DNA of 64,000 nucleotides, taken from positions 62,001-126,000 of the forward strand of contig JAHIRF010000002.1 of the NCBI GenBank assembly GCA_018818785.1, in the 5' to 3' direction. Below, piece after piece: positions 1 to 64,000 of the stretch. This DNA comes from Thermoplasmatota archaeon (GTDB lineage Archaea; Thermoplasmatota; Thermoplasmata; UBA10834). The translations under genes and the position numbers were made by a program. Below the pieces are notes generated by a model. The model saw only the letters and a program-made list of their open reading frames with translations, was not told where the DNA came from and did not search any database. How positions within the stretch are numbered: the stretch's first letter is position 1; the number at the start of each line of letters is the position of its first letter.

Positions 1-2010
1 GGTGCTGTCAATGGGCTCTGGTGGAGTTTTCTTGCTCTGAATTATTGGCTGAGTGCTCTGAAATGTAATCATCAACATGATCGGAGCGCCTTCGTGCTCG
101 GTTATGGGTCTGACTGTGATGTCAACCAGTTCCGTGCGGTCCTGCAGTTTCACCTTGCGGTCCCTCATGACCACAATCTTCTTCAGAGACACGGAATCCT
201 TGATGGCTTTCCTGAGTTCATGCTGGATCCCTTCACATGCCATATCCGAAACGTTGAGATTCAAATGGCCCGGTGGTGGTCGCAGGTACTTCCCAGTCTC
301 ACCGTAGACGTAGATGATGTTCCCACTCTCGTCCGTCAAAACTGCGGGAGGGGCGAATGATTTGAGCAGAGTCGTCCTAGTGAGTTCAGCAATATTCGAT
401 TCCTTTGGTGGGCTCTCTGTATTGTAGGCCGGAGCCGCTGATTTGAACGCAGTCCAATGGCGGATATGTGCTGGCATGGTCTTGAAGGAAGGTGGTATCG
501 CCTTGGTCTGATAGAGCTTCCACCTTTTATTGATTGGAGTCAGAAGATTGGATAGGTTCCCGATGCCTTCGGAGGGACCGAGGAACAATACGCCCCCAGG
601 CCTGGTTGCATAATGAAGCGCAGATATGAGCCAACTCTGCGTATCGGGTTCGAGGTAGATTAGTAGGTTTCTACAGCTCGTCAAATCGAGTCTTGTGAAA
701 GGCGGGTCCTTGAGGATATCTTGAACTGCGAAAACGACCATGTCTCTGATATCTCTCCGAATCCTGTAACCTTCATCATCTTTAACGAAGAATCGCTGGA
801 GTCTATCTGGTGACACGTCGATGGCTATGTTAGGCAGGTAGAGTCCTTTGCGAGCGGTGGCGATCGATTGTTCGTTTATATCCGTCCCGTATATCTTCAT
901 GTTGAAGTTCCTGTTGTTTTCCTCCATATATTCCTTCAGCACGATCGCGATTGAATAGGCTTCTTCTCCAGTTGCGCATCCCACTACCCAAACTCTGAAT
1001 TCGTAGCCCTCTGGCTTCGCATCGAGCAGGCGTGGTAAAATATCCTTTTTCAGTACGTCAAACGCATTTGGATTGCGGAAGAAGTTGGTAACGTTGATTA
1101 GCAGATCTCCAACAAGAGTCCCAATCTCATCTGGTTTCTTCTTGAGATACTCATGATATTCCCCTATCTTCTTGATGCCACGCATGTCCATCCGACGCTT
1201 TATCCGACGGAGGATCATCTTGCTCTTGTACATCGAGAAATCATGGCCCGTCTGATCTTTCAGATGCGCAATGATGCCATCATATTCTGTCCTGTCAGTC
1301 CTGGATTTGGCAGGTATTGGTCGAGCCTTCGGTTGTCCGAAAACATCCCTTGAATATGCCATGACCTGCTCAGCCATCTGATCAATTGGCACGACGAATG
1401 TGGCAAGTCCACTGCTGATTGCGCTCATGGGCATACTCTCGTATTTTGCAGTGGAAGGATCCTGAACGAAAGACGCTCCTCCAGCGCCGTGAATTGCCTG
1501 CAGACCAAATGTCCCATCGCTGCCGCCTCCTGAGAATATTATGCAGATTGCGTCTTCACCTTGTTCTTGTGCAAGAGAGCGGAAAAAGAGGTCGATCGGC
1601 ATTCGTTGTCCATGGCGTTCATCCGGTGTTCGGATTTGGAGCGTACCTTTGAAGACCGTGATGTGCCTGCCCGGAGGAATCAGGTAGACATGATTCGGCA
1701 TTACCGTTACACCATCATCCGCTTCAAGAACCGGCATTGGGGTGACCCTTTGCAGGATCTCTGGCATGCCGCTTGCGTGACTTGGGTCAAGATGTGTGAC
1801 GAGAACGAAGGCCATCCCAGTGTCTGGAGTAATGTGCTTGAAAAATGTCGTAACTGCCTCAAGTCCCCCAGCTGATGCACCCATGCCGACGATAGGAAAG
1901 CTTGCACCACTCTCATTCTCGTCTGTGGTGATGCTTGCCTTCGCTATTTTCTTCTGAATCTTCTTGCCGCCGTCTTTCTTTCTTGGCGTCATGCTATTGG
2001 TCTGCCCCAT
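1..2010 (-). CDS. CheB-CheR-PAS fusion chemotaxis-type protein (partial, C-terminus outside window)
   Basis: The minus-strand frame is open from ATG at 2010 to the window edge, 670 codons, so the C-terminus is missing. Residues about 38-225 are a CheB methylesterase domain: GASAGG carries the nucleophile Ser, VTHLDPSH the His, and GGGSDG the Asp. No receiver domain precedes it. Residues about 240-500 are a CheR methyltransferase: NVTNFFRNP, the SAM-binding stretch VVGCATGEEAYSIAI, and SCRNLLIYLEP. After about residue 550 a PAS-like region begins (PAVLTDESGNIIYVYG). Proteins of this CheB-CheR-PAS type often continue into more PAS domains or a histidine kinase, which cannot be seen here. A second Met, in frame six codons later, is an alternative start. 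The gene stands alone, 5 kb from the chemotaxis operon, so it is probably an independent signalling protein rather than the adaptation enzyme pair of that operon. Confidence 0.9.
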   Translation of the reverse strand, partial: MGQTNSMTPRKKDGGKKIQKKIAKASITTDENESGASFPIVGMGASAGGLEAVTTFFKHITPDTGMAFVLVTHLDPSHASGMPEILQRVTPMPVLEADDGVTVMPNHVYLIPPGRHITVFKGTLQIRTPDERHGQRMPIDLFFRSLAQEQGEDAICIIFSGGGSDGTFGLQAIHGAGGASFVQDPSTAKYESMPMSAISSGLATFVVPIDQMAEQVMAYSRDVFGQPKARPIPAKSRTDRTEYDGIIAHLKDQTGHDFSMYKSKMILRRIKRRMDMRGIKKIGEYHEYLKKKPDEIGTLVGDLLINVTNFFRNPNAFDVLKKDILPRLLDAKPEGYEFRVWVVGCATGEEAYSIAIVLKEYMEENNRNFNMKIYGTDINEQSIATARKGLYLPNIAIDVSPDRLQRFFVKDDEGYRIRRDIRDMVVFAVQDILKDPPFTRLDLTSCRNLLIYLEPDTQSWLISALHYATRPGGVLFLGPSEGIGNLSNLLTPINKRWKLYQTKAIPPSFKTMPAHIRHWTAFKSAAPAYNTESPPKESNIAELTRTTLLKSFAPPAVLTDESGNIIYVYGETGKYLRPPPGHLNLNVSDMACEGIQHELRKAIKDSVSLKKIVVMRDRKVKLQDRTELVDITVRPITEHEGAPIMLMITFQSTQPIIQSKKTPPEPIDST

Positions 2011-2134
2011 TGCTCTATTAAGTTGAAGACCATCAGTATAGACTGCTTTTTTCATTCAGTGTAAACTGACCAGGCACTGCTGATGCTCCTCTGATACGAA
2101 CCACCCCGTATCGTACAATGGATAGAAATGTTCA

Positions 2135-2146
2135 CTATAATATATT
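2135..2146 (-). promoter_or_regulatory. TATA-box candidate for the CheB-CheR fusion gene
   Basis: The sequence reads ATATATTATAG-like on the minus strand, within the 223-nt gap downstream of the GNAT gene. A start of transcription about 25 nt downstream (near 2115) would give a leader of about 100 nt to the ATG at 2010. No other feature was recognised in this gap. Confidence 0.4.
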
Positions 2147-2233
2147 GACGGATTCCGGGTTGGATGTTCGAGCAACCAGGAGCTAGCATTCTTTGCATTG
2201 ATAGCGCGCGGCAGAGTCTTCAAGAAATGCGCA

Positions 2234-3187
2234 CTATGCTTCGAAGACCAGGTCGTATACCTGGCACTCGTTCTCGACCTTGAAACCTAGGGCTACGTAC
2301 AATCCCAGAGCTTTATCGTTCTCAGCATCGACCCCGATGAAGATAGTATCGTGTCCTGTGCTCTTGAGCCATTTCATTCCATTAACAAGCATAGCGGTTC
2401 CAAGTCCTTGTCCTCTCATATCCTTAGTCACGCCAAGCAGGTCTATCCATCCGGATTGAATTCCGTGATCCGCATTGAATCTCAGTGGAACCTCCGCGAC
2501 ACATAGTGCAACCGTCTCCGAGGACTTCCTGGCCATTGATACCATCCATGGGTCATCGCAGGCATCTCTCCACTTTGTCCATCTCCACGGTGGCTCGGGA
2601 GCGAAACTGAAGTGTTCTGAGAACGTATCGTTTAGGATCTCTGTAAAGACTGCTATCTCGTCATCTGACATCTCTTTTAGCATTCTGTGTGTCACTTCTA
2701 TTCCTGGGGGAAATTTCTTTTGCGGAATATCTCCTTTGTCTCGTCGCGCCAGCCGATAGAAGTGCCGGACGCTCTTGAATCCGGACCGAAGGTACAGATC
2801 CTTCTTCCACCCCTCGGTCTCTTCTATCTTTGCCATCGCTCGACTCACGCCTCGCGATTTGATGTAATCGAGCGCTAGCCTCATCAGCTCCTCTTCTGCC
2901 CCGCATCCTCGTGCCTCAGGGATGACATCAATTTCGACCCATCCATCGTCAAGGCCCGCTTGAATTCTCCCCTCTTCGATAACTCCGATTCCGTATGCTA
3001 TGGATTTCGTTCCGTCGAAAACCAGCCAAGCACCTTCCGGACTGTAGTCCGGGTCATCAAAGGTCTCAGAATTGCGTTCGGCGGGTGTTAGGTCGTGATG
3101 ATACGCAGTCTCCCGCCTCGACATGTTAGTGATCGAAGTGATCAGGTCGATATCCTGTTTTGCGGGATGTCGGTACATAAGGGTCAT
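2234..3187 (-). CDS. Tandem-GNAT N-acetyltransferase
   Basis: The protein has two GNAT folds in one chain of about 317 residues. The N-terminal half (WVEIDVIPEARGCGAEEELM, followed by LYLRSGFKSVRHF) has a degenerate acetyl-CoA loop. The C-terminal half has a canonical motif A, VTKDMRGQGLGTAML, and motif B, NDKALGLYVALGFKVE, so it is probably the active half. This two-lobed layout resembles MshD-type and other tandem acetyltransferases. The substrate is unknown. The start is uncertain: in-frame ATGs lie at 3241, 3187, 3178 and 3124, none with a clear ribosome-binding site. I chose 3187 because the first beta strand (YRHPAKQDIDL) begins just after it. A TATA-like stretch at 3336-3345 could serve this gene. 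Confidence 0.75.
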   Translation of the reverse strand: MTLMYRHPAKQDIDLITSITNMSRRETAYHHDLTPAERNSETFDDPDYSPEGAWLVFDGTKSIAYGIGVIEEGRIQAGLDDGWVEIDVIPEARGCGAEEELMRLALDYIKSRGVSRAMAKIEETEGWKKDLYLRSGFKSVRHFYRLARRDKGDIPQKKFPPGIEVTHRMLKEMSDDEIAVFTEILNDTFSEHFSFAPEPPWRWTKWRDACDDPWMVSMARKSSETVALCVAEVPLRFNADHGIQSGWIDLLGVTKDMRGQGLGTAMLVNGMKWLKSTGHDTIFIGVDAENDKALGLYVALGFKVENECQVYDLVFEA

Positions 3188-3360
3188 TGATTCGAGTAGT
3201 CTTGAATATGTGATAAATATTGTGGCCCTCGCTGCCCTCATGCAGATAGATAGTCTGCACGAGGAGATGCCATACTCATTGCTATGGGATTACTCATATT
3301 GCATTCTCAAGAAGAAGGCTAGGAAGAGAGATTGTGTTATATATTCTCTTAATAGGTTTA

Positions 3361-3422
3361 AGTGCCAGGTGAAGGATATAAGCCCCTTGGAACCTCGCAT
3401 ATCTGAGCGTGATTCATGCGCC
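3361..3422 (-). repeat. Displaced copy of the rnpB 3' end plus flank (copy A)
   Basis: Positions 3361-3388 match 7061-7088, the last bases of rnpB, at 27 of 28 positions in the same orientation. The identity stops two bases past the end of rnpB helix P1. The following part, 3389-3422, is repeated imperfectly at about 3545-3578. This arrangement is what site-specific integration at the 3' end of an RNA gene leaves behind. Confidence 0.6.
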
Positions 3423-3518
3423 ATCCGGGCAGAGTATGAATGAGCTTGCGCCTATTCGTCCGTTCTCGTCAATCTGCCTATGGAGGCGGTATTTCCTCCC
3501 TTATGGGCTTTTGCGCAC

Positions 3519-3578
3519 GGCGAAGTGAAGAACCTGAACCGCCTTGAAACCTCCATTTCTGAGCGCGATTCATGCTAG
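3519..3578 (-). repeat. Diverged second copy of the rnpB-3'-like repeat (copy B)
   Basis: On the minus strand copies A and B share GCATGAATC, CGCTCAGA, GAGGTT and CTTCAC in the same order and spacing. Copy B also keeps the AAGG...CTTCAC skeleton of the rnpB 3' end, with more substitutions. It lies about 155 nt from copy A. Confidence 0.5.
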
Positions 3579-3763
3579 AATCGCGCAAACTCCATCGTCT
3601 TTCGCTCACCACTTTGGGGTCCAAGGCGTTGTTTCGGATAAAGCCGGATCAGACCTTACAGGTAAGCCGAAAAGGGTATATGCCGCCTTTCAGATTGCCA
3701 GTCTCGTGGGAACGTCGGAGGCGATGTAGACTGCCAGTAACCGTACAATGGTCTCATATTGGG

Positions 3764-3874
3764 GTGGGTTCAATAATCGCATTTTTGGTAGGCTGGTGGA
3801 TATTTGGCTTTCTTGGTGCGATACTATTGGCAATCATCGTCTTGGTCCTAATGGGAGTCATAAGGATTAGGTAG
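3764..3874 (+). CDS. Very small single-span hydrophobic protein (tentative)
   Basis: The frame beginning at GTG 3764 encodes 36 residues that are almost entirely one or two hydrophobic helices (FLVGWWIFGFLGAILLA, then VLVLMGVIRIR). It ends 29 nt before a gene with a strong ribosome-binding site. The frame is open further upstream, so a longer form from an ATG at 3680 is possible. No family was recognised. It is listed because of its strong membrane character and its place beside other small membrane genes. Confidence 0.3.
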   Translation: MGSIIAFLVGWWIFGFLGAILLAIIVLVLMGVIRIR

Positions 3875-3903
3875 AATCGCTGAGAAATCGGAGGTGGCAG
3901 GAA

Positions 3904-4029
3904 ATGGCAGAGAAGAACGGTGGCGGGATAATAGCAGCAGCAAAGAGTCGCGCGGCGAAATCCGCCGGTGGACGTGGCCCTGCAACGGGACGCAAGACCG
4001 GCAAGAGAATCACGGGACCTGAGAGGTGA
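3904..4029 (+). CDS. Small basic Ala/Gly/Lys/Arg-rich protein
   Basis: The 41-residue frame starts with ATG at 3904 and has a near-perfect Shine-Dalgarno, GGAGGTG, 7-8 nt upstream, which is the main reason for calling it. The product starts MAEKNGGGIIAAAKSR and continues with Gly-, Lys- and Arg-rich sequence, so it is predicted basic and unstructured. It could bind nucleic acid or a membrane surface, but no family was recognised. The stop codon is inside the ribosome-binding region of the next gene (4037), so the two are probably translated from one message. Confidence 0.55.
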   Translation: MAEKNGGGIIAAAKSRAAKSAGGRGPATGRKTGKRITGPER

Positions 4030-4036
4030 TGGAGAC

Positions 4037-4372
4037 ATGGACGAGATTCTTGTGGAGACTTTGATCTTCTTACTCGTCGGGCTGATTGTCTCGACCATCA
4101 TCATCTATGTGATCACGAAGTTGTCTAGAGAGGAAGAAGGGCTAGGAACGGCCATATTGGCCGCCTTGGTCGGGGCCGTCATTTACGCCCTAGCGTACTA
4201 CTTCCTGGGCGAAGGACTCCTAGCTGCTTTGGCGGCCGGGTTCGTTTGGTGGCTGGCCCTTGGAACCCTCTACAGCATGGGCTGGTGGAAGGCACTCGGA
4301 GTGGCAATCGTCGTGTGGATTGTCGCCTTCCTTGTGGGCTTCATATTGCCTACTGTCGTAGGTCCTCTGTGA
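4037..4372 (+). CDS. Small integral membrane protein, about 3-4 spans
   Basis: The 111-residue protein is mostly hydrophobic: an N-terminal helix (FLLVGLIVSTIIIYVI), a short charged loop (TKLSREEEG), then three hydrophobic stretches rich in Ala, Gly and Trp ending FLVGFILPTVVGPL. The start is ATG 4037, preceded by GAGGTGATGGAGAC overlapping the end of the previous gene. No family was recognised. It lies in the gene-poor segment next to rnpB and is the best-supported of the small membrane genes there. Confidence 0.6.
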   Translation: MDEILVETLIFLLVGLIVSTIIIYVITKLSREEEGLGTAILAALVGAVIYALAYYFLGEGLLAALAAGFVWWLALGTLYSMGWWKALGVAIVVWIVAFLVGFILPTVVGPL

Positions 4373-4474
4373 GGATGTATTGAACTTCGACGAAAACCTT
4401 CTCCTATTACTGCCCCCTATGACCTTTTTTCTGGGAGAAGCTAAGAACCTGGACCCATCTGTAGAATCTGTCGG

Positions 4475-4690
4475 ATGGTTTGGTCTTTGAATTCAGGGGA
4501 AGTCTGCGGAATTGCCCTTGTCATAGGAATTGCAGCGCTTTTGATACTTCTCATATTGCTGATCAAACCCCGTCGCAAGATTCGCAATGAAGAGAAGTTG
4601 ATGAGAGTCTCTGAATGGGTTTACTACGCGATTGCGTTGACCATTTTCTTAGTAATCATATTGGCCTGGGTGTTGACTTGGCTGCAATGA
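4475..4690 (+). CDS. Two-span small membrane protein
   Basis: The 71-residue frame from ATG 4475 has a first hydrophobic helix (GIALVIGIAALLILLILLI), a basic cytoplasmic-type loop (KPRRKIRNEEKL) and a second helix (YYAIALTIFLVIILAWVL). The positive loop between two helices predicts both termini outside. No strong ribosome-binding site was seen. No family was recognised. Support comes from the coherent membrane topology and from the neighbouring small membrane genes. Confidence 0.45.
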   Translation: MVWSLNSGEVCGIALVIGIAALLILLILLIKPRRKIRNEEKLMRVSEWVYYAIALTIFLVIILAWVLTWLQ

Positions 4691-4725
4691 TTCGTCGTGA
4701 GGCATGCCGCCCCTGTGGCCTTTTC

Positions 4726-5133
4726 TCAAAGCTTCTTCCCATACAAAGCGGCAATAATCACAATGACACCAAGGAATCCAGGCCCGAGTGCAATCAGGAA
4801 GGATTCTTCTTCGCTCGTGGCAACATAGATCGCCAATGCGACGCTGATGATTACCAGGATAGCTCCAACTCCGATGATCATGGTCTTGAGCCGACGCTTT
4901 GGTCTTCCCCGGAGCTCTGGAGTTGGCACAGTAGACACTCTCTCACGGTCAACGACTTCTTCCTCAGTCACATCCTTCCCCGCCTGCACCTGAATCACCT
5001 TTCTCGGTTTAAGGGCTTCCTCCGCCCCTATGGATGTTATGATGAAATCGTCCCTTAGCATTCGCAGGATACGAATAGTCGAAAGACCATATGATACTCC
5101 GGTCACGGATCCAACCCCGGGAAAAGAGTGCAC
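4726..5133 (-). CDS. Hypothetical protein with soluble N-terminal part and two C-terminal membrane spans
   Basis: The 135-residue frame begins at GTG 5133. An internal ATG (5061) is an alternative start. The first about 85 residues are polar and end in a basic patch (GRPKRRLKT). Then come two hydrophobic helices (MIIGVGAILVIISVALAIYV and IALGPGFLGVIVIIAALYG) and the short tail KKL. The layout suggests an anchored cytoplasmic domain. No family was recognised. It is convergent with the two-span gene at 4475-4690. Confidence 0.5.
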   Translation of the reverse strand: MHSFPGVGSVTGVSYGLSTIRILRMLRDDFIITSIGAEEALKPRKVIQVQAGKDVTEEEVVDRERVSTVPTPELRGRPKRRLKTMIIGVGAILVIISVALAIYVATSEEESFLIALGPGFLGVIVIIAALYGKKL

Positions 5134-5516
5134 TTCGAGTGCGACCTATGGATTGGGGCATGTCCCTGACAAAGGGACGAATTGACCATAGTGCGGGAAA
5201 ACCGCGAATAGAGGCGTGTCCGACAGTCCCCACGGGTCCGCGACGATCAAGGGATTTGGGAAGAAGATAGTCGATAACGAACAGGGATTGCGGGACATTT
5301 CAACATAGAGGCCTTTTCTAGTCCAGTCCCTATGAAACCCTGCGATTCCGAACCTTCTGAAACTTATCTGTGCAGACGACTCCATCCTATATTCATTAGT
5401 GCTATTCGGTGTGTTTCGCAGTGATAGAATGTCATGCGCCCGATGCTACGCTACTCAACTAACCAAGAGATAAATAGAACTGACAAGGGGTTTGAGTTCT
5501 GAAGCGCGGATCCCCG
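5134..5516. other. 383-nt intergenic stretch with no recognised gene
   Basis: Only a 79-codon minus-strand frame without a family, a membrane span or a ribosome-binding site is present, and I do not call it. A small perfect hairpin lies at 5162-5178 (GTCCCT, 5-nt loop, AGGGAC). No RNA gene was recognised. Confidence 0.5.
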
Positions 5517-6569
5517 TCATAAGTGTGGGTTGTCCCCGCAATGGCCTTGACCTTCACCGCCGCTGTCGCCGCCGTTGCCTCCGCCTGGACCTGTATCCAT
5601 CAACTGGCCAAGCAAAACCCATGCGTTGTTCACACCGGCGACCACAGAGACCCCGCCGAGGCCAATGCCGAGGTCGGCATACAATGCCACATCCACCTCC
5701 TCACCGGTCTCGTCCTTTATGGTTATATTCCAATCTCCACCGGGGTTCGTCTCACTTGCCCACTCTTCGTTTGACACCAGGCTGACATAAGGATGTACGT
5801 CGTCGAACAGGACGCCATCACCTATGTACAGGTGACCGACAGCGAAGTCAACCGTGTACCAAGGATTATTGCCGCCAATCTCTCCGACATACTTCCCTTC
5901 CTCATTAGGGTCCTGTACAACTTTTCCGAGTTGCACGTCAACACGGTAATTGCCTTCCGGTGCTCCCTCCGTGTTCCACAGCATTCCGTATATCAGATTC
6001 CCGTGCTTGTTCACTTCGCGGCCCAGTTCGCTGAAAATGACTCTATCGTATGTTTCGTTCCAGCCTGCTTCGAAACTTCGGCTGTATGGCTCATCTCTGG
6101 AAGGTGTCTCTGGCGACAATACCTCGGTGATGGTTACACGTATGTACGACACCGACACCATCCTCGTATCATTTAATCCAGCGGAGTCATTCAAGAGGAA
6201 GCTCTGCTGGCTCCAATACCCCTCCTCCCAGTACTCAGGGTATGTTTCTGGAGAGTACAAATGTTCGTACTCATCCGTCAGGTTTATCTGCCCTTCATCA
6301 ATGAGCCTTGGGTCACCTCCGAAACCGGTCATGTTTATGATCATCATCTCGATCCTGACCAGACCGCCGGTTCTCCATTGCGGCGCGAACACCATATTGT
6401 CCGCGAAGTACACTGCGCACGATATCGATCCACTACCTGGTGGTGGCATCGTGATTATCATGGGATCCCCTTCTTCATGACCAGAGCTTTTCGCACCGAC
6501 CATGAATGCCGAAGGCAGGACCAACATGAAAGCCGCAATTGCCACAGCCGTAGCTCTCGTGTATCTCAT
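5517..6569 (-). CDS. Secreted protein of unknown function
   Basis: The protein has about 350 residues. From ATG 6569 it has a typical Sec signal peptide: MRYTRATAVAIAAFMLVLPS followed by AFMVGAKSS, with cleavage likely near Ala-Lys. An earlier in-frame start at 6602 would only add 11 residues before the signal. The mature part is acidic, rich in Asn, Gly, Asp and Tyr, with several N-glycosylation-type sequons (NMT, NLT, NDS, NDT, NET, NIT). It has a Gly-rich C-terminus (GPGGGNGGDSGGEGQG). No catalytic motif or anchor was recognised. It is probably an extracellular or envelope protein. It lies in the segment bounded by the rnpB 3'-end repeats and is preceded by two inverted repeats (6601-6616, 6642-6661). 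Confidence 0.7.
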   Translation of the reverse strand: MRYTRATAVAIAAFMLVLPSAFMVGAKSSGHEEGDPMIITMPPPGSGSISCAVYFADNMVFAPQWRTGGLVRIEMMIINMTGFGGDPRLIDEGQINLTDEYEHLYSPETYPEYWEEGYWSQQSFLLNDSAGLNDTRMVSVSYIRVTITEVLSPETPSRDEPYSRSFEAGWNETYDRVIFSELGREVNKHGNLIYGMLWNTEGAPEGNYRVDVQLGKVVQDPNEEGKYVGEIGGNNPWYTVDFAVGHLYIGDGVLFDDVHPYVSLVSNEEWASETNPGGDWNITIKDETGEEVDVALYADLGIGLGGVSVVAGVNNAWVLLGQLMDTGPGGGNGGDSGGEGQGHCGDNPHL

Positions 6570-6600
6570 TTCCTTACCACTCCCCCATTTCCTCTCGGGC

Positions 6601-6661
6601 ACCAGAGCGTTCTGGTACCCAAATCTTATTACGCCGCTATAGTACTAAATACCTCTAGTAC
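6601..6661 (-). promoter_or_regulatory. Promoter region with two perfect 6-bp inverted repeats
   Basis: ACCAGA/TCTGGT (6601-6606 and 6611-6616, 4-nt spacer) and GTACTA/TAGTAC (6642-6647 and 6656-6661, 8-nt spacer). The second repeat flanks a TATA-like AGGTATTTAG on the minus strand, about 25 nt before a plausible transcription start for the secreted-protein gene. An operator for a dimeric regulator is possible. This is inferred from symmetry and position only. Confidence 0.35.
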
Positions 6662-7062
6662 AATCCTCGAAATATCACCGCAGTCAGTACATTCGGAAAA
6701 GTGCACACGCGTTGAAGGTCGGATGACACGACGGAGGCGCGAGATTTCCTCCGGACCTGCACCCTCCCGACAGGTCGTACTGTCGGCGCACAGGCTGATA
6801 GGGGGTGGCCTTTGCGACTCGCTCTTTTGTTCATCGGTAGTACCTCATGAGTCATAATTGTCGTAATAGATAGTCAACGCTGCCATACTGCAGGGGTTCT
6901 AGAAACGCACAGAGATGCGGCAGCTCAGAGGAGCTAGAACAGACTGTCCGTGTTATCTCGCGCCTACGGCCCTCTAATCGCGCCGTCGAGGGACTTGGTA
7001 AGAAAAGAATGCGAACATAAGGTTTTGGACGGAGGGAAAACCTTACGTTCTGTACCTCATAG
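6662..7062. other. 400-nt stretch downstream of rnpB, no gene recognised
   Basis: Open frames here are short or overlap the rnpB gene. I see no family match, membrane span or RNA structure. Confidence 0.4.
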
Positions 7063-7386
7063 TGCCAGGTGAAGGACATAAGCCCCTTTCTGTTCACCTC
7101 TTTCGAGGCTGATGGCATTCGACTAATGCACTCTACCCGCCGACGATGAGAATCGTTTCGGCCGTTTGAGCTTGCTCCGGTGGGGTGTCGCCGTTTCAAC
7201 AAATCCTCGGGAGACTTCATCCTCAATGGAATCATCACATTATCCCGAGGCTGTGCCGTTTCTGTGCCCTTGCCAGGACTCTCGCCCTGCTGCTCTGGCA
7301 GCCCACCTTCTCTTGGAGAGGGGACTTTCCTCAGCCGACTCGTTCTGAGAACGAGTCTACCGTCAGCCATCCGCCTTCTCCTGGCA
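7063..7386 (-). ncRNA. rnpB: RNase P RNA
   Basis: The minus strand carries the hallmark RNase P sequences in the right order. Near the 5' end is GAGGAAAGTCC (7322-7332); next ACAGAAACGG (7256-7265); then an ACCGGAGCAAGCTCAAACGG block; and near the 3' end ACAGAAAGGGGCTTATGTCC (7074-7093). The ends are set by helix P1: TGCCAGGAGAAGG at the 5' end pairs with CCTTCACCTGGCA at the 3' end with one A-A mismatch. A perfect stem at 7337-7357 fits helix P3. A TATA-like box (7406-7416) lies 25 nt before the predicted 5' end. The RNA cleaves 5' leaders from tRNA precursors together with archaeal RNase P proteins. Length about 324 nt, normal for archaea. The 3' end is duplicated at 3361-3388. Confidence 0.93.
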
Positions 7387-7405
7387 AGTGTTATCAAGAC
7401 CATCC

Positions 7406-7416
7406 CTATACAAAAG
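7406..7416 (-). promoter_or_regulatory. TATA box of rnpB
   Basis: CTTTTGTATAG reads on the minus strand, centred about 25 nt upstream of the P1-defined 5' end of rnpB. It falls between cheD and rnpB, so rnpB has its own promoter. Confidence 0.55.
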
Positions 7417-7443
7417 CCTTTCCAGTGGGAGTCAGTATGATGT

Positions 7444-7920
7444 TCAGATGCTCCTGGCATCTGTAAAAGCTGTTTTGATGGTGACCTGTCCATCGACTAG
7501 ATCGAAAGTCGCAGACCGGCCCCTATTGCCGTGGAGATCCTCTGCGATAATCTTGATTCCGAGTTCCTTGAGGCCCTTCTTGACCTCACGGCAGTTATCT
7601 CCTCCGATATCGCTGATATGAACGTTAAGATTGGGAAACATCTGAGCGCCGCCGACAAGCTTGGCCCTTATTCGTTCCTTCCGCGCGCCCTTTGCGATCA
7701 TGTCTCTGAAAAGCTTCTTGACGCCCGTATCAGCATACTTGCCCTCGTTCTCAACCTTCAAAGGCGCTCGGGGAAGTAGGATGTGTACGACTCCGCCGAG
7801 TCTCATCTGATGATCATACAAGAACACGGCGACGCAGGATCCGAGTCCCATGCAGCATATCTGCTCCGGTGCCCTCGCAACGGCAATTTGCGATATGCCC
7901 ACGAGGATCGGCTCTTTCAT
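7444..7920 (-). CDS. cheD: CheD, chemoreceptor glutamine deamidase
   Basis: The 158-residue protein deamidates specific glutamines of methyl-accepting chemotaxis proteins and works with CheC. Family hallmarks are visible: the catalytic Cys in GLGSCVAVFL, the His in GGVVHILLP, and the conserved AKLVGGAQMFP and IGGDN stretches. Length is normal. It is the last gene of the minus-strand chemotaxis operon and its start overlaps the end of cheC by 4 nt, which fits translational coupling and the known CheC-CheD partnership. rnpB follows 57 nt downstream under its own promoter. Confidence 0.93.
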   Translation of the reverse strand: MKEPILVGISQIAVARAPEQICCMGLGSCVAVFLYDHQMRLGGVVHILLPRAPLKVENEGKYADTGVKKLFRDMIAKGARKERIRAKLVGGAQMFPNLNVHISDIGGDNCREVKKGLKELGIKIIAEDLHGNRGRSATFDLVDGQVTIKTAFTDARSI

Positions 7921-8528
7921 CTCATCGTGTCTCCCATCTTTTCTAGTATGGTGTCTAGCATCTGCTGCTCTGGAAGGAGCAGGAAATACCCGTCGAACTC
8001 CTTCTCGAAGCTCTTGAATACCGTGTGTACTGCAATGACCGAGTCCACCTCGATCTCAAGATTTGCTAGCGGAAGGTCGATGATGGCGCCGAGCATATCT
8101 ATGGACACATCTGGTGGTGCTGGTATAAGGTCAGTATCTATCATTTTCGAGACAGCGACAAGGTACCAGCAGAGGCATATGTTGCCTATCTCCCTGAGGG
8201 CGGATGCATGTATCTGCGATAGATTGGATAGGTTGATTTCCTCGTTGGTCAGATGCTTCATGAGGATTGCTGCGGAATTGTCTGATAGAACCACGAGGAC
8301 TCCGCCTCGAAGATCACCGCATAGCTGCGTATAAACGCCGACCACGATCTTGTCCGAACCACCGAGCCATTCACCGACCTCTGAGAACTTCAGGAAGTTG
8401 CACGAGGTCACTTCGTTCACGATTTCGATATCCAGGAGAGATGCGAGTGCAGTGGCCGCGTTTCCTGCGCCAACGTTGGCAAACTCCTTCACGATCCCCA
8501 ATACCTTGCTCTCGTCTATCTCCTTCAT
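7917..8528 (-). CDS. cheC: CheC, CheY-P phosphatase
   Basis: The 203-residue protein dephosphorylates CheY-P and binds CheD in known systems. Two phosphatase-type helices are visible: KEFANVGAGNAATALASLL near the N-terminus and SALREIGNICLCWYLVAVS in the middle, each with the Glu and Asn pattern, so both sites may be active. It sits between cheA and cheD and overlaps cheD by 4 nt. The length fits the CheC class rather than the shorter CheX. Confidence 0.92.
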   Translation of the reverse strand: MKEIDESKVLGIVKEFANVGAGNAATALASLLDIEIVNEVTSCNFLKFSEVGEWLGGSDKIVVGVYTQLCGDLRGGVLVVLSDNSAAILMKHLTNEEINLSNLSQIHASALREIGNICLCWYLVAVSKMIDTDLIPAPPDVSIDMLGAIIDLPLANLEIEVDSVIAVHTVFKSFEKEFDGYFLLLPEQQMLDTILEKMGDTMR

Positions 8529-8533
8529 CTCAA

Positions 8534-10462
8534 TCAGTCTCCGAGGATTGAATCCATGTCCAGTATGAGCGCGATCTTTCCGCTGCCCAATATCGTTCCG
8601 CCGGATATGCCTCTGGTATTCCTCAAGTGCTTATCCAAGGATTTAACGACTATCTGTTGATGCCCAATGAGTTCATCGACCCTGATTGCTGCGCGTCTTT
8701 CACGGCTCTGGACTATCAGAGTGTTGATGCTGTCCTTCTTGGGCGCAAGTTCCAATGCAAAGAAATCGTACATGTCGATGAGAGGCAGCACCTCTCCTCT
8801 CAGTTGCACGACCTCTCTGTTGCGTATGAGCCTTACCTCTGGTCCTTGGAAGCAATGGGATTCGACTACGGAACTCATAGGCGCTGCGTAGATCTGCCCT
8901 CTGATCGAGATCATCATCGCTTCTATGATTGCAAGGGTGAATGGCAGCCATAGCGAGATGGTCGTACCCGCCCCTTTCGAAGTGGACATCATCACAGAGC
9001 CTCCAAGGTTCTCGACACCCTTCTTGACGACATCGAGACCCACCCCTCTGCCGGATGTCTCCGATACTTCAGTCTTGGTGGTGAATCCTGGCAGGAACAT
9101 TAGCTCGATCAGTTCTCGTCCGAGGGCGGCATCTGCCCTATCCTTGGTCATAAATCCCTTGGATACTGCACTCTGTCGTAGCCGGTCGAAATCCAATCCT
9201 TGCCCGTCATCCGTTATCTCTATCAGTACATGGTCTTGTTGCTTGGATGCGACCACTCTGATCAGCCCTTTCGGATTCTTGCCTGCCTTCACCCTCTCAT
9301 CGGGCATCTCGATCCCATGATCGACTGCATTTCGGATTATGTGGATTATGGGTTCGGATATCCTGTCTACGACTGTTCTGTCGAGCTCAATATTCCCCCC
9401 TTCGACTACGAGCTCGGCCTCCTTGGTTTGGTTTTTTGCCAAGTCTCGGACCATCCTTGGGAAGCGACTCATAACATAATCGAGCGGTATCATCCGAATG
9501 CCCAGAACTTTCGCCTGGATACCCGAAGTAAGAGAATCGATCAATGACGATATGTCCTGGAGTTCATAATCGTCGCTCGATGAGGCCATCTCGACTAGTC
9601 TGCTTCGGCCTATGACAAGCTCGCCGACATCATCCAGGAGCTCGTCCAGCTTATCCATCCCTACCTTCACGGTCTGTACAAGGGATGCATCATGGCCGTC
9701 CTTGGTCTTTTTCTCTTGCTTGGGCACTCTCTTCAACTGGTTCTTCTGAGTGCCAGTCTCCCCTTCGAGGAGTTGCTCGACATCAATCATGTTCGCTATT
9801 CTTGACAGGACTTCTCGGTAGTTATCTGCAGGGTCAACTTCTATGACCAATTCGTCGAATGGTCGCTCGTTCTCGATGTCGTTCTCAGATGGTGTCATGC
9901 TGAGGATCGATGCACCCTTCTCTAGCTCCTTCATTATCACTATTGCTCTGGCGGAGGGCAGGGCGCATCTGCGTGCAAGTCTTATCCTGATCACATTTCC
10001 TTTCGGAGCCGCCTTCTCTTCGACTGCGGGGCCCTTCTTCTTCGAGGTCTTCTTCATCTCCTGGGGTTGATTGGTCAGCGATCTCAGATTAATGAGAAGA
10101 TCGGGATTATCACCAACCTCAAGGGTACGTTCGACCTCCGAGACCATGGCTTCTAGCCCATCGATACCCTTGAATATGCCCTCGACCACCGCCTCATTTA
10201 CTGGCAAATCCCCATCTCTGATCGCTGCGAGGATGTCCTCCATCGCATGCGCTGTCTCAGAAATCGCAGTGAGATTCATCATGCTCGCCATGCCTTTGAG
10301 CGTATGGCAAGCCCTGAACATCTGATCTATGAGTTCTTTGTCTTCGCCGCTCGATTCGAGCGCGATGACCGCCTCATTGAGTGAGCGTAGGTACTCCCTA
10401 GACTCGCTCACGAAGAGTTTCGAGTACTTGTTGAGATCGAACTCCTTTGTCAGTTGTATCAC
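8534..10462 (-). CDS. cheA: CheA, chemotaxis histidine kinase
   Basis: The 642-residue kinase phosphorylates CheY and CheB in response to receptors. Domains in order: Hpt (1-110) with the phospho-accepting His53 in CHTLKGMASM; a linker and P2-like region (about 150-265); dimerisation helices (LDELLDDVGELVIGRSRL); the HATPase domain with HIIRNAVDHGIE (N box), DDGQGLD (G1) and TSGRGVGLDVV (G2); and a C-terminal CheW-like domain. Translation probably starts at GTG overlapping the cheB stop (GTGA). It is downstream of cheB and upstream of cheC in the operon. Confidence 0.95.
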   Translation of the reverse strand: MIQLTKEFDLNKYSKLFVSESREYLRSLNEAVIALESSGEDKELIDQMFRACHTLKGMASMMNLTAISETAHAMEDILAAIRDGDLPVNEAVVEGIFKGIDGLEAMVSEVERTLEVGDNPDLLINLRSLTNQPQEMKKTSKKKGPAVEEKAAPKGNVIRIRLARRCALPSARAIVIMKELEKGASILSMTPSENDIENERPFDELVIEVDPADNYREVLSRIANMIDVEQLLEGETGTQKNQLKRVPKQEKKTKDGHDASLVQTVKVGMDKLDELLDDVGELVIGRSRLVEMASSSDDYELQDISSLIDSLTSGIQAKVLGIRMIPLDYVMSRFPRMVRDLAKNQTKEAELVVEGGNIELDRTVVDRISEPIIHIIRNAVDHGIEMPDERVKAGKNPKGLIRVVASKQQDHVLIEITDDGQGLDFDRLRQSAVSKGFMTKDRADAALGRELIELMFLPGFTTKTEVSETSGRGVGLDVVKKGVENLGGSVMMSTSKGAGTTISLWLPFTLAIIEAMMISIRGQIYAAPMSSVVESHCFQGPEVRLIRNREVVQLRGEVLPLIDMYDFFALELAPKKDSINTLIVQSRERRAAIRVDELIGHQQIVVKSLDKHLRNTRGISGGTILGSGKIALILDMDSILGD

Positions 10463-11517
10463 TCCTCTATGAAATCTATCATTCTTCTGGGAATGTCATC
10501 CAGTGGCAGCACTTCGTCCGCTGCGCCTGCACGTATTACCGCGTTGGCCATTCCGAATATCACCGACGATTCCTCGTTCTGAACGATGACCCTGCCGCCA
10601 TATCTCTTGATGACCTCTGCACCTTTTGCACTATCTGACCCCATGCCGGTCAGAACGATGCCCAAAAGCTTCTGTCCATAGCATCGTGCCGCAGTCTCGA
10701 ATAGGATATTCGCAGAAGGCCTGACAAACTGTACCGGCGGACCATCGTCCAGCTTCATCATGATTCCCTTGCGCTCCTTCGGTTCAAGTATAAGATGTGT
10801 GCCGCCAGGTGCCAGATATGTTGTATCGTTCTCGACAAAGACCCCATCCACTGCGAGTCTCACCGATGGACCCTGCACTGAATCCAGTCTTTTCGCGAAA
10901 AGGGTCGAGAATTCTATGGGCAGGTGTTGAACGATGAACATCGATGCTGGGAGGTTCTTAGGCAGTATGGAGAAGACTGTCTCGAGAGCTCGCGGACCTC
11001 CTGTGGATGCGGCCAATACGATGGCCTTAGTCTTAGCACGAACATCCGGCGTCTTCTCAGGTCCAGTTGTGAGCAGACGGGTGGTGATGCTCTCCATCTT
11101 GAGCGCATCCAGCTTCGCCCTCGCTATGGTCCTCAGATGGTTTGCGATTCTAGCCTTGTAGTTGATTATGTCTATGGATATGGTTCCGCTCGGTTTGGGT
11201 ATGAAATCGACTGCTCCCTGGGACAATGCTCTCAGTGGCAGCTGGCCATCCAACTTGTCCATTGCGCTGAGCATGACGACCCTTGTGGGTCTGTTTTTCA
11301 TTATCATCTGGAGGGTCGTGAGCCCATCCATACGAGGCATCTGTATGTCAAGGAGTACGATATCTGGCCTGAGGCGCTCGACCTTCTCGAGCGCTTCGAC
11401 GCCATCCTTTGCTGTATCTACGACGGTCAGTCCTTCCTCTGACTCCAACATGTCGCGTAGAACTACTCGCATATACGCGCTATCGTCGACGACGAGGATC
11501 TTGACCGAGTCAGGCAT
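10459..11517 (-). CDS. cheB: CheB, receptor methylesterase with receiver domain
   Basis: The 352-residue protein removes methyl groups from receptors. The N-terminal receiver domain (1-120) has the DD pair, the phospho-acceptor Asp in IVLLDIQMP and the conserved Lys in FIPKPS. The C-terminal esterase domain (about 165-350) has the nucleophile Ser in AASTGGPRA, the His in FIVQHLP and the Asp in TGMGSDSAKGA. This is the full-length, phosphorylation-controlled form, unlike the receiver-less CheB part of the fusion at 1-2010. It overlaps cheA by 4 nt. Confidence 0.95.
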   Translation of the reverse strand: MPDSVKILVVDDSAYMRVVLRDMLESEEGLTVVDTAKDGVEALEKVERLRPDIVLLDIQMPRMDGLTTLQMIMKNRPTRVVMLSAMDKLDGQLPLRALSQGAVDFIPKPSGTISIDIINYKARIANHLRTIARAKLDALKMESITTRLLTTGPEKTPDVRAKTKAIVLAASTGGPRALETVFSILPKNLPASMFIVQHLPIEFSTLFAKRLDSVQGPSVRLAVDGVFVENDTTYLAPGGTHLILEPKERKGIMMKLDDGPPVQFVRPSANILFETAARCYGQKLLGIVLTGMGSDSAKGAEVIKRYGGRVIVQNEESSVIFGMANAVIRAGAADEVLPLDDIPRRMIDFIEE

Positions 11518-11527
11518 CAGACACCTC

Positions 11528-11893
11528 TCACATGCCCATCTGCAGGACCGCGTTCACGGATTCGAGAACATCATCGGCTGTGAATGGTTTCATTATGAAG
11601 TCTAGAGCGCCGGCTTCCAGCGCTCTCATGACGGTCTTCTGGTGGCCTAGCGCGGAGACCATGATGATCTTGACCTTGTCATCGGCCTCCTTGAGTCTCT
11701 TGACGGTTTCGATGCCATCAGTCTCCGGCATCACGATATCCATCGTGATGACATCTGCCCCGAACTTCTTGAAGAGCTCAAGCGCTTCATCTGCATTCTT
11801 TGCTTCCATGACCTTGTGTCCGCCGTTCTCAAGGATGTTCTTGATCACTCTACGCATGAATTCGGAATCGTCTACCACGAGAACCGTTGCCAT
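11528..11893 (-). CDS. cheY: CheY, chemotaxis response regulator
   Basis: The single receiver domain of 121 residues contains the acidic pair VDDSEF, phospho-acceptor Asp52 in ITMDIVMP, Ser/Thr in MVSALG and Lys in FIMKPF. I chose ATG 11893 over an upstream in-frame start because GGAGGACGATAAG lies directly before it and because the protein then begins MATVLVVDD like its family. It lies between cheW and cheB, with 1 nt separating it from the cheW stop. In archaea CheY-P acts on the archaellum through CheF, neither of which is in this window. Confidence 0.95.
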   Translation of the reverse strand: MATVLVVDDSEFMRRVIKNILENGGHKVMEAKNADEALELFKKFGADVITMDIVMPETDGIETVKRLKEADDKVKIIMVSALGHQKTVMRALEAGALDFIMKPFTADDVLESVNAVLQMGM

Positions 11894-11894
11894 C

Positions 11895-12362
11895 TTATCG
11901 TCCTCCTTCAGGGGTTTCATTCGGTGATAATTCCAATATCTTGACCGGATCGATAATGGTTATCAGTCGATCGCCCAACTTGGCGATGCCGCGGACATAT
12001 TCGGACTCAAGCGAATCGGCAACGTATGATGGGGGTGCCTCCACATCCGATGCGGACAGCCTCAAGACCTCGGATACTTCATCGACGAGGAACCCCACAG
12101 GGGCGTCAGGTGCCTCGACCACCACAATCTTTGTCGCCTCGCCAGGAGATTTCGTTTCTAACCCTAACCTCTTCCTGAGATCTATTATCGTCACCAGCTT
12201 CCCTCTAAGGTTCATGACTCCCTCTATGTATGATTGGGTTCGGTGCACCTTAGCGATCTCATCCAGGTCCTTTATCTCTTTGACACTGACGATATCGAAT
12301 GCGTACTCTTCCTTTCCAAGTCTGAAGACTATGTATTGCTGGGTCGGAGTCGGTTGGTCCAT
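11895..12362 (-). CDS. cheW: CheW, receptor-kinase coupling protein
   Basis: The 155-residue CheW domain protein couples receptors to CheA. Conserved stretches include YIVFRLGKEEYAFDI, VEGV-like IEGVMNLRGKLVTIIDLRKR and IGFL-like VGFLVDEVSEVL. Its ATG overlaps the stop of the receptor gene (TGATG), showing tight coupling. Its own last codons, rich in GGA, provide the ribosome-binding site for cheY. Confidence 0.94.
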   Translation of the reverse strand: MDQPTPTQQYIVFRLGKEEYAFDIVSVKEIKDLDEIAKVHRTQSYIEGVMNLRGKLVTIIDLRKRLGLETKSPGEATKIVVVEAPDAPVGFLVDEVSEVLRLSASDVEAPPSYVADSLESEYVRGIAKLGDRLITIIDPVKILELSPNETPEGGR

Positions 12363-14323
12363 CAGTTCCGCTCCTTCTTTCCAGACGTTCCAGTCTCTTC
12401 ATGCACTTGTTCGATGATTTCCTGATTGACGGTGGATATGCTCTTTGTGATTTCATTCAAGGCGTTGGCGAGGTCGGCGAGATCCTGAGCTGAGGCAGTC
12501 AGTTCTTCCATTCCCGCAGCGACTTCTTCTGTTGATGCGGAGACCTCTTCGACAGATGATGAAGTCTCATTCGCTATACTGGCGACCTCATCGAGATTCT
12601 TCGCAAGGCTCTCAGTAAGGGCCTTCTGCTCTTCCGTCGATGAGCTTATCTCCTGAACCATGGCAGCCGTCTCCTCTACAGTGGCCGCTATGTCCTCGAG
12701 CGATTTGAGTGCGTCAGAAATTGTCCTCGTTCCTTCGGTGACATTCATTCGGGTCTGATCCATCTTGTGGGTGCTAGAATCGATGTCTCGCTCGACTGAT
12801 TCGAGTAATCCCTGAATCTGGCTTGCTGCCTTTCTGGACCCTTCTGCGAGCTTTCGCACCTCATCTGCGACGACGGCGAAGCCTCTTCCATGTTCCCCTG
12901 CCCTTGCAGCCTCTATTGCCGCGTTGAGTGAGAGCAAGTTGGTCTGTTGTGCTATATTAGTGATTATCATGACAATCTCGGCGATCTCCTTGGACTTCTT
13001 GGATAGAGCGTTCATTGCCTCAGCGGTCTCTTCGACACTGGTCAGCAGACTCTTTATCCTCTGCAGCGCATCCTCGGCAGACCTGCTGCCATTCTGTGCC
13101 ACATCGCTTGCATCCTCGGACGCTCTGGCTGCGTTTTGAGAACTCTGGACCACATCGTATATCGCTTTCGTCTGCTCGCCAAGCATCCTCACCATCTCAT
13201 CGACCTTGGCCGCCTGTATCTGGGCGCCCATCGAGGTTTGGGTGACAGAGGTTGATACCTGTTGGGTAGCGTCCGTCATGTGCTTGGCGGTCTCCGCGAG
13301 GATGGCTGATGATTCGAGGATCGTCTTCGATGCGACCTGTATCTGTTCCGTGAGCGTGATGAGGTTCGTCCTCATCTTTCTGAAGCTGCTTACGAGTCTT
13401 GCAAGATCGCCTTTTGCCTCGGCGTCGATATCAACTGTCCAGTCACCTGCCGAGATCGCCTCGGCGCTTTCGATGAGTTTCTGGAGAGGCTTCGAAGTAT
13501 TATCGATGAGAAGATTCATGGCCTTCACGAGGTCGCCTATCTCGTCATTACTTACCTTGAGTTCCAACCTGGTCGTGAAATTACCCTCAGAGATTGTCAT
13601 AGCTGCCTTGGAAACAGTCACAATCGGTCTTGTGACCGTAATCGAAACGAACATGGATATGATCGATATTATGATGGCGACCGAAGTGCTTCCGATGATT
13701 GTCCAGAATATGCTAGTCTTTATGGTCTCCTCAGCGACGATGTTCATTAGGGATGCACCATCGACGCATGTCTCAATGAGATCGTTCATCGCGGAGTTGA
13801 TGGCTACCATCTCGATGGTGGCATCGTGCATGGATGCGGCTGCTGCAACATAATCTGCATAATCTAGTTCGCTGAGGACGGCGCTGAGTGCTGTCTGATA
13901 TTGAGCCCATCTGGTATCTATGGTGCTGAGGGCCGCCGTCTGAGCAGTCAACAGGTCCTGCCTTCCTTGATTGGTCACTATCTCAGCCATATTTGGCAGG
14001 ACATTGAAGCTGTAGCTCTGTTTGAATATTGAGACGAAACTGTTGAAATCCTGCACTTGGGTCAACAGGACAATCCTATATTGTGTCGCCCCGAGGGAAC
14101 CATGGTTCACATAATACAGGATGAACATGTTTTCCACCTCTGCGAGTGTGGTGGATCCGTTGGCGATGAATGAGGCCACCTGCATGTTCTCAGTATAGAG
14201 GACCTCAACGTTTCCTTTGATGTTGTTCAAACCGTCAAGGGCAAGAAAGCTAAGGCCTGCCACGGGCACCAATACCAGAACGAGTATCACAGACACTAGT
14301 TTCGCAGTGAGGGGGAATCTCAA
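12362..14323 (-). CDS. Methyl-accepting chemotaxis protein (transducer)
   Basis: The 653-residue receptor has a first membrane span at about residues 8-28, an extracytoplasmic sensor region to about residue 195 (helical, of the four-helix-bundle type), a second span at about 200-225, a HAMP domain ([20 protein letters not shown]), and a long coiled-coil signalling region. The hairpin tip is [27 protein letters not shown]-like (seen in parts: [20 protein letters not shown]). The C-terminus is Lys/Glu-rich. The ligand is unknown. It is the first gene of the chemotaxis operon, and cheR diverges from it. Confidence 0.94.
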
Positions 14324-14416
14324 CGAATCACCTTGACAACACTCGGGTGAGATTCATTTGTACTTTCATTCGAAAGCCTTCTGAGCACCCGCATCATGGT
14401 CAAAATCACCCTGGAC

Positions 14417-14428
14417 AATATAAAAGTA
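14417..14428. promoter_or_regulatory. Shared TATA element between the receptor gene and cheR
   Basis: An AATATAAAAGT stretch in the 200-nt divergent gap reads as a TATA box toward cheR (start near 14450) and, reversed (CTTTTATATT), toward the receptor operon (start near 14392). It is the only good TATA candidate here, so it may serve both directions. Confidence 0.4.
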
Positions 14429-14527
14429 TGTCGTCCAGAAACTCATTATTGAGGATATGAGATTCTTCACCACCTGCAGCATAGCGAAGCAAGAGACTAT
14501 CTAACCTGATTGGTATCTACGAATGGC

Positions 14528-15352
14528 ATGACGACGACTGATGATGAGGCGATAGCGCATATCCGTGATCATCTGCTGAAATCCCGAGGAATCGACATAT
14601 CTGGTTATTCCCCTACTTTCATGATGCGCAGTCTGAGGAAACGAATGGGTCGATCATCGATGCCAGATGTCGGATCCTACGTCGATCTGCTTATCCACGA
14701 TGATGCCGAGACAACTGAACTGATAAGCGCTCTTTCCATAAATGTGACCGAATTCTTCCGTGACGATGGGGCATTCGAGGCGCTTTCTGAGAAGATCATA
14801 CGTCCCTTGCTCAGGTCAAAGCGGGAAACTGGGGGTATATTGCGAATATGGAGCGCTGGATGTGCCACGGGTCAGGAGACCTATACGATTGCAATATGTC
14901 TTAATGAGGAGATGCGCCGTGCGAATATGCCGGAGGATATGGTTGCGAGCATAACTGGCACAGACATATCCGCGAGCGCACTGGCGTTCGCTAGAAAAGG
15001 CGATTATTCTGAATTGCAGGTGAAGAATGTCCCTGCGTACCTTCTCAAACGCTACTTTATCAAGAACGAGTCGTCCTATGAGATCAACGACCTTCTCCGA
15101 AAGAGAGTCAGGTTCATGAAGGAGGATCTGATGGAGACTCCCAAGAGCAAGTTCTTCGATGCGATAATCTGCAGGAATGTGCTCATCTACTTCTCTCGGC
15201 CTTCCCATGACGAAGTGATCGAGAATTTGCATGAATCACTTCGATCCGGCGGCTTCTTGATGCTTGGCAGGACGGAGGCACTCATGGGTCGTGTGAGGAC
15301 CAGCTTCGAGATGATCGATCCCGAGAATAGAATCTTCGTTAAGGTGAGTTGA
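14528..15352 (+). CDS. cheR: CheR, receptor methyltransferase
   Basis: The 274-residue SAM-dependent enzyme methylates receptor glutamates. Visible: the N-terminal helical domain with basic helix MMRSLRKRMG, SINVTEFFRD-type motif (LSINVTEFFRDDGAF), SAM-binding IWSAGCATGQETYTIAI, GTDISASALAFARKG, and IICRNVLIYFS. No beta-subdomain anomaly was seen. I used ATG 14528; an in-frame TTG at 14510 is the alternative. Neither has a clear ribosome-binding site, consistent with a weak or leaderless start. The gene is divergent from the chemotaxis operon. Confidence 0.93.
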   Translation: MTTTDDEAIAHIRDHLLKSRGIDISGYSPTFMMRSLRKRMGRSSMPDVGSYVDLLIHDDAETTELISALSINVTEFFRDDGAFEALSEKIIRPLLRSKRETGGILRIWSAGCATGQETYTIAICLNEEMRRANMPEDMVASITGTDISASALAFARKGDYSELQVKNVPAYLLKRYFIKNESSYEINDLLRKRVRFMKEDLMETPKSKFFDAIICRNVLIYFSRPSHDEVIENLHESLRSGGFLMLGRTEALMGRVRTSFEMIDPENRIFVKVS

Positions 15353-15360
15353 ACAGATGC

Positions 15361-15639
15361 TCAAGCGAATGACAATTCGTCTGACATCGCATGAGCGATA
15401 TCATCCTGCATCCGTTGGAGCTCGTCTTCTGAGAATTCGGAGAGTTCAGCGAGACTGGGTACTTCCACATCATTCATGAAATCTCTTATTGATTGATAAT
15501 TTGCAGTCATCTGGGACTTGATCTCGTCCTGCATACGGTCAATCTCATCGGAGGACATCATGGTGGAGATCATATTTGCGAGCGTGACCCCTTTCTCCTC
15601 AGCCTGGCTCATGAGTTTCTCAATTCCATAGCTAGACAT
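15361..15639 (-). CDS. Small acidic helical protein, unknown
   Basis: The 92-residue product begins MSSYGIEKLMSQAEEKG and is predicted to be almost all helix, Met- and Asp/Glu-rich (MMSSDEIDRMQDEIKSQM; DELQRMQDDIAHAMSDE). The two DEI/L-RMQD-I segments look like an internal repeat. A TATA-like ATATATAT stretch at about 15690-15697 could drive it from the minus strand. It is convergent with cheR, 8 nt apart. No family was recognised and a link to chemotaxis is unproven. Confidence 0.55.
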   Translation of the reverse strand: MSSYGIEKLMSQAEEKGVTLANMISTMMSSDEIDRMQDEIKSQMTANYQSIRDFMNDVEVPSLAELSEFSEDELQRMQDDIAHAMSDELSFA

Positions 15640-15717
15640 ATGCCTCATCCTTCGTATGACAATCGTCTGACGCAGTATTGTCGCTGACGATATATATTAA
15701 TTGCTATGGATGATGGG

Positions 15718-16641
15718 CTACTTCACGATGTCCAGCCAGGATGAGTATTTGTCGTCCTTGCCTCTGGCGATCTGAAGGAATTTTTCCTGAAGTGCCATAG
15801 TGGTGGGGCCAGGTGAACCGTTGCCAACATTCCTTCGGTCTACCTCTCTGATAGGAGTGACTTCTGCTGCAGTGCCCGTAAAGAAGAGCTCATCAGCAAG
15901 ATACATTTCGCCTCTGGAGAAATCTTGTTCGATCACCACAAACCCGAGATCTCTTGCGACTGTCATGACCGATTCTCTTGTTATGCCGGGAAGTACTCCT
16001 GTGCTAAGCGGCGGAGTCAGTAGCTTGCCATTCCTGACCATGAATATGTTCTCGCCGGAACCCTCGGCAACCATGTGCTGATCGTTGAGCATTATTGCTT
16101 CATCGAAACCATTCAGCTTCGCCTCCATGACTGCGAGAGCGCTGTTCAGGTAATCGCCGCATACCTTTGCGGTTGCGGGGACCGATCCAACGGGCATCCT
16201 ATGCCATGAGGATGTGTGCACCCTGATACCCTTCTTCATGCCTTCATCCCCTAGGTACGACCCCATGGGGAATGCGACGATGAATGTCTCGACGGGATAG
16301 CCGAGCGGGTTCACTCCGATGCCAGAAACCCCGAAGAATGAAATCGGCCGTATATAGCATGAATCCAGGTGGTTCACTTTGACGAGTTCTCTCGCTGCAG
16401 TGCAGAGTTCATCGATGCTATGCGGTATCTCCATGTTGATTGCCTTTGCAGATGTGTGGAGTCTGGACATGTGCTCCTTCAGCCTGAAGATCGCGGGTCC
16501 TTTGTCCGTGCTGTAGCATCTGATTCCTTCGAAGGCTCCTGTCCCGTAATGCAGGCAATGCGTGAGCACGTGGACGGTCGCATCCTTCCACGATATCAAC
16601 TCTCCATTCTTCCAGATCTTCTCCATTGGTTGAATCTGCAT
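15718..16641 (-). CDS. ilvE: Branched-chain amino acid aminotransferase
   Basis: The 307-residue class IV (D-amino acid fold) aminotransferase makes the last step of Val, Ile and Leu synthesis. Visible: YGTGAFEGIRCY, the PLP Lys in SVPATAKVCGDYLNS, the conserved EGSGENIFMV, and GVLPGITRES, all typical of IlvE. The start ATG 16641 follows GAGGAGAT. It is downstream of the FAH-family gene in the ilv gene row on the minus strand. Related class IV enzymes (D-Ala aminotransferase, ADC lyase) are less likely given the IlvE-type motifs and context. Confidence 0.92.
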   Translation of the reverse strand: MQIQPMEKIWKNGELISWKDATVHVLTHCLHYGTGAFEGIRCYSTDKGPAIFRLKEHMSRLHTSAKAINMEIPHSIDELCTAARELVKVNHLDSCYIRPISFFGVSGIGVNPLGYPVETFIVAFPMGSYLGDEGMKKGIRVHTSSWHRMPVGSVPATAKVCGDYLNSALAVMEAKLNGFDEAIMLNDQHMVAEGSGENIFMVRNGKLLTPPLSTGVLPGITRESVMTVARDLGFVVIEQDFSRGEMYLADELFFTGTAAEVTPIREVDRRNVGNGSPGPTTMALQEKFLQIARGKDDKYSSWLDIVK

Positions 16642-16663
16642 GGTCTAATCTCCTCTCATGATC

Positions 16664-17455
16664 CTAACTGACTACCCTGTTCTTCAAGCATCCGATACCT
16701 TCAAGATCGACCTCGACCAGGTCTCCGGGTCTCATGGCGGCGATTCCAGATGGTGTTCCCGTTGCAATGACATCTCCTGGCTCAAGTGTCATTACATTTG
16801 ATATGTATTCGACCAAAGCCGCGTCATCGAACACCCTGTCGGATAATGGTGCATCCTGTACGATGTTCCCGTTCAACCTGGTCAATATGCGTGTCGGGGC
16901 CTGGCCTGAGACGAACGGGCCCATCGGGGCAAATGTGTCGAAGCCTTTCGCCCTTGTCCAATCAGGGTCGATCTTCTGGAGGTCGCGGGCGGTGACATCG
17001 TTCATGCATGTGAAGCCGAAAATATGGGATCCGCCGTCATCGGTGTGCCTGGCCCTCTTGCCGATTATTATAGCGGATTCGCCCTCGTAATCTACTCTCG
17101 AAGACATCTGCGGTATGCGTATATCGTCTCCTGGACCGATTATTGCAGAGGACGGTTTTGTGAAGATTATTGGCACCTTCGGTACCTCCCAGTTCATCTC
17201 CTCTATATGACTTCGATAGTTGAGTCCGATGCAGATGATTTTGGACGGTCTCGGAAATGGTGCGAGCACGGTGACTCGCAAGGATGGGTGACGGATCGCC
17301 TTCTCGGCGAATCCATGGCTGAGAACGTCCTCCATGGAGGTCTGGTCCGTCTCTATGACTTCGTCTCCATCGACGATTCCGACGAACATTCGGTCCTCAA
17401 TCCTGAATCGGCCCAGCCGGATTCCGTTTGGTATCGAGGGTTCCAACTTATCCAC
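16664..17455 (-). CDS. Fumarylacetoacetate hydrolase (FAH) family protein
   Basis: The 263-residue protein has the FAH C-terminal domain: KIICIGLNYRSHIEEM, the metal-binding Glu-x-Glu type region VDYEGESAIIIGKRAR, DVTARDLQ, KGFDTFAPMGP and ATGTPSGIAAMRPGD. Members hydrolyse acylpyruvates, decarboxylate oxaloacetate or act in aromatic meta-cleavage. The exact substrate cannot be told from sequence. It sits between ilvC and ilvE in the branched-chain gene row, so a housekeeping role on a 2-keto acid is possible. The start is GTG 17455. Confidence 0.85.
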   Translation of the reverse strand: MDKLEPSIPNGIRLGRFRIEDRMFVGIVDGDEVIETDQTSMEDVLSHGFAEKAIRHPSLRVTVLAPFPRPSKIICIGLNYRSHIEEMNWEVPKVPIIFTKPSSAIIGPGDDIRIPQMSSRVDYEGESAIIIGKRARHTDDGGSHIFGFTCMNDVTARDLQKIDPDWTRAKGFDTFAPMGPFVSGQAPTRILTRLNGNIVQDAPLSDRVFDDAALVEYISNVMTLEPGDVIATGTPSGIAAMRPGDLVEVDLEGIGCLKNRVVS

Positions 17456-17507
17456 CTACTGCGATGTAGACATTAGGCATCGATCATGTATGTCTTTCTC
17501 GGATGCC

Positions 17508-18488
17508 CTACTTGAACATCTTTCTTATCGATCTGCCGACGACTTCGATCTGGTCCTTCTCACCGTCTTTCCTCAGCTTGGTAAGAGTGGCCATCCCGGA
17601 ATTGCATTCGTTGACCCATTCCTTCGCAAACGCGCCCGACTGGATCTCTTTGAGGACTGCCTGCATGCTCTTCTTCACGCGAGCATCGATTATCCTGGGT
17701 CCACGCGTCCTTCCACCGTATTCCGCGGTGTTTGATACATTGTTCCACATACCCTCGATGCCGCCCTTCTGGACGAGGTCGATTATGAGCTTGAGTTCAT
17801 GGAGGACCTCGAAATATGCGATCTCTGGTTGGTAACCAGCTTCGACAAGCACTTCGAACGATTTCTTTATGAGATCGCTCGCGCCGCCGCATAGATCAAC
17901 TTGTTCTCCGAACAGGTCGGTCTCAGTCTCCTCAGTGAAAGTCGTCTCGATGACCCCCTTGGTCGTCGCTCCCAGTCCCTTCGCGATGGCGAGCGCGGTT
18001 TTCTTGGCCTTACCGCTCGCATCCTGATGGACGGCTATCAATGCCGGCACTCCATTGCCTGCCACGAATGTCTCTCGAACCAAAGCACCAGGCCCTTTCG
18101 GGGCCACCATTATGACATCGACGTCCTTCGGCGGGACAATGAGTTTGAAGTGTATGTTGAATCCGTGGGCGAAGTCGAGAGTCATCCCTGCCTTCAAGTT
18201 TGGCGCCACCTCAGAGTCGTAGGCCATCTTCTGGACCTCGTCCGGGATGAGCATCATGACGATATCGGCATTCTTGACCGCCGTGGGGATGTCCAAGACT
18301 TCCATCTTATCGGCCTTTGCGCGCTTCCAGTAATCGTCTCTGAACTTGAGTCCGACTACCACGTTCACTCCACTGTCTCTAAGGTTGAGCGACTGTGCTC
18401 TGCCCTGTATCCCGTATCCTATCACTGCGACCTTCTTGCCCTTGAGGGCATTCAGGTTCGCATCCTTGTTGTAGTATATCCTAGCCAT
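17508..18488 (-). CDS. ilvC: Ketol-acid reductoisomerase
   Basis: The 326-residue class I enzyme converts acetolactate or acetohydroxybutyrate to the dihydroxy acids with NAD(P)H and Mg2+. Visible: the Rossmann motif VAVIGYGIQGRAQSLNLRDS, MAPKGPG, the metal-binding TEETETDLFGEQVDLCGG, and the C-terminal knotted domain ending in a short tail. I placed the start at ATG 18488 (MARIYYNKDANL) because GGAGTGG precedes it. The upstream in-frame start would overlap ilvN. It is third in the ilvBNC row. Confidence 0.95.
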   Translation of the reverse strand: MARIYYNKDANLNALKGKKVAVIGYGIQGRAQSLNLRDSGVNVVVGLKFRDDYWKRAKADKMEVLDIPTAVKNADIVMMLIPDEVQKMAYDSEVAPNLKAGMTLDFAHGFNIHFKLIVPPKDVDVIMVAPKGPGALVRETFVAGNGVPALIAVHQDASGKAKKTALAIAKGLGATTKGVIETTFTEETETDLFGEQVDLCGGASDLIKKSFEVLVEAGYQPEIAYFEVLHELKLIIDLVQKGGIEGMWNNVSNTAEYGGRTRGPRIIDARVKKSMQAVLKEIQSGAFAKEWVNECNSGMATLTKLRKDGEKDQIEVVGRSIRKMFK

Positions 18489-18505
18489 TGTCGACCACTC
18501 CGTTT

Positions 18506-18868
18506 TCAAATCGCATTCATAGCTTCTATGTATCTTTTAGGTTGGCTCTTCATGACGAGAGCCTCAACCTCTTCGACCGTTCCTGTGACTCGGCATATCC
18601 CTTGCTTGCCTTGCATGATAGCATATGCCTCGTGTCTATCTGAATCGACGATGTCGGCTTCAATGACTTCCTGGAGCGCTCTCAGGTGCTCGAGCACGCC
18701 GTGTGCCTTCTCCTTGTCAGTGACGGAGAGCACTATCCTTGCTCTCTCGGGCATTTCACACTTGCCGACCACGATGGTCTCGACATTTATCCTCTTTCGG
18801 GTGAACTCGCCCATCACACGTTGCATTACACCGGGCTGGTCGTACACCAAGAGCATCATGACTTCCAT
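18506..18868 (-). CDS. ilvN: Acetolactate synthase regulatory (small) subunit
   Basis: The 120-residue protein has an N-terminal ACT domain (LLVYDQPGVMQRVMGEFTRKRIN) that binds branched-chain amino acids for feedback control of IlvB. A short C-terminal part (HEAYAIMQGKQGICRVTGTVEEVE) follows. Larger IlvH proteins have about 160 residues, so this is a short form. The ATG directly abuts the ilvB stop codon (TAGATG). The ribosome-binding site GGAGGTG lies inside the last ilvB codons. Confidence 0.88.
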   Translation of the reverse strand: MEVMMLLVYDQPGVMQRVMGEFTRKRINVETIVVGKCEMPERARIVLSVTDKEKAHGVLEHLRALQEVIEADIVDSDRHEAYAIMQGKQGICRVTGTVEEVEALVMKSQPKRYIEAMNAI

Positions 18869-20551
18869 CTAATCGCCACCTCCTTTCCATATGCATCTTC
18901 CCTTTATGCATTCCGAGGATGCCTTGCCAGGTGGTGTCATTGGAAGGACGTCCTCCTCGGGATCAATCACGAAATCGAGCAATATCGGGACCTGGGATTT
19001 GATTCCCCTCTCGATGGCTTCTGCGACCTCTGACTGTTTCTCCACTCGTATCGCATCCGCCCCGTAGGCCTCCGCGAGCTTGACGAAATCGGGGTTCCTG
19101 CCGAACTCGGTCGCTATGTATCTTGAGCCATAAAACAGCTTCTGCCACTGCTTTACGTTGCCGAGCCATCCGTTATTCAGGAGGCATACGATCACCGGTA
19201 TGTCGTTCTCGACCGCCGTTGCGAACTCATGCGTGACCATCTGCAGGCTACCATCGCCTGCGATATCGGCGACGACACTATCGGGTCTGGCCAATTTCGC
19301 ACCTATGGCCGCAGGGAACCCGAAACCCATGGTCCCTAGACCACCTGATGTGATGAACATGCGGTTGTCTTGACATTCGTAGAAGTGCAGCGCCCACATC
19401 TGGTTCTGGCCCACCTCGGTCGTGACAATCGCGTCGTCTGGCAATAGCTTCGACAGATCATGTATTACTTTCTGTGGTTTGATCGGATTTGATTTGATGT
19501 TGTAGTCGCAGGTGCATTCCTTCTTGAGTATCTTTATCCTCTCGATCCAGGTGGCCTTCTTCTTTCGTTTCTGCAGGCCTGCAATTAGGGCATTGACCAC
19601 AGTCCATGCATCGCCCACAAGACCGACCCTGCCCTTCACATTCTTGCCTATCTCGGACGAGTCGATATCGACATGGACTACCTTCGTCTTGGCTCCAAAC
19701 TCGCTGAGCTTGCCAGTCACCCTGTCACTGAACCTGGTCCCGATTGCAAGGAGGACGTCGCAGTTGTTCAATGCATAGTTGGCCACTTGCTTCCCATGCA
19801 TTCCACACACACCCAGGACAAGTGGATGGTTATCTGGGACGGACCCTTTTGCCATCAGTGTGGTGACAATGGGCGCCATCAACATCTCTGATAGCACGGC
19901 GATCTCAGGTCCCGCTCTTGACCAAGTGACTCCTCCACCCACCATTATTGTTGGCCTCTCCGCCGATTCGAGCAGCTTGATTGCGTCGAGGAGGCCTGAT
20001 AGGTTCCTGCGAGGCTTAGGCACTCTGGCCTTAACATCGAGTTCCTCTTCGGTGTAATCCGCCTGGAATATGTCCGTTGGTATGTCTATGTGGACGGGTC
20101 CATATCTTCCTGTCGTGGCTATCATGAACGCCCGGTTGATGGATTCAGGAAGGGCCTTCGGGTCAGTTATTCTGAAGTTGTGCTTCGTTATCGGCATCAT
20201 GAGGCTGAAAGAGTCCGCTTCCTGGAACGCATCATTTCCCAGCACTCCCGTTGCCACTTGACCAGTTATCGCGATTATGGGTGATGAGTCCATGAATGCG
20301 GTGGCGACACCCGTCACCATATTTGTCGCTCCTGGTCCCGAGGTTGCTACGCACACGCCAGGCCTCTTGGAGACCCTCGCATAACCATCAGCCATGTGTG
20401 CCGCGCACTGTTCATGGCGCACAAGGATATGCCTGATATCCGAGTCCACGAGCTCGTCGTAGAACGGAAGTAGAACGCCGCCGGGTATGCCAAACATCAG
20501 ATCGACATTCTGTTTCTCCAGCAATTTCACGGTGGCTCTGGCACCTTTCAT
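18869..20551 (-). CDS. ilvB: Acetolactate synthase catalytic (large) subunit
   Basis: The 560-residue ThDP enzyme makes acetolactate and acetohydroxybutyrate. Visible: FGIPGGVLLPFYDEL, the catalytic Glu in HILVRHEQCAAHMADGYAR, GVCVATSGPGATN, and the ThDP-binding GDGSLQMVTHEFATAVENDIPVIV-type stretch with NNGWLGNVKQWQ. I placed the start at ATG 20551 (MKGARATVKLLEKQ) because GAGGAGTG lies about 10 nt upstream. It is preceded by a 150-nt leader that contains a Leu/Val/Ile-rich mini frame. Confidence 0.95.
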   Translation of the reverse strand: MKGARATVKLLEKQNVDLMFGIPGGVLLPFYDELVDSDIRHILVRHEQCAAHMADGYARVSKRPGVCVATSGPGATNMVTGVATAFMDSSPIIAITGQVATGVLGNDAFQEADSFSLMMPITKHNFRITDPKALPESINRAFMIATTGRYGPVHIDIPTDIFQADYTEEELDVKARVPKPRRNLSGLLDAIKLLESAERPTIMVGGGVTWSRAGPEIAVLSEMLMAPIVTTLMAKGSVPDNHPLVLGVCGMHGKQVANYALNNCDVLLAIGTRFSDRVTGKLSEFGAKTKVVHVDIDSSEIGKNVKGRVGLVGDAWTVVNALIAGLQKRKKKATWIERIKILKKECTCDYNIKSNPIKPQKVIHDLSKLLPDDAIVTTEVGQNQMWALHFYECQDNRMFITSGGLGTMGFGFPAAIGAKLARPDSVVADIAGDGSLQMVTHEFATAVENDIPVIVCLLNNGWLGNVKQWQKLFYGSRYIATEFGRNPDFVKLAEAYGADAIRVEKQSEVAEAIERGIKSQVPILLDFVIDPEEDVLPMTPPGKASSECIKGRCIWKGGGD

Positions 20552-20614
20552 CTCTAATTCACACTCCTCAAATCCTGCCCGCATGGACACAAGACCGCTC
20601 AGGTCGCATGCCCA

Positions 20615-20695
20615 TCACAGGCTTACAATCCGCAGGTCGACAATGACCTCTAGGGTCCCAAGAAGAAGCGTCAGATCGACTTGACCAGCGGACAT
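20615..20695 (-). CDS. Putative branched-chain-rich leader peptide upstream of ilvB
   Basis: A 26-codon frame begins ATG 20695 and ends TGA. Its product is MSAGQVDLTLLLGTLEVIVD followed by LRIVSL: 7 Leu, 4 Val and 2 Ile, half of all residues. A TATA box at 20721-20737 predicts a transcript start near 20700, so the ATG would be within about 6 nt of the 5' end. The stop codon lies in a segment (CCTGT...GCATG) that can pair with CATGC...GCAGG just before the ilvB ribosome-binding site. In bacteria such layouts are attenuators of ilv operons. In archaea this would be unusual. No start signal other than position supports translation. Confidence 0.4.
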   Translation of the reverse strand: MSAGQVDLTLLLGTLEVIVDLRIVSL

Positions 20696-20720
20696 TTGTA
20701 CCGGGTTTGTAGATGATTGT

Positions 20721-20737
20721 CGATATATTAATATCTT
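20721..20737 (-). promoter_or_regulatory. TATA box of the ilvBNC operon
   Basis: AAGATATTAATATATCG reads on the minus strand in the 250-nt gap between the threonine-synthase-like gene and ilvB. A start about 26 nt downstream falls at about 20700. Confidence 0.55.
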
Positions 20738-20802
20738 GTCTGGACGGACTTGACCATTGAACGATATGCTCATTTGGACATAATTGTACATACTTCGATG
20801 GC

Positions 20803-21747
20803 CTAGCTGTGGTGACCCCTGCCGGTTATGACCGCAGCAAATGTGTGGTTGCGCGACTCTAGTCTTGTGATCGCGGTGATTGCCCCCGCCGATGCTGGGA
20901 GGATGTCTAGACCTTCCTGATCCATGATGAGCTTGGACGCCTTCAGCAACTCCTCGTCCGATATCTCGAAAGCCGTTCCATTGGATTCGAGGATAGCGCT
21001 CATCCCCTCTTTGTCATCTAGTAGGAAATTGCCAGATAATGGTTCGTTCACCTCGGTTATTGTCAACCCCTCCACAGGGATGGGCACTCGCGACTTGTTG
21101 ACGAGACCATGGATGGCAGAGTTGTTGTTGGAGTAGCCGACGATTCTCGGTTTCATGCTCATTGCCCTGAACCCCTGCCAAATTCCCGCCAGTATCGTCC
21201 CGTTCCCAAATGGCACCGATATCCAGTCCGGCTGTCTCCCCAGCTCCTGTGCGATCTCCCTGGCTATGAATGAGTATGAGTATATCGCGAGCTCCTTGTC
21301 GGGCCCGCCCGGATTGGCGTTGTACCATCCGTTTGCCAGTGTGTCTTTCACGCAGGCGTTGAGAGCGGCCTCATAATCACCTTGAGTGATCACGATATTT
21401 CCACCGAACGCTTCTATGTCCTTGTTCCTGGTGGCCGCGAATTCCGATGGTACATAGACCCTGCAGTGCATGTCGAGTTTAGAGCACACATAAGCGAGCG
21501 CGGCGCCGTAATTGCCGCAAGTCACGGCAGCCAATGTGTTCTTTCCCTTCTTCCTCGCATCCAGTGCGTATAGAAGTGCGGCCCGGTCCTTGTGCGTCCC
21601 CGAAGAATTCTCCGATTCAAGCTTGAGATGGAGTCGCCTGATACCGAGCTTCTTCTCGAGTCTAGAAGCTCTTTTGAATGAAGTGTGCCCGATTCGAAGA
21701 TTGTGCATCTGCCGCTCGAACTCTCGCACCAGCTCCAAAGGTATCAA
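20803..21747 (-). CDS. Threonine-synthase-like fold-type II PLP enzyme
   Basis: The 314-residue protein binds PLP through Lys in SSGTHKDRAALLYA, with the substrate/cofactor loop TCGNYGAALAYVCSKL and the phosphate-binding PFGNGTILAGIWQG. This matches the ThrC/cysteate synthase group. It is shorter than classical threonine synthase (about 350-480) and lacks the long N-terminal domain, so the true substrate may differ: threonine, cysteate or another beta-replacement product. It is upstream of the ilv operon on the same strand; threonine feeds isoleucine synthesis, which fits a threonine synthase, but it has its own transcription unit. Confidence 0.75.
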   Translation of the reverse strand: MIPLELVREFERQMHNLRIGHTSFKRASRLEKKLGIRRLHLKLESENSSGTHKDRAALLYALDARKKGKNTLAAVTCGNYGAALAYVCSKLDMHCRVYVPSEFAATRNKDIEAFGGNIVITQGDYEAALNACVKDTLANGWYNANPGGPDKELAIYSYSFIAREIAQELGRQPDWISVPFGNGTILAGIWQGFRAMSMKPRIVGYSNNNSAIHGLVNKSRVPIPVEGLTITEVNEPLSGNFLLDDKEGMSAILESNGTAFEISDEELLKASKLIMDQEGLDILPASAGAITAITRLESRNHTFAAVITGRGHHS

Positions 21748-21846
21748 AGTCTAGATCACCCGAGATAAGATGTTTCTAAGGGCGGAGGTTCCCTCCAAGC
21801 ACCATCCGCCCGTAGTTGGTTTAACCTAATAGTTTTTCTGACGGTC

Positions 21847-23310
21847 TCAGTTGAGTCCGTTATCGCGGATATCTTTCTCCGCAGCGACAACTATGTCTTC
21901 GAACTGCTTCGAGACTTCAGTTGCGACAGGCTGCACAACATGCTCCTTCATGATCTTTGCAACCTTCTCCCTAGCGCGGTCGACGGCACTCTTCTTGCCG
22001 TCTGCTTCCCAGAGCTCGCCTGTCCTCCTGTCAGTTATATCTGTCATGAAGTGCTCCTTGTGAAGCCAGTTCATGGTGTGTCTTTCTGGAAGGAAGCTTC
22101 CGCCAGGGCCGACCTTCTTAATCAGGTCGATCGCCATGTGGTCGTCGTCAACGATCACGCCCTGGGCGAGTCTCGCCATTATCTTGACCATCTCGTTGTC
22201 GATAACCATCTGCTCGTAGCACAGCATCGAGACATCGTCGAGCAGACCCAATCCTGCGACCATGTCGCAGCCAGCGTAGAACTGGGGCATTCCGCTGGAC
22301 ATCTTCTCGTAGCAGGACTGCGGGCCTGGTACCTTTGCAGAGGTGACTATTCCGCCACAGAGTATCGGGAATCCGTACCAGTGTGCAAGTTCTCCCGCTC
22401 CGCTGGATATAAGGGCCCTCTCCGGTCCGCCGCCTGCCCATGTCATGGTCTTCATATCAAAGGCCGCTCCGCCCGTCCCATAGATGAATGGTGAGCCAGG
22501 AGCTGCGAGTTGAGCCGTAGTCAGTCCCGCGAGTACTTCAGCGTTATTGACAATGATTGATCCGGCGAGCGTCACAGGTCCAGTGATACCTGCCTGTGGC
22601 ATTCCGTAGAACGATATCGGCACGCCTGCCCTCGCCAGCGCGAGTGCACCTTCAGTCGAACCTCCGTCAAGCTGTAGAGGAGAGAACGGGCAGTGCATGG
22701 ACGAGAAGATTGGTCTTCTCCTCAATTCCTTCTCGCCGCCTGCGAGTGCGGAACCGAGTTTGATGAGCCACTGTGCCTCTCTCCTGTGACTGGTCGTCTC
22801 TACCTGTACGTGCTTCTCGATGCTCATGAGGGCGACCTTGAGGTCGACGACATGTCTGTAATAATCAGGTATGTCTTGGCTGCTCACGCAAGGCCAGAAG
22901 ATGTGAGCGGAATCCAGAGCGTTAGCGACCTTGCCAACCATCTCAAGATCCTTGCTCGTGGACATGCGTCTCTTTCCGGTCTCGAAATCCATAACGCCCG
23001 TGCCGTTTCCATCCGTGCAGCAGTAGACTCTTCGTCCATCGAGTACCACATCGTATTTTGGGTTACGGGCAAAGAGCGTGATGTTCTTCTTGGCCTTGGT
23101 AATGGCTTCTTCTACGAGATTACCAGGGATCTTTGCACTGCTCTGCTTGTAATCCACAGTAGCCCCTGCAGCTTCAAGGAGCTTCAGACATTCTTCGCTG
23201 AAGACTTTTATGCCTGCGTTCTCGAGCACGTCCAACGTTCCCCAGTGAAGTGATTCCAGGTCCGTCTCCTGGAACATTCGGAACGCGATCTTTCCTTTCG
23301 GGAAACCAAT
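21847..23310 (-). CDS. MttB-family methyltransferase without pyrrolysine
   Basis: The 487-residue protein belongs to the trimethylamine methyltransferase (MttB, COG5598) family, whose members methylate a cognate corrinoid protein. The frame has no in-frame amber codon. The site of pyrrolysine in true MttB (about residue 334) corresponds here to Lys326 in IVTSAKVPGPQ, encoded AAG. So it should act on a non-trimethylamine quaternary amine such as glycine betaine, carnitine or proline betaine, as non-pyrrolysine members do. I placed the start at ATG 23310 (MIGFPKGKIAF) with AGGGG upstream; an upstream TTG adds 26 residues. No corrinoid protein gene lies next to it. Confidence 0.85.
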   Translation of the reverse strand: MGFPKGKIAFRMFQETDLESLHWGTLDVLENAGIKVFSEECLKLLEAAGATVDYKQSSAKIPGNLVEEAITKAKKNITLFARNPKYDVVLDGRRVYCCTDGNGTGVMDFETGKRRMSTSKDLEMVGKVANALDSAHIFWPCVSSQDIPDYYRHVVDLKVALMSIEKHVQVETTSHRREAQWLIKLGSALAGGEKELRRRPIFSSMHCPFSPLQLDGGSTEGALALARAGVPISFYGMPQAGITGPVTLAGSIIVNNAEVLAGLTTAQLAAPGSPFIYGTGGAAFDMKTMTWAGGGPERALISSGAGELAHWYGFPILCGGIVTSAKVPGPQSCYEKMSSGMPQFYAGCDMVAGLGLLDDVSMLCYEQMVIDNEMVKIMARLAQGVIVDDDHMAIDLIKKVGPGGSFLPERHTMNWLHKEHFMTDITDRRTGELWEADGKKSAVDRAREKVAKIMKEHVVQPVATEVSKQFEDIVVAAEKDIRDNGLN

Positions 23311-23536
23311 CATTTCAACATTCCCCTGTTTTGCTTCCACGGCCAGAGTATCACTCCGACTGTGCGCTTCGAGTACACCGTATTGCAAATGAGTATTTAT
23401 TTGCTGATGTTGAGGTGCAACGATAGACAGGTATGTTCATTGGGGCTGCTGGCTAGTGAGGATTCGGCTCTGCTCTCATCATCTGCTTCAGAGGCGATGC
23501 ACGCACAGATCGATACGAAAGGCTTTAATGAGGGAA

Positions 23537-23544
23537 CATATATC
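23537..23544 (+). promoter_or_regulatory. TATA box of tRNA-Leu
   Basis: ACATATAT, 23-30 nt upstream of the mature tRNA 5' end. Confidence 0.5.
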
Positions 23545-23566
23545 GACCGAAGGCCAGCACCATCAA

Positions 23567-23651
23567 GCGGGGGTAGCCAAGCCCGGTCAACGGCGCCAGA
23601 TTGAGGGTCTGGTCTCGAAGGAGTCCCTGAGTTCGAATCTCAGCCCCCGCA
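23567..23651 (+). tRNA. tRNA-Leu(GAG)
   Basis: 85 nt. Acceptor GCGGGGG pairs with CCCCCGC, discriminator A. The anticodon stem CCAGA/TCTGG holds the loop TTGAGGG, anticodon GAG. A long variable arm and a T arm with GTTCGAATC are present. No intron and no encoded CCA. Confidence 0.95.
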
Positions 23652-23837
23652 CTTTGATTTTTCTCGCACCAAGACGGGATTACAGAGCGCAAAGCAACAT
23701 AAAGTCATTATGGACAGAATGGGTTCATTGATGATTCGATATGTTCGCCGATCTCGGTCATGATTCGCTGAATCGCCGATATGGAAATATATCTGACTTG
23801 AGAATTCAGGCTCCGATAACGGGACAGATGGCGGAAA

Positions 23838-24344
23838 ATGCTGGCGATCACACATCTCGCTGTTAGCCTATTGCTCATTCAATTGCTATCTCTCGATAGG
23901 AACGATTCTTTTGTCGCACTGATGTTCGGCGTCGTCATAGACGTAGATCACCTATTTGGTTTGAATTCATACGCCAAGGCAAATGGCATCGCCAGTATTT
24001 TCGACTTCGATTCGCTAATGAATGCCGATGGTCAATGGAAATCCCTTCTACACAATCCGGTATCCGTGATGATTGTTGGTCCAATCTCAGTCGCGTCGAG
24101 GATCGCGATACCGTTGATATTCTGGGGGGTCCACATATCTATGGATTGGCTAGAGGATTCACTCCTTGGACTGTTGTCCGCACCTGAGCTGATACTCGTT
24201 GTGTGTGCTTCGGGAGCTGTGTTGTGGATGAGATACTCGTTCTTCCGATCTCTCAATTCAGGTGCTTCTTTCCGGAGATACATAGCATCAGAATGGCGGG
24301 CGTTGCGCAGGTCCGCCCCCGAGCAGAGAAGTATGTCCACATAA
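23838..24344 (+). CDS. Membrane-bound metal-dependent hydrolase-like protein (YdjM/DUF457 type)
   Basis: The 168-residue protein has about four hydrophobic segments and the His/Asp pattern of the YdjM/DUF457 group: THLAVSLLLIQLL at the N-terminus, GVVIDVDHLFG, SLLHNPVSVM and WGVHISMDWL. These His and Asp residues are the proposed metal ligands. The function of the family is poorly known. The basic C-terminal tail (RRYIASEWRALRRSAPEQR) is probably cytoplasmic. It is convergent with the dehydrogenase gene at 24351. Confidence 0.7.
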   Translation: MLAITHLAVSLLLIQLLSLDRNDSFVALMFGVVIDVDHLFGLNSYAKANGIASIFDFDSLMNADGQWKSLLHNPVSVMIVGPISVASRIAIPLIFWGVHISMDWLEDSLLGLLSAPELILVVCASGAVLWMRYSFFRSLNSGASFRRYIASEWRALRRSAPEQRSMST

Positions 24345-24350
24345 GGGATA

Positions 24351-25349
24351 CTATTCTTCCATTATGGCATCGATCACGGAATCGGTGAATGCCTCAGAGT
24401 CTTTCGTTCCTCCAATGTCCATGGTAAGGTTAGCGGAGGAATAAGCGCTCTGGACTGCCTTCTGCATAGAATCGCTTTCTCTGACCATTCCCAGATGTCT
24501 CAGCATCATCGCGGATGCGAGAATGGCTGCAGTCGGATTCGCAATCCCTTTCCCCGAGATGTCCGGGGCCGAGCCATGACACGGTTCGAAGACCGAATGA
24601 GCAGTCCCGATGTTTCCAGATGGTGCGAATCCAAGGCCGCCGACCATTCCAGCTGCGACATCCGATAAGATGTCTCCGTAGAGATTCAGGGTGACTATGA
24701 CCTCGAACCTCGAGGGATCGGTCACTAGGCTCATAGCAGCGGAATCGACGAGTTGTTCACTTGTCTCGATGTCTCCCTGGAAGTCCTTTGAGATCTCCCG
24801 GAATATTTCCAGGAAGAGTCCGTCTGATTTGCGGAGAACATTTGCCTTGTGAACGCAGCATATCCGTCTCTTCTTCCACGACTGGGACCGATCGAATGCG
24901 AATCTCACAATCCTTTCGCACGCGTGGCGGGACACCCTTCTAAACGTCGTCACGCCGTCGAGGTCGACGGCCTCGTCCTGGGTATACATCCCCTCCGTGT
25001 TCTCTCTCACTATGATGAGATCCATGTATGGCTTGCCTAGCAGCGGGAGCAGGCTCCTGATAGGCCGGACATTGGCGAAGAGGTCCAGTTCCTTACGGAA
25101 TCGCAGGACCGGGGACTTGTATTCTTCATCAGTTGATGATGTGACCGCACCGAAGAGGCAGCTGTCCGCGCCCTTCATCTGTTGAATGGTCTCATCTGTG
25201 ATTGGATATCCCGTTCTCTCGAACTCCCCGAGGCCGATGTGCGCATATTTGAATTCCAGTTCATCTGTCACAGATCGGAGCACCCGGACGGCCGACTCTA
25301 TCACTTCAGGTCCGATACCATCGCCCGGGAGGACGCAGATGCGCTTCAT
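24351..25349 (-). CDS. Isopropylmalate/isocitrate dehydrogenase family protein
   Basis: The 332-residue decarboxylating dehydrogenase has LPGDGIGPEVIESAVRVL at the N-terminus, substrate-binding VRENTEGMY, the catalytic Lys in CCVHKANVLRKSDGLF, and metal-binding NLYGDILSDVAAGMVGG, then CHGSAPDISGKGIANPTA. Candidate substrates are 3-isopropylmalate (LeuB), isocitrate, or homoisocitrate; sequence alone does not decide. GSAPDISGKG at the cofactor loop suggests NAD. Leucine synthesis is plausible because ilv genes are nearby. It is just downstream of the coiled-coil gene, 7 nt apart. Confidence 0.88.
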   Translation of the reverse strand: MKRICVLPGDGIGPEVIESAVRVLRSVTDELEFKYAHIGLGEFERTGYPITDETIQQMKGADSCLFGAVTSSTDEEYKSPVLRFRKELDLFANVRPIRSLLPLLGKPYMDLIIVRENTEGMYTQDEAVDLDGVTTFRRVSRHACERIVRFAFDRSQSWKKRRICCVHKANVLRKSDGLFLEIFREISKDFQGDIETSEQLVDSAAMSLVTDPSRFEVIVTLNLYGDILSDVAAGMVGGLGFAPSGNIGTAHSVFEPCHGSAPDISGKGIANPTAAILASAMMLRHLGMVRESDSMQKAVQSAYSSANLTMDIGGTKDSEAFTDSVIDAIMEE

Positions 25350-25356
25350 GGAAGTC

Positions 25357-26424
25357 TCATTCTTGGACTAGCTTGGCGAAATCGACAAAATGCTTCTCGA
25401 CCCTGGCGATCCTCTTCCTGCTGTCGTGGATGTCCTTATCCATCCTTGCGGTCATCTCCTTCATCTCAGCGACCAGACTCTCAGCCTCCTTCTCCAAGGA
25501 CACGATCTTGGATTCGTGGGAGAATGCCTTGGACGTATGCTCCTCTATCCGAATCTCGAGATCCGCTTGACGTTCCTTTTCTGCGGTCTTTGAGAAATAG
25601 CTTTCGACCTTCGAGTTGAGCATGGTCAATATGTTAGAAACCTTCTCGAGCTGTTTCTCGAGCCGATCGACGCGGTCAGTCATGTCGATGAGCTTGTCGG
25701 AGGGGTCGGGTGACTGGGCGACCTTCTCAACCTCGAACATCCTGGTCTCGATCATCTCGAGCTTGTTCTCGACGGCTGCGACGTTCTTGATGCTTTCCAA
25801 TATGCGGTCGAGGACCTCCCTATCTGGGAATTCTATAACGACGTTCTCGGAGCCGGGTGCGTACGCCTTCATCGATTGCAGGTTCGCAATCGCATCGACA
25901 GTCGGGAATCCTCCTCGAACTCGTCCCTCGAGGTTCTTGATGGTGGTGAGGATCTCATTACCTGACTTGCTCAGCCAAGGGTTCGCCTTGATCATCTTCG
26001 TTATGTTCTCCATGACTCCTTCGAGTTCTGCACCGGCCCGTGCAAGGTTCGACTTGTCGAGAAGACGGAGGTCCCTCAGCGCGTCACGTTTTCCTCGCTT
26101 GCCCCAGTCACCCAAGGACCTGCCTTCGAACGGATAGAATCCTGCAAAATGATCCACTCCTTTAACGATCATGTCCTGGACTTCATCCCATCCCTTTTCG
26201 TCAGCGCTCAAGGTGAGCTCCTGGGCAGAGTTGAAAATCATGCATATGCAGTTGTTCGGGAGGATGTATGTCCGGATTGCATACGGCGCATCCTGGGCGA
26301 ACCTTGGATATGTCGATGGCTTCTTCTCCTCGATGATGTCCATATATGCTTTAAAGTACTCTCTTGCAAATGCAACCAGATCCTGGGTAACGGGAATTCC
26401 CGGACCACCTTCGTTTGGACTCAT
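25357..26424 (-). CDS. Hypothetical protein with C-terminal coiled coil
   Basis: The 355-residue protein has a globular N-terminal part of about 210 residues (rich in aromatic residues, YPRFAQDAPYAIRTYILPNN) with no recognised fold. Then it has a long coiled coil (about 215-350) with heptads such as RVDRLEKQLEKVSNILTMLN and SLEKEAESLVAEMKEM. It is encoded immediately upstream of the dehydrogenase gene and close downstream of deoxyhypusine synthase, all on the minus strand. The function is unknown. Confidence 0.75.
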   Translation of the reverse strand: MSPNEGGPGIPVTQDLVAFAREYFKAYMDIIEEKKPSTYPRFAQDAPYAIRTYILPNNCICMIFNSAQELTLSADEKGWDEVQDMIVKGVDHFAGFYPFEGRSLGDWGKRGKRDALRDLRLLDKSNLARAGAELEGVMENITKMIKANPWLSKSGNEILTTIKNLEGRVRGGFPTVDAIANLQSMKAYAPGSENVVIEFPDREVLDRILESIKNVAAVENKLEMIETRMFEVEKVAQSPDPSDKLIDMTDRVDRLEKQLEKVSNILTMLNSKVESYFSKTAEKERQADLEIRIEEHTSKAFSHESKIVSLEKEAESLVAEMKEMTARMDKDIHDSRKRIARVEKHFVDFAKLVQE

Positions 26425-26464
26425 TTTTAGCGCTCCCCTGCATAGGTAACCATACTGAACACTA

Positions 26465-27418
26465 TTAATCTCTTGCTGGCCTGTTTGCTCGCAACATTGA
26501 CACGCCGATGATAGGCATGGTTATGGTCGCATCACCCTCCACGGTGACGTATTTTGCGGATTCTTTTACCTTTCCCCAGCTGACCGCCTCGCGTATCCTG
26601 GCTCCGGATAATGAACCGTCATATTCCTCTGCGGTCGTCAGGTAGACGGCATAATCGAGTCCGCCCCTGAACTGGTTCCACCATATGACATGGTGCTTCG
26701 ATATGCCACCGCCGATCATCAGAGCACCCGCCTTCTTGGAGGTGAATACTATGTCCGACAATTCCTGTTCGTCCTTCAGGACATCGACGGTAAAATCAGG
26801 GTGCTGCTGTCTGAACAGCCAGAGCTGGGCACCGAATGCGCCATCCGTTATGCCAGGTATGTATATGGGTATTTGGTTCCTCGACGCCCAGTACAGTATC
26901 GAATTCTTGTCCTCTATGCGGTGGCCGAACTCCTCCGCGAGCTGGCGGCTGGACATGACCTTCTTGCCCGACTTATATAAGTCTCTCAAAATTGGCTGCA
27001 TCTTCCGTTCGAGGACTATACCATAGCTTTCGTTCGGTATCAGGATGTTGCCCAGTCTGTTGATTCCTTTCTTATGAAGGTCTGCATCATCCATGAGGAA
27101 ATCGCCGTGATAGTACCTCTTCCAGACGCGGGCGAGATCGTGGTCGAGTGTGCCGCACGTTGTTATGATCACATCGACCAGCTTCTCCTCTACCAGCTTC
27201 TTTATTACCCCTCTCGTGCCGGTCGATATTATGCATGCTGGGAACGACAGGAATATCGTGCAATTCTTCTCCTTCAGCATGCTGCGCAATATCTCACATG
27301 CCTGACCAAGCTTCTTTGCGGTGAATCCGCCTGACGCAAACATCTGAGATGTCAGTTCGTTCACGCTCATCTCGGGCGTGATGTCCATGTCGGTTATTGG
27401 TTTCAGTTTTGTGCGCAT
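26465..27418 (-). CDS. dys: Deoxyhypusine synthase
   Basis: The 317-residue NAD-dependent enzyme transfers the aminobutyl group of spermidine to a lysine of aIF5A. Visible: LSFPACIISTGTRGVIKKL, TTCGTLDHDLARVW, the GGGISKHH motif (MIGGGISKHHVIWWNQFRGG) and the catalytic Lys in EAVSWGKVKESAKYVTV. Archaeal/eukaryotic gene, diagnostic for the domain. Length is normal. It is divergent from the CBS protein gene. Confidence 0.95.
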   Translation of the reverse strand: MRTKLKPITDMDITPEMSVNELTSQMFASGGFTAKKLGQACEILRSMLKEKNCTIFLSFPACIISTGTRGVIKKLVEEKLVDVIITTCGTLDHDLARVWKRYYHGDFLMDDADLHKKGINRLGNILIPNESYGIVLERKMQPILRDLYKSGKKVMSSRQLAEEFGHRIEDKNSILYWASRNQIPIYIPGITDGAFGAQLWLFRQQHPDFTVDVLKDEQELSDIVFTSKKAGALMIGGGISKHHVIWWNQFRGGLDYAVYLTTAEEYDGSLSGARIREAVSWGKVKESAKYVTVEGDATITMPIIGVSMLRANRPARD

Positions 27419-27502
27419 TGCCTTTACGCTCCCGATTTTCAGAGGTGATAAAGCCTGAAGAAAAGATTTATAGCTTTCCTGCCGTTGGATGGTTCCGATA
27501 CT

Positions 27503-28000
27503 ATGGTCACGGTCAGGGAAGTGATGAGCTCACCAGTCATGAGCCTCTCACCCGATGCACTTGTCAAGGATGCTGCCGCCAAGCTCGCGGAATCGAACGT
27601 ATCTGGCGCTCCTGTAGTCAGCGAAGGAGTTGTACTGGGAATCTTCAGCGAAGTCGATGTGCTCAAATCGATAAAGACGACGAAGAAGGATATGAGGCTG
27701 ATATTCCCATCTATCTCGACGCTCGGCATCGCATTCCAGGAAGAAGTGACTCAGAGGGAGATCATCGACGCTTACGAGGAGATTGGGAACATGCAGGTGA
27801 AGGATATCATGTCCAAAGATGTCTTCACCGTTGCACCTGACATCACGATCAATGAGGCGATCATGAAGATGGTGCAGAATAGGATCAACCGGCTGCCTGT
27901 CGTCCAGGGCAGAAACCTTGTCGGCATAGTCACGCGCGGAGACATCATACGGGGGCTCGCGCGCGAGCAAGCGAGTAACAACAAACCTGGTACGGCATGA
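27503..28000 (+). CDS. Tandem CBS-domain protein
   Basis: The 165-residue protein consists of two CBS motifs: REVMSSPVMSLSPDALVKDA...GAPVVSEGVVLGIFSEVDVL and VKDIMSKDVFTVAPDITINEA...RLPVVQGRNLVGIVTRGDII. The linker (about 60-95) is longer than usual. Such proteins bind adenine nucleotides or SAM and regulate a partner. I chose ATG 27503 over 27485 because a TATA-like GATTTATAG (about 27463-27471) would place transcription near 27490, consistent with a short leader. Confidence 0.85.
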   Translation: MVTVREVMSSPVMSLSPDALVKDAAAKLAESNVSGAPVVSEGVVLGIFSEVDVLKSIKTTKKDMRLIFPSISTLGIAFQEEVTQREIIDAYEEIGNMQVKDIMSKDVFTVAPDITINEAIMKMVQNRINRLPVVQGRNLVGIVTRGDIIRGLAREQASNNKPGTA

Positions 28001-28020
28001 TCCATTGGGGTAACCCTCTG

Positions 28021-28045
28021 CAAACGGTGGTATGGTCACCGTTTG
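28021..28045. terminator. Perfect hairpin between convergent genes
   Basis: CAAACGGTG (28021-28029) and CACCGTTTG (28037-28045) with a 7-nt loop. It lies at the junction of the convergent CBS and coiled-coil genes. There is no T-run, so termination is inferred only from place and symmetry. Confidence 0.4.
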
Positions 28046-29589
28046 AGGATATTCGTGAGTGTGCGCCTCTCCCTGTTGTTCTCTTCCGACGGGCTCTTCT
28101 GGGTGTCATTCCTGGATGAAGAGACTGGTTTCTCGATTGGATTCATGTCGGTTGACTGTCCTTGCTGTTCGATGGCATGGGCTATGGTGAATGAGTGACC
28201 GCATCTGTTACATTTTTGAATGCCGTCTGGATGAGCATATAGTTCCTCTTCTCCGCACTTTCCACACTTGGCCCCTTCGACCTTCTTGGCGACCCCAAGC
28301 TCGATGCGTTTATTGTCAAGATCCGATTTTACATGACCGGAGACTTGTTTGAGCCTTCTAGTGTACTTAGCCGCGGCGACAAAGTCTTTCCCATTGAGCG
28401 CAGTCTGGGCGCTTCTCACGAAGAGCAACCCCTGCTGTACTTCGAGTCCGTACGACGCAGCCTCTTCTAGCGCAGGCCCCATGTTCTCGATGGTAGATGT
28501 GATCTTATCTACCTGGCGTGTTCGAACGGAATTGTCTCTCATTCGTTCAAGATGGGCCTGGTCAGCCGTTTTCTCGATCGCAGAGAGAAGGTCGATGGCC
28601 TTCTTGAACGCCTGCTTTTCCAGCGCCTCCTTCGCTTGCTCCAACTCCTTTTCACCCATGCTTGGAGTTGCTCCCACCTCCCTGGCCTCCTCAAGTGCGG
28701 CTTTGACAAATCCCAGCGTTTCTTCGATCTCCTTTGCTCTGACTAGTTTTGCCTTCTCGGCCATCTCCCTTGCCTGTGTCACGAGTGTGCCGTATTCGGA
28801 GATGTTATACGCCTGCCTCGCCTCCTCCGCTATGTCAAGAATGCGACATGATTCACTCACTTGGGTCCCGAACGATTCGTAATCTGCCAACATTGTCCGC
28901 AATTCCGCGGCAGCTGAAATGCTCCCCTTGAAGAACGCCTCATATGCATTTGCTGCAAGCTTTTCGAGTTCCTCCAAGGTCTCCTCCCTTCGCCTGGGAC
29001 TACCCTCTATGAATGCGTTCTTAGCCTCGGCAAGCGCTGTCTTGATTCGGTGGTCGATTGGCTTCCCCTGTGCTTTAGTAAGGTCACTCAGGATGCTCTC
29101 GGCCGCTCTTATCGAAAGTGCTGCCGTATATAACTGGAATGAGCTGAACCTATCGAGCATCTTGGTCCGTGCATCCTGACTCATCTTCAGCACCTCTTGG
29201 TAGTCCCCCATCATCATTCGGGTCCACGCGGTCTCGATCTGTGAATCTACCTCGAAGAATGATGGTCGCATCAAGAGCGTCTGATCTATGTTCCTCTCTA
29301 CATCGATGTTCTGCTGCTTAGGTAGTTCTGAAATCTTGGAGGATTTCTCAGCGATCTCCTCTATCTCATTCTCGAGTCGTTCCTCCTCGGATTGTTGGTG
29401 CACTGACTGTTCCTCTGACTTCCCAAGGGCTCTATCCACCTGCTCCCCGGTTAAATTGGCGGCAATGACGACGACAAGAAAATCCTTCTTGTGTTTGCAT
29501 GAAGATATGTCGAGGCTGTATTCCTGAGCGATTCGCTTAAGCTTCGAAATCGTGAGATTCTCTAAACGGGGGGATACGTTGTCGACCAT
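28036..29589 (-). CDS. SAP-like, coiled-coil, zinc-ribbon protein
   Basis: The about 517-residue protein starts with a SAP-like DNA-binding helical motif (LENLTISKLKRIAQEYSLDI, then HKKDFLVVVIAANL). The middle 350 residues are Glu/Ala/Lys-rich helices, TPR-like or coiled coil (AKNAFIEGSPRRREETLEEL). Near the C-terminus is a zinc ribbon with four Cys (GAKCGKCGEEELY then IQKCNRCGHSF). The last 60 residues are low complexity. I chose ATG 29589 because the SAP-like domain starts right after it. Proteins with this domain order occur in archaea of this kind; the function, perhaps in chromosome organisation, is unknown. Confidence 0.7.
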   Translation of the reverse strand: MVDNVSPRLENLTISKLKRIAQEYSLDISSCKHKKDFLVVVIAANLTGEQVDRALGKSEEQSVHQQSEEERLENEIEEIAEKSSKISELPKQQNIDVERNIDQTLLMRPSFFEVDSQIETAWTRMMMGDYQEVLKMSQDARTKMLDRFSSFQLYTAALSIRAAESILSDLTKAQGKPIDHRIKTALAEAKNAFIEGSPRRREETLEELEKLAANAYEAFFKGSISAAAELRTMLADYESFGTQVSESCRILDIAEEARQAYNISEYGTLVTQAREMAEKAKLVRAKEIEETLGFVKAALEEAREVGATPSMGEKELEQAKEALEKQAFKKAIDLLSAIEKTADQAHLERMRDNSVRTRQVDKITSTIENMGPALEEAASYGLEVQQGLLFVRSAQTALNGKDFVAAAKYTRRLKQVSGHVKSDLDNKRIELGVAKKVEGAKCGKCGEEELYAHPDGIQKCNRCGHSFTIAHAIEQQGQSTDMNPIEKPVSSSRNDTQKSPSEENNRERRTLTNILKR

Positions 29590-29710
29590 CAGAATTCCTC
29601 GTGAGCTCGTCTTGCTTATCCCTATTTTTGATGATAATTGTTTCGATGGGTTCATCCTTCTGCATTACTCCAGCAAAACCTAAGTAGCGGCAGGATAATC
29701 GAGCGAGTAG

Positions 29711-30631
29711 ATGGACGTCAATGCTGAAAAGATCTCTGCGGCCAGACTCTCCGTATACTCCAATACGTGCCTAGTTGCACTGAAGTTGGTCGTTGGAATG
29801 CTGATGCTGTCCATAAGCGTGATTTCTGAAGCAATCCACTCTGGAATTGATCTGGTGGCCGCCATCATCGCGAGATACTCCGTGAAGAAATCAGCTGAAC
29901 CTGCTGATGAGGATCATCAGTATGGTCATGGGAAATTCGAGAATCTTTCAGGTATGATCGAAGGCGCCCTGATCTTCGTCGCCGCAGCAGTGATCATATA
30001 CGAGGCCGGGAGAAGACTGTCTAAGCCTGCAGATGTCCAATATGTGGCAGCTGGAATGGTCGTCATGGGCATATCTGCGGTTCTGAACTTCTTCGTATCC
30101 AGGAAGCTAATGGAGGTCGCGAAGCGGACGGACTCTCTCGCCCTGGAGGCCGATGCATATCACCTGAAGACTGATGTATGGACGTCGGTCGGAGTGTTTG
30201 TAGCCCTGGGAATCATATTCATAACCGGAGAGAGACTCATCGATCCAGTAATCGCTCTGATAGTGGCTCTCTTCATCATCCGTGCGGCTTATGACATAAC
30301 CCGCAGATCGACGGAGGGGTTGCTCGATGTCAGTCTGCCCGACCCTGAGATTACTGCCATCGAGAAGGTAATGAACGAACATGCAACTGATTTCGTGGAC
30401 TTCCACAGATTGAGGGCCAGAAAATCGGGTGCTGAACGACAGATCGACCTGCATCTGACGGTCCCTCGATATCTGAGTGTCAAGGATGGTCACGATCTTG
30501 TCGAGCATCTCGAAGCGGAGATAAGGAAAGCGTTGCCCGGGAGCACCGCCATAATCCATATCGAGCCCTGTGACAAGGATTGCATGAAGTGCAAGCTAAA
30601 GGATGCCGAGAAGGTATTCCGAGGCGTCTGA
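29711..30631 (+). CDS. Cation diffusion facilitator (CDF) metal transporter
   Basis: The 306-residue protein has six membrane spans and metal sites SEAIHSGIDLVAA and DAYHLKTDVWTS, plus HQYGHGKFENLSGMIEG between spans 2 and 3, all as in the CDF family (zinc, iron or manganese export by proton antiport). A soluble ferredoxin-like C-terminal domain follows. The last residues (CDKDCMKCKLKD) form a Cys-rich tail, an extra metal-binding site not universal in the family. The start ATG 29711 lies close to a divergent gene. Confidence 0.9.
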   Translation: MDVNAEKISAARLSVYSNTCLVALKLVVGMLMLSISVISEAIHSGIDLVAAIIARYSVKKSAEPADEDHQYGHGKFENLSGMIEGALIFVAAAVIIYEAGRRLSKPADVQYVAAGMVVMGISAVLNFFVSRKLMEVAKRTDSLALEADAYHLKTDVWTSVGVFVALGIIFITGERLIDPVIALIVALFIIRAAYDITRRSTEGLLDVSLPDPEITAIEKVMNEHATDFVDFHRLRARKSGAERQIDLHLTVPRYLSVKDGHDLVEHLEAEIRKALPGSTAIIHIEPCDKDCMKCKLKDAEKVFRGV

Positions 30632-30649
30632 GCCGAGGCCCGACTGCAT

Positions 30650-31225
30650 TCAGATGAATCCTCTTTCACCTAGGATTGCCTCTATCCGCCTAAAGGGTTC
30701 CTCTCCATTCTCTGAGTTGTCCACAACAGTCCACTCTTCTCCGATGAGTCTTCCCACCGTCTGCCTGACCTTATCGAGCTTATCCTTTGTCTCGAACATT
30801 TCTCGTGTGTGATCTCTCTCCTCTATCCTCCGAATGGCGATCTCGGGGTCGATGTCTATGAAGAGTGCGAGATCTGGAAAGGGGAGCATGTTTCTGAATA
30901 GACGGTAGCCGTGTGGCGCAAGTCTTCGGGGCAGGTATGCCGTCCCGAGGATGTATCTGACGAATATTACCGTGCAATCTGCCTTCTTGTTGTACCATCT
31001 CACCGAGAAGAGCACATCTAGTGTGAAGAATATCGTTGCAAGGAACCTGGCAACATGCCCTTCTCCCTGAAGGGCATTCTTGGAGGCCCTGCCCAGCCTT
31101 CCCGCCGATGGATGGGATCGAATGACGACAATCTCGCCATTGCGTTCAATTAAGGTCTTGATACTCGACGCATGCGTGTTCTTCCCGCTTCCATCGAGTC
31201 CGTCGACTGCAATGAGTCTTTTCAG
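30650..31225 (-). CDS. tmk: Thymidylate-kinase-like P-loop kinase with an apparent CTG start
   Basis: The 191-residue reading begins KRLIAVDGLDGSGKNTHASS, a P-loop like that of thymidylate kinase (FEGxDGSGK type). The LID region is ERDHTREMFETKDKLDKVR. No ATG, GTG or TTG lies upstream in frame before or near the P-loop; the only fitting start is CTG at 31225, 2 nt after the stop of the preceding gene, with GGGGGTC upstream. A start at an internal ATG would lose the P-loop. The usual DRY motif of thymidylate kinases is FVRYILG here, so the Asp is missing. It may be an archaeal Tmk paralogue with another nucleotide substrate. Confidence 0.65.
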   Translation of the reverse strand: MKRLIAVDGLDGSGKNTHASSIKTLIERNGEIVVIRSHPSAGRLGRASKNALQGEGHVARFLATIFFTLDVLFSVRWYNKKADCTVIFVRYILGTAYLPRRLAPHGYRLFRNMLPFPDLALFIDIDPEIAIRRIEERDHTREMFETKDKLDKVRQTVGRLIGEEWTVVDNSENGEEPFRRIEAILGERGFI

Positions 31226-31227
31226 TG

Positions 31228-31920
31228 TCAGACCCCCAGCATGTGCAGGTAACCTCCGACAATGAGTGGTATGACGAGGTTATCTATCTGGCCTGGTGTG
31301 ATTGCCTCAAGGCAGGTGACGAGGCCTGCGGTGGACAATCCGAAAAGCACGAGCATGTCGGGCGCGCCGCCGCTCGAGTATCCGATCATCTCGAAGTAGA
31401 ACAATTCAATGACGATTATGGCGATGAAAGTCGATATGAAGACCGCTGCACTCCCCTCCAGGGTCCTGTGATTGAGATATCGTCTCTTCCCGTATCTCTT
31501 GCCGATGAATTCTCCCATTCCGTCCCCGAAGGACATGGCCGCAATCGCGATGGATGCTGCGACGAGGTCTTCGAAAAGGAAGTACGCGATCAGTGTCCAT
31601 GAGACCGCGTACATGACGAGGCCATAAGGATGGCCCTCTGTCGAGCGACTTCCGAGAGGACTCTCTCGGAGAAGGCGGACAGGAGATATCGGAGTGCATA
31701 ATAGTAGGAGCACTGCAAAAGGTGCAGCAGCCAGGAACGCCATAATCTCTCGGGTCTCAAAGGCCCACCAGAAGAACACTATGCCTCCAGTAAGGATGTG
31801 CAGGACTTTCCTCGGGTTATGTATCCTACTTCTTGCGACCCACGTGATGATGATTATTGCGGAGACATAGCCATAGACACCCGCCAGTCCGAATAGATCG
31901 CCTTGTGTGGGCATGGGCAC
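31228..31920 (-). CDS. Dolichol/phytol kinase-like membrane protein
   Basis: The 230-residue protein has about seven hydrophobic segments and the CTP-dependent kinase/cytidylyltransferase signature SFGDGMGEFIGKRYGKRR followed by HRTLEGSAAVF. An N-terminal HNPRKVLHILTGG fits the polyprenol kinase family. In archaea such proteins may phosphorylate dolichol or other polyprenols for glycosylation or lipid recycling. The exact substrate is unknown. It overlaps functionally with the downstream kinase gene (stop followed by CTG two bases later). Confidence 0.8.
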   Translation of the reverse strand: MPMPTQGDLFGLAGVYGYVSAIIIITWVARSRIHNPRKVLHILTGGIVFFWWAFETREIMAFLAAAPFAVLLLLCTPISPVRLLRESPLGSRSTEGHPYGLVMYAVSWTLIAYFLFEDLVAASIAIAAMSFGDGMGEFIGKRYGKRRYLNHRTLEGSAAVFISTFIAIIVIELFYFEMIGYSSGGAPDMLVLFGLSTAGLVTCLEAITPGQIDNLVIPLIVGGYLHMLGV

Positions 31921-31977
31921 TCCCCTTATTATGACCTATATGAGCATATATGCTTTATCGGGCCGAAAGGTAATGAC

Positions 31978-33258
31978 TCAACCGATGCCCTTGATCCGTT
32001 TCAGTTCCTCCACAACTTCCTTGGCCCTATCCATGCGTATCTTGCGCTCTCTCACGATTATGTCGACGACTTCTTGCATCAACTCTGGAGGACAGTCGAC
32101 ACTCGCCACTATATTCCTTGCATGAAGGGACATGTGTCCCTTCTGGATGCCGATGGTTGCGAGCGCTCTCAAAGCCGCGAGGTTCTGGGCGAGTCCGACC
32201 GCAGCTCCGATCTCAGCAAGTTCGTTAGCTCTGGTCACCGCCAGCAATCTGATGCATGCGCGAGCCGTTGGGTGAACCTTCGTCGCTCCCCCTATCAATC
32301 CAACTGCCATAGGGACCTCGATGGTCCCACGAAGGTCACCATGCGAGGTCTTCTCGAAGACAGTCAGAGGTTTGTATGATCCTTTGAGCGAAGCATAGGC
32401 ATGGACACCTGCCTCTATCGCCCTCCAATCGTTCCCCGTGGCTATCATGACGGCATCTATGCCGTTCATGATCCCTTTGTTGTGGGTCGCGCATCTGAAC
32501 GGGTCGGCATCAGCGAACGAATAGGCTTCTATGATGCCGTCGATGACATCCTCTCCGCCTATGGCTTCCTTTGACCAGATTGCTTCCGCCCTGGCCAATC
32601 TGTATATCGCGAGGTTTGATAGTATCCTGAGGTAAACCCTCCCACCGGTCAATTCCTCGGCAAGCGGAGCTACTGCTTCTGCCATAGTGTTGACGGCGTT
32701 GGCCCCCATGGCATCACGGACATCCACGTGCAGATGTATGATTACATTTGGACCCTTGATCGTCTGAAGAACCCTGACATCCATATCTTTGGCGCCGCCT
32801 CCGAGACTTATCAACAGGGGGTCCTGTTTGTTGGCGAGGTCGATTATGGCCGCTTTGTTGTCCAGTATCTTCTTAGCCGCCATATCGGGATCATCGATGT
32901 TGGTGATCTGAATTTGACCTATCATGATCGGCGGAGTGCTGCTCGTGGTGAAGCCACCCTTCTCTCTCGCCATCTTTGCGGAGTTGGATGCAGCGGCCAC
33001 GACCGATGGCTCCTCGATCACCATTGGAATCATGGAATCCTTTCCATTGATGACGAAATTAGTTGCTATCCCGAGCGGCAAAGAGAAGGTACCAACGGCA
33101 TTCTCGATCATCTTGTCTGCAACTTCGATTCTGAGTCCGTTGGTCCCTGCGAGTGCATTGACTTCATCGTCGGTCAGCGTCGCGAATTCCTTCAATATCT
33201 TGAGCCTCTCTGGGATGCTCAGCTTGTAGAATCCTTCAACCCTTGATGTTCTTGCCAT
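31978..33258 (-). CDS. hmgA: Hydroxymethylglutaryl-CoA reductase, class II type
   Basis: The 426-residue protein makes mevalonate. Visible: ENAVGTFSLPLGIATNF, the catalytic Glu in IEEPSVVAAAS, DVRDAMGANAVNTM, the Lys in HNKGIMNGIDAV, and the C-terminal His in GHMSLHARNIV. Motif types and length match class II reductases (Archaeoglobus, Thermoplasma, Pseudomonas mevalonii) rather than the class I of most archaea. I chose ATG 33258; the upstream TTG adds eight residues. It is divergent from mevalonate kinase, 120 nt apart. Confidence 0.93.
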   Translation of the reverse strand: MARTSRVEGFYKLSIPERLKILKEFATLTDDEVNALAGTNGLRIEVADKMIENAVGTFSLPLGIATNFVINGKDSMIPMVIEEPSVVAAASNSAKMAREKGGFTTSSTPPIMIGQIQITNIDDPDMAAKKILDNKAAIIDLANKQDPLLISLGGGAKDMDVRVLQTIKGPNVIIHLHVDVRDAMGANAVNTMAEAVAPLAEELTGGRVYLRILSNLAIYRLARAEAIWSKEAIGGEDVIDGIIEAYSFADADPFRCATHNKGIMNGIDAVMIATGNDWRAIEAGVHAYASLKGSYKPLTVFEKTSHGDLRGTIEVPMAVGLIGGATKVHPTARACIRLLAVTRANELAEIGAAVGLAQNLAALRALATIGIQKGHMSLHARNIVASVDCPPELMQEVVDIIVRERKIRMDRAKEVVEELKRIKGIG

Positions 33259-33347
33259 GTGGACCACTGGTGCTCTCGACAAGCGATTAACGAGTAATAA
33301 CCCTTGCGCGCAATAACCCCGATATTCAGCACGTATCTAAGAAAAGG

Positions 33348-33356
33348 ATATATCTG
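33348..33356 (+). promoter_or_regulatory. TATA box of the mevalonate kinase gene
   Basis: GATATATCT 22-30 nt before ATG 33378, predicting a very short leader with GGGGGA inside. Confidence 0.4.
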
Positions 33357-33377
33357 CTGTGATGTCTGGGGGACCCG

Positions 33378-34304
33378 ATGAGCAAATGCTCAGCTCCTGG
33401 GAAGATAATACTCTTCGGTGAGCATGCGGTGGTATTTGGGAAGCCCGCACTAGCGTTGGCTGTCGATCTGAGAATCAAGAGCAGCGTGAGACCGGCCAGC
33501 AGCTATCTCGTGAATGGCCGGCCTATGAACGGCAGGCATCATGGCTATATCTCAGCTGCATTGGATGAAGCGTGGTCTGGTCCCCCTATTGACATAAGGA
33601 CCCGATCGTGGATTCCGTCTGGATCCGGGCTCGGGTCGTCCGCAGCTGTGACCGTTGCGACGGTGGGGGCGCTCCTGTCTGAGAAGAACGCATTCGGGCT
33701 GGAATCCATTGCGCAAAGGGCATTTCGAGTGGAATTGTCGGTGCAAGGGAGGGCGAGCCCGACGGATACCTCGGTGTCAACGAATGGTCGAGGGATTCTT
33801 ATCTGCCCTGAGAAGATGGATAATCATTTGTGGTGCATCAAGGACGGGATTCGCGTCTGGAACATTCACGATTGCGAAGTGCCTGAACTGACATTTGTCA
33901 TTGGATATACGGGCACTCATGCCTTAACTGGGCCTTTGGTGAAAGGGGTCCGGAACCTGGTGGAATCGGACGCAGACGCGCGAAGATCAGTCGATTGCAT
34001 AGGGGAACTGGTCTTGGACGGCATGGATGCAATGCGGAAGAATGACAAAGTCAGGGTCGGACGTCTGATGACGGAAAACAATTCGCTGCTCGTATCTTTG
34101 GGTGTCGGCCATCCAACTCTTGATTCGCTCATAGATGCTGCGTCGAGCCTTTCATATGGTGCTAAGCTGACAGGGGCAGGTGGAGGAGGAAGCATGATTG
34201 CGCTGACCGACCGACCAGCTGAAGTATGTGATGCTATTATTGATGCAGGCGGAAGACCATACTCGGTCAAGGTCGGATGCGAGGGCGTAAGAATCGAGGA
34301 TTGA
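33378..34304 (+). CDS. mvk: Mevalonate kinase
   Basis: The 308-residue GHMP kinase starts MSKCSAPGKIILFGEHAVVF, typical of mevalonate kinase. The ATP loop is IPSGSGLGSSAAVTVA, and the C-terminal motif is KLTGAGGGGSMIAL. An active-site-type Asp lies in ASPTDTSVSTNG. Length is normal for archaea. It starts a plus-strand row with DUF2116 and CoaD-DUF84 genes. Presence of a conventional kinase argues against Thermoplasmatales, which phosphorylate mevalonate at position 3 with a different enzyme. Confidence 0.93.
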   Translation: MSKCSAPGKIILFGEHAVVFGKPALALAVDLRIKSSVRPASSYLVNGRPMNGRHHGYISAALDEAWSGPPIDIRTRSWIPSGSGLGSSAAVTVATVGALLSEKNAFGLESIAQRAFRVELSVQGRASPTDTSVSTNGRGILICPEKMDNHLWCIKDGIRVWNIHDCEVPELTFVIGYTGTHALTGPLVKGVRNLVESDADARRSVDCIGELVLDGMDAMRKNDKVRVGRLMTENNSLLVSLGVGHPTLDSLIDAASSLSYGAKLTGAGGGGSMIALTDRPAEVCDAIIDAGGRPYSVKVGCEGVRIED

Positions 34305-34376
34305 TCTTCGCGATAGTGCGGACACATTGGGAAAACGATAATATGTCTGCGTAATGTTAGCCAGGATGGTGAGAGA

Positions 34377-34574
34377 TTGGTAGAACGCATAGGCCAGCAC
34401 AAACATTGCAGAAACTGCGAGAAAGCGATTCCGTACAAAGATCTGTACTGCAATGATGGATGCGAGACGGAGTGGAAGACGAAGATGTCCAAGAAGAAGA
34501 ACCAGTTGATGTACTTCTATATCGTCATGGTCATCATAATGATATTTGCAGTTACGCTCATGTTCTTGGGGTGA
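34377..34574 (+). CDS. DUF2116-type zinc-ribbon membrane protein
   Basis: The 65-residue protein has a CxxC...C...C ribbon (HKHCRNCEKAIP, then YCNDGCETEW), a basic linker (KTKMSKKKNQ) and one C-terminal membrane span (MYFYIVMVIIMIFAVTLMFL). This is the DUF2116 archaeal pattern. The start is a TTG. It is followed by the CoaD-DUF84 gene after 4 nt. The function of the family is unknown. Confidence 0.75.
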   Translation: MVERIGQHKHCRNCEKAIPYKDLYCNDGCETEWKTKMSKKKNQLMYFYIVMVIIMIFAVTLMFLG

Positions 34575-34578
34575 GGAT

Positions 34579-35562
34579 TTGCGAGTGGCCGTGGGTGGGA
34601 CGTTCAGCCTGATACACGGCGGCCATGAACTGCTGTTCGAGACCGCATTCTTGGTCGCAGACGAGGTGGAGGTAGGCCTTACATCGGACGAATTCGCCAA
34701 GTCAACGCGAAAGATCCCGGTAGCCCCATACTTCCAGCGCAAGGTCAAGCTGATTAGATTCCTTGAACGCTTTGGAAAACCTTTTGAGATCATCATGATC
34801 ACGGACGAATTTGGCACGGCCGCAACTTCGGAGCGCCTCGATGGCATCGTCGTCTCCCCTGAGACCAAACACAACGCGGAGTCAATCAATGCTGCAAGGA
34901 AGACAAACGGTCTCAAAGCTCTCAAGGTCTTCTGTATACGATCGGTCAAGGCAGAGGATTCTATGCCAATCAGTTCCACGAGAATCATGGACGGTGAGAT
35001 CGATAGGGATGGACACTTGCTACGTCCGCTGAGAGTGGTCGTGGGCTCGGTCAATAAGGTGAAAGTGGATGCCGTCAGGAACATTTTCACTCAAGCGTTC
35101 GGGCTTGTCGATGTCGTATCCATAGATCCAGGAGACGATCTTATTCGGCAGCCAAAGGATGAAGAGGTGCTCCAGGGTGCGATGAAGCGAGCAGAGAATG
35201 CGATTTCGGTCGAAGGGGCGGATTTCGGAGTTGGGATCGAGGCTGGTCTGCACATGAATCGCTATATGATGCGTCGATTGGACGTCCAATATTGTGTGGT
35301 GATCGATTCATCCCGTCGCACGACGATTGGCCATGGACCCGGATTTGAGTATCCGCCGTCGGTGCTGAAGGCAGTTTCTGAGGGAAGGGCCGTAGGCGAT
35401 GTGATGAGTGAGCTCACCGGGATAGATCGGATAGGTCACAAATCCGGATCCGTAGGATACCTGTCGGATGGACTCATAGATCGGACATCGCTAACCGAGA
35501 TCGCGGTCTTGATGGCAATCATACCACGGATGAGGTGTGAGCTGTATTGTGAACCGGTCTAG
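34579..35562 (+). CDS. Bifunctional phosphopantetheine adenylyltransferase / DUF84 NTP phosphatase
   Basis: The 327-residue protein has two fused domains. Residues 1-150 are archaeal CoaD-type nucleotidyltransferase: RVAVGGTFSLIHGGHELL (HxGH as HGGH), with the ISSTRI motif (PISSTRIMDGEI). Residues 157-325 are DUF84, a YjjX-like ITP/XTP phosphatase: VVVGSVNKVKVDAVRNIF, QPKDEEVLQGAMKRAENA, and DFGVGIEAGL. The first domain completes CoA synthesis and the second cleans the nucleotide pool. I chose TTG 34579 so that the protein starts MRVAVGGTF. A similar fusion is known in Thermoplasma relatives. Confidence 0.85.
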   Translation: MRVAVGGTFSLIHGGHELLFETAFLVADEVEVGLTSDEFAKSTRKIPVAPYFQRKVKLIRFLERFGKPFEIIMITDEFGTAATSERLDGIVVSPETKHNAESINAARKTNGLKALKVFCIRSVKAEDSMPISSTRIMDGEIDRDGHLLRPLRVVVGSVNKVKVDAVRNIFTQAFGLVDVVSIDPGDDLIRQPKDEEVLQGAMKRAENAISVEGADFGVGIEAGLHMNRYMMRRLDVQYCVVIDSSRRTTIGHGPGFEYPPSVLKAVSEGRAVGDVMSELTGIDRIGHKSGSVGYLSDGLIDRTSLTEIAVLMAIIPRMRCELYCEPV

Positions 35563-35807
35563 GATGCCTGCTCATCCTCGGATATAGAATCGAGATAATC
35601 TTCGGCTGATTCACAGTTGCCCTTGCCGACGCACCCGAAACGCGCATATTTCCTGCAATAATCTCCAGAAATGTCGTGATGCTCGCACAACTTGGATTCA
35701 CGTACTATCTCGCAATGCTGTCGGATGCATGCATATCCCGAGTATTTCCCTTCGCACATGCCATTCTTGCTTAGGTGTTTGCAATGCAGGGCATCATCCC
35801 TCCTCAA
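35559..35807 (-). CDS. Small Cys-rich protein (Cys4 module, copy 2)
   Basis: The 82-residue protein contains eight cysteines. The second half has C-x9-C-x7-C-x5-C (HHDISGDYCRKYARFGCVGK), nearly the same as a stretch in the upstream gene. It overlaps the upstream gene by 14 nt and the convergent CoaD-DUF84 gene by 4 nt (CTAG shared by both stops). A metal-binding, possibly zinc or iron-sulfur, role is likely. No family was recognised. Confidence 0.6.
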   Translation of the reverse strand: MRRDDALHCKHLSKNGMCEGKYSGYACIRQHCEIVRESKLCEHHDISGDYCRKYARFGCVGKGNCESAEDYLDSISEDEQAS

Positions 35808-36231
35808 ATCTCTTGAACAATCTATCCTGATGCTGGCTGAAATGAGTCATGTATGAGTCTGGGGTTGCGCAATTGTCTTTCCCTGCACAGAAGAATCTTT
35901 TGTACTTCTCGCAATAGAGTCCAAGCCATTTGTCGGCACCGCATCCGGCATTCGATTGTGATACCACTCTCTTAGTGAGTATATTCATCTCGGAGAACTG
36001 GCACTTATTCTCACCGACACATTCAAGGCTATCTATGTGGCGGTTAGCACAAGCTCCGCTAAGGTAGCTGTACTTACACATTCGTTTCCCATCCCGTGTC
36101 CCGCAGGACAATACTGAATGTGCGTGAGCGCACATAAATGTATGTGGTATGTCGCATTTCATATCGGTGTTATCTCGAAACTGGGGAGGGCAGTTATGAT
36201 CTGGATCCGTTGGTATATCCAGCTCCCTCAA
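35794..36231 (-). CDS. Cys-rich protein with two Cys4 modules (copy 1)
   Basis: The 145-residue protein has 12 cysteines arranged in repeats: C-x8-C-x9-C-x5-C at about 52-77 and C-x9-C-x7-C-x5-C at about 97-121 (the latter shares YC-KY-RF-C-GK-NC with the downstream protein). It begins 4 nt inside the end of the histidine kinase gene, so it is translated with it. A soluble metal-binding protein coupled to the kinase is the simplest reading. No family was recognised. Confidence 0.65.
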   Translation of the reverse strand: MRELDIPTDPDHNCPPQFRDNTDMKCDIPHTFMCAHAHSVLSCGTRDGKRMCKYSYLSGACANRHIDSLECVGENKCQFSEMNILTKRVVSQSNAGCGADKWLGLYCEKYKRFFCAGKDNCATPDSYMTHFSQHQDRLFKRFEEG

Positions 36232-38852
36232 TATGAGGAGTGTTGGCTTTTGCGCTTTCTGAGTTGAGGCTTAGTCCTGTATTTGCCTGGAGGGATGTGA
36301 ATGACGAACATCGCACACTCACCAGCTGTTCCATTTTCAGATATCGTCATGCCGGTGATGCCCAGTATCTCCTTGGCCAAGTAAAGGCCATAGCCACGCT
36401 GTTCCCCGTCCATGGCGCTATCTCTTTTGAAAATCGATGTCTTCTGCTCCACGGGGATTCCCATGCCATCGTCCTGGCAGATTATCCTCATGCCATCCCG
36501 ATCACGCACGAAGGAGAATTTAATCTTCCTAACGACACCGCCATGTCTGATGGAATTATCGATCAAGTTGTAGAAGACCTTCTCGAGCATAGGGTCTGCA
36601 AACACTTCAAGGTCCCTCAATTCGATGACAACGGAGACATTCTTCGTGTCCATGTTGCTCGCTGCTTTCTTGCAAGATGCTCTCACATCCACCCATTGCG
36701 GCCTCTTTGCTCCCATGTTCTGATAATCCCTGGCGAACTCCAGATGGTGCTTTATTGAATTCGTCGCCAGATAGAGCTTCTGCAGTGTCCCTGAGAGCTT
36801 CTCATCTCTCGCCTGCTCCCTGGCTAATTCGAGATAACCATATAGCACGGAAAGCTGGTTCAGGATATCGTGGCGAGTGATCTTTGCCAGTATGTCGATC
36901 TTTCGCCTGACTTGCTCTAGCGCGTCTTCGTAGTATCTTCTCTCAGTCTGATCAACTAGAGATATGACCATGCGCTCCGCGGTTGGAAGGGTCGATGCCG
37001 TCGCTATGAACGCCTTCTCATTTCCGAATTTGTCCTTGGACCTGAACTCATATGATTGAATTGCTGACGCAGGATCATCCATTTTCTTCTTGCCAATGTC
37101 TATTAGTTTCTTGACATCGCGCTCAGCGAAGAAATCAGCTAAATTCATCTTTCCCTCGATATCTGATTTCTGGTAGCCAGAGATTCTCTCGAACTCCGAG
37201 TTGACCAGGATCACGATTGAATCATTGTCCGCAATTATGAGCGAATCGCCGACCGTCTCGAAGATGGTCCTGTAACGTTCTTCGCTCTGGGTCAACTCCT
37301 TCTGTGCGAGCTTACACTTGGTGACATCGATGTGTGATACGACCGCGCCTCCCCGTTTCCTTTGGAGCGAGGTCACCTGCGCCGAGAACCATCTCTCTTC
37401 ACCGTTGACATCGCCCGAGTATTCGACGGAGAATGATTCCTTCTCTCCACCAAGGACTGATACTATGCCCTTGAGTATGGCGCGAGCATCTCTGACATCA
37501 TTCGACGCCTTCTCACATTCGTCGAGATAATTCGCTCCCACTCCGACGCTGCCAGTGTCTCCCTTGTTCTGCCTAGCGAACATCCACCAACTGCGATTGA
37601 CAGCGACGATGTCTCCTCTGCTGTCGAGTACGGCGATGTTTGCATCTAGTGAGTCAAGCACCGCACGATTGAACGCTCCGCTCTCTCTCAGTGCATCCTC
37701 GGCTCTCTTTCTTGCGGTGACATCCAGTCCCGCGCCGTTTATTTCAATGAGTTGGGTGCCATCCTCTGACCATAAATTGAACGAATTCCAGACGACCGTT
37801 CGTGTCTCACCATCCTTGGCCATGAGAGTCATCTCGAAATCCTCAACTTCTCCCTCTTCGAATCGAAGCATGAGTGAGTCGACCTGGCTGCGGAGATCAC
37901 CCGGATAGAACACATCCCACCAATTCTTGCCAATGAGCTCGGAAGGTTGGTAACCACTCAATGCTTCCACGTAATCGTTAACGAAGATAGTCTCGCCAGA
38001 TGGAGACAACGTGCAGATGAGGTTGGGGGCGGTGACGACGAGTCTTCGGTACTGTGATTCAGATCTCCGGAGTTCCTCCTCGGCCTTCCTCTTCTGTGTG
38101 ATGTCGTCTCCTATGCTTGCCGTGCCGATGGGATTCCCGTCACGGTCTCTGAGTGCTGTCGAGTCCCAGCTGATCAGGACTTTTCCTCCGTTCTTCGTAT
38201 TCAGCAGGGTCTCATATTGGCTTCCTGCGGGATACATGCCGAGTTCCATCACCCGTCGCTGCTCTTCTCGAAACTCATCCCTCTTCTCTGGTGAGAGAAA
38301 TATCTCGACGGCGTTTCGTCCCATGAGTTCATGCGTCTCATAGCCGACGATCCTGAGCAGATGGTCATTGCAGTATGTGATGTTGCTCTCCTTATCGAGG
38401 ACGAGGGCGGCATGATGAATGTTTGCCAGCATGTTTCTGAATCGTCGCTCTGATTCCATCAGTTCCTGCCGGTCATGCAGCTTCTCGACAGATGATCTTA
38501 TCATGTTAGCGAGTTCAGCGAACTGAGACTTCGGGGCCCCTCCTTTCTGCAAATAGAAGCTGGCGCCGGAATTAAGCGCTTCTATAGCGACATCTTCCCT
38601 TCCCCTTCCCGTGAAGAGTATGAATGGGATGTCATTCTTCTGCGCCCTCAGGGTCTTCAATAATTCTATGCCGTCCATCTCTGACATCTGATAATCGGAG
38701 ACGACCGCATCTAAGCTTCCCGCGGATATCCTGTTGAGCGCTTCATTCGCGGATGTCGCAGTCTCGATTGCGAATTGACCCTGTTTCTCGAGAAAGAATC
38801 TGGCGAGCTCTAATAGTTGGGGCTCGTCATCGACGAGGAGTACACGGATCAA
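36228..38852 (-). CDS. Hybrid sensor protein: receiver, four PAS domains, histidine kinase
   Basis: The 874-residue cytoplasmic protein starts with a receiver domain (1-120, phospho-acceptor Asp53 in VVSDYQMSEMDG). Four PAS domains follow (about 135-260, 265-390, 395-515, 525-640), including PAC-like ends SIGDDITQKRKAEEEL and GAGLDVTARKRAEDAL. The kinase core has an archaeal-type H-box (AKITRHDILNQLSVLYGYLE) and HATPase motifs (VFYNLIDNSIRHGG, QDDGMGIP, RGYGLYLAKEI). No membrane span is present, so it senses an internal signal or redox state through PAS domains. It is first in a three-gene overlapping row with two Cys-rich proteins. Confidence 0.92.
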   Translation of the reverse strand: MIRVLLVDDEPQLLELARFFLEKQGQFAIETATSANEALNRISAGSLDAVVSDYQMSEMDGIELLKTLRAQKNDIPFILFTGRGREDVAIEALNSGASFYLQKGGAPKSQFAELANMIRSSVEKLHDRQELMESERRFRNMLANIHHAALVLDKESNITYCNDHLLRIVGYETHELMGRNAVEIFLSPEKRDEFREEQRRVMELGMYPAGSQYETLLNTKNGGKVLISWDSTALRDRDGNPIGTASIGDDITQKRKAEEELRRSESQYRRLVVTAPNLICTLSPSGETIFVNDYVEALSGYQPSELIGKNWWDVFYPGDLRSQVDSLMLRFEEGEVEDFEMTLMAKDGETRTVVWNSFNLWSEDGTQLIEINGAGLDVTARKRAEDALRESGAFNRAVLDSLDANIAVLDSRGDIVAVNRSWWMFARQNKGDTGSVGVGANYLDECEKASNDVRDARAILKGIVSVLGGEKESFSVEYSGDVNGEERWFSAQVTSLQRKRGGAVVSHIDVTKCKLAQKELTQSEERYRTIFETVGDSLIIADNDSIVILVNSEFERISGYQKSDIEGKMNLADFFAERDVKKLIDIGKKKMDDPASAIQSYEFRSKDKFGNEKAFIATASTLPTAERMVISLVDQTERRYYEDALEQVRRKIDILAKITRHDILNQLSVLYGYLELAREQARDEKLSGTLQKLYLATNSIKHHLEFARDYQNMGAKRPQWVDVRASCKKAASNMDTKNVSVVIELRDLEVFADPMLEKVFYNLIDNSIRHGGVVRKIKFSFVRDRDGMRIICQDDGMGIPVEQKTSIFKRDSAMDGEQRGYGLYLAKEILGITGMTISENGTAGECAMFVIHIPPGKYRTKPQLRKRKSQHSSY

Positions 38853-38936
38853 GACTTATGCCTCCCTGATTTCGAACATCTATTGACGTTGTCATTGATG
38901 ACAGGGGATATTATATTGTTGCAGGAGTGGATGGAG

Positions 38937-39023
38937 CGCTGAGGGGGAGATTTGAACTCCCGTGGTACGTAGTACCACCAACTCTCAAGGCTGGCGCCGT
39001 GAACCGGGCTTAGCTACCTCAGC
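38937..39023 (-). tRNA. tRNA-Ser(TGA)
   Basis: 87 nt on the minus strand. Acceptor GCTGAGG pairs with CCTCAGC, discriminator G. Anticodon loop CTTGAGA gives TGA. A long variable arm (GGTGGTACTACGTACCAC) is consistent with Ser. T arm with GTTCAAATC. Confidence 0.93.
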
Positions 39024-39039
39024 AGGTGATGATCCGTGG

Positions 39040-40695
39040 TCATTGTGATTCTCTTGCCCGGATGATCGACTCAAGGTCGAACTCAAACGCAGCGATCGGA
39101 TAGCCGAGTTCGAACGACTCGATCGTCAAAGGGGCCAGTTCTCCGAACACGCCCAGCAAACCTGAATCGTGCTTGATCGAAGCGCACCTGCCATCGGCAA
39201 ATGCCTGATTATCCAGCTTCTCGACGGTCACCATGAGGTCAAGAGCCGTCATCAATGATTGTATGTCTGATTTGCATTCAGTGAAGCTCGCTTTGGCATG
39301 TATGGATGCCCCTGACAGATATGTCACGTTCCTGTGATCCCGGACAGTATCGCCAATCTCGAAGACCCTCTGCGGAAGTTCACGGTGCTTGTTCTTCTTG
39401 AGCATGGTCAATATGCTCGGTATGAGTGATGTACGTATCTGCACATGGTCCTCGCTAACGGGGTTCATGATCCGGATAGCGTCGTCACGGACAGGCTGTC
39501 CCATGAATTCGTATTGATCCCTTGGATTCGAAAGGGATAGGGTTACGATCTCGAGATATCCAAGCCCGGTCAGTATGGGCCGTACCCTTGAAGAGAATCC
39601 GATAGTTGGGTCCTCAATTCCGAAAGTCGCCTTCCTTGGGAGTTCGGCCCCGAATTTGTCGAAGCCGTATCCGATGGCGACGTCCTCTGCGAGGTCCGCG
39701 GGATGGATGATATCTGCTCTGTAGGCCGGGATGAGGATCTGGAGCCCATCATCCCCTGATGTGGCACCGTAGCCCATCCTTCTGAGGCAATCTACCATTC
39801 CTTTGGCATCCAAGTCGATCCCTATGAGGTGGTTGACATAGTCTATTTCGAGGTTCATCATCCTCGGCTCGAGATTGGGTGCGCTGGCGCTGCTGCCACC
39901 CTGTTGCATGGAGACTGATTTGATGTTTCCGCCACGCTCCGCGAGAGCTGTCGCGATGATGTTCACTGCAGCCATGACTGCATTCGCGTCGGTCCCTGTG
40001 CAATCGACGAAGATATCTCTCGTATTCTCCGTGACTGCGGTAGTGATCCCATTTATTATTGGCGGGAATGAGAGCACCTTCCCGTCTCTGTCCAGGATTA
40101 TCGGGTACTTGTCCTTGCCATCCAGGACGAACGCGTATGCCTTGCCCTTCTCGTGTTCTTCGAGGATCTCCTTTAGATTCATCTCTCGAGAACCCTGCAG
40201 TGGCATGAACGTTATCTCGTCTGGTCTCACCGCTTTGTATGTGAATGGCGGCTTCACTTCTTTGATGTCGTGAAGCCCTATGGCAACCTTTTTTCTGTTA
40301 CGTCCGAGGGTTATGTGCAGCTTCTCCTGCAGGTCCATCATGGAGCGTATCAATGCGTCATCTATTCGATTCCCCTCTACGACCGCCGTCCATATAAATG
40401 GCCGAACGTCGTCCACGCTCGGGTCGACAAGGACCGAGAGATCCGAACGGGTAACAGGATATGATTTGAGGCCGATTTCTTTGCCAAGAAATGCTCGAAG
40501 TGCTCTCGCGATTCCTTCCACTGAGTAGAGGTCAGGTCGATCCGGAAAGAACTCGAAGGAGACATCATCCGATCCCTCATCGACTGAGTTGAGGTCCGCA
40601 CCCATCATGGGCAGCTTCTCTCGAAGTGTCTGCCTGGAGACCTGCATCCCGAGCAGGCGACATAGATCGGAATAGCTGAAATTGATTACTGGCAT
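39040..40695 (-). CDS. pheT: Phenylalanyl-tRNA synthetase beta subunit
   Basis: The 551-residue archaeal/eukaryotic-type beta subunit starts MPVINFSYSDLCRLLG. Visible stretches: VSFEFFPDRPDLYSVEGIARA, the B3/4 editing region with EIGLKSYPVTR-type start and RDIFVDCTGTDANAVMAA, and the C-terminal catalytic-like fold (YGFDKFGAELPRKATFG; MNPVSEDHVQIRTSLIPSIL). It is shorter than the bacterial form (about 800) as in all archaea. I chose ATG 40695. The alpha subunit gene is not in the window. tRNA-Ser lies 16 nt downstream. Confidence 0.95.
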   Translation of the reverse strand: MPVINFSYSDLCRLLGMQVSRQTLREKLPMMGADLNSVDEGSDDVSFEFFPDRPDLYSVEGIARALRAFLGKEIGLKSYPVTRSDLSVLVDPSVDDVRPFIWTAVVEGNRIDDALIRSMMDLQEKLHITLGRNRKKVAIGLHDIKEVKPPFTYKAVRPDEITFMPLQGSREMNLKEILEEHEKGKAYAFVLDGKDKYPIILDRDGKVLSFPPIINGITTAVTENTRDIFVDCTGTDANAVMAAVNIIATALAERGGNIKSVSMQQGGSSASAPNLEPRMMNLEIDYVNHLIGIDLDAKGMVDCLRRMGYGATSGDDGLQILIPAYRADIIHPADLAEDVAIGYGFDKFGAELPRKATFGIEDPTIGFSSRVRPILTGLGYLEIVTLSLSNPRDQYEFMGQPVRDDAIRIMNPVSEDHVQIRTSLIPSILTMLKKNKHRELPQRVFEIGDTVRDHRNVTYLSGASIHAKASFTECKSDIQSLMTALDLMVTVEKLDNQAFADGRCASIKHDSGLLGVFGELAPLTIESFELGYPIAAFEFDLESIIRARESQ

Positions 40696-40768
40696 GGTCA
40701 ATCTGCCATTCCGAGAAAAGTCGATGCGCATATAAAAGGTTATCAGGAATCATCGGCGAGTATCAAGA

Positions 40769-42058
40769 TCACTCGTCTTTTGGCGTTGATCGAATCGCGG
40801 TGATATTCGTTGATGTCGAGTTCGCTCCGGTCGCAGGCAGTCTCTTCTTATCTCTGACATATATGGCTATGATAGCCGTGGCGAGCGCGAGAGCTGCTGC
40901 CCCCACGATTATCGGTGCATCGTGGCTTATCCTGGCATATACGATGCTGAGTCCTGTGAGGCCCAGGATGTTGCCAATGCCTTGAACCGTCTGGTAAGCA
41001 CCCATCACACGTCCTCTCTCCTCCTTCAGCATGGTATCTGCGAGAAGGGCGCCAACAGAGGGATTTGAGATCGCCGCCCCAAGCTCAGAGATGGCCATCA
41101 GGATATAGATGTGCATGACATTTTCAGCGAATATCATTCCCGCCAGTCCCGTAGCCATGATGGCTCCACCTATTAGAATGAAGGGGACTCTTCCATGCTT
41201 GTCTGATAAAGTCCCGAAGTAGAGCGTACCCGCGGCCATGACCGCGGTCCCGATGGACATCGCGATGCCCACCTCCGTCAGGGACATGCTTATCTCATCG
41301 TACCAATACAGAATCAGGCCGAGCATGAACAGTCCTTGGACGATGCCCATGACCAATCCGCGGACTGTAAGGGCGATGAGAGTTCGATTGGCCTGCACAT
41401 TTCTCTTCCACGCGCCGAACATTGTGAACAGTGATGGATGCTCATCGCTCTGCGACCTAGCAGGTTCCTTAATAGAGCTGACGATGATCGCGCACAGCAC
41501 CGATAGTCCGGCGCCCAGGTAGAACGGATAGATGAAATTGATCTCTCCTGCGATGTATCCCCCTATCGCAGGTCCTGCGAAGATGCCAATCATCTGGACC
41601 GTCCCTTCGATGCCCATTGCCGTGGCCCTTTTGTCTTCGGGGACGATGTCTATTGTTAGAGCAAATGTCGCTGGGGCAACCATTGCAGCCCCAACCCCTT
41701 CGATTGCTCGCAAGACTGCGAACTGGAGAGCGTCGGTCACGAATGCAAGACCAAATGTGGTGACGCTGAAGACTATGAGCCCACCTATTATCATCTTCTT
41801 TCTTCCGACCTTGTCCGCCAGGTATCCAGATGGAGGTAGCGCGAGCACCAATGCCACGAAATAAAGGGCGAATATGCCTCCCATGGCGCCGTCGGTTATG
41901 CCGAGGTTCCTAGCCAATTCCGGCATGATCGGGGCGAGGAGGCCAAAGCCCAGGCTTACGACAACGAGTGCCGACATTAGTATTGAGAAGTCCCTAGTCA
42001 GTAGCCCTGACTTTCTCAATCGGTCCCTTATTCCGGGTTTGCCGCGATCATCTGCCAT
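40769..42058 (-). CDS. Major facilitator superfamily transporter
   Basis: The 429-residue protein has 12 predicted spans in two six-span halves. The motif-A loop between TM2 and TM3 is GYLADKVGRKKMIIGG, with a weaker copy (GTLSDKHGRVPFILIGG) between TM8 and TM9. Drug-efflux (DHA1-like) members look similar. The C-terminal tail is polar. The substrate is unknown. The gene stands alone on the minus strand, downstream of a divergent KaiC gene pair. Confidence 0.9.
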   Translation of the reverse strand: MADDRGKPGIRDRLRKSGLLTRDFSILMSALVVVSLGFGLLAPIMPELARNLGITDGAMGGIFALYFVALVLALPPSGYLADKVGRKKMIIGGLIVFSVTTFGLAFVTDALQFAVLRAIEGVGAAMVAPATFALTIDIVPEDKRATAMGIEGTVQMIGIFAGPAIGGYIAGEINFIYPFYLGAGLSVLCAIIVSSIKEPARSQSDEHPSLFTMFGAWKRNVQANRTLIALTVRGLVMGIVQGLFMLGLILYWYDEISMSLTEVGIAMSIGTAVMAAGTLYFGTLSDKHGRVPFILIGGAIMATGLAGMIFAENVMHIYILMAISELGAAISNPSVGALLADTMLKEERGRVMGAYQTVQGIGNILGLTGLSIVYARISHDAPIIVGAAALALATAIIAIYVRDKKRLPATGANSTSTNITAIRSTPKDE

Positions 42059-42230
42059 CGTGATTCACAATCGTGTACTTGATTCTTGAACGAATCGGTC
42101 ATTTGTGACCATGACTCGAGCTCGAAATCGGTAATGGGGCGTATTTCCATCTTCGCTAATAAAACATGCGTTTTAACAGTAAAATCTGCCTTGTCATGAC
42201 CTTAATTCTCATGATTTGGATTCTGATGGA

Positions 42231-42239
42231 AAAATATAA
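42231..42239 (+). promoter_or_regulatory. TATA box of the KaiC-like gene pair
   Basis: AAAATATAA, 64 nt before ATG 42303, giving a predicted leader of about 40 nt. Confidence 0.45.
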
Positions 42240-42302
42240 GCACCCTCATTTAGAATCGGATGGTATAGAAATGATATATCCTGCTCGCAGCTGGGGCTCG
42301 AA

Positions 42303-43355
42303 ATGATTAAGGATAAAGTCGAGATTGGAATACCTGGCATCGATGAGATGCTTGAAGGCGGACTGATCCCCGCCCGGCCATACATAGTGTCTGGTACAGC
42401 TGGCACGGGCAAGACTGCAATTGCCATGCGTTTCCTCATGGAGGGCGCCATGAACGGCGAACAGGTACTGTACGTGGCTATAGACGAACCCCCTAACGAG
42501 GTGAAGGCTAACATGACCTCGTTCGGGTGGGACATCTCAAAGATCTTCGTTTTCGATGGGACGCCTGACGTTCTGAGCTACGATAAGACTCCCGTCAGGG
42601 ATATTTCGACTGAGAGGCGGGTCGTGATGTTCAGAGACCTGCCAGAGAACATAAGACAAACATCCGTGAAAGGTCCTTCGGATATGACGATAAACACCAT
42701 TCAGGAACTTCTGAAACAGGAGATGAAGATCAGAAAATACTCACGCGTCGTAGTCGACTCGGTCACATCTCTTAGGCGGTTCTATATCCGCACCAGTGAG
42801 GAGTATCTGATCCTCCAATCATTCTTCCGATTGCTGTCCGACCTCGGGATAACGACCATCCTGACGGTGGAGCTGCCTGAGATATCCAAACCCGATGCAG
42901 AGTCGCACATGGCAAGGGGCGAGGTCAGGTTGTACAAATGGTTTGACGGGCGAGGTCTCGTGAGAGGCGTCACCATCGAGAAATACAGAGGGTCGTCCCA
43001 CGACTCCTCAATGCGATCTTTGAAGCTAGACGATACTGGCGTCCATGTCAAAGTAACCACACTGAAGAAGAAGGAGAAACCGAAGGACGAAGAGGAGGAA
43101 TCCGCCGCTGCCACGGATGACGCTGGAGATGTGGATGCGACTGAGGGTGTGGTTGAATCTCCTGAGGTCACAAGGCCGGCATCCAAACCTTCGAATAACG
43201 AACCGCCCGCTCCTCCAGAGGATGGAGCGCCTCCACTGGAGGTCGTTCCTGAGGAGCTGCCCCCTCCGCCAGAGGATAAGATCCTTCCCGTATCGCCATC
43301 ACCCGAGCGAATGGATGCCCCATCTGGAGGTGGAGACCTAGATGGCTCAAGATAA
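42303..43355 (+). CDS. KaiC/RadA-like ATPase with acidic-proline tail
   Basis: The 350-residue protein has a RecA/KaiC ATPase core: MLEGGLIPARPYIVSGTAGTGKTAIAMRF (Walker A), VAIDEPPNEVKANM, and Walker B YSRVVVDSVTSL. After about residue 258 the chain becomes acidic and very proline-rich (PPAPPEDGAPPLEVVPEELP), a disordered tail. Such single-domain KaiC-like ATPases are common in archaea and often act in signal transduction. It overlaps the next KaiC gene by 14 nt, so the two products probably form one complex. Confidence 0.85.
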   Translation: MIKDKVEIGIPGIDEMLEGGLIPARPYIVSGTAGTGKTAIAMRFLMEGAMNGEQVLYVAIDEPPNEVKANMTSFGWDISKIFVFDGTPDVLSYDKTPVRDISTERRVVMFRDLPENIRQTSVKGPSDMTINTIQELLKQEMKIRKYSRVVVDSVTSLRRFYIRTSEEYLILQSFFRLLSDLGITTILTVELPEISKPDAESHMARGEVRLYKWFDGRGLVRGVTIEKYRGSSHDSSMRSLKLDDTGVHVKVTTLKKKEKPKDEEEESAAATDDAGDVDATEGVVESPEVTRPASKPSNNEPPAPPEDGAPPLEVVPEELPPPPEDKILPVSPSPERMDAPSGGGDLDGSR

Positions 43356-44178
43356 ACACAACAGGATGAGCACCGGCATATCGGGGATGGATGATATGCT
43401 GAAGGGTGGGCTGATAGCAGGACGTCCGTACGTGGTGGCGGGCACCACAGGCAGCGGCAAGACCACATTTAGCATTCAATTCCTTCAGCAGGGGGTCAGA
43501 CAGGGCGAGAGGGCCCTTTTCGTGTCGATAGACGAGCCGCCGTCTGAACTTCGGGAGAATGTCCGTTTCCTGGGGTGGGATGTGGGGAAGATACGGATAC
43601 TTGACGTGCATCCTACTGCGAAGGCATACAATAGGAAGGATTCGCTCGTGGAAGTCGGCGCACAGAGGAGTGTGGGATCACTCCGCGAGGCTCGGCAGGA
43701 TGCTCGCGCGGAGGCCATGAAACAGGTCTCACCAGACCTGTCTCCTCAATCGCTCCAGATGATGCTCCGGCAGGAACTGCAGGAAGTAAGATACTCTCGA
43801 GTCGTCATCGATTCAATAACTTCATTGAAGCGCCTATCCGGTGGGGACGACGATGTGGATATGGGAATCATGTCATTGCTGAGGTTCCTTTCCGAGTCAA
43901 ATGTGACATGTATCCTGATCACGGACATGCCTGACCCTACGTCAATGGAACCCGAGACACTCATGGCGAGAGGTATGATTAGGTTCCACAAGCTCATGGT
44001 CGCGTCAAAGGCCGAGAGGTTCGTGACAATCGAGAAATTCAGAGGATCGGCACATGACACTCAACCCCGACCGATGAACATCACACGGAACGGGATTATC
44101 GTGGACTCTCACAAGAAGGTTCCAAAATCGATTCTGAAAATAATGCAGGCGGTCCCTTCATGGGATGCGAGGATATGA
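43342..44178 (+). CDS. Second KaiC/RadA-like ATPase
   Basis: The 278-residue protein is a paralogue of the preceding ATPase: MLKGGLIAGRPYVVAGTTGSGKTTFSIQF, VSIDEPPSELRENVRFLGWD, Walker B YSRVVIDSITSLKRL, and ARGMIRFHKLMV. It lacks the proline-rich tail. Tandem, overlapping genes suggest hetero-oligomer formation. Function unknown; related proteins interact with histidine kinases or archaellum regulators. Confidence 0.85.
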   Translation: MAQDKHNRMSTGISGMDDMLKGGLIAGRPYVVAGTTGSGKTTFSIQFLQQGVRQGERALFVSIDEPPSELRENVRFLGWDVGKIRILDVHPTAKAYNRKDSLVEVGAQRSVGSLREARQDARAEAMKQVSPDLSPQSLQMMLRQELQEVRYSRVVIDSITSLKRLSGGDDDVDMGIMSLLRFLSESNVTCILITDMPDPTSMEPETLMARGMIRFHKLMVASKAERFVTIEKFRGSAHDTQPRPMNITRNGIIVDSHKKVPKSILKIMQAVPSWDARI

Positions 44179-44233
44179 TCGGACGCATTCCAAATCCTAG
44201 AGTTTTTAGGGGAGATTGGCCCTTGCGGTCGCC

Positions 44234-45310
44234 ATGAAGAGTCAGTCTGTCGGGGGCCTTCCGATAGTCGAGGTGTCTGGCAAGCCGTACGACCTTGGTA
44301 AACAGGCAGGTTCGAAATGCGCGAAGAGGGCACGCGTCTACAAAGACGCGATTTCTCAGACCATCCTGCATTCGACCGGGATGTCGTGGGATAAAGCGGT
44401 CAGGAGAGCGAAGCTGTACCTGCCTCATGCGGAAGGATTCTACCCTGATTTCATAGAGGAGATCAAAGGCTATTCTGATGGGGCAAGGATACTTTTCGAA
44501 GACACGTTTGTACTTTGTTGTCACGAGTTGCTGAACCCGCTGGGGTTCCGAGGGTGCACAGATGTCGCTACGAACGGGGACGTGACTAAGAACGGCGATG
44601 TCCTCATTGGCCACAATGAGGACTGGTCAGAGAATCAACTCGAGACTGTAGTGCTGCTTCACGCGCGCCCTAGCACGAAGCCATCATTCGTCGCTACCTC
44701 ATATGCAGGGCTTGTGCCCTCCTCCGGGATGAACAGCAGCGGGATCAGCCTTACGGGAAACGCTCTGAATCCCAACGATACGAGGGTCGGCATACCGAAG
44801 CTATTCCCGGTGAGAAAAGCCCTCGAAGCAAGGCGGATCGGCGAGGCGGTCGAATATGCGATGCCTTCAAACCGCGCATCGAGTTACAACAATATCTGCT
44901 CGGACAAGAACGGGGAGATATATTCTCTAGAAGGCTCGGCAACCGATTATGCATGTATGTATGCAATCGATGGATACCTCGTCCACGCGAATCATTACGT
45001 GACGGAGAAGATGTCTCGCTTTGAACAGTACCCTAATTCCCTAGCGTGTTCTCTGGTGAGATACCATCGTGCGCTGAGGTTGATCGAGGCTCAGCTAGGC
45101 GAGGTCACGGTCGATTCGATCATATCAATCTTCAGGGACCATGTGGGCAAGCCAGGGTCAGTATGCAGGCACGCCGACCCGAAGGAGCATCCCCTGGATG
45201 TGTCTGAGACGATATTCTCCGTGATATATGATTTGACCAGCCTTCGTGCGCATGTCTGCAGGGGGAAGCCATGCACGGGTTCCTATGGATCATTCGACCT
45301 CAATGGATGA
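44234..45310 (+). CDS. C45-type Ntn acyltransferase / acid-amidase-like protein
   Basis: The 358-residue protein belongs to the isopenicillin N acyltransferase (C45) group of N-terminal nucleophile hydrolases. The expected autoprocessing site is Gly-Cys at residue 108 (NPLGFRGCTDVA), followed by NGDVLIGHNEDW. The N-terminal part (VSGKPYDLGKQAGSKC) matches the family prodomain. Archaeal members probably hydrolyse N-acyl amides. Start ATG 44234; an upstream TTG adds six residues. It ends 70 nt before tRNA-Ile. Confidence 0.82.
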   Translation: MKSQSVGGLPIVEVSGKPYDLGKQAGSKCAKRARVYKDAISQTILHSTGMSWDKAVRRAKLYLPHAEGFYPDFIEEIKGYSDGARILFEDTFVLCCHELLNPLGFRGCTDVATNGDVTKNGDVLIGHNEDWSENQLETVVLLHARPSTKPSFVATSYAGLVPSSGMNSSGISLTGNALNPNDTRVGIPKLFPVRKALEARRIGEAVEYAMPSNRASSYNNICSDKNGEIYSLEGSATDYACMYAIDGYLVHANHYVTEKMSRFEQYPNSLACSLVRYHRALRLIEAQLGEVTVDSIISIFRDHVGKPGSVCRHADPKEHPLDVSETIFSVIYDLTSLRAHVCRGKPCTGSYGSFDLNG

Positions 45311-45379
45311 GTATCGTGACAATATGACCAGGATGGAAAGTATTTAATCCCAATCACTGTATTGCGCAAAAAGCGCCAT

Positions 45380-45454
45380 GGGCCCATAGCTTAGGTTGGC
45401 TGGAGCACCCGGCTGATAACCGGGAGGTCACCGGTTCAAATCCGGTTGGGCCCA
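45380..45454 (+). tRNA. tRNA-Ile(GAT)
   Basis: 75 nt. Acceptor GGGCCCA pairs with TGGGCCC, discriminator A. Anticodon stem CCCGG/CCGGG with loop CTGATAA gives GAT. T arm GTTCAAATC. A TATA-like AGTATTTAAT lies 32-41 nt upstream. No intron. Confidence 0.95.
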
Positions 45455-45625
45455 CTCCTTATCATTCTCGCATCTGCGGCAGATGCAATTGATGGTTCCG
45501 AATTCCGGATATGGTTCAACAGCTCTTGGATTTGGGGTGGATTTCCTTTCTGGTAGTGACACGTTGGGTGTGCACGCAATTAAGCACTTAAGAAGTTGTT
45601 CGCCAGCAACACTTAATATTCGGTA

Positions 45626-45650
45626 GATATCACGGGATATCAGTGATATT
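45626..45650 (+). promoter_or_regulatory. Three GATATC-type repeats at a probable transcription start
   Basis: GATATCAC (45626-45633), GATATC (45636-45641) and GTGATATT (45643-45650) form a near-symmetric block ending 2 nt before ATG 45653 and overlapping the predicted transcription start (TATA-like CTTAATATT at 45612-45620). A repressor operator is possible. Confidence 0.35.
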
Positions 45651-45652
45651 CG

Positions 45653-45985
45653 ATGAAAGCTAGAACGATGAAGTTCTCACAGGACTGGGATAAACTGAAG
45701 GACAGGGTATTCGCCACGATCAGAGTGGATAGAGGCGACCTGAAGTTCGTTCCGGATGAGACTGTCGAGGTCCAGGGTCCGAAGGTCAAGTTCAGGGCAC
45801 GCGTCCTTATGGCTACGACAGTGAAGCTGAAGGATGTACCTCTTGCATTCCTTGAGTACGACCTCGAGGCAAAGAAGGGGGAGAAGAGACAGGATCTCAT
45901 GAACAAACTTGGGAAGCTCTATAAGTTCTCCGAGAGGCCGACCGAGAGCGATGAAGCGACCATCTACATCCTGCAGAAGATCTGA
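45653..45985 (+). CDS. Small conserved-looking protein of unknown function
   Basis: The 110-residue protein is mixed alpha/beta and basic (MKFSQDWDKLKDRVFATIRV; EVQGPKVKFRARVLMATTVK; EYDLEAKKGEKRQDLMNKLG). No signal, membrane span or recognised motif is present. It stands alone behind a repeat-rich promoter and is followed by a hairpin with a T-run, so it is a single-gene transcription unit. Confidence 0.7.
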   Translation: MKARTMKFSQDWDKLKDRVFATIRVDRGDLKFVPDETVEVQGPKVKFRARVLMATTVKLKDVPLAFLEYDLEAKKGEKRQDLMNKLGKLYKFSERPTESDEATIYILQKI

Positions 45986-46043
45986 AGCAAACCCTATTCA
46001 AGACTCCTCACTAGGGATCATATGTGTACCCTAGGGGGGGTCT

Positions 46044-46080
46044 GCCGGTGCATTCAACCGGCATAAACGACGTTTTTCTT
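46044..46080 (+). terminator. Hairpin and T-run terminator after the 110-residue protein gene
   Basis: GCCGGT (46044-46049), 7-nt loop, ACCGGC (46057-46062), then ACGACG and a T-run at 46073-46077. The T-run alone fits archaeal termination; the stem adds support. Confidence 0.55.
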
Positions 46081-46129
46081 CTGTTTTCATCGAAAGGTAC
46101 GAAAATAGGAACGACGTATACCCTGATTC

Positions 46130-46528
46130 ATGGACGATACCGACATAAAGATCCTTAACCTCCTGAGGGACAACTCAAGGATGAAGAATACGGAGATCGC
46201 CCGCATGGTCAATCTGACTGAAAGAGCGGTCCGTGCCAGGATAGAGAAGCTCGTTCGCGAGGGAGTCATTCGCAAGTTCACGATAGAGACAACCCCAGTC
46301 GGATTCGAGGGGATCGTGCTGATCGACACGCATGTCGGTAGGACTCCAGCTGTCAAAGCGAAAGCGACGGAGCTATCTGAGAGTGTGTTCGAATGTTCGG
46401 GCGAGTTCGACGTCGCGGTGCGTCTGAGGGCAGATAGCCTTGACGAGCTGAACAAAAGGGTAGACGAGCTCAGAGCGTTTCCGGGAGTTCTCAGGACAGC
46501 TACGCTGATCAAGCTGATCGATAAGTGA
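46130..46528 (+). CDS. Lrp/AsnC-family transcription regulator
   Basis: The 132-residue protein starts MDDTDIKILNLLRDNSRMKN, with a winged-helix HTH (NTEIARMVNLTERAVRARIEKLVREGVI) and a C-terminal RAM ligand-binding domain (VFECSGEFDVAVRLRADSLDELNKRV). Lrp-type regulators respond to amino acids. It is followed by a nitroreductase gene after 120 nt. The target is unknown. Confidence 0.93.
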   Translation: MDDTDIKILNLLRDNSRMKNTEIARMVNLTERAVRARIEKLVREGVIRKFTIETTPVGFEGIVLIDTHVGRTPAVKAKATELSESVFECSGEFDVAVRLRADSLDELNKRVDELRAFPGVLRTATLIKLIDK

Positions 46529-46648
46529 CCTTCGCTGCAGAATCATATCTGACTCTGCAGGCGCGCAGTGATTCCAGGTTCCATGAACAGCTGAGTCCGA
46601 TGAGTAAAGGTTATTATTGGCAGTAATCCTTACTATGCCAGGGACCTC

Positions 46649-47167
46649 ATGGACTTGATGGATGCCATCAAGGGCAGACGCAGTATTAGACGATACAAAG
46701 CGACGCCTGTACCAGATGATCTACTGCGCGAGGTTCTGACCGCTGCAAGGCATGCACCGTCTGCGGACAATGCGCAGCCTTGGAGGATCCTGGTCATCAG
46801 AGATGAGGATACGAAACGCAAGCTCGTGGCGGCGGCAAACGGCCAGAAGTTCATCGCGCAGGCGCCAGTTGTGCTCGTGATATGTGGGATTCCGGACGAG
46901 GCATTCCCGACGGTCGGTGGATACATGAGTAGTCATGTGATTGATGCCTCGATTGCCATTGATCACTTGACGCTCATGGCACATGCGGTCGGTCTTGGCA
47001 CTTGCTGGATCGCCTGGTTCAAGGAGGACAATGTGCGCGAGGTATTATCGATACCTGAGGATGTCAGGGTGATTGCGATGACTCCTCTTGGCTATCCCGA
47101 TGAGATTCCAGAACGCATTCCACGAAAGAATCTCGAAGATCTCGTGATATACGATCGATACCAATAA
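46649..47167 (+). CDS. Nitroreductase-family flavoprotein
   Basis: The 172-residue FMN protein has the family N-terminus MDLMDAIKGRRSIRRYKATPVPDDLLREVL, the FMN-binding RHAPSADNAQPWRILVI, and GLGTCWIAWF. It reduces nitro compounds, quinones or flavins with NAD(P)H; the physiological substrate is not inferable. It lies downstream of the Lrp gene. Confidence 0.92.
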   Translation: MDLMDAIKGRRSIRRYKATPVPDDLLREVLTAARHAPSADNAQPWRILVIRDEDTKRKLVAAANGQKFIAQAPVVLVICGIPDEAFPTVGGYMSSHVIDASIAIDHLTLMAHAVGLGTCWIAWFKEDNVREVLSIPEDVRVIAMTPLGYPDEIPERIPRKNLEDLVIYDRYQ

Positions 47168-47179
47168 GCCTAAAGGCAC

Positions 47180-48445
47180 TTGCGGCTATCTGTGTTCAGA
47201 GGAAAGGACCAACCCGCGAACCCCCCGGTCCGAAGAGGAGAGATTGAGTTGGTTTCAAAGGGAATAACGAAGACTGGTGAATGCTACTGCATGAGCTGTA
47301 GCGCAGTAGTCGACCGGGACAGTGACAAATGTGAGTCATGCTATTCCGAGCTCGACAGCGAGGTGAAAGCATTCAATTGTCCACGCTGCAAGACCGTCAT
47401 GGAACTTGGCACTGCGCAATGTACTAAATGCGCAATGCGATTCATTGTCAAATCAGTGAAGGAAAAAGATCCCGCTGAGGATGATAAGCTCCTGGCCAAG
47501 CTCATGGATTGGGGTAAGAAGTCTGTCAGTGAGAATGGCGAGGATGCTGAAATCGCCTTGGTGACTGAGGAGGAACCGAATGAGACGACTGGATTATCTG
47601 AAGATGAAGTATCTTCTATAGGTCGTCTCGGGGATGCGCTCGAGACATTCATATCCGAACGGGAGGCGACGCTCTCCAGGATGAGGAACCGGATCGACCC
47701 TGTCCGAGTCAACATATCCGCTTTCACTTCATCAAGCGCCTCGGGGTCCGAGATAGGGCCAGATGATTTCGAGGGTGCACTATCGGCACTCTCCAAAGAC
47801 TTGACCGATATATCCTCTTTGGAGCGGAGGATACGCGAATTATCCGTCGATGTTGATCGTATCATACATTTGCCAGGGATAGTCTCAATCTTGGATGGAC
47901 GGGATATGCGGCCGTTCTTGGAATCTATGGTCGCTGAATCAGGCGAGGGTTCAGTAATCGATCTAGCTGAGAGGGAGACACAGGTTGCGAAGAGAGAGGA
48001 GATGGTCAACAGGAAGATCAAGGCCTACGCCTTGAAGATGAAGCAGCTGGAGGCTCGCGAGGCTGAAATGAGCTCAGGAGCCAGTACGGAGCCCATGGCA
48101 GAGGCGCAGGCAGGTGGAATCATTCCGCCAGAGGAACGAGAAGGCCTCGTCCGTGCGATTTCGGGCTTGTGCGAGATGATGGATATGAATGTCGACCTGG
48201 ACGGGGCGAATGATCTCTCGGCTGTGATTCAGGATGTATCAAACCGCATAAGTGCAGTATTGGGTGAAAAGAGAGAGATGGATGGTAGGCTCTCGGACAT
48301 CTCTGGGACGGAAGAGGAGGTCCGTCGTCTCCTCAAGGTTCTGGACAACCTGCTAGGGCAGCTGTCGAGCGAAGTAATAGATAAATTCTCGAAATCCGAG
48401 GATTTCGCACTTTACGAACGCGTGCTTGATCGCATGAAAATATGA
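47180..48445 (+). CDS. Double zinc-ribbon, coiled-coil protein
   Basis: The 421-residue protein has two zinc ribbons (CYCMSCSAVVDRDSDKCESC at about 38-60; FNCPRCKTVMELGTAQCTKC at about 68-90). An acidic linker and helical/coiled-coil regions follow (ERETQVAKREEMVNRKIKAY). A weak pattern like SLERRIRELSVDVDRIIHL also suggests a coil. The start is uncertain: a TTG at 47180, or a TTG at 47249 preceded by GAGGAG. It lies 12 nt after the nitroreductase stop and immediately upstream of the DUF835 giant, probably in one transcript with it. Confidence 0.7.
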   Translation: MRLSVFRGKDQPANPPVRRGEIELVSKGITKTGECYCMSCSAVVDRDSDKCESCYSELDSEVKAFNCPRCKTVMELGTAQCTKCAMRFIVKSVKEKDPAEDDKLLAKLMDWGKKSVSENGEDAEIALVTEEEPNETTGLSEDEVSSIGRLGDALETFISEREATLSRMRNRIDPVRVNISAFTSSSASGSEIGPDDFEGALSALSKDLTDISSLERRIRELSVDVDRIIHLPGIVSILDGRDMRPFLESMVAESGEGSVIDLAERETQVAKREEMVNRKIKAYALKMKQLEAREAEMSSGASTEPMAEAQAGGIIPPEEREGLVRAISGLCEMMDMNVDLDGANDLSAVIQDVSNRISAVLGEKREMDGRLSDISGTEEEVRRLLKVLDNLLGQLSSEVIDKFSKSEDFALYERVLDRMKI

Positions 48446-48515
48446 ACCATGATTTAATGTACACTACGCTATATTACGAGAACAAGACTCTTTGGCGTGA
48501 GGCTCCCCCCCGGAG

Positions 48516-51500
48516 ATGAACGTCATACACATGGAGCCCGGCACCATGGGTTTGAGAGATAAGGCGAGAGAGAGCAGTGCGAAGGTCGAGGAACCCGCAT
48601 CCAATCAGGCGGTCGAGGCTTTATCCCAGGCTGAGCGAGGTACTGCTACAGATGAGCCAATAGAGACGCCTCGAACTGACGAATCCAGGGATGAGACTCC
48701 GAAGCTCAAGCAGCTGGAACCGTCCATGACCTATCTCGTTGAAGAGGAGCGACCTGAAATCGCGTACTCTCTTTTCCTCTCTCACTTGGCAGATGGCAAG
48801 CGAGGAATGATTGTTTCTAGGACTTACCCGAAGAATCTGAAGAAGGCGTTCAATCTCAAAGACGTACCCGTGTTCTGGCTCACCAATGCGATGGACGAGG
48901 ATGCGATAGGACCTAAGGACCTCGAGCGGTTGAATCTGACTATCAAGAGATTCCTGGAAGAGGGTGGAGGGCGCCTGGTCCTGATTGATTCCCTAGAGTA
49001 CCTGATCACGAACAATAAATTCGTAAGCGTGATGAGGCTGCTCCAGAGCATAAGGGACCTGGTCGCTCTGCAGAAGGCAGTCTGCATAGTATCACTGAAA
49101 TCATCGACACTGGAGTCGTCCAAGCTCGGGGCTATCCAACGCGAACTCGAGGTGTATTCTCCGGATGAGTCGCAGCCGATACCAATAAGGATAGATGTCG
49201 AGGCCAAGCTGTTGGCTGAACTCCGCCAGGACGAGATGATGATCGAGGCGCAGAACCTGGAAGAGATTCGTGAGAAGCTCCTTTCAAAGGAGAGAAAATT
49301 GAATGAGGGTGCTCAGAGGCTGGATTCTGAGCGTACGGCTCTGGAAAAGGAGCGGGAAGAAGTCCGACAGACTCTCGTCAAAGTGCGCCAAACAAGAAAA
49401 GATCTCGAGGATTTCCGAGTCACACTCACCCGTGAAGAAGCCCAATTGGCGTCAAAGGTCAAGTCCAAGCTAGAGAAGGAGATGCATGCGCTCGATTCAA
49501 AGAAAGCCAACCTTGAATCGGTCGAGAAGGAGATAGAGGCAAGATATCTTCAGTTGGACAAGATTGTGAGCCTTAAGACCGAGCAGAAGATGATGGAGAT
49601 CCAGAACGAATCCAAGCGTCTCGAAGGCGAGAGGAGCCGGCTCGTCGACCTGACGGCCAGGGTCGAATCTGACAGACGGTCTCTTGACGAACGAATCAGG
49701 ACACATCATGAGAAAGAGAGCCTCTTAGAGAGCGAGTCCACAGAACTTCGCTCAAGGGAAACTGGATTGGATGCCAAGGAACACACCTTCGCGCTTTCCA
49801 AGGTGGAGCTCGAGAAGGAGCGTGCGTCAATTGATTCCGAACGGAAGGAGCTGGATCGAATAAGGAAGGTCCAGGAGGACGAACTCTCAGAGAGGCGTGC
49901 AGTGATGGATCGTTCCATATCCGAGGTTTCTCAGAGGGAAGAATCCGTATCTCGTTTGACACACGAGATCGATGCGCTCAGAGTCCGTCTCGTAACCGAG
50001 GAGCAGAATCTGACAGAGAGAGAGGCAAAGGTCTCGGGCAAGCTCGAGGAGATAGCCGACCGGGAGAAGGCGCTGGCATCTGCCGAGGAGGAGGTCAGGC
50101 AGCGGATGGAGGCTGCTATATCATCGGAGGAGGCATGCGAGAAGAGGCAATCCGATCTGGATGATGAACGCAAGAGACTGTTCGATGAGGTCGACCAGTT
50201 GAAAGCAGATACCAAATCGAAGCTCTCAGAGCTGCAGCAAAGAGAGGAGAAGCTGCGCTCAGACGAAGAGCGTTTCTCCAGTGAATGCGGGGCAAGGAAG
50301 AACGCCCTGTCGGAATTCGAATCGCGATTGAAGGAGAGGGATGCGAACCTATCCGAGCAGATGGCTGAGATCGCCATACGTGAAAATGACTTGAACGCAT
50401 TGAAATCCGAGCTCGAATCAAAACGGATTTCTCTACAAGAAGAAAAGAATGCAATCGTGAACGAGAGGGATTCGTTTGCTAGGGAGGTCGAGGATACAAT
50501 GGAGAAACTGGCCCTCGACCGCAATGCATTGGATCAGGAGAAGATTGAGTTCGAGAACTCCAGTGCAGACATACAGAGACGGACGTCCGAATTGCAGTCA
50601 TCATATGAGGATAAACTGGCAACCATCGAGGAGGAGCGAAGGGAGATTGATGAGAAGGGCTACTCTGTCGAGGAGATGAAGAAGATACTTGATCAGAGGT
50701 CCAGCGACATTGCCGCACAGGAACTCAAGATGGCCGAGGAGCGCGTGGAACTGGATCAGACGAGGCGTGAACATAACAAGCGCTCAGAGAGTTTTGAGGA
50801 GATAGAGCGGGAACTTGCGAATAATCAGGATAATCTAAAATCGACAGCCGAGCTCCTTCAACAGACTCGAAGCACACTTGATGAACGCGAGAGAGTTCTT
50901 AAGGATCAACTGCTGAAGAATGAGGCCGAGCTTGCGGAACTCGAGAAGAAGAGCATCGCGGTCGACGAGAAGATTACTGAGTTCAACGGAGCGAAGACCG
51001 AACTGGACGCGAAGTCTCAGGAGATCTCATCGATGCAGTCCGAGCTCGAGACTTGGAAGATCGAATTAGATGAGATAGCATCTGGTCTCAGGGCGAAGGA
51101 CGAGAATCTCCAGGCGAGGGAGAAGGAACTCGAATCCACAAAGATGTCACTTGAGGCTGCGGGTCGCGAATCTGAGGCCAGGATGGACAGGATAAGCGCA
51201 GAATATTCATCCAAACTCGCATCGCTAGAGGAACGAGATGCACGAATAGCGGAGACCGAGAATGCTCTTGAAACAGTGAAGACGGAGATGGGCGAACTCG
51301 AGAAGGAGGTCAGCGGACGGGAACAACGGCTGGCCGAACAGGAACGTTTTATCGAGGAGCGCCAGCGCGAGTTTGATGCGGCCCAGAACGACCTCGATGA
51401 AGTCCGCAGCTCGATTGAGGCCGAGCGAAGGCTGTTCGAGGAAGAGAGGGTTCGTGCATCTGATGATCTGGCAAGGATGCAAGCCGAGCTCGAATCATCA

Positions 51501-53375
51501 AGAATCGAGCTTGAATCGCACAGGCAGGCTCATACAGAACATTCAGAAACACTCGACCAGAGGTCACTAGAGCTTGAGCAAAGGGAGAAGGATGTCGCGA
51601 CCAGGGCTGCAGAACTAGATGCGTTACGATCCGACATCGAATCTGTGGAACAGGAACTTGTCAAGAGAGAAGACGCGCTCAAATCGGATAGGCTAGCCTT
51701 GCAGAGTACGCTATCAGAACTCGAATCGCAGCGGAGAGAGGTCGAGGAACTCAGGCTTGAGCATTCGGATGGAGAGGCTCAAGCCGCATCGAGACGCGAA
51801 GAGCTATCATCTCTTGAACATGATCTTGATCTGAGGAGAGTATCACTTGATGAGGCGATGTCGACGCTGGACGCGGAGAAGGCTGCTCTTGCTGTGGCAA
51901 TTAGCCAGTTCGAGGAACGGTCTTCATCATTCAATTCTGATAGGGTGCAATTGGACAAGAGTATCGAATCACTCTCGGCCGACCGTCAATCGCATGATGA
52001 GGCAGTTGCAAGATGGGAATCCGAGATAGCCGCCTCCAAAACCGAGATAGAAGCGCACAGACGAGAACTCGATGATAAGGATGCAGGTCTCAGAGAAATG
52101 GACGCTATCATCGCTGCGAAGGAGGATGAGCTGCGTGAAGGATCTGATGCGATCGAGAAGAAGCGTGAGGAGCTCGAAGCATTGGAGAACAGATTGTCTG
52201 ATATGGAAAAGAGTCTTTCTGAACGGATGTCGGGATTTGAGGCAGAGCATGAGGAACGGGCGAGCCGCATCTCCTCAAGTGAAGAGGAATACCGTAGGAG
52301 AATAAGTGAGCTCGAGGCACGCGAGACTGCACTGGCGTTGATGGAATCCGAAATGAAGCGCATATCAGAGGACGCATCTCTTTCCGCATCGGAAGAACGA
52401 GATGAGATGGACCGCCTCAGAAATGAATTGGAGCAGCAGAAGTCCGAGATAGACGCTGCGATGAAGACGTCGAGCGAAGTCCAGATGGCGATTGCTTCGA
52501 CGGAGGCAAGTCTGCTTGTGCGTGAGAGTGAGATATCGTCCAAGGAAGAGGAACTTGCCAACAAATATGCCGAATTACAGTCACAAATGGATAAGCACAC
52601 CTCCATTGAGACCGCCCTGAACATGAGGGAGCAAGGCGTTGATCAATCAATATCCGAATACCAGACTGTGCTGGATGATATCGCAAAGGAGAAGGATGCG
52701 CTTAGGGTCAAAGAGGAAGCGCTCAATAGGCGCGTGATCGAACTCGAGCGCGGCATAGATGAGTTCGAGCTGCTCCAGATCGAGCTGGACAGAGAGCGGT
52801 CATCCCTCGCCCAGAAGGACACTGGGCTGGATCAGCTTCGTCTTGAGCTGGAGAAGTGGCGAGAAGAGCTCATGGAGCGAAGGGAGAAGCTAGAGGAAGA
52901 AGTGCGCGAGCGGGTTGCCGAGATATCAAAGGAGATGGCTGTATCGAGGCCTAAGCCTGCGAGCCCTGATGGGGATGCACTCCTCAGACATGAACTCGAG
53001 CTTCGCCACATGGAAGAAGCAGCCAAAGTGAATGAACGCGATATGGAGAACCGCGAGAAGAATCTCATGATAGAGATGGAGAGGCTCGAGCGCGAGCGCG
53101 CCGAGATCCAGGACCTTTGGGAGAAGGTAGATGCTTCCAAGCAGGGTCTTGCATCGATTGACGGGAAGACTTTCGAGGAGCTCGAGAGGCGCCAAGGTGA
53201 ACTGGACGAACTATTCCTGAAGCTCTCAGACCGTGAGGCGACCATCAGAAATGATGAGCAGAGGCTTGAGGAGGAATGGACCCGGCTTCAATCAATCCAG
53301 GATGAGCTAGAGCAGCTGGCGAAGATCCTCAGAGACAAAGAGGATGAAATCAAAAGAATAGAAGAAGGATCATAG
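48516..53375 (+). CDS. Giant DUF835 coiled-coil protein (1619 residues)
   Basis: Residues 1-70 are polar; residues about 72-235 form a DUF835 domain (PSMTYLVEEERPEIAYSLFL, GKRGMIVSRTYPKNLKKAF, GRLVLIDSLEYLITNNKFVS). From about 245 to the C-terminus, nearly 1370 residues, the chain is an uninterrupted Glu/Arg/Leu-rich coiled coil, with many repeats of the type LDxR-x-x-LExRE. It has no membrane span or signal. A straight coil of this length would be about 200 nm. DUF835 occurs in archaeal sensor and KaiC-linked proteins. Role unknown; cytoskeletal, chromosome-associated or scaffolding functions are all possible. It is 71 nt downstream of the zinc-ribbon coiled-coil gene. Confidence 0.85.
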   Translation: MNVIHMEPGTMGLRDKARESSAKVEEPASNQAVEALSQAERGTATDEPIETPRTDESRDETPKLKQLEPSMTYLVEEERPEIAYSLFLSHLADGKRGMIVSRTYPKNLKKAFNLKDVPVFWLTNAMDEDAIGPKDLERLNLTIKRFLEEGGGRLVLIDSLEYLITNNKFVSVMRLLQSIRDLVALQKAVCIVSLKSSTLESSKLGAIQRELEVYSPDESQPIPIRIDVEAKLLAELRQDEMMIEAQNLEEIREKLLSKERKLNEGAQRLDSERTALEKEREEVRQTLVKVRQTRKDLEDFRVTLTREEAQLASKVKSKLEKEMHALDSKKANLESVEKEIEARYLQLDKIVSLKTEQKMMEIQNESKRLEGERSRLVDLTARVESDRRSLDERIRTHHEKESLLESESTELRSRETGLDAKEHTFALSKVELEKERASIDSERKELDRIRKVQEDELSERRAVMDRSISEVSQREESVSRLTHEIDALRVRLVTEEQNLTEREAKVSGKLEEIADREKALASAEEEVRQRMEAAISSEEACEKRQSDLDDERKRLFDEVDQLKADTKSKLSELQQREEKLRSDEERFSSECGARKNALSEFESRLKERDANLSEQMAEIAIRENDLNALKSELESKRISLQEEKNAIVNERDSFAREVEDTMEKLALDRNALDQEKIEFENSSADIQRRTSELQSSYEDKLATIEEERREIDEKGYSVEEMKKILDQRSSDIAAQELKMAEERVELDQTRREHNKRSESFEEIERELANNQDNLKSTAELLQQTRSTLDERERVLKDQLLKNEAELAELEKKSIAVDEKITEFNGAKTELDAKSQEISSMQSELETWKIELDEIASGLRAKDENLQAREKELESTKMSLEAAGRESEARMDRISAEYSSKLASLEERDARIAETENALETVKTEMGELEKEVSGREQRLAEQERFIEERQREFDAAQNDLDEVRSSIEAERRLFEEERVRASDDLARMQAELESSRIELESHRQAHTEHSETLDQRSLELEQREKDVATRAAELDALRSDIESVEQELVKREDALKSDRLALQSTLSELESQRREVEELRLEHSDGEAQAASRREELSSLEHDLDLRRVSLDEAMSTLDAEKAALAVAISQFEERSSSFNSDRVQLDKSIESLSADRQSHDEAVARWESEIAASKTEIEAHRRELDDKDAGLREMDAIIAAKEDELREGSDAIEKKREELEALENRLSDMEKSLSERMSGFEAEHEERASRISSSEEEYRRRISELEARETALALMESEMKRISEDASLSASEERDEMDRLRNELEQQKSEIDAAMKTSSEVQMAIASTEASLLVRESEISSKEEELANKYAELQSQMDKHTSIETALNMREQGVDQSISEYQTVLDDIAKEKDALRVKEEALNRRVIELERGIDEFELLQIELDRERSSLAQKDTGLDQLRLELEKWREELMERREKLEEEVRERVAEISKEMAVSRPKPASPDGDALLRHELELRHMEEAAKVNERDMENREKNLMIEMERLERERAEIQDLWEKVDASKQGLASIDGKTFEELERRQGELDELFLKLSDREATIRNDEQRLEEEWTRLQSIQDELEQLAKILRDKEDEIKRIEEGS

Positions 53376-53414
53376 GTCCTGCAAAGGACCAATGTCCATG
53401 GTTTATGTGTTTTC

Positions 53415-54611
53415 TCAGAAAACCGTTAGCTTGCCAGCTACGATCTCATCGGTCAGCTTGTATATGGTCGCAAGCCTCTCATCAAAGATCGCTGCGGCTT
53501 CCTTCTGGTATTTCTTCTTGTCCACATTCGGCGCGAATATCATATTGGCGCTCGCCGCCTGTGGTTGATCTATGGGCTTCCCTATCTGAGACAGTATCCT
53601 GGTATGGACTTCAAGAATGTCACCCTTGCCCATCTTGTATATCTCATCGGCGACTCTGTTAGAGAGCAGGTTGTACAGCTTGCCGACATGTGTCACCGGG
53701 TTCTTACCTGCTGATGCCTCCATGCTCATTGGTCTCATAGGCGTAATGAGGCCGTTGGAGCGGTTTCCCCTGCCCACAGAGCCGTCGTCCCCGTTCTCCA
53801 TCGAAAGGCCGGACACTGTCAGGTAATAGATGTTCTTCTTGTAGTCGTCCGCGGTGTTAACGAACACTCTGAGATTCCTCTTTGTGTACTTTGATGCATA
53901 ATCCGCGATGCTCTCCCGGAGTTCGTCTACGACGCTCTTGTAATGGCTCTTGTCTGGGATCTTGGAGGATACCATCGCTGTGGCGACTGTCAGATCGATG
54001 TTCGAGCCGTTCCTGCAGGCCATGACCTTGACATCCTCGCCGACTTCCGGCATCTTCTTCCAGAGCTTGCCGTTGATATATCTCTCGGTGTCGAGGGTCA
54101 TCTTCTCAGTCTCGCTGAATGGTGCAAATCCGACCCCGAACGATGTATCGTTCGCCAACAGTCTCTGCGTTTCGTAGAGGCCAGTCAGATCAACGCTTCC
54201 CTGACCGATCATGCAGTCAAGGACAACGTCCCATTGGACATCGAGATTCTTGCAGGTCTTCTCAAGGTAGGAATATGCAGCCTTCATTGCGACGGTCCTG
54301 TACGGAAGACGCTCGCCATTGACATTAGTCGTCGCCCTGCCGACCAGGAGTATGTATATAGGTTCGAGGATCGAGCCGCCACCGAACTTTGGCGCGGACT
54401 GCCCACCCACTATCTGAGTCTCGTCAGTGTTGTGGTGCAAGATCCTGCCGTATCTCTCGATATACATCTGAGACAGTGCACGGCTCACACTCTCGGCAAG
54501 TCCGTCAGCAATGCTGTCCGGATGACCGATGCCTTTTCTTTCGACGAATTCAACAGTCTGCTTCTCAATTGGAGTGTGCGTCAACTCCTCTATTAGAATG
54601 TTCCTGTCCAT
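53415..54611 (-). CDS. mat: S-adenosylmethionine synthetase, archaeal type
   Basis: The 398-residue protein matches archaeal MAT: FVERKGIGHPDSIADGLAES, TDETQIVGGQSAPKFGGG, EVGEDVKVMACRNGSNIDLT, and SMEASAGKNPVTHVGKLYN. It makes SAM from ATP and methionine. I chose ATG 54611 (MDRNILIEELTHTP) as start with GAGG upstream; a frame extends 63 codons further without family support. It lies downstream of lysine 2,3-aminomutase, a radical SAM enzyme, on the same strand with a possible own TATA at about 54670. Confidence 0.95.
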   Translation of the reverse strand: MDRNILIEELTHTPIEKQTVEFVERKGIGHPDSIADGLAESVSRALSQMYIERYGRILHHNTDETQIVGGQSAPKFGGGSILEPIYILLVGRATTNVNGERLPYRTVAMKAAYSYLEKTCKNLDVQWDVVLDCMIGQGSVDLTGLYETQRLLANDTSFGVGFAPFSETEKMTLDTERYINGKLWKKMPEVGEDVKVMACRNGSNIDLTVATAMVSSKIPDKSHYKSVVDELRESIADYASKYTKRNLRVFVNTADDYKKNIYYLTVSGLSMENGDDGSVGRGNRSNGLITPMRPMSMEASAGKNPVTHVGKLYNLLSNRVADEIYKMGKGDILEVHTRILSQIGKPIDQPQAASANMIFAPNVDKKKYQKEAAAIFDERLATIYKLTDEIVAGKLTVF

Positions 54612-54708
54612 GCGCTCGCCTCGCAGGCTTGAATCCGAAGATATGATAATCATTCTTAATTGTTTCGGATTTAAGCAAAACGGATTCTGAAGGGGTTTGA
54701 TGGTCCTG

Positions 54709-55980
54709 TCAGTGCTTGTCGTAATGCTTTCGTCTCTCGGCCCTTGCGTTCCCCTCGGGTATAAGTGCGAATTTCTTACCCGACAGAACACCCGCGACAC
54801 CTTCTGTGCTCTCTATATTGCTATAATCCTTGCACATCTTGCAGTTGGGCGGACATGTGCTGACTCGGTCCTTTGGCTCGGGGTACTGGAAAGTGCCTCC
54901 CTCGTAGTTCCTTAGCACTATGCGTTTGTCTGACATGCTTACGAAGTAATTGGGACTCAGCGGGATCTTCCCTCCGCCACCGGGGGCATCGACTATGAAC
55001 AACGGTACCGCATATCCCGAAGTGTGCCCTCTCAGGGCCTCTTGGATCTCCATACCCTTAGCGACCGATGTCCTGAAGTGTTCAATCCCTCGGGACATGT
55101 CGCACTGGTAGTAGTAGTATGGTCTGCATCTCATTTTGACGAGTTCGTGGACCAGTTTCTTCATTATCGTCGGACAATCGTTTATTCCCTTGAGAAGAAC
55201 GCTCTGGTTTCCGACAGGGATACCCGCGTCTGCAAGCCTCTCCACAGCAGCCTTCGCCTCTGGGGTTATCTCCTTGGGGTGGTTGAAGTGAGTATTGAGC
55301 CAGATGGGGTGGTACTTCTTCAGCATATCGCATAGTTCGGGTGTTATCCTCTGGGGCAGGACGCATGGCGTCCTACTTCCCAGTCTCACGATCTCGACAT
55401 GATCGATTGCCTGCAGCCTTGATATTATGCCTTCCAGGACCTTGTCGGACACGGTCAGTGGGTCTCCGCCTGAAAGCAATACGTCCCGTATCTCTTCGTG
55501 CTCTTCGATGTATTTTATGACGGCGTCTATCGTGTTGGAATCTCTTTCTGTATCCGTCTGGCCTGCGAGCCTCCTCCGGGTGCAGTGCCTGCAGTACATG
55601 CCGCATTGATCGGTTATCAGGAAGAGCACCTTGTCGGGATATCTGTGGGTCAATCCATGGACGGGTGAATCTATGTCTTCGAACAGCGGGTCCTCCATGT
55701 CGTCGTCGCTGAAATCGATCTCCTTGGCCGTCGGGACCGCCTGCAACCTCACAGGACAATGCGGGTCGTTGGGATCCATGAGTGTCGCGTAGAACGGCGT
55801 TATTGCCATCCTGAGAATTCTCAATGAGTCCCGGACTCCCGCCTCCTCCTCCGGGGTGAGATTGATCACTTGCTTCAATTGATCGACGCTAGTGATCCTG
55901 TTCCTCAACTGCCATTTCCAATCGTTCCATTCCTCGGGGGTGACGTCCTTCCATAGAGGGATGTCCTTGTAAGACCGCAT
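54709..55980 (-). CDS. kamA: Lysine 2,3-aminomutase
   Basis: The 423-residue radical SAM enzyme converts lysine to beta-lysine. Visible: the cluster motif CGMYCRHCTRRR (C-x3-C-x2-C), VLLSGGDPLTVSD, RLGSRTPCVLPQRIT, the PLP-binding region VDAPGGGGKIPLSPNY, and the C-terminal Cys pair STCPPNCKMCKDY. Length and motifs match KamA/AblA rather than the shorter EpmB. In archaea it can make the osmolyte N-acetyl-beta-lysine or start lysine fermentation. The N-acetyltransferase AblB is not adjacent. Start ATG 55980 with GAGGT upstream. It diverges from the thiolase operon. Confidence 0.93.
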   Translation of the reverse strand: MRSYKDIPLWKDVTPEEWNDWKWQLRNRITSVDQLKQVINLTPEEEAGVRDSLRILRMAITPFYATLMDPNDPHCPVRLQAVPTAKEIDFSDDDMEDPLFEDIDSPVHGLTHRYPDKVLFLITDQCGMYCRHCTRRRLAGQTDTERDSNTIDAVIKYIEEHEEIRDVLLSGGDPLTVSDKVLEGIISRLQAIDHVEIVRLGSRTPCVLPQRITPELCDMLKKYHPIWLNTHFNHPKEITPEAKAAVERLADAGIPVGNQSVLLKGINDCPTIMKKLVHELVKMRCRPYYYYQCDMSRGIEHFRTSVAKGMEIQEALRGHTSGYAVPLFIVDAPGGGGKIPLSPNYFVSMSDKRIVLRNYEGGTFQYPEPKDRVSTCPPNCKMCKDYSNIESTEGVAGVLSGKKFALIPEGNARAERRKHYDKH

Positions 55981-56173
55981 GAGCACTACCTCGTCAAATG
56001 TTCGAGTGACTCAATATTAGACTCCGTATTTATCATCTGCTCAGGCTATCGTCGAACTTGTTACGAACGTCGTTCACAGAATACGAAAAAGGGAACATGT
56101 GACCACACATAACCATACGGATTCGTAAAGCGTTGTCTAAAACGGTTCAGAGATGTCATGTTATTCACCAATG

Positions 56174-56182
56174 GTTATATAG
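56174..56182 (+). promoter_or_regulatory. TATA box of the thiolase operon
   Basis: GTTATATAG, about 120 nt before ATG 56297. The predicted leader is about 95 nt. The 5' gap shared with kamA has a second minus-strand TATA-like GATAAATACG at 56025-56034 for kamA. Confidence 0.5.
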
Positions 56183-56296
56183 CCGAATCCGTGTTTCGAA
56201 AAATTGCCATACCAGACTCGCAGAATGGCTGCTGACGACCAGTCGCACAAGATAATGCGCGCGGCCGGGCTTGGCGAGCAATGCGAGGGACTTAAC

Positions 56297-57463
56297 ATGA
56301 GGAAAGTAGCGATTGTCGGAGCGGGGCAAAGCAAGTACGGTGAATTTCCCGAGAAGGGGATAAAGGAACTCTTCTTCGAAGCGTACCAGGACATGGCTTC
56401 CAGTGTGGATAAGAATTACGACCCCAAACTTGTCGAGAGTGCATACATCGGCAACCTGGGATCTGGCGGATTCCAGCTGGGAAACATGTCCGCGCTCGTA
56501 GCGGAATACGCCGGACTGCCATACATACACACAGTCAGGATTGAGAACGCATGCGCATCAGGCGGCTACGCATTGGTGGCCGCAATTATGGACGTGTTGT
56601 CGGGCACCCACAAGATGGTCATTGCTGGTGGCGTCGAGAAGATGACCGATGTTTCGGGTATGAAGCAGAAATATTGGCTGGGGGTGTCCGGAGATACTGA
56701 GTACGAGAGACTTGCCGGGACGACCTTTGCTGGTCTTTACTCTCTGATAGCCCACAGACACATGCACGAGTTCGGGACCAAGAGGGAGCACCTGTCGATG
56801 GTGGCCGTGAAGAACCACAAGAACGGTGCCCAGAACCCGAAGGCCCAGTTCCAGAGGGAGATCTCACTGGAGCAGGCGATGAAGTCTCCAATAGTGGCAT
56901 ATCCACTGAACCTGTTCGATTGCTGCTCGACGACGGATGGTGCGTCTTCCGTCCTTGTCTGTGACGCTGAGATCGCGAAGCAGTTTACCGACACGCCGAT
57001 ATATGTAACAGGTTTCGGCACATCCAGCGATTACCTGGCAATACATGACAGGGCTAGGACGGTCACTCTGGAAGGCAGCAGACGGGCAGGGGAGCACGCA
57101 TACAAGATGGCGGGCAGGACCCCGAAGGACATGAACCTGGCGGAGGTCCATGACTGTTTCACGATTGCAGAGCTCCTTGCAACCGAGGACCTAGGTTTCT
57201 GCGAGAAGGGCAAGGCGGGTCAATTCATTGAGGAAGGCCACACCCAGATAGGTGGCGATATGCCGATTAACCCGAGCGGAGGCCTCAAGTCAAAGGGGCA
57301 CCCAATTGGCTCCACCGGAACGGGACAGGCATACGAAATGTTCAACCAGCTACGTGGAAAAGTTGAGAAACCGGTCCGTCAGGTCAAGGATGCCGAGATA
57401 GGGCTTATACACAATGTCGGCGGGTCCGGCGGTACTGTGTCCGTCTCTATAATGGAAAGGTGA
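56297..57463 (+). CDS. Thiolase (SCP2-type acetyl-CoA acetyltransferase)
   Basis: The 388-residue protein starts MRKVAIVGAGQSKYGEFPEKG. The nucleophilic Cys is in IENACASGGYALVAA, the His in EVHDCFTIAELLA and the second His in NPSGGLKSKGHPIGSTG. Start ATG 56297 follows GAGGGAC. Archaeal thiolases of this type form complexes with HMG-CoA synthase and DUF35 protein; genes for both homologues follow directly. It probably condenses or cleaves acetoacetyl-CoA. Confidence 0.93.
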   Translation: MRKVAIVGAGQSKYGEFPEKGIKELFFEAYQDMASSVDKNYDPKLVESAYIGNLGSGGFQLGNMSALVAEYAGLPYIHTVRIENACASGGYALVAAIMDVLSGTHKMVIAGGVEKMTDVSGMKQKYWLGVSGDTEYERLAGTTFAGLYSLIAHRHMHEFGTKREHLSMVAVKNHKNGAQNPKAQFQREISLEQAMKSPIVAYPLNLFDCCSTTDGASSVLVCDAEIAKQFTDTPIYVTGFGTSSDYLAIHDRARTVTLEGSRRAGEHAYKMAGRTPKDMNLAEVHDCFTIAELLATEDLGFCEKGKAGQFIEEGHTQIGGDMPINPSGGLKSKGHPIGSTGTGQAYEMFNQLRGKVEKPVRQVKDAEIGLIHNVGGSGGTVSVSIMER

Positions 57464-57469
57464 ATCTAG

Positions 57470-58486
57470 ATGGCAATAGGAATATCTGGATACAGCGTAT
57501 ATGTCCCGAGGCTCAGGATCAAGAAGGAAGATTATGCCAAGGCATGGGGATCATTCCAGGCACCAGGCGTGAGTGAGAAGTCCGTGATGAGCTTCGATGA
57601 GGATGTGCTCACGGCAGCCGCGAAAGTCTCCAGAACGGCCCTTGCATCAGTCCCCATAGGGCAAGAGAAGGTAACGCGATTCGCCCTGGCATCCACCTCC
57701 GCGCCGTATCTCGAGAAGATGCTCTCGGGGATGGTAGTTGTGAACGTAGGGATGCCGAGTTCGACTTTCTGCAGTGATCATACCTCATCTACGAGGGCCG
57801 GCACTGAGGCCATGATATCCGCCTTCGAGCACTTGAAAGCCGTCCCGAGCGGGCTTGCGGTAGTCGCTGCTGCAGACGCGCCAAAGGCGAGCATGTGGGA
57901 TTCCACCGAGCATGCACTGGGTGCCGGAGCAGCCGGTTTCGCGCTCTCATCGGATGACCTCATCGCAGAGTTCGAAGGCTCTGCATCTTTCGCCATGGAA
58001 CACTTCGGAGAGCGCTTCAGACCGTCGAACGAGGATATGATCATAGACTTGGGCGTGAAGAAATTTTCACAGAAGGCGTTTGTAAGTGCCACGACGAAGG
58101 CGTGCTCCTCGCTGATGAAGAAGATCGGGTCAAAACCTGAGGATTATGCCCACGTCGTCATTCAGCAACCAGATGCCAAGACCCCGGCATCTGTCGCAGG
58201 CAAGATGGCCTTCGATGCTACGAAGCTCGAATCTGGTATGATATCCACAAGCCTTGGAGACCTCGGCGCTGCATCCACACCCGTTGGGCTAGTGTCAGCA
58301 CTCGAGGCGGCGAAGGTAGGCGAGAGGATCATGGTCGTATCCTATGGCTCCGGTGCAGCCAGCGATGCCCTGAGCTTCAAGGTAGTGAGTGAGAAGAAAA
58401 CGAAGCCGAGTTTGAAGGAACAGCTCGAGAAGAAGGAGTACATCGACTACATCCAGTACCTCAAACTCAAGGGAGCGCTAAAGTGA
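57470..58486 (+). CDS. HMG-CoA-synthase-fold protein with substituted catalytic residues
   Basis: The 338-residue protein aligns with archaeal HMG-CoA synthase along its length (GISGYSVYVPRLRIKKEDYAK at the start, VVSYGSGAASDALSF near the end). The three catalytic residues are changed: Glu (in GSESHPY of the family) is Thr76 in ASTSAPY; the nucleophile Cys (in ACKAGT) is Thr108 in SSTRAGT; and His (in HQPNGK) is Gln232 in IQQPDAK. A Cys at 101 is near but not at the nucleophile position. So it should not form HMG-CoA by the normal route and may be a scaffold in a thiolase complex, or bind acyl-CoA only. The genome therefore needs another HMG-CoA synthase. Confidence 0.8.
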   Translation: MAIGISGYSVYVPRLRIKKEDYAKAWGSFQAPGVSEKSVMSFDEDVLTAAAKVSRTALASVPIGQEKVTRFALASTSAPYLEKMLSGMVVVNVGMPSSTFCSDHTSSTRAGTEAMISAFEHLKAVPSGLAVVAAADAPKASMWDSTEHALGAGAAGFALSSDDLIAEFEGSASFAMEHFGERFRPSNEDMIIDLGVKKFSQKAFVSATTKACSSLMKKIGSKPEDYAHVVIQQPDAKTPASVAGKMAFDATKLESGMISTSLGDLGAASTPVGLVSALEAAKVGERIMVVSYGSGAASDALSFKVVSEKKTKPSLKEQLEKKEYIDYIQYLKLKGALK

Positions 58487-58497
58487 GGTGAACAGAT

Positions 58498-58923
58498 ATG
58501 GCACATGTTTCAGTCCCAATGTATTGGAGGACCATCCCCCAAAGGTACAAGATGATAGGCCAGAAGTGCAAGAAGTGTGGAGCGGTCAACTTTCCCCCGA
58601 AGGGTGTGTGCAAATACTGCAACGCCTCTTCAGAGTTCGAGGAGATCCAGCTCAGTGGAAAGGGCAAGATACACACCTTCGTGCTGATAGGGGCCGGCGG
58701 TGCTCCACCAGAGTTCGCAGAACAGATGAGGGCCGGCGGGTCCTATCCCGTCGCGATCGTCGAGCTCGCGGAAGGAGCCAAGGTCATCGGTCAGATGACC
58801 GATGTCAATCCGAAAGATGTCAAGTTTGACATGCCCGTCCGTGCTGAGTTGAAGAAGGTCTACGTCGAAGAGGGCGTAATCAGATATGGTTTCAAGTTCA
58901 CACCTGATTTGGAGGGGAACTGA
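58498..58923 (+). CDS. DUF35 OB-fold/zinc-ribbon acyl-CoA-associated protein
   Basis: The 141-residue protein has an N-terminal zinc ribbon (QKCKKCGAVNFPPKGVCKYC) and a C-terminal OB fold (VAIVELAEGAKVIGQMTD). In archaea DUF35 proteins bridge thiolase and HMG-CoA synthase in one complex and channel acetoacetyl-CoA. The gene follows the thiolase and the HMG-CoA synthase homologue, which fits such a complex. It is followed at once by the CoA-transferase gene (TGATATG). Confidence 0.92.
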   Translation: MAHVSVPMYWRTIPQRYKMIGQKCKKCGAVNFPPKGVCKYCNASSEFEEIQLSGKGKIHTFVLIGAGGAPPEFAEQMRAGGSYPVAIVELAEGAKVIGQMTDVNPKDVKFDMPVRAELKKVYVEEGVIRYGFKFTPDLEGN

Positions 58924-58924
58924 T

Positions 58925-59842
58925 ATGGATTCCACGAAATTGATGACAATGAAGGATGCTGTGTCCAAGTTCGTCAAGGATGGAGATGCGGTGTACCTGG
59001 CCGGGTTCACTCACATGATCCCGTTCGCTGCAGGACATGAGATCATCAGGCAGAAGCGTAAGGACCTGACATTATGTAGGGCGACTCCTGATATCATCTA
59101 TGACCAGATGATTGCAGCAGGCTGTGCCAAGAGAATGATGTTCAGCTATGCAGGAAACCCTGGCGTGGGCTCACTCAGATGCTTCCGAAGGGCCCTCGAG
59201 AAGGGTGTCCCGAAGCCCATCGAGATTGAGGAGTATACTCACTTCGGTCTTTCGGGGAGATTGTTTGCAGGAGCTACCAAGATGCCATTCCTCCCGATGA
59301 GGACAAATTTAGGCTCGGACCTTCCCCCAGAGAACCCTATGATGAAGACCATCAAGAATCCGTACACGGGCGAGGAAGTCTCGATCGTTCCGCCATTGAA
59401 CCCGGATGTTGCCGTAGTGCATGTGCAGAGGGCTGATGCGAAGGGCAACTGCCATATCTGGGGCATAACTGGCGAGCAGAAGGATGCGGCGTTCGCTGCC
59501 AAGAAAGTCATCATAAGCTGTGAGGAGATCGTGGACGAATCTGTTATCCGATCGGACCCGAACAGGACTCTGATACCAGATTTCGTCTCGCATGCCGTAG
59601 TATGCGAGCCCTGGTGTGCCCATCCATCATATACGCAGGGATATTACGACAGGGACAACGAGTTCTACATGCAATGGGACGACATCACGAAGGAGCATGA
59701 GACGACTATGAAGTACCTGGATGAATGGGTGTACGGAGTAGAGGACCGAGCTGCATACATGAAGAAGCTCTCGTCCGAGAAAGTGTTGAAGCTCCTTCCA
59801 AAGGCCGCTTACAGCGCGCCTGTGAACTATGGGAGTGTTTGA
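58925..59842 (+). CDS. CoA-transferase subunit A (glutaconate CoA-transferase-like)
   Basis: The 305-residue protein is a family I CoA-transferase alpha subunit (GctA-like). Visible: DAVSKFVKDGDAVYLAGFTHM, NPGVGSLRCFRRALEKG, and PPLNPDVAVVHVQRADAKGN. Start ATG 58925 follows GAGGGG. With subunit B it moves CoA between carboxylates, perhaps glutaconate, acetoacetate or a 3-keto acid. The exact substrate cannot be read from sequence. It is in the middle of the thiolase operon. Confidence 0.88.
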   Translation: MDSTKLMTMKDAVSKFVKDGDAVYLAGFTHMIPFAAGHEIIRQKRKDLTLCRATPDIIYDQMIAAGCAKRMMFSYAGNPGVGSLRCFRRALEKGVPKPIEIEEYTHFGLSGRLFAGATKMPFLPMRTNLGSDLPPENPMMKTIKNPYTGEEVSIVPPLNPDVAVVHVQRADAKGNCHIWGITGEQKDAAFAAKKVIISCEEIVDESVIRSDPNRTLIPDFVSHAVVCEPWCAHPSYTQGYYDRDNEFYMQWDDITKEHETTMKYLDEWVYGVEDRAAYMKKLSSEKVLKLLPKAAYSAPVNYGSV

Positions 59843-59855
59843 GGAGGTCATGAAG

Positions 59856-60617
59856 ATGACAGATGTTTCACCAAGCGAGCTGATGGTAATAGTCGCTGCG
59901 AGGGAACTCAAGGACGGAGAGTCTGTCTTGGTCGGTGTCGGAATACCGAACCTCGCTGCCAACCTCGCGAAGAAGCTGCAGGCACCGGGACTCAACATGG
60001 TATACGAATCCGGCGCAGTCGGATCCAACCCGAGCAGGATGCCCTTGTCGATAGGCGACCCATGCCTTGTGACTGGTGCGAAGAGCGTATGCTCTATGTA
60101 CGAGCAGTTCGCATATTATCTCCAGGGCGGGAGAATCGATGTAGGTTTCCTAGGAGGGGCTCAGATCGACAAGTACGGCAACATCAACTCGACGATAATA
60201 GGCAATTACAAGACCCCGAAAGTGAGACTACCAGGAAGTGGCGGTGCTTGCGATATAGCCTCGAACGTGAAGAAGATCATAGTGATCACCCCCCATGAGA
60301 AGCGCAGATTCGTGGAGAAGGTCGATTTCAAGACGAGCCCCGGCTTCATGGATGGAAAAGAATCCTGGAAGAAGCTGGGACTTCAGGGCGGTGGCCCATA
60401 TGCGGTCGTCACCAACCTAGGCACGATGAAGTTCGATGAGGTCACTGGAGAGATGACCCTCGTATCCTTGCATCCGGGTGCTACCGTTGAGGTGATCAAG
60501 GAGAACACCCCGTGGGATCTGAAGATCTCGCCGAAACTGGAGAACACGCCACCACCGACCGAGAGGGAGATCTCTACACTGAGAGCGCTCGATCCGGATA
60601 ACATCTACCTTGGGTGA
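59856..60617 (+). CDS. CoA-transferase subunit B (glutaconate CoA-transferase-like)
   Basis: The 253-residue protein is the family I beta subunit; the catalytic Glu lies in MVYESGAVGSNPSRMPLS. GRIDVGFLGGAQIDKYGNIN and PGSGGACDIASNVKKI are typical. I chose ATG 59856 with GAGGAGGT 8 nt upstream; this ribosome-binding site overlaps the end of subunit A. The gene pair encodes one enzyme. Confidence 0.88.
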   Translation: MTDVSPSELMVIVAARELKDGESVLVGVGIPNLAANLAKKLQAPGLNMVYESGAVGSNPSRMPLSIGDPCLVTGAKSVCSMYEQFAYYLQGGRIDVGFLGGAQIDKYGNINSTIIGNYKTPKVRLPGSGGACDIASNVKKIIVITPHEKRRFVEKVDFKTSPGFMDGKESWKKLGLQGGGPYAVVTNLGTMKFDEVTGEMTLVSLHPGATVEVIKENTPWDLKISPKLENTPPPTEREISTLRALDPDNIYLG

Positions 60618-60623
60618 TCTCAG

Positions 60624-61991
60624 ATGCCTCCATATGACGCCGTGGCCGAATACAAGGCCAAGACGCAGAAGAGCGCAAAATGGTTCGAGTTCGCGAAGGA
60701 GTACCTGCCTGGCGGGGTGACGGGGAACGTGAAGTTCTATGCGCCATACCCGATATACGCGAACAAGGCGAAAGGGTCACACATCTGGGACCTGGATGGG
60801 AACGAATACATCGACTACATGCTGTGTTTCGGCCCGATGATACTCGGGCATGGCCATCCGAAGGTGCATGAGGCCATCATAAAGCAGCTAGAAACTGATG
60901 GAACGGCGATATTCGGTGCTCCACACGAGATGGAGGCAAAGATGGCGCAGCGCCTCGAGAAGATCTTCCCATGCGCAGAATATGTTCGTTTCACAAACTC
61001 TGGACTCGAGGCGACCCTTCACTCGCTTAGAATCGCCAGGGGATACAAGAAGAAGAACAGGATCGCTAAGTTCGAGGGGCACTATCATGGATGCTACGAT
61101 GAGGCGCTCGTGAGCCTGACCCCGAGCGAAGAGGTCGCTGGACCAGAAGCCGCGCCTCAGGCTGTCGCATGCTCTATGGGAACATCGGAATACACACTAC
61201 AGAGTACACAGGTGCTCCCGTTCAACGATATCCATGACACGATCCGACTATTGAAGGCCCACAAGAACGACCTAGCGGCCGTCATCATGGAACCGGTGCA
61301 GCGTGGTTTCATTGAAGGGGAGCCGGAGTTCCTTAAGGCGGTCCGTGAGACCACCACAGAGCTGGACATCGTACTCATATTCGACGAGGTCATGTCCGGT
61401 TTCAGGATGGATAAGCTCGGTGGGGCACAGACCATGGTCGGAATAACTCCGGACCTGATGTGCCTCGGGAAGATCATTGGTGGTGGATTCCCCTGCGGCG
61501 CATTCCTTGGAAGGGAGGATATAATGGATGTCGTCAACCCTGTCACCCGCGGAAAGGAGAACAGGGTGTTCCATGGAGGTACCTTCAACGGGCACCCGAC
61601 GATATTGGCAGCAGGCATGGCAACCATCGACGTGCTGGAGCAGCCTGAGACCTATCCGTACCTTATGAGGATCACGGACAGGTTCCAGGATGGATTGAAC
61701 GACCTGTTCCAGAGACTTGGATTCAATGCGAAAGGCATGGGTCCGGGGTCGACGTTCAATGTCCTGTTCGGCAAGGATGGTCAGAATCTGGACGATGTCC
61801 GCGATTACAGGCACACCCTCAAGGCGGATGAAACCGCACGGAAGAAGTTCGATTTCGGTTTGCTCGCGAGGGGTCTGCACTTCCATCCAGACAAGCCGTT
61901 CTACACATGCACTGAGCACACTGATGAGGACATCGACAACACCCTGGTAGTTGCGGAGGAAGTCCTCAAGAAGATGAAGTCTGCGATGTGA
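60624..61991 (+). CDS. Class III aminotransferase, glutamate-1-semialdehyde mutase-like
   Basis: The 455-residue PLP enzyme is of the HemL-like class III type: EYLPGGVTGNVKFYAPYPIY, FTNSGLEATLHSLRIARGY, the Asp in LIFDEVMSGFRM, the Lys in CLGKIIGGGFPCGAFLG, and FHGGTFNGHPTILAAG. HemL paralogues act as aminotransferases or aminomutases on beta- or omega-amino acids. The operon context (thiolase, CoA-transferase) and the divergent lysine aminomutase suggest amino acid catabolism, perhaps of a beta-amino acid, rather than heme synthesis. No other hem gene is nearby. Confidence 0.85.
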   Translation: MPPYDAVAEYKAKTQKSAKWFEFAKEYLPGGVTGNVKFYAPYPIYANKAKGSHIWDLDGNEYIDYMLCFGPMILGHGHPKVHEAIIKQLETDGTAIFGAPHEMEAKMAQRLEKIFPCAEYVRFTNSGLEATLHSLRIARGYKKKNRIAKFEGHYHGCYDEALVSLTPSEEVAGPEAAPQAVACSMGTSEYTLQSTQVLPFNDIHDTIRLLKAHKNDLAAVIMEPVQRGFIEGEPEFLKAVRETTTELDIVLIFDEVMSGFRMDKLGGAQTMVGITPDLMCLGKIIGGGFPCGAFLGREDIMDVVNPVTRGKENRVFHGGTFNGHPTILAAGMATIDVLEQPETYPYLMRITDRFQDGLNDLFQRLGFNAKGMGPGSTFNVLFGKDGQNLDDVRDYRHTLKADETARKKFDFGLLARGLHFHPDKPFYTCTEHTDEDIDNTLVVAEEVLKKMKSAM

Positions 61992-62022
61992 GAATGGAAC
62001 GCGGGTTCGAGGGTGGCGGCTG

Positions 62023-62886
62023 TCATACCTCGACCGTCAACTTTCCTTCAAACGCTTTCTCTGCGGGACCGGTCATGACCGCTCTCGCATTTTCATCGAT
62101 TTCTATGACGAGCATTCCGCCTAGGGTCTTGACGTTGACCGGGCCTTGCTGTATCCTATCAAGCATCAACGAGGCTGCTGCACACGCAGTCGAACCAGTC
62201 CCACAGGCCATGCTCTCATTGTAGACTCCACGCTCATATGTCCTCACACTTATATCGTGAGCTCCTGTGATCTGGACATAGTTGATGTTCATCCCCTTCG
62301 GGAATCGTTTCCTGTCGCTATTGACATGCGTTCCGATCTCCACCATCGGGACCGATCTGATGTCATCTGTGAAGATTATTATGTGCGGCTCGCCAGTATT
62401 AAGAAGCGATGCTTTGATAGTAGAATCGCCAATCGATAGGTCTATCGACATCATGGAGTCCTCCGGGTCGCCTTGGTCTGTGATATACTGGGCGAGATCC
62501 TTCCGTTGGGTCCTGACCAATCCCATATCCACCCTGATCCCTTCAGGTGTGCGCTCGGCATGTTTGACGCCGTCTTTCGTCAAGACATCGACAGCAGTCA
62601 TGTCGAGCTTCTCCATGAGAAACGCCGCCACGCATCTGAGTCCATTCCCACACATATCTGCCTCGTTACCCGCGGGTTCGAACAGGCGCATCGATCCGTC
62701 CACTCCGGGAGCTTTCTCGACGAAGAGCACTCCATCTGCGCCTACCCAGAAATGTCTGTCCCAAAGGAACTTCGCCATCTCGCTTCGGTGGGCATCAGGT
62801 ATCCTGTCATCATCCATCTCATCCTTGAGGATGAAATCGTTTCCACAGCCCTGATATTTCTCGAAACGGAACTCGTACCTCATCAT
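62023..62886 (-). CDS. dapF: Diaminopimelate epimerase
   Basis: The 287-residue protein converts LL- to meso-diaminopimelate. Both catalytic cysteines are present: DMCGNGLRCVAAFL and ESMACGTGSTACAAASL. The N-terminus (FEKYQGCGNDFIL) is typical. It serves lysine synthesis through the diaminopimelate route. It is on the opposite strand to the thiolase operon, 31 nt from its end. Confidence 0.94.
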   Translation of the reverse strand: MMRYEFRFEKYQGCGNDFILKDEMDDDRIPDAHRSEMAKFLWDRHFWVGADGVLFVEKAPGVDGSMRLFEPAGNEADMCGNGLRCVAAFLMEKLDMTAVDVLTKDGVKHAERTPEGIRVDMGLVRTQRKDLAQYITDQGDPEDSMMSIDLSIGDSTIKASLLNTGEPHIIIFTDDIRSVPMVEIGTHVNSDRKRFPKGMNINYVQITGAHDISVRTYERGVYNESMACGTGSTACAAASLMLDRIQQGPVNVKTLGGMLVIEIDENARAVMTGPAEKAFEGKLTVEV

Positions 62887-63008
62887 GTCGATTAACGTGG
62901 AGATATGATATAATCCTTGCCAGAGCGACGAACTGTTAAATAATCAGCTCAGAATGACATAGAATACTGAGATCCTATCTCCCTAGGACTGGTCTTTGGA
63001 GGCATCTT

Positions 63009-64000
63009 ATGCACGATATCCTTATTCGGAACGGCAAGGTCATAGACGGAACGGGCTCACCTGGCGTTATGATGGATCTTGTGATCGATGGAACCAAGAT
63101 CGGGAGATTATACAAACCTGGAGATGGCAAGGGATCCATGGAAATAGATGCCGAAGGCCTCGTGGTCTGCCCGGGTTTCGTAGACATTCACACTCATTCT
63201 GATTTCAGCCTATTGGGATGCCCGCTCGCGGAGAGCAAGATACGTCAAGGAGTCACGACTGAACTCTTGGGCAATTGCGGGGGCTCAGCTGCCCCCATTA
63301 TCGGAGCAGCGAGGAAGCAGGCTATGGATTATGCAAAGAAGCTCTGGGTCGATGTGACCTGGTCTAGCTTCGACGAATATCTTCTGCATCTATCTGATGT
63401 GAGGACCTCTGTCAATGTTGCATCACTCGTTGGCGCGGACACGCTGAGGCTTGGCGTGATTGGGGCGAATGACACTCTGGCAACCGAGAATCAGCTACGG
63501 CAGATGAACGAGTTATTAGCGCAGGCCATGATCGAAGGCGCCTATGGCCTCTCATCGGGTCTGATATACGCTCCAGGATGCTTCGCATCAACAGACGAGC
63601 TGACATCCCTCGCATCGACTTCGGCCTCCTTGGGTGGGTTCTATGCGAGTCACATCCGAGGAGAAGGGAGGACCGTCGTGAAAGCGGTGGCCGAAGCAAT
63701 CAAGATAGGTCGAGATGCAGACAGTCGTGTCCAGATATCCCATCATAAGGCGACAGGGATCGACAACTGGGGGCTGGTGTCCAAGACAATAACCATGATC
63801 GAGGCTGCAAGGTCAGAGGGCGTCGATGTCGTCTTCGACGTATATCCATACACTGCGTCCTCTACCTGGCTCAATTCAATTCTCCCGCCGGGCATCCGAG
63901 ACGGTGAGACGGATTCCATATTGAAGAGACTTGGAGATGAGAAGACTAGGGAAGAGATCAAGCGCGCGTTTCAGAACAAGGACACAGACTGGGAGAACAC
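63009..64000 (+). CDS. N-acyl-D-amino-acid deacylase family amidohydrolase (partial)
   Basis: The first 330 residues are visible; the end is cut by the window edge. It starts MHDILIRNGKVIDGTGSPGV. The metal motif is GFVDIHTHSD, the conserved Cys lies in ELLGNCGGSAAP, and HIRGE, QISHHKATG and DVYPYTASST follow. These are the hallmarks of D-aminoacylase/dihydroorotase-like amidohydrolases. It probably frees D-amino acids or N-acyl amino acids for catabolism. Start ATG 63009. Confidence 0.88.
   Translation, partial: MHDILIRNGKVIDGTGSPGVMMDLVIDGTKIGRLYKPGDGKGSMEIDAEGLVVCPGFVDIHTHSDFSLLGCPLAESKIRQGVTTELLGNCGGSAAPIIGAARKQAMDYAKKLWVDVTWSSFDEYLLHLSDVRTSVNVASLVGADTLRLGVIGANDTLATENQLRQMNELLAQAMIEGAYGLSSGLIYAPGCFASTDELTSLASTSASLGGFYASHIRGEGRTVVKAVAEAIKIGRDADSRVQISHHKATGIDNWGLVSKTITMIEAARSEGVDVVFDVYPYTASSTWLNSILPPGIRDGETDSILKRLGDEKTREEIKRAFQNKDTDWEN

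Follow-up and report, generated by a model that had tools for sequence, protein, structure and literature searches.

The RNase P RNA gene (rnpB) is essential, and its 3' end belongs to helix P1 and the conserved core of the RNA. A second copy of that end elsewhere in a genome raises the question of how it came to be there. Such a copy lies 3.7 kb away from rnpB in the window, the whole stretch of 64,000 nucleotides analysed here from a Thermoplasmatota archaeon (contig JAHIRF010000002.1). As the first-pass annotation had stated, the two copies stand in direct orientation and agree at 27 of 28 positions. With up to three mismatches allowed they occur at these two places only in the whole 1.97 Mb genome, not at the many unrelated sites that the annotation had named as telling against its view, and dinucleotide shuffles of the window gave no such match. 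The annotation had the repeat run two bases past rnpB; by the Rfam end (RF00373, full model) it spans the last 22 nt of the gene and 6 nt beyond. Since the RNA is essential and its 3' end lies in P1 and the core, every insertion there must regenerate a working tail; in the window the rnpB target is intact and the displaced 3' fragment stands in direct orientation. The displaced piece is itself repeated, 3364-3419 having a weaker second copy close by (Table 1). The rnpB end also holds an 8+6+8 palindrome, GAACAGAA-AGGGGC-TTATGTCC, a similar palindrome being present about 56 nt downstream in relatives; its role may be that of a terminator or of a core site for a recombinase.

The test for an insertion rests on the flanking sequence and not on synteny, because the GNAT protein among the outer genes has no relative near rnpB in the loci compared. 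In several relatives of the same family, CACTTAAACCTATTTAAAG or close variants of it stand directly 3' of rnpB. The matching flank in the window, CACTTAAACCTATTAAGAG (minus strand, from 3364 downwards), is located behind the far copy, not behind rnpB. When this far flank was aligned to the rnpB flanks of the relatives G009, G010, G001 and G008, 0, 0, 0 and 1 of 500 shuffles, respectively, scored as high, and none of those four flanks is similar to the one now next to rnpB in the window. The far copy is thus the original rnpB end and the present rnpB tail came with the insert; as the far copy is the displaced original tail, the DNA at 3389-7060 arrived later. These sequence comparisons give good support to an insertion at rnpB that duplicated the 3' end of the gene. 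Islands in tRNA and tmRNA genes are typified by insertion at an RNA gene that leaves a displaced tail (PMC4383910), and here the original flank lies past the displaced fragment. An uninterrupted rnpB followed by the same outer genes, which the annotation had proposed to look for in relatives, was not found among the loci compared; instead, the native flank lies directly behind rnpB in G009, G010, G001 and G008. The rnpB flanks of G004, G006, G007, G014 and G020 are unrelated, so the flank is not conserved everywhere.

Table 1. Features of the window at and between the two copies of the rnpB 3' end.
Feature	Position	Strand	Evidence or comment
rnpB, archaeal RNase P RNA gene	7067..7382	-	RF00373, 205.7 bits; probable integration target and array platform
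rnpB-proximal repeat copy, tail brought by the insert	7061..7088	-	27/28 match to far copy; adjoining flank matches no relative
Displaced original rnpB tail (far copy)	3361..3388	-	Repeat match; displaced tails of relatives
Original rnpB flank, now behind far copy	3335..3364	-	Aligns with rnpB flanks of G009, G010, G001, G008; 0-1 of 500 shuffles reach score
Terminal 125 nt of array, beside displaced tail	3388..3512	-	82% identity to sequence before second tail of G001; 71% over 100 nt to G004
Weaker copy of tail and terminal sequence, perhaps an older displaced tail	3520..3575	-	56 nt, 71% identity to 3364-3419
Site M, weak	3493..3515	-	13.8 bits; similar-scoring copy outside segment at 17345
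Site M, weak	4409..4431	-	11.0 bits
Site M, strong	4705..4727	-	33.1 bits (matrix of 151 sites)
Possible further joint (tentative), array-end-like sequence and half M site	5310..5344	-	Matches TGCAGGGTTTCAAAGGGGC, up to 4 mismatches
Cassette gene, 135-aa membrane protein	4726..5133	-	64% identity over 101 aa to frame in G005 array
Cassette gene, secreted protein without Pfam family	5517..6602	-	No relative in loci compared
Small membrane or basic array ORFs	3572..4690	+	ORF listing

All the genomes used here are metagenome-assembled, and named matches mark the relatives as Thermoplasmata MAGs (e.g. UBA9653, RBG_13_57_23, CP070732 bin41). The 21 genomes of the order were all scanned for a 23-nt stretch from the end of rnpB, AGGGGCTTATGTCCTTCACCTGG, which has copies away from that end in G004 and G006 (two each), G005, G007, G008, G010, G015 and G018; its reversed sequence has no copies in the 21 genomes. 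On this comparison eight relatives carry displaced tails, several of which adjoin arrays of the kind described below. In G005 and G010 the displaced tail is joined to TGCAGGGTTTCAAAGGGGC, a sequence also found inside arrays without a tail, which points to a crossover within the conserved rnpB 3' region near AAAGGGGC. The rnpB tail of G008 is aberrant (TTACGAACCTTGACC, one P1 pair lost) and the consensus tail lies 0.86 kb farther downstream, an arrangement that replacement of the native tail by an incoming one would produce. In G001, of the same genus, the interval is 0.88 kb compared to that of 3.7 kb in the window, and the contig ends within the second tail. The annotation's suggestion to search for integrases next to rnpB in other genomes was borne out in G004, where a tyrosine integrase gene (415 aa, PF00589) starts 72 nt behind rnpB. 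Homologues of this enzyme are missing from the rest of the order's genomes, and it was accordingly ruled out as one common to the arrays. The 36-kb interval from rnpB to the far tail in G005 was rejected as a single insert, as much of it looks like ordinary genes.

Comparison of the DNA behind rnpB between relatives brought out a recurrent 22-nt motif, M (GAGAAAAGGCCATAGGGGCGGA), whose conservation in 101 copies is limited to positions -2 to +22. With up to three mismatches, M occurs 60 times in G007, 56 in G010, 42 in G016, 36 in G009, 27 in G005, 24 in G014 and 13 times in the window's genome, while outside this Thermoplasmata family, in a sample of 400 genomes from the class, its frequency is that expected by chance. 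The copies form arrays that run in one direction, as in G007, where 17 of them extend over 12 kb on the rnpB strand, the first 1.5 kb behind rnpB. Neither a fold-back partner nor a second motif at a fixed distance was found around M, and in a coarse structure test the mean folding energy before M hardly differs. GTT is absent from M, and M at times overlaps a TGA stop codon. No viral contig carried M or the displaced tail by exact match, and no circles were found.

Neighbouring M sites enclose 116 intervals (median 660 nt), in which usually a single ORF takes up about three quarters of the length. The longest ORFs of 110 intervals run with M in 72 cases and against it in 38. Most of the products match no recurrent family; those that recur are zinc ribbons, clostripain-like peptidases, acyltransferases and winged-helix regulators. 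Compared between genomes, the blocks of homology between arrays run from M to the next M. Five cassettes are present whole in two places, with both neighbours different in all five and the G007 rnpB array involved in four; a further 17 homology blocks are partial. From these sequences we infer recombination at M.

The arrays also have a relation to RNA genes. The two genomes assembled as single contigs have 32 arrays or single sites, 7 of which start at most 500 nt behind a same-strand tRNA or rnpB gene, compared to 0.18 expected (one extra weak M copy in G007, for a total of 61, is included in this count), and none starts within 500 nt of an RNA gene on the opposite strand; the other 25 have no RNA gene within 500 nt upstream. 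Such anchors include tRNA-Val (L130, L170) and tRNA-Ala (L171), the latter followed by M after 6 nt, along with tRNA-Arg (L169) and tRNA-Leu (L165) in other genomes. M stands 6-15 nt behind the tRNA ends, and in several joints a tRNA 3' tail lies just before M. An Rfam search of the array loci returned tRNAs, rnpB and one unrelated match. In G000 (C8), G009 (C11) and G016, integrase genes or remnants of them occupy the stretch from the RNA gene to the first M; other arrays have none there. The array-neighbour integrases are ordinary archaeal tyrosine recombinases; among the ten there is no integron integrase (best TIGR02249 score 53.9, cut-off 265), and a recombinase common to all arrays was not found.

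In the window itself, a weight matrix built from 151 M sites detects one strong and two weak sites, all on the rnpB strand; five shuffled windows reach a top score of 6.1, and position 17345, outside the segment, scores 13.8. The relative of the 135-aa membrane protein gene is in an array near the far rnpB tail of G005, and in both genomes the DNA match stops at M. Given the strong M site and the cassette in common with G005, the segment is read as a small decayed array, for which the weak sites alone would be insufficient. The annotation had seen no integrase between the repeats, and none was found in 3389-7060, while tyrosine integrases are present elsewhere in the window's genome. Its conclusion that the segment is the remnant of an element inserted at rnpB is upheld as to insertion by the displaced flank, the tails in relatives, the G004 integrase and the tail swap in G008. 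The remnant of a single element is probably too simple, because the segment carries the same M as the large arrays of the family, which are also found behind tRNA genes.

It is likely, in our view, that the rnpB 3' end serves as an integration site and that the window's segment is a small, partly decayed, family-specific cassette array, exchanged at M by a recombinase acting in trans, on RNA-gene platforms. Under this scenario, a site-specific recombinase, most likely of the tyrosine type, would have inserted DNA that brought its own rnpB tail. The outcome would be a working rnpB with the incoming tail at 7061-7088, the original tail and flank having moved to 3335-3388. Each joint of the array would carry M, where cassettes may be gained, lost and moved between arrays by the recombinase in trans, and non-coding RNA genes, namely rnpB and those of several tRNAs, would be the fixed platforms behind which the arrays grow. 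One or a few ordinary tyrosine-integrase elements could instead have entered rnpB as they do tRNA and tmRNA genes, with later loss of the integrase; tandem accretion would then account for the repeated tails and M would merely be the end sequence of an element family. A displaced tail together with a regenerated gene is the classic signature of such elements, an integrase directly follows rnpB in G004, integrases follow tRNA genes in G000, G009 and G016, and both the repeated tails within the segment and the tRNA tails before M fit serial integration. However, crossover at RNA tails alone does not yield the same cassettes in rnpB arrays and elsewhere with other neighbours. Arrays that reach 17 units, with no integrase for each of them, are also very unlike known tandems, of which those of three or more are rare in Islander (4 among 3919 islands; PMC4383910). 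We regard ordinary elements as a rather unlikely explanation of the whole.

It is improbable that M is a transcription or regulatory signal of small genes, such as a promoter or terminator, with the clusters arising from duplication and ordinary turnover at tRNA-linked hotspots. The overlap of some M copies with a TGA stop and the 72 of 110 longest ORFs that run with M would suit a signal, but the 38 that run against it do not, nor does homology that starts and stops at M while both neighbours differ, nor the position of M 6-15 nt behind tRNA ends. Still less probable is a local duplication of the rnpB end, or a chance repeat, without any insertion. Though the repeat is short (28 nt), its restriction to two copies genome-wide and its absence from shuffles exclude chance. 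A local duplication would have kept the native flank beside rnpB, whereas that flank is behind the far copy, and it would leave the independent displaced tails in relatives to be explained.

The proposed cassette array shares with islands in tRNA and tmRNA genes and with archaeal integrative elements the insertion in the 3' end of an RNA gene, the regeneration of that gene by the insert, a displaced fragment in the same orientation and tyrosine integrases near by in relatives (PMC4383910; PMC8371274). In contrast to those islands, the gene targeted here encodes RNase P RNA, arrays of this type being found behind tRNA genes as well, and most units, like the DNA at 3389-7060, are without an integrase. 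Up to 17 units have a common 22-nt joint, and units appear to move between different RNA genes. The annotation knew of no described element targeting rnpB, and the literature searched, which covered few subscription papers, contained nothing relevant on integration at rnpB or RNase P RNA; RNase P also goes unmentioned in a review of the tyrosine recombinases of archaea (PMC8371274).

Integrons have already been described in archaea (PMC9668308). Like them, the arrays run in one direction, consist of small, mostly unnamed cassettes with a lineage-specific joint, and have a fixed platform at one end, and the cassettes are reordered between genomes with a change of neighbours. The system resembles an integron but does not pass as one: M has neither the GTTRRRY core nor a fold-back partner as in attC, no integron-type integrase (IntI) is beside the arrays here, the platform is an RNA gene, and roughly one in three of the longest ORFs is oriented opposite to the array. 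We consider it an evenly balanced proposition that this is a form of cassette capture unrelated to integrons, in which one family of uncultured Thermoplasmata captures, stores and shuffles 22-nt-bounded cassettes behind RNA genes, including rnpB, by means of a recombinase in trans. If true, the arrays would be a second, independent way to store and trade cassettes, with RNA genes as the platform, and the 22-nt M would offer a simple search tag for the pool of mobile genes in these archaea.

The pdif modules of Acinetobacter plasmids (Xer/dif) are small modules bounded by short sites and moved in trans by the chromosomal Xer recombinase. M differs in having no two inverted arms around a spacer, and M sites all point one way. 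The units bounded by M may nevertheless be comparable, as they too have short sites at their borders and a recombinase in trans is proposed for them; in most of the genomes compared, one high-scoring XerA-like match stands out as a candidate.

The neatest succession of platform (the RNA gene behind which a cassette array begins), integrase and array seen in the genome of the window (G000) is that at tRNA-Leu(CAA): next comes a gene for a XerA-like tyrosine recombinase of 325 aa, and after it stand M sites, the 22-nt sites recurring in these one-direction arrays. On another contig of G000, a tRNA 3' tail stands in front of an M site that lies directly after the end of a 434-aa integrase gene; four more M sites lie beyond.

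Among relatives, the rnpB of G008 has lost one P1 pair through its aberrant 3' tail, and the consensus tail is found 0.86 kb downstream. In G007, an integrase/resolvase pair lies about 5 kb from the displaced rnpB tail at 1172108. The imperfect palindrome in the rnpB end of the window may be a terminator or a recombinase site; several relatives carry a similar palindrome about 56 nt further on.

Upstream of rnpB, similarity and gene order assign CheD, CheC, CheA, CheB, CheY and CheW. CheD and CheC adjoin rnpB in several relatives, though not in every member of genus g3. In G016, a cassette array lies near a PYLIS_3 match whose score is barely above the Rfam cut-off.

Coordinates of the features (L, locus; G, genome; C, contig)
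Feature	Position	Remark
tRNA-Leu(CAA), recombinase gene, M sites	G000:C8:69728-78161 = L165:1729-10161	
Integrase gene, M sites	G000:C9:162557-168628 = L166:4557-10630	
rnpB with aberrant 3' tail	L045 = G008:C127:5104-5421	
Tyrosine integrase, serine resolvase (PF00239)	L085:6017-7976 (G007)	adjoining
Imperfect palindrome in rnpB end	window 7067-7095	GAACAGAA-AGGGGC-TTATGTCC
Palindromes in relatives	L047:4663 and 4719; L050:4516 and 4571	
Chemotaxis genes	window 7444-12362	directly upstream of rnpB
PYLIS_3 match (pyrrolysine insertion element)	L131:1514-1624 (G016)	Rfam, 40.5 bits
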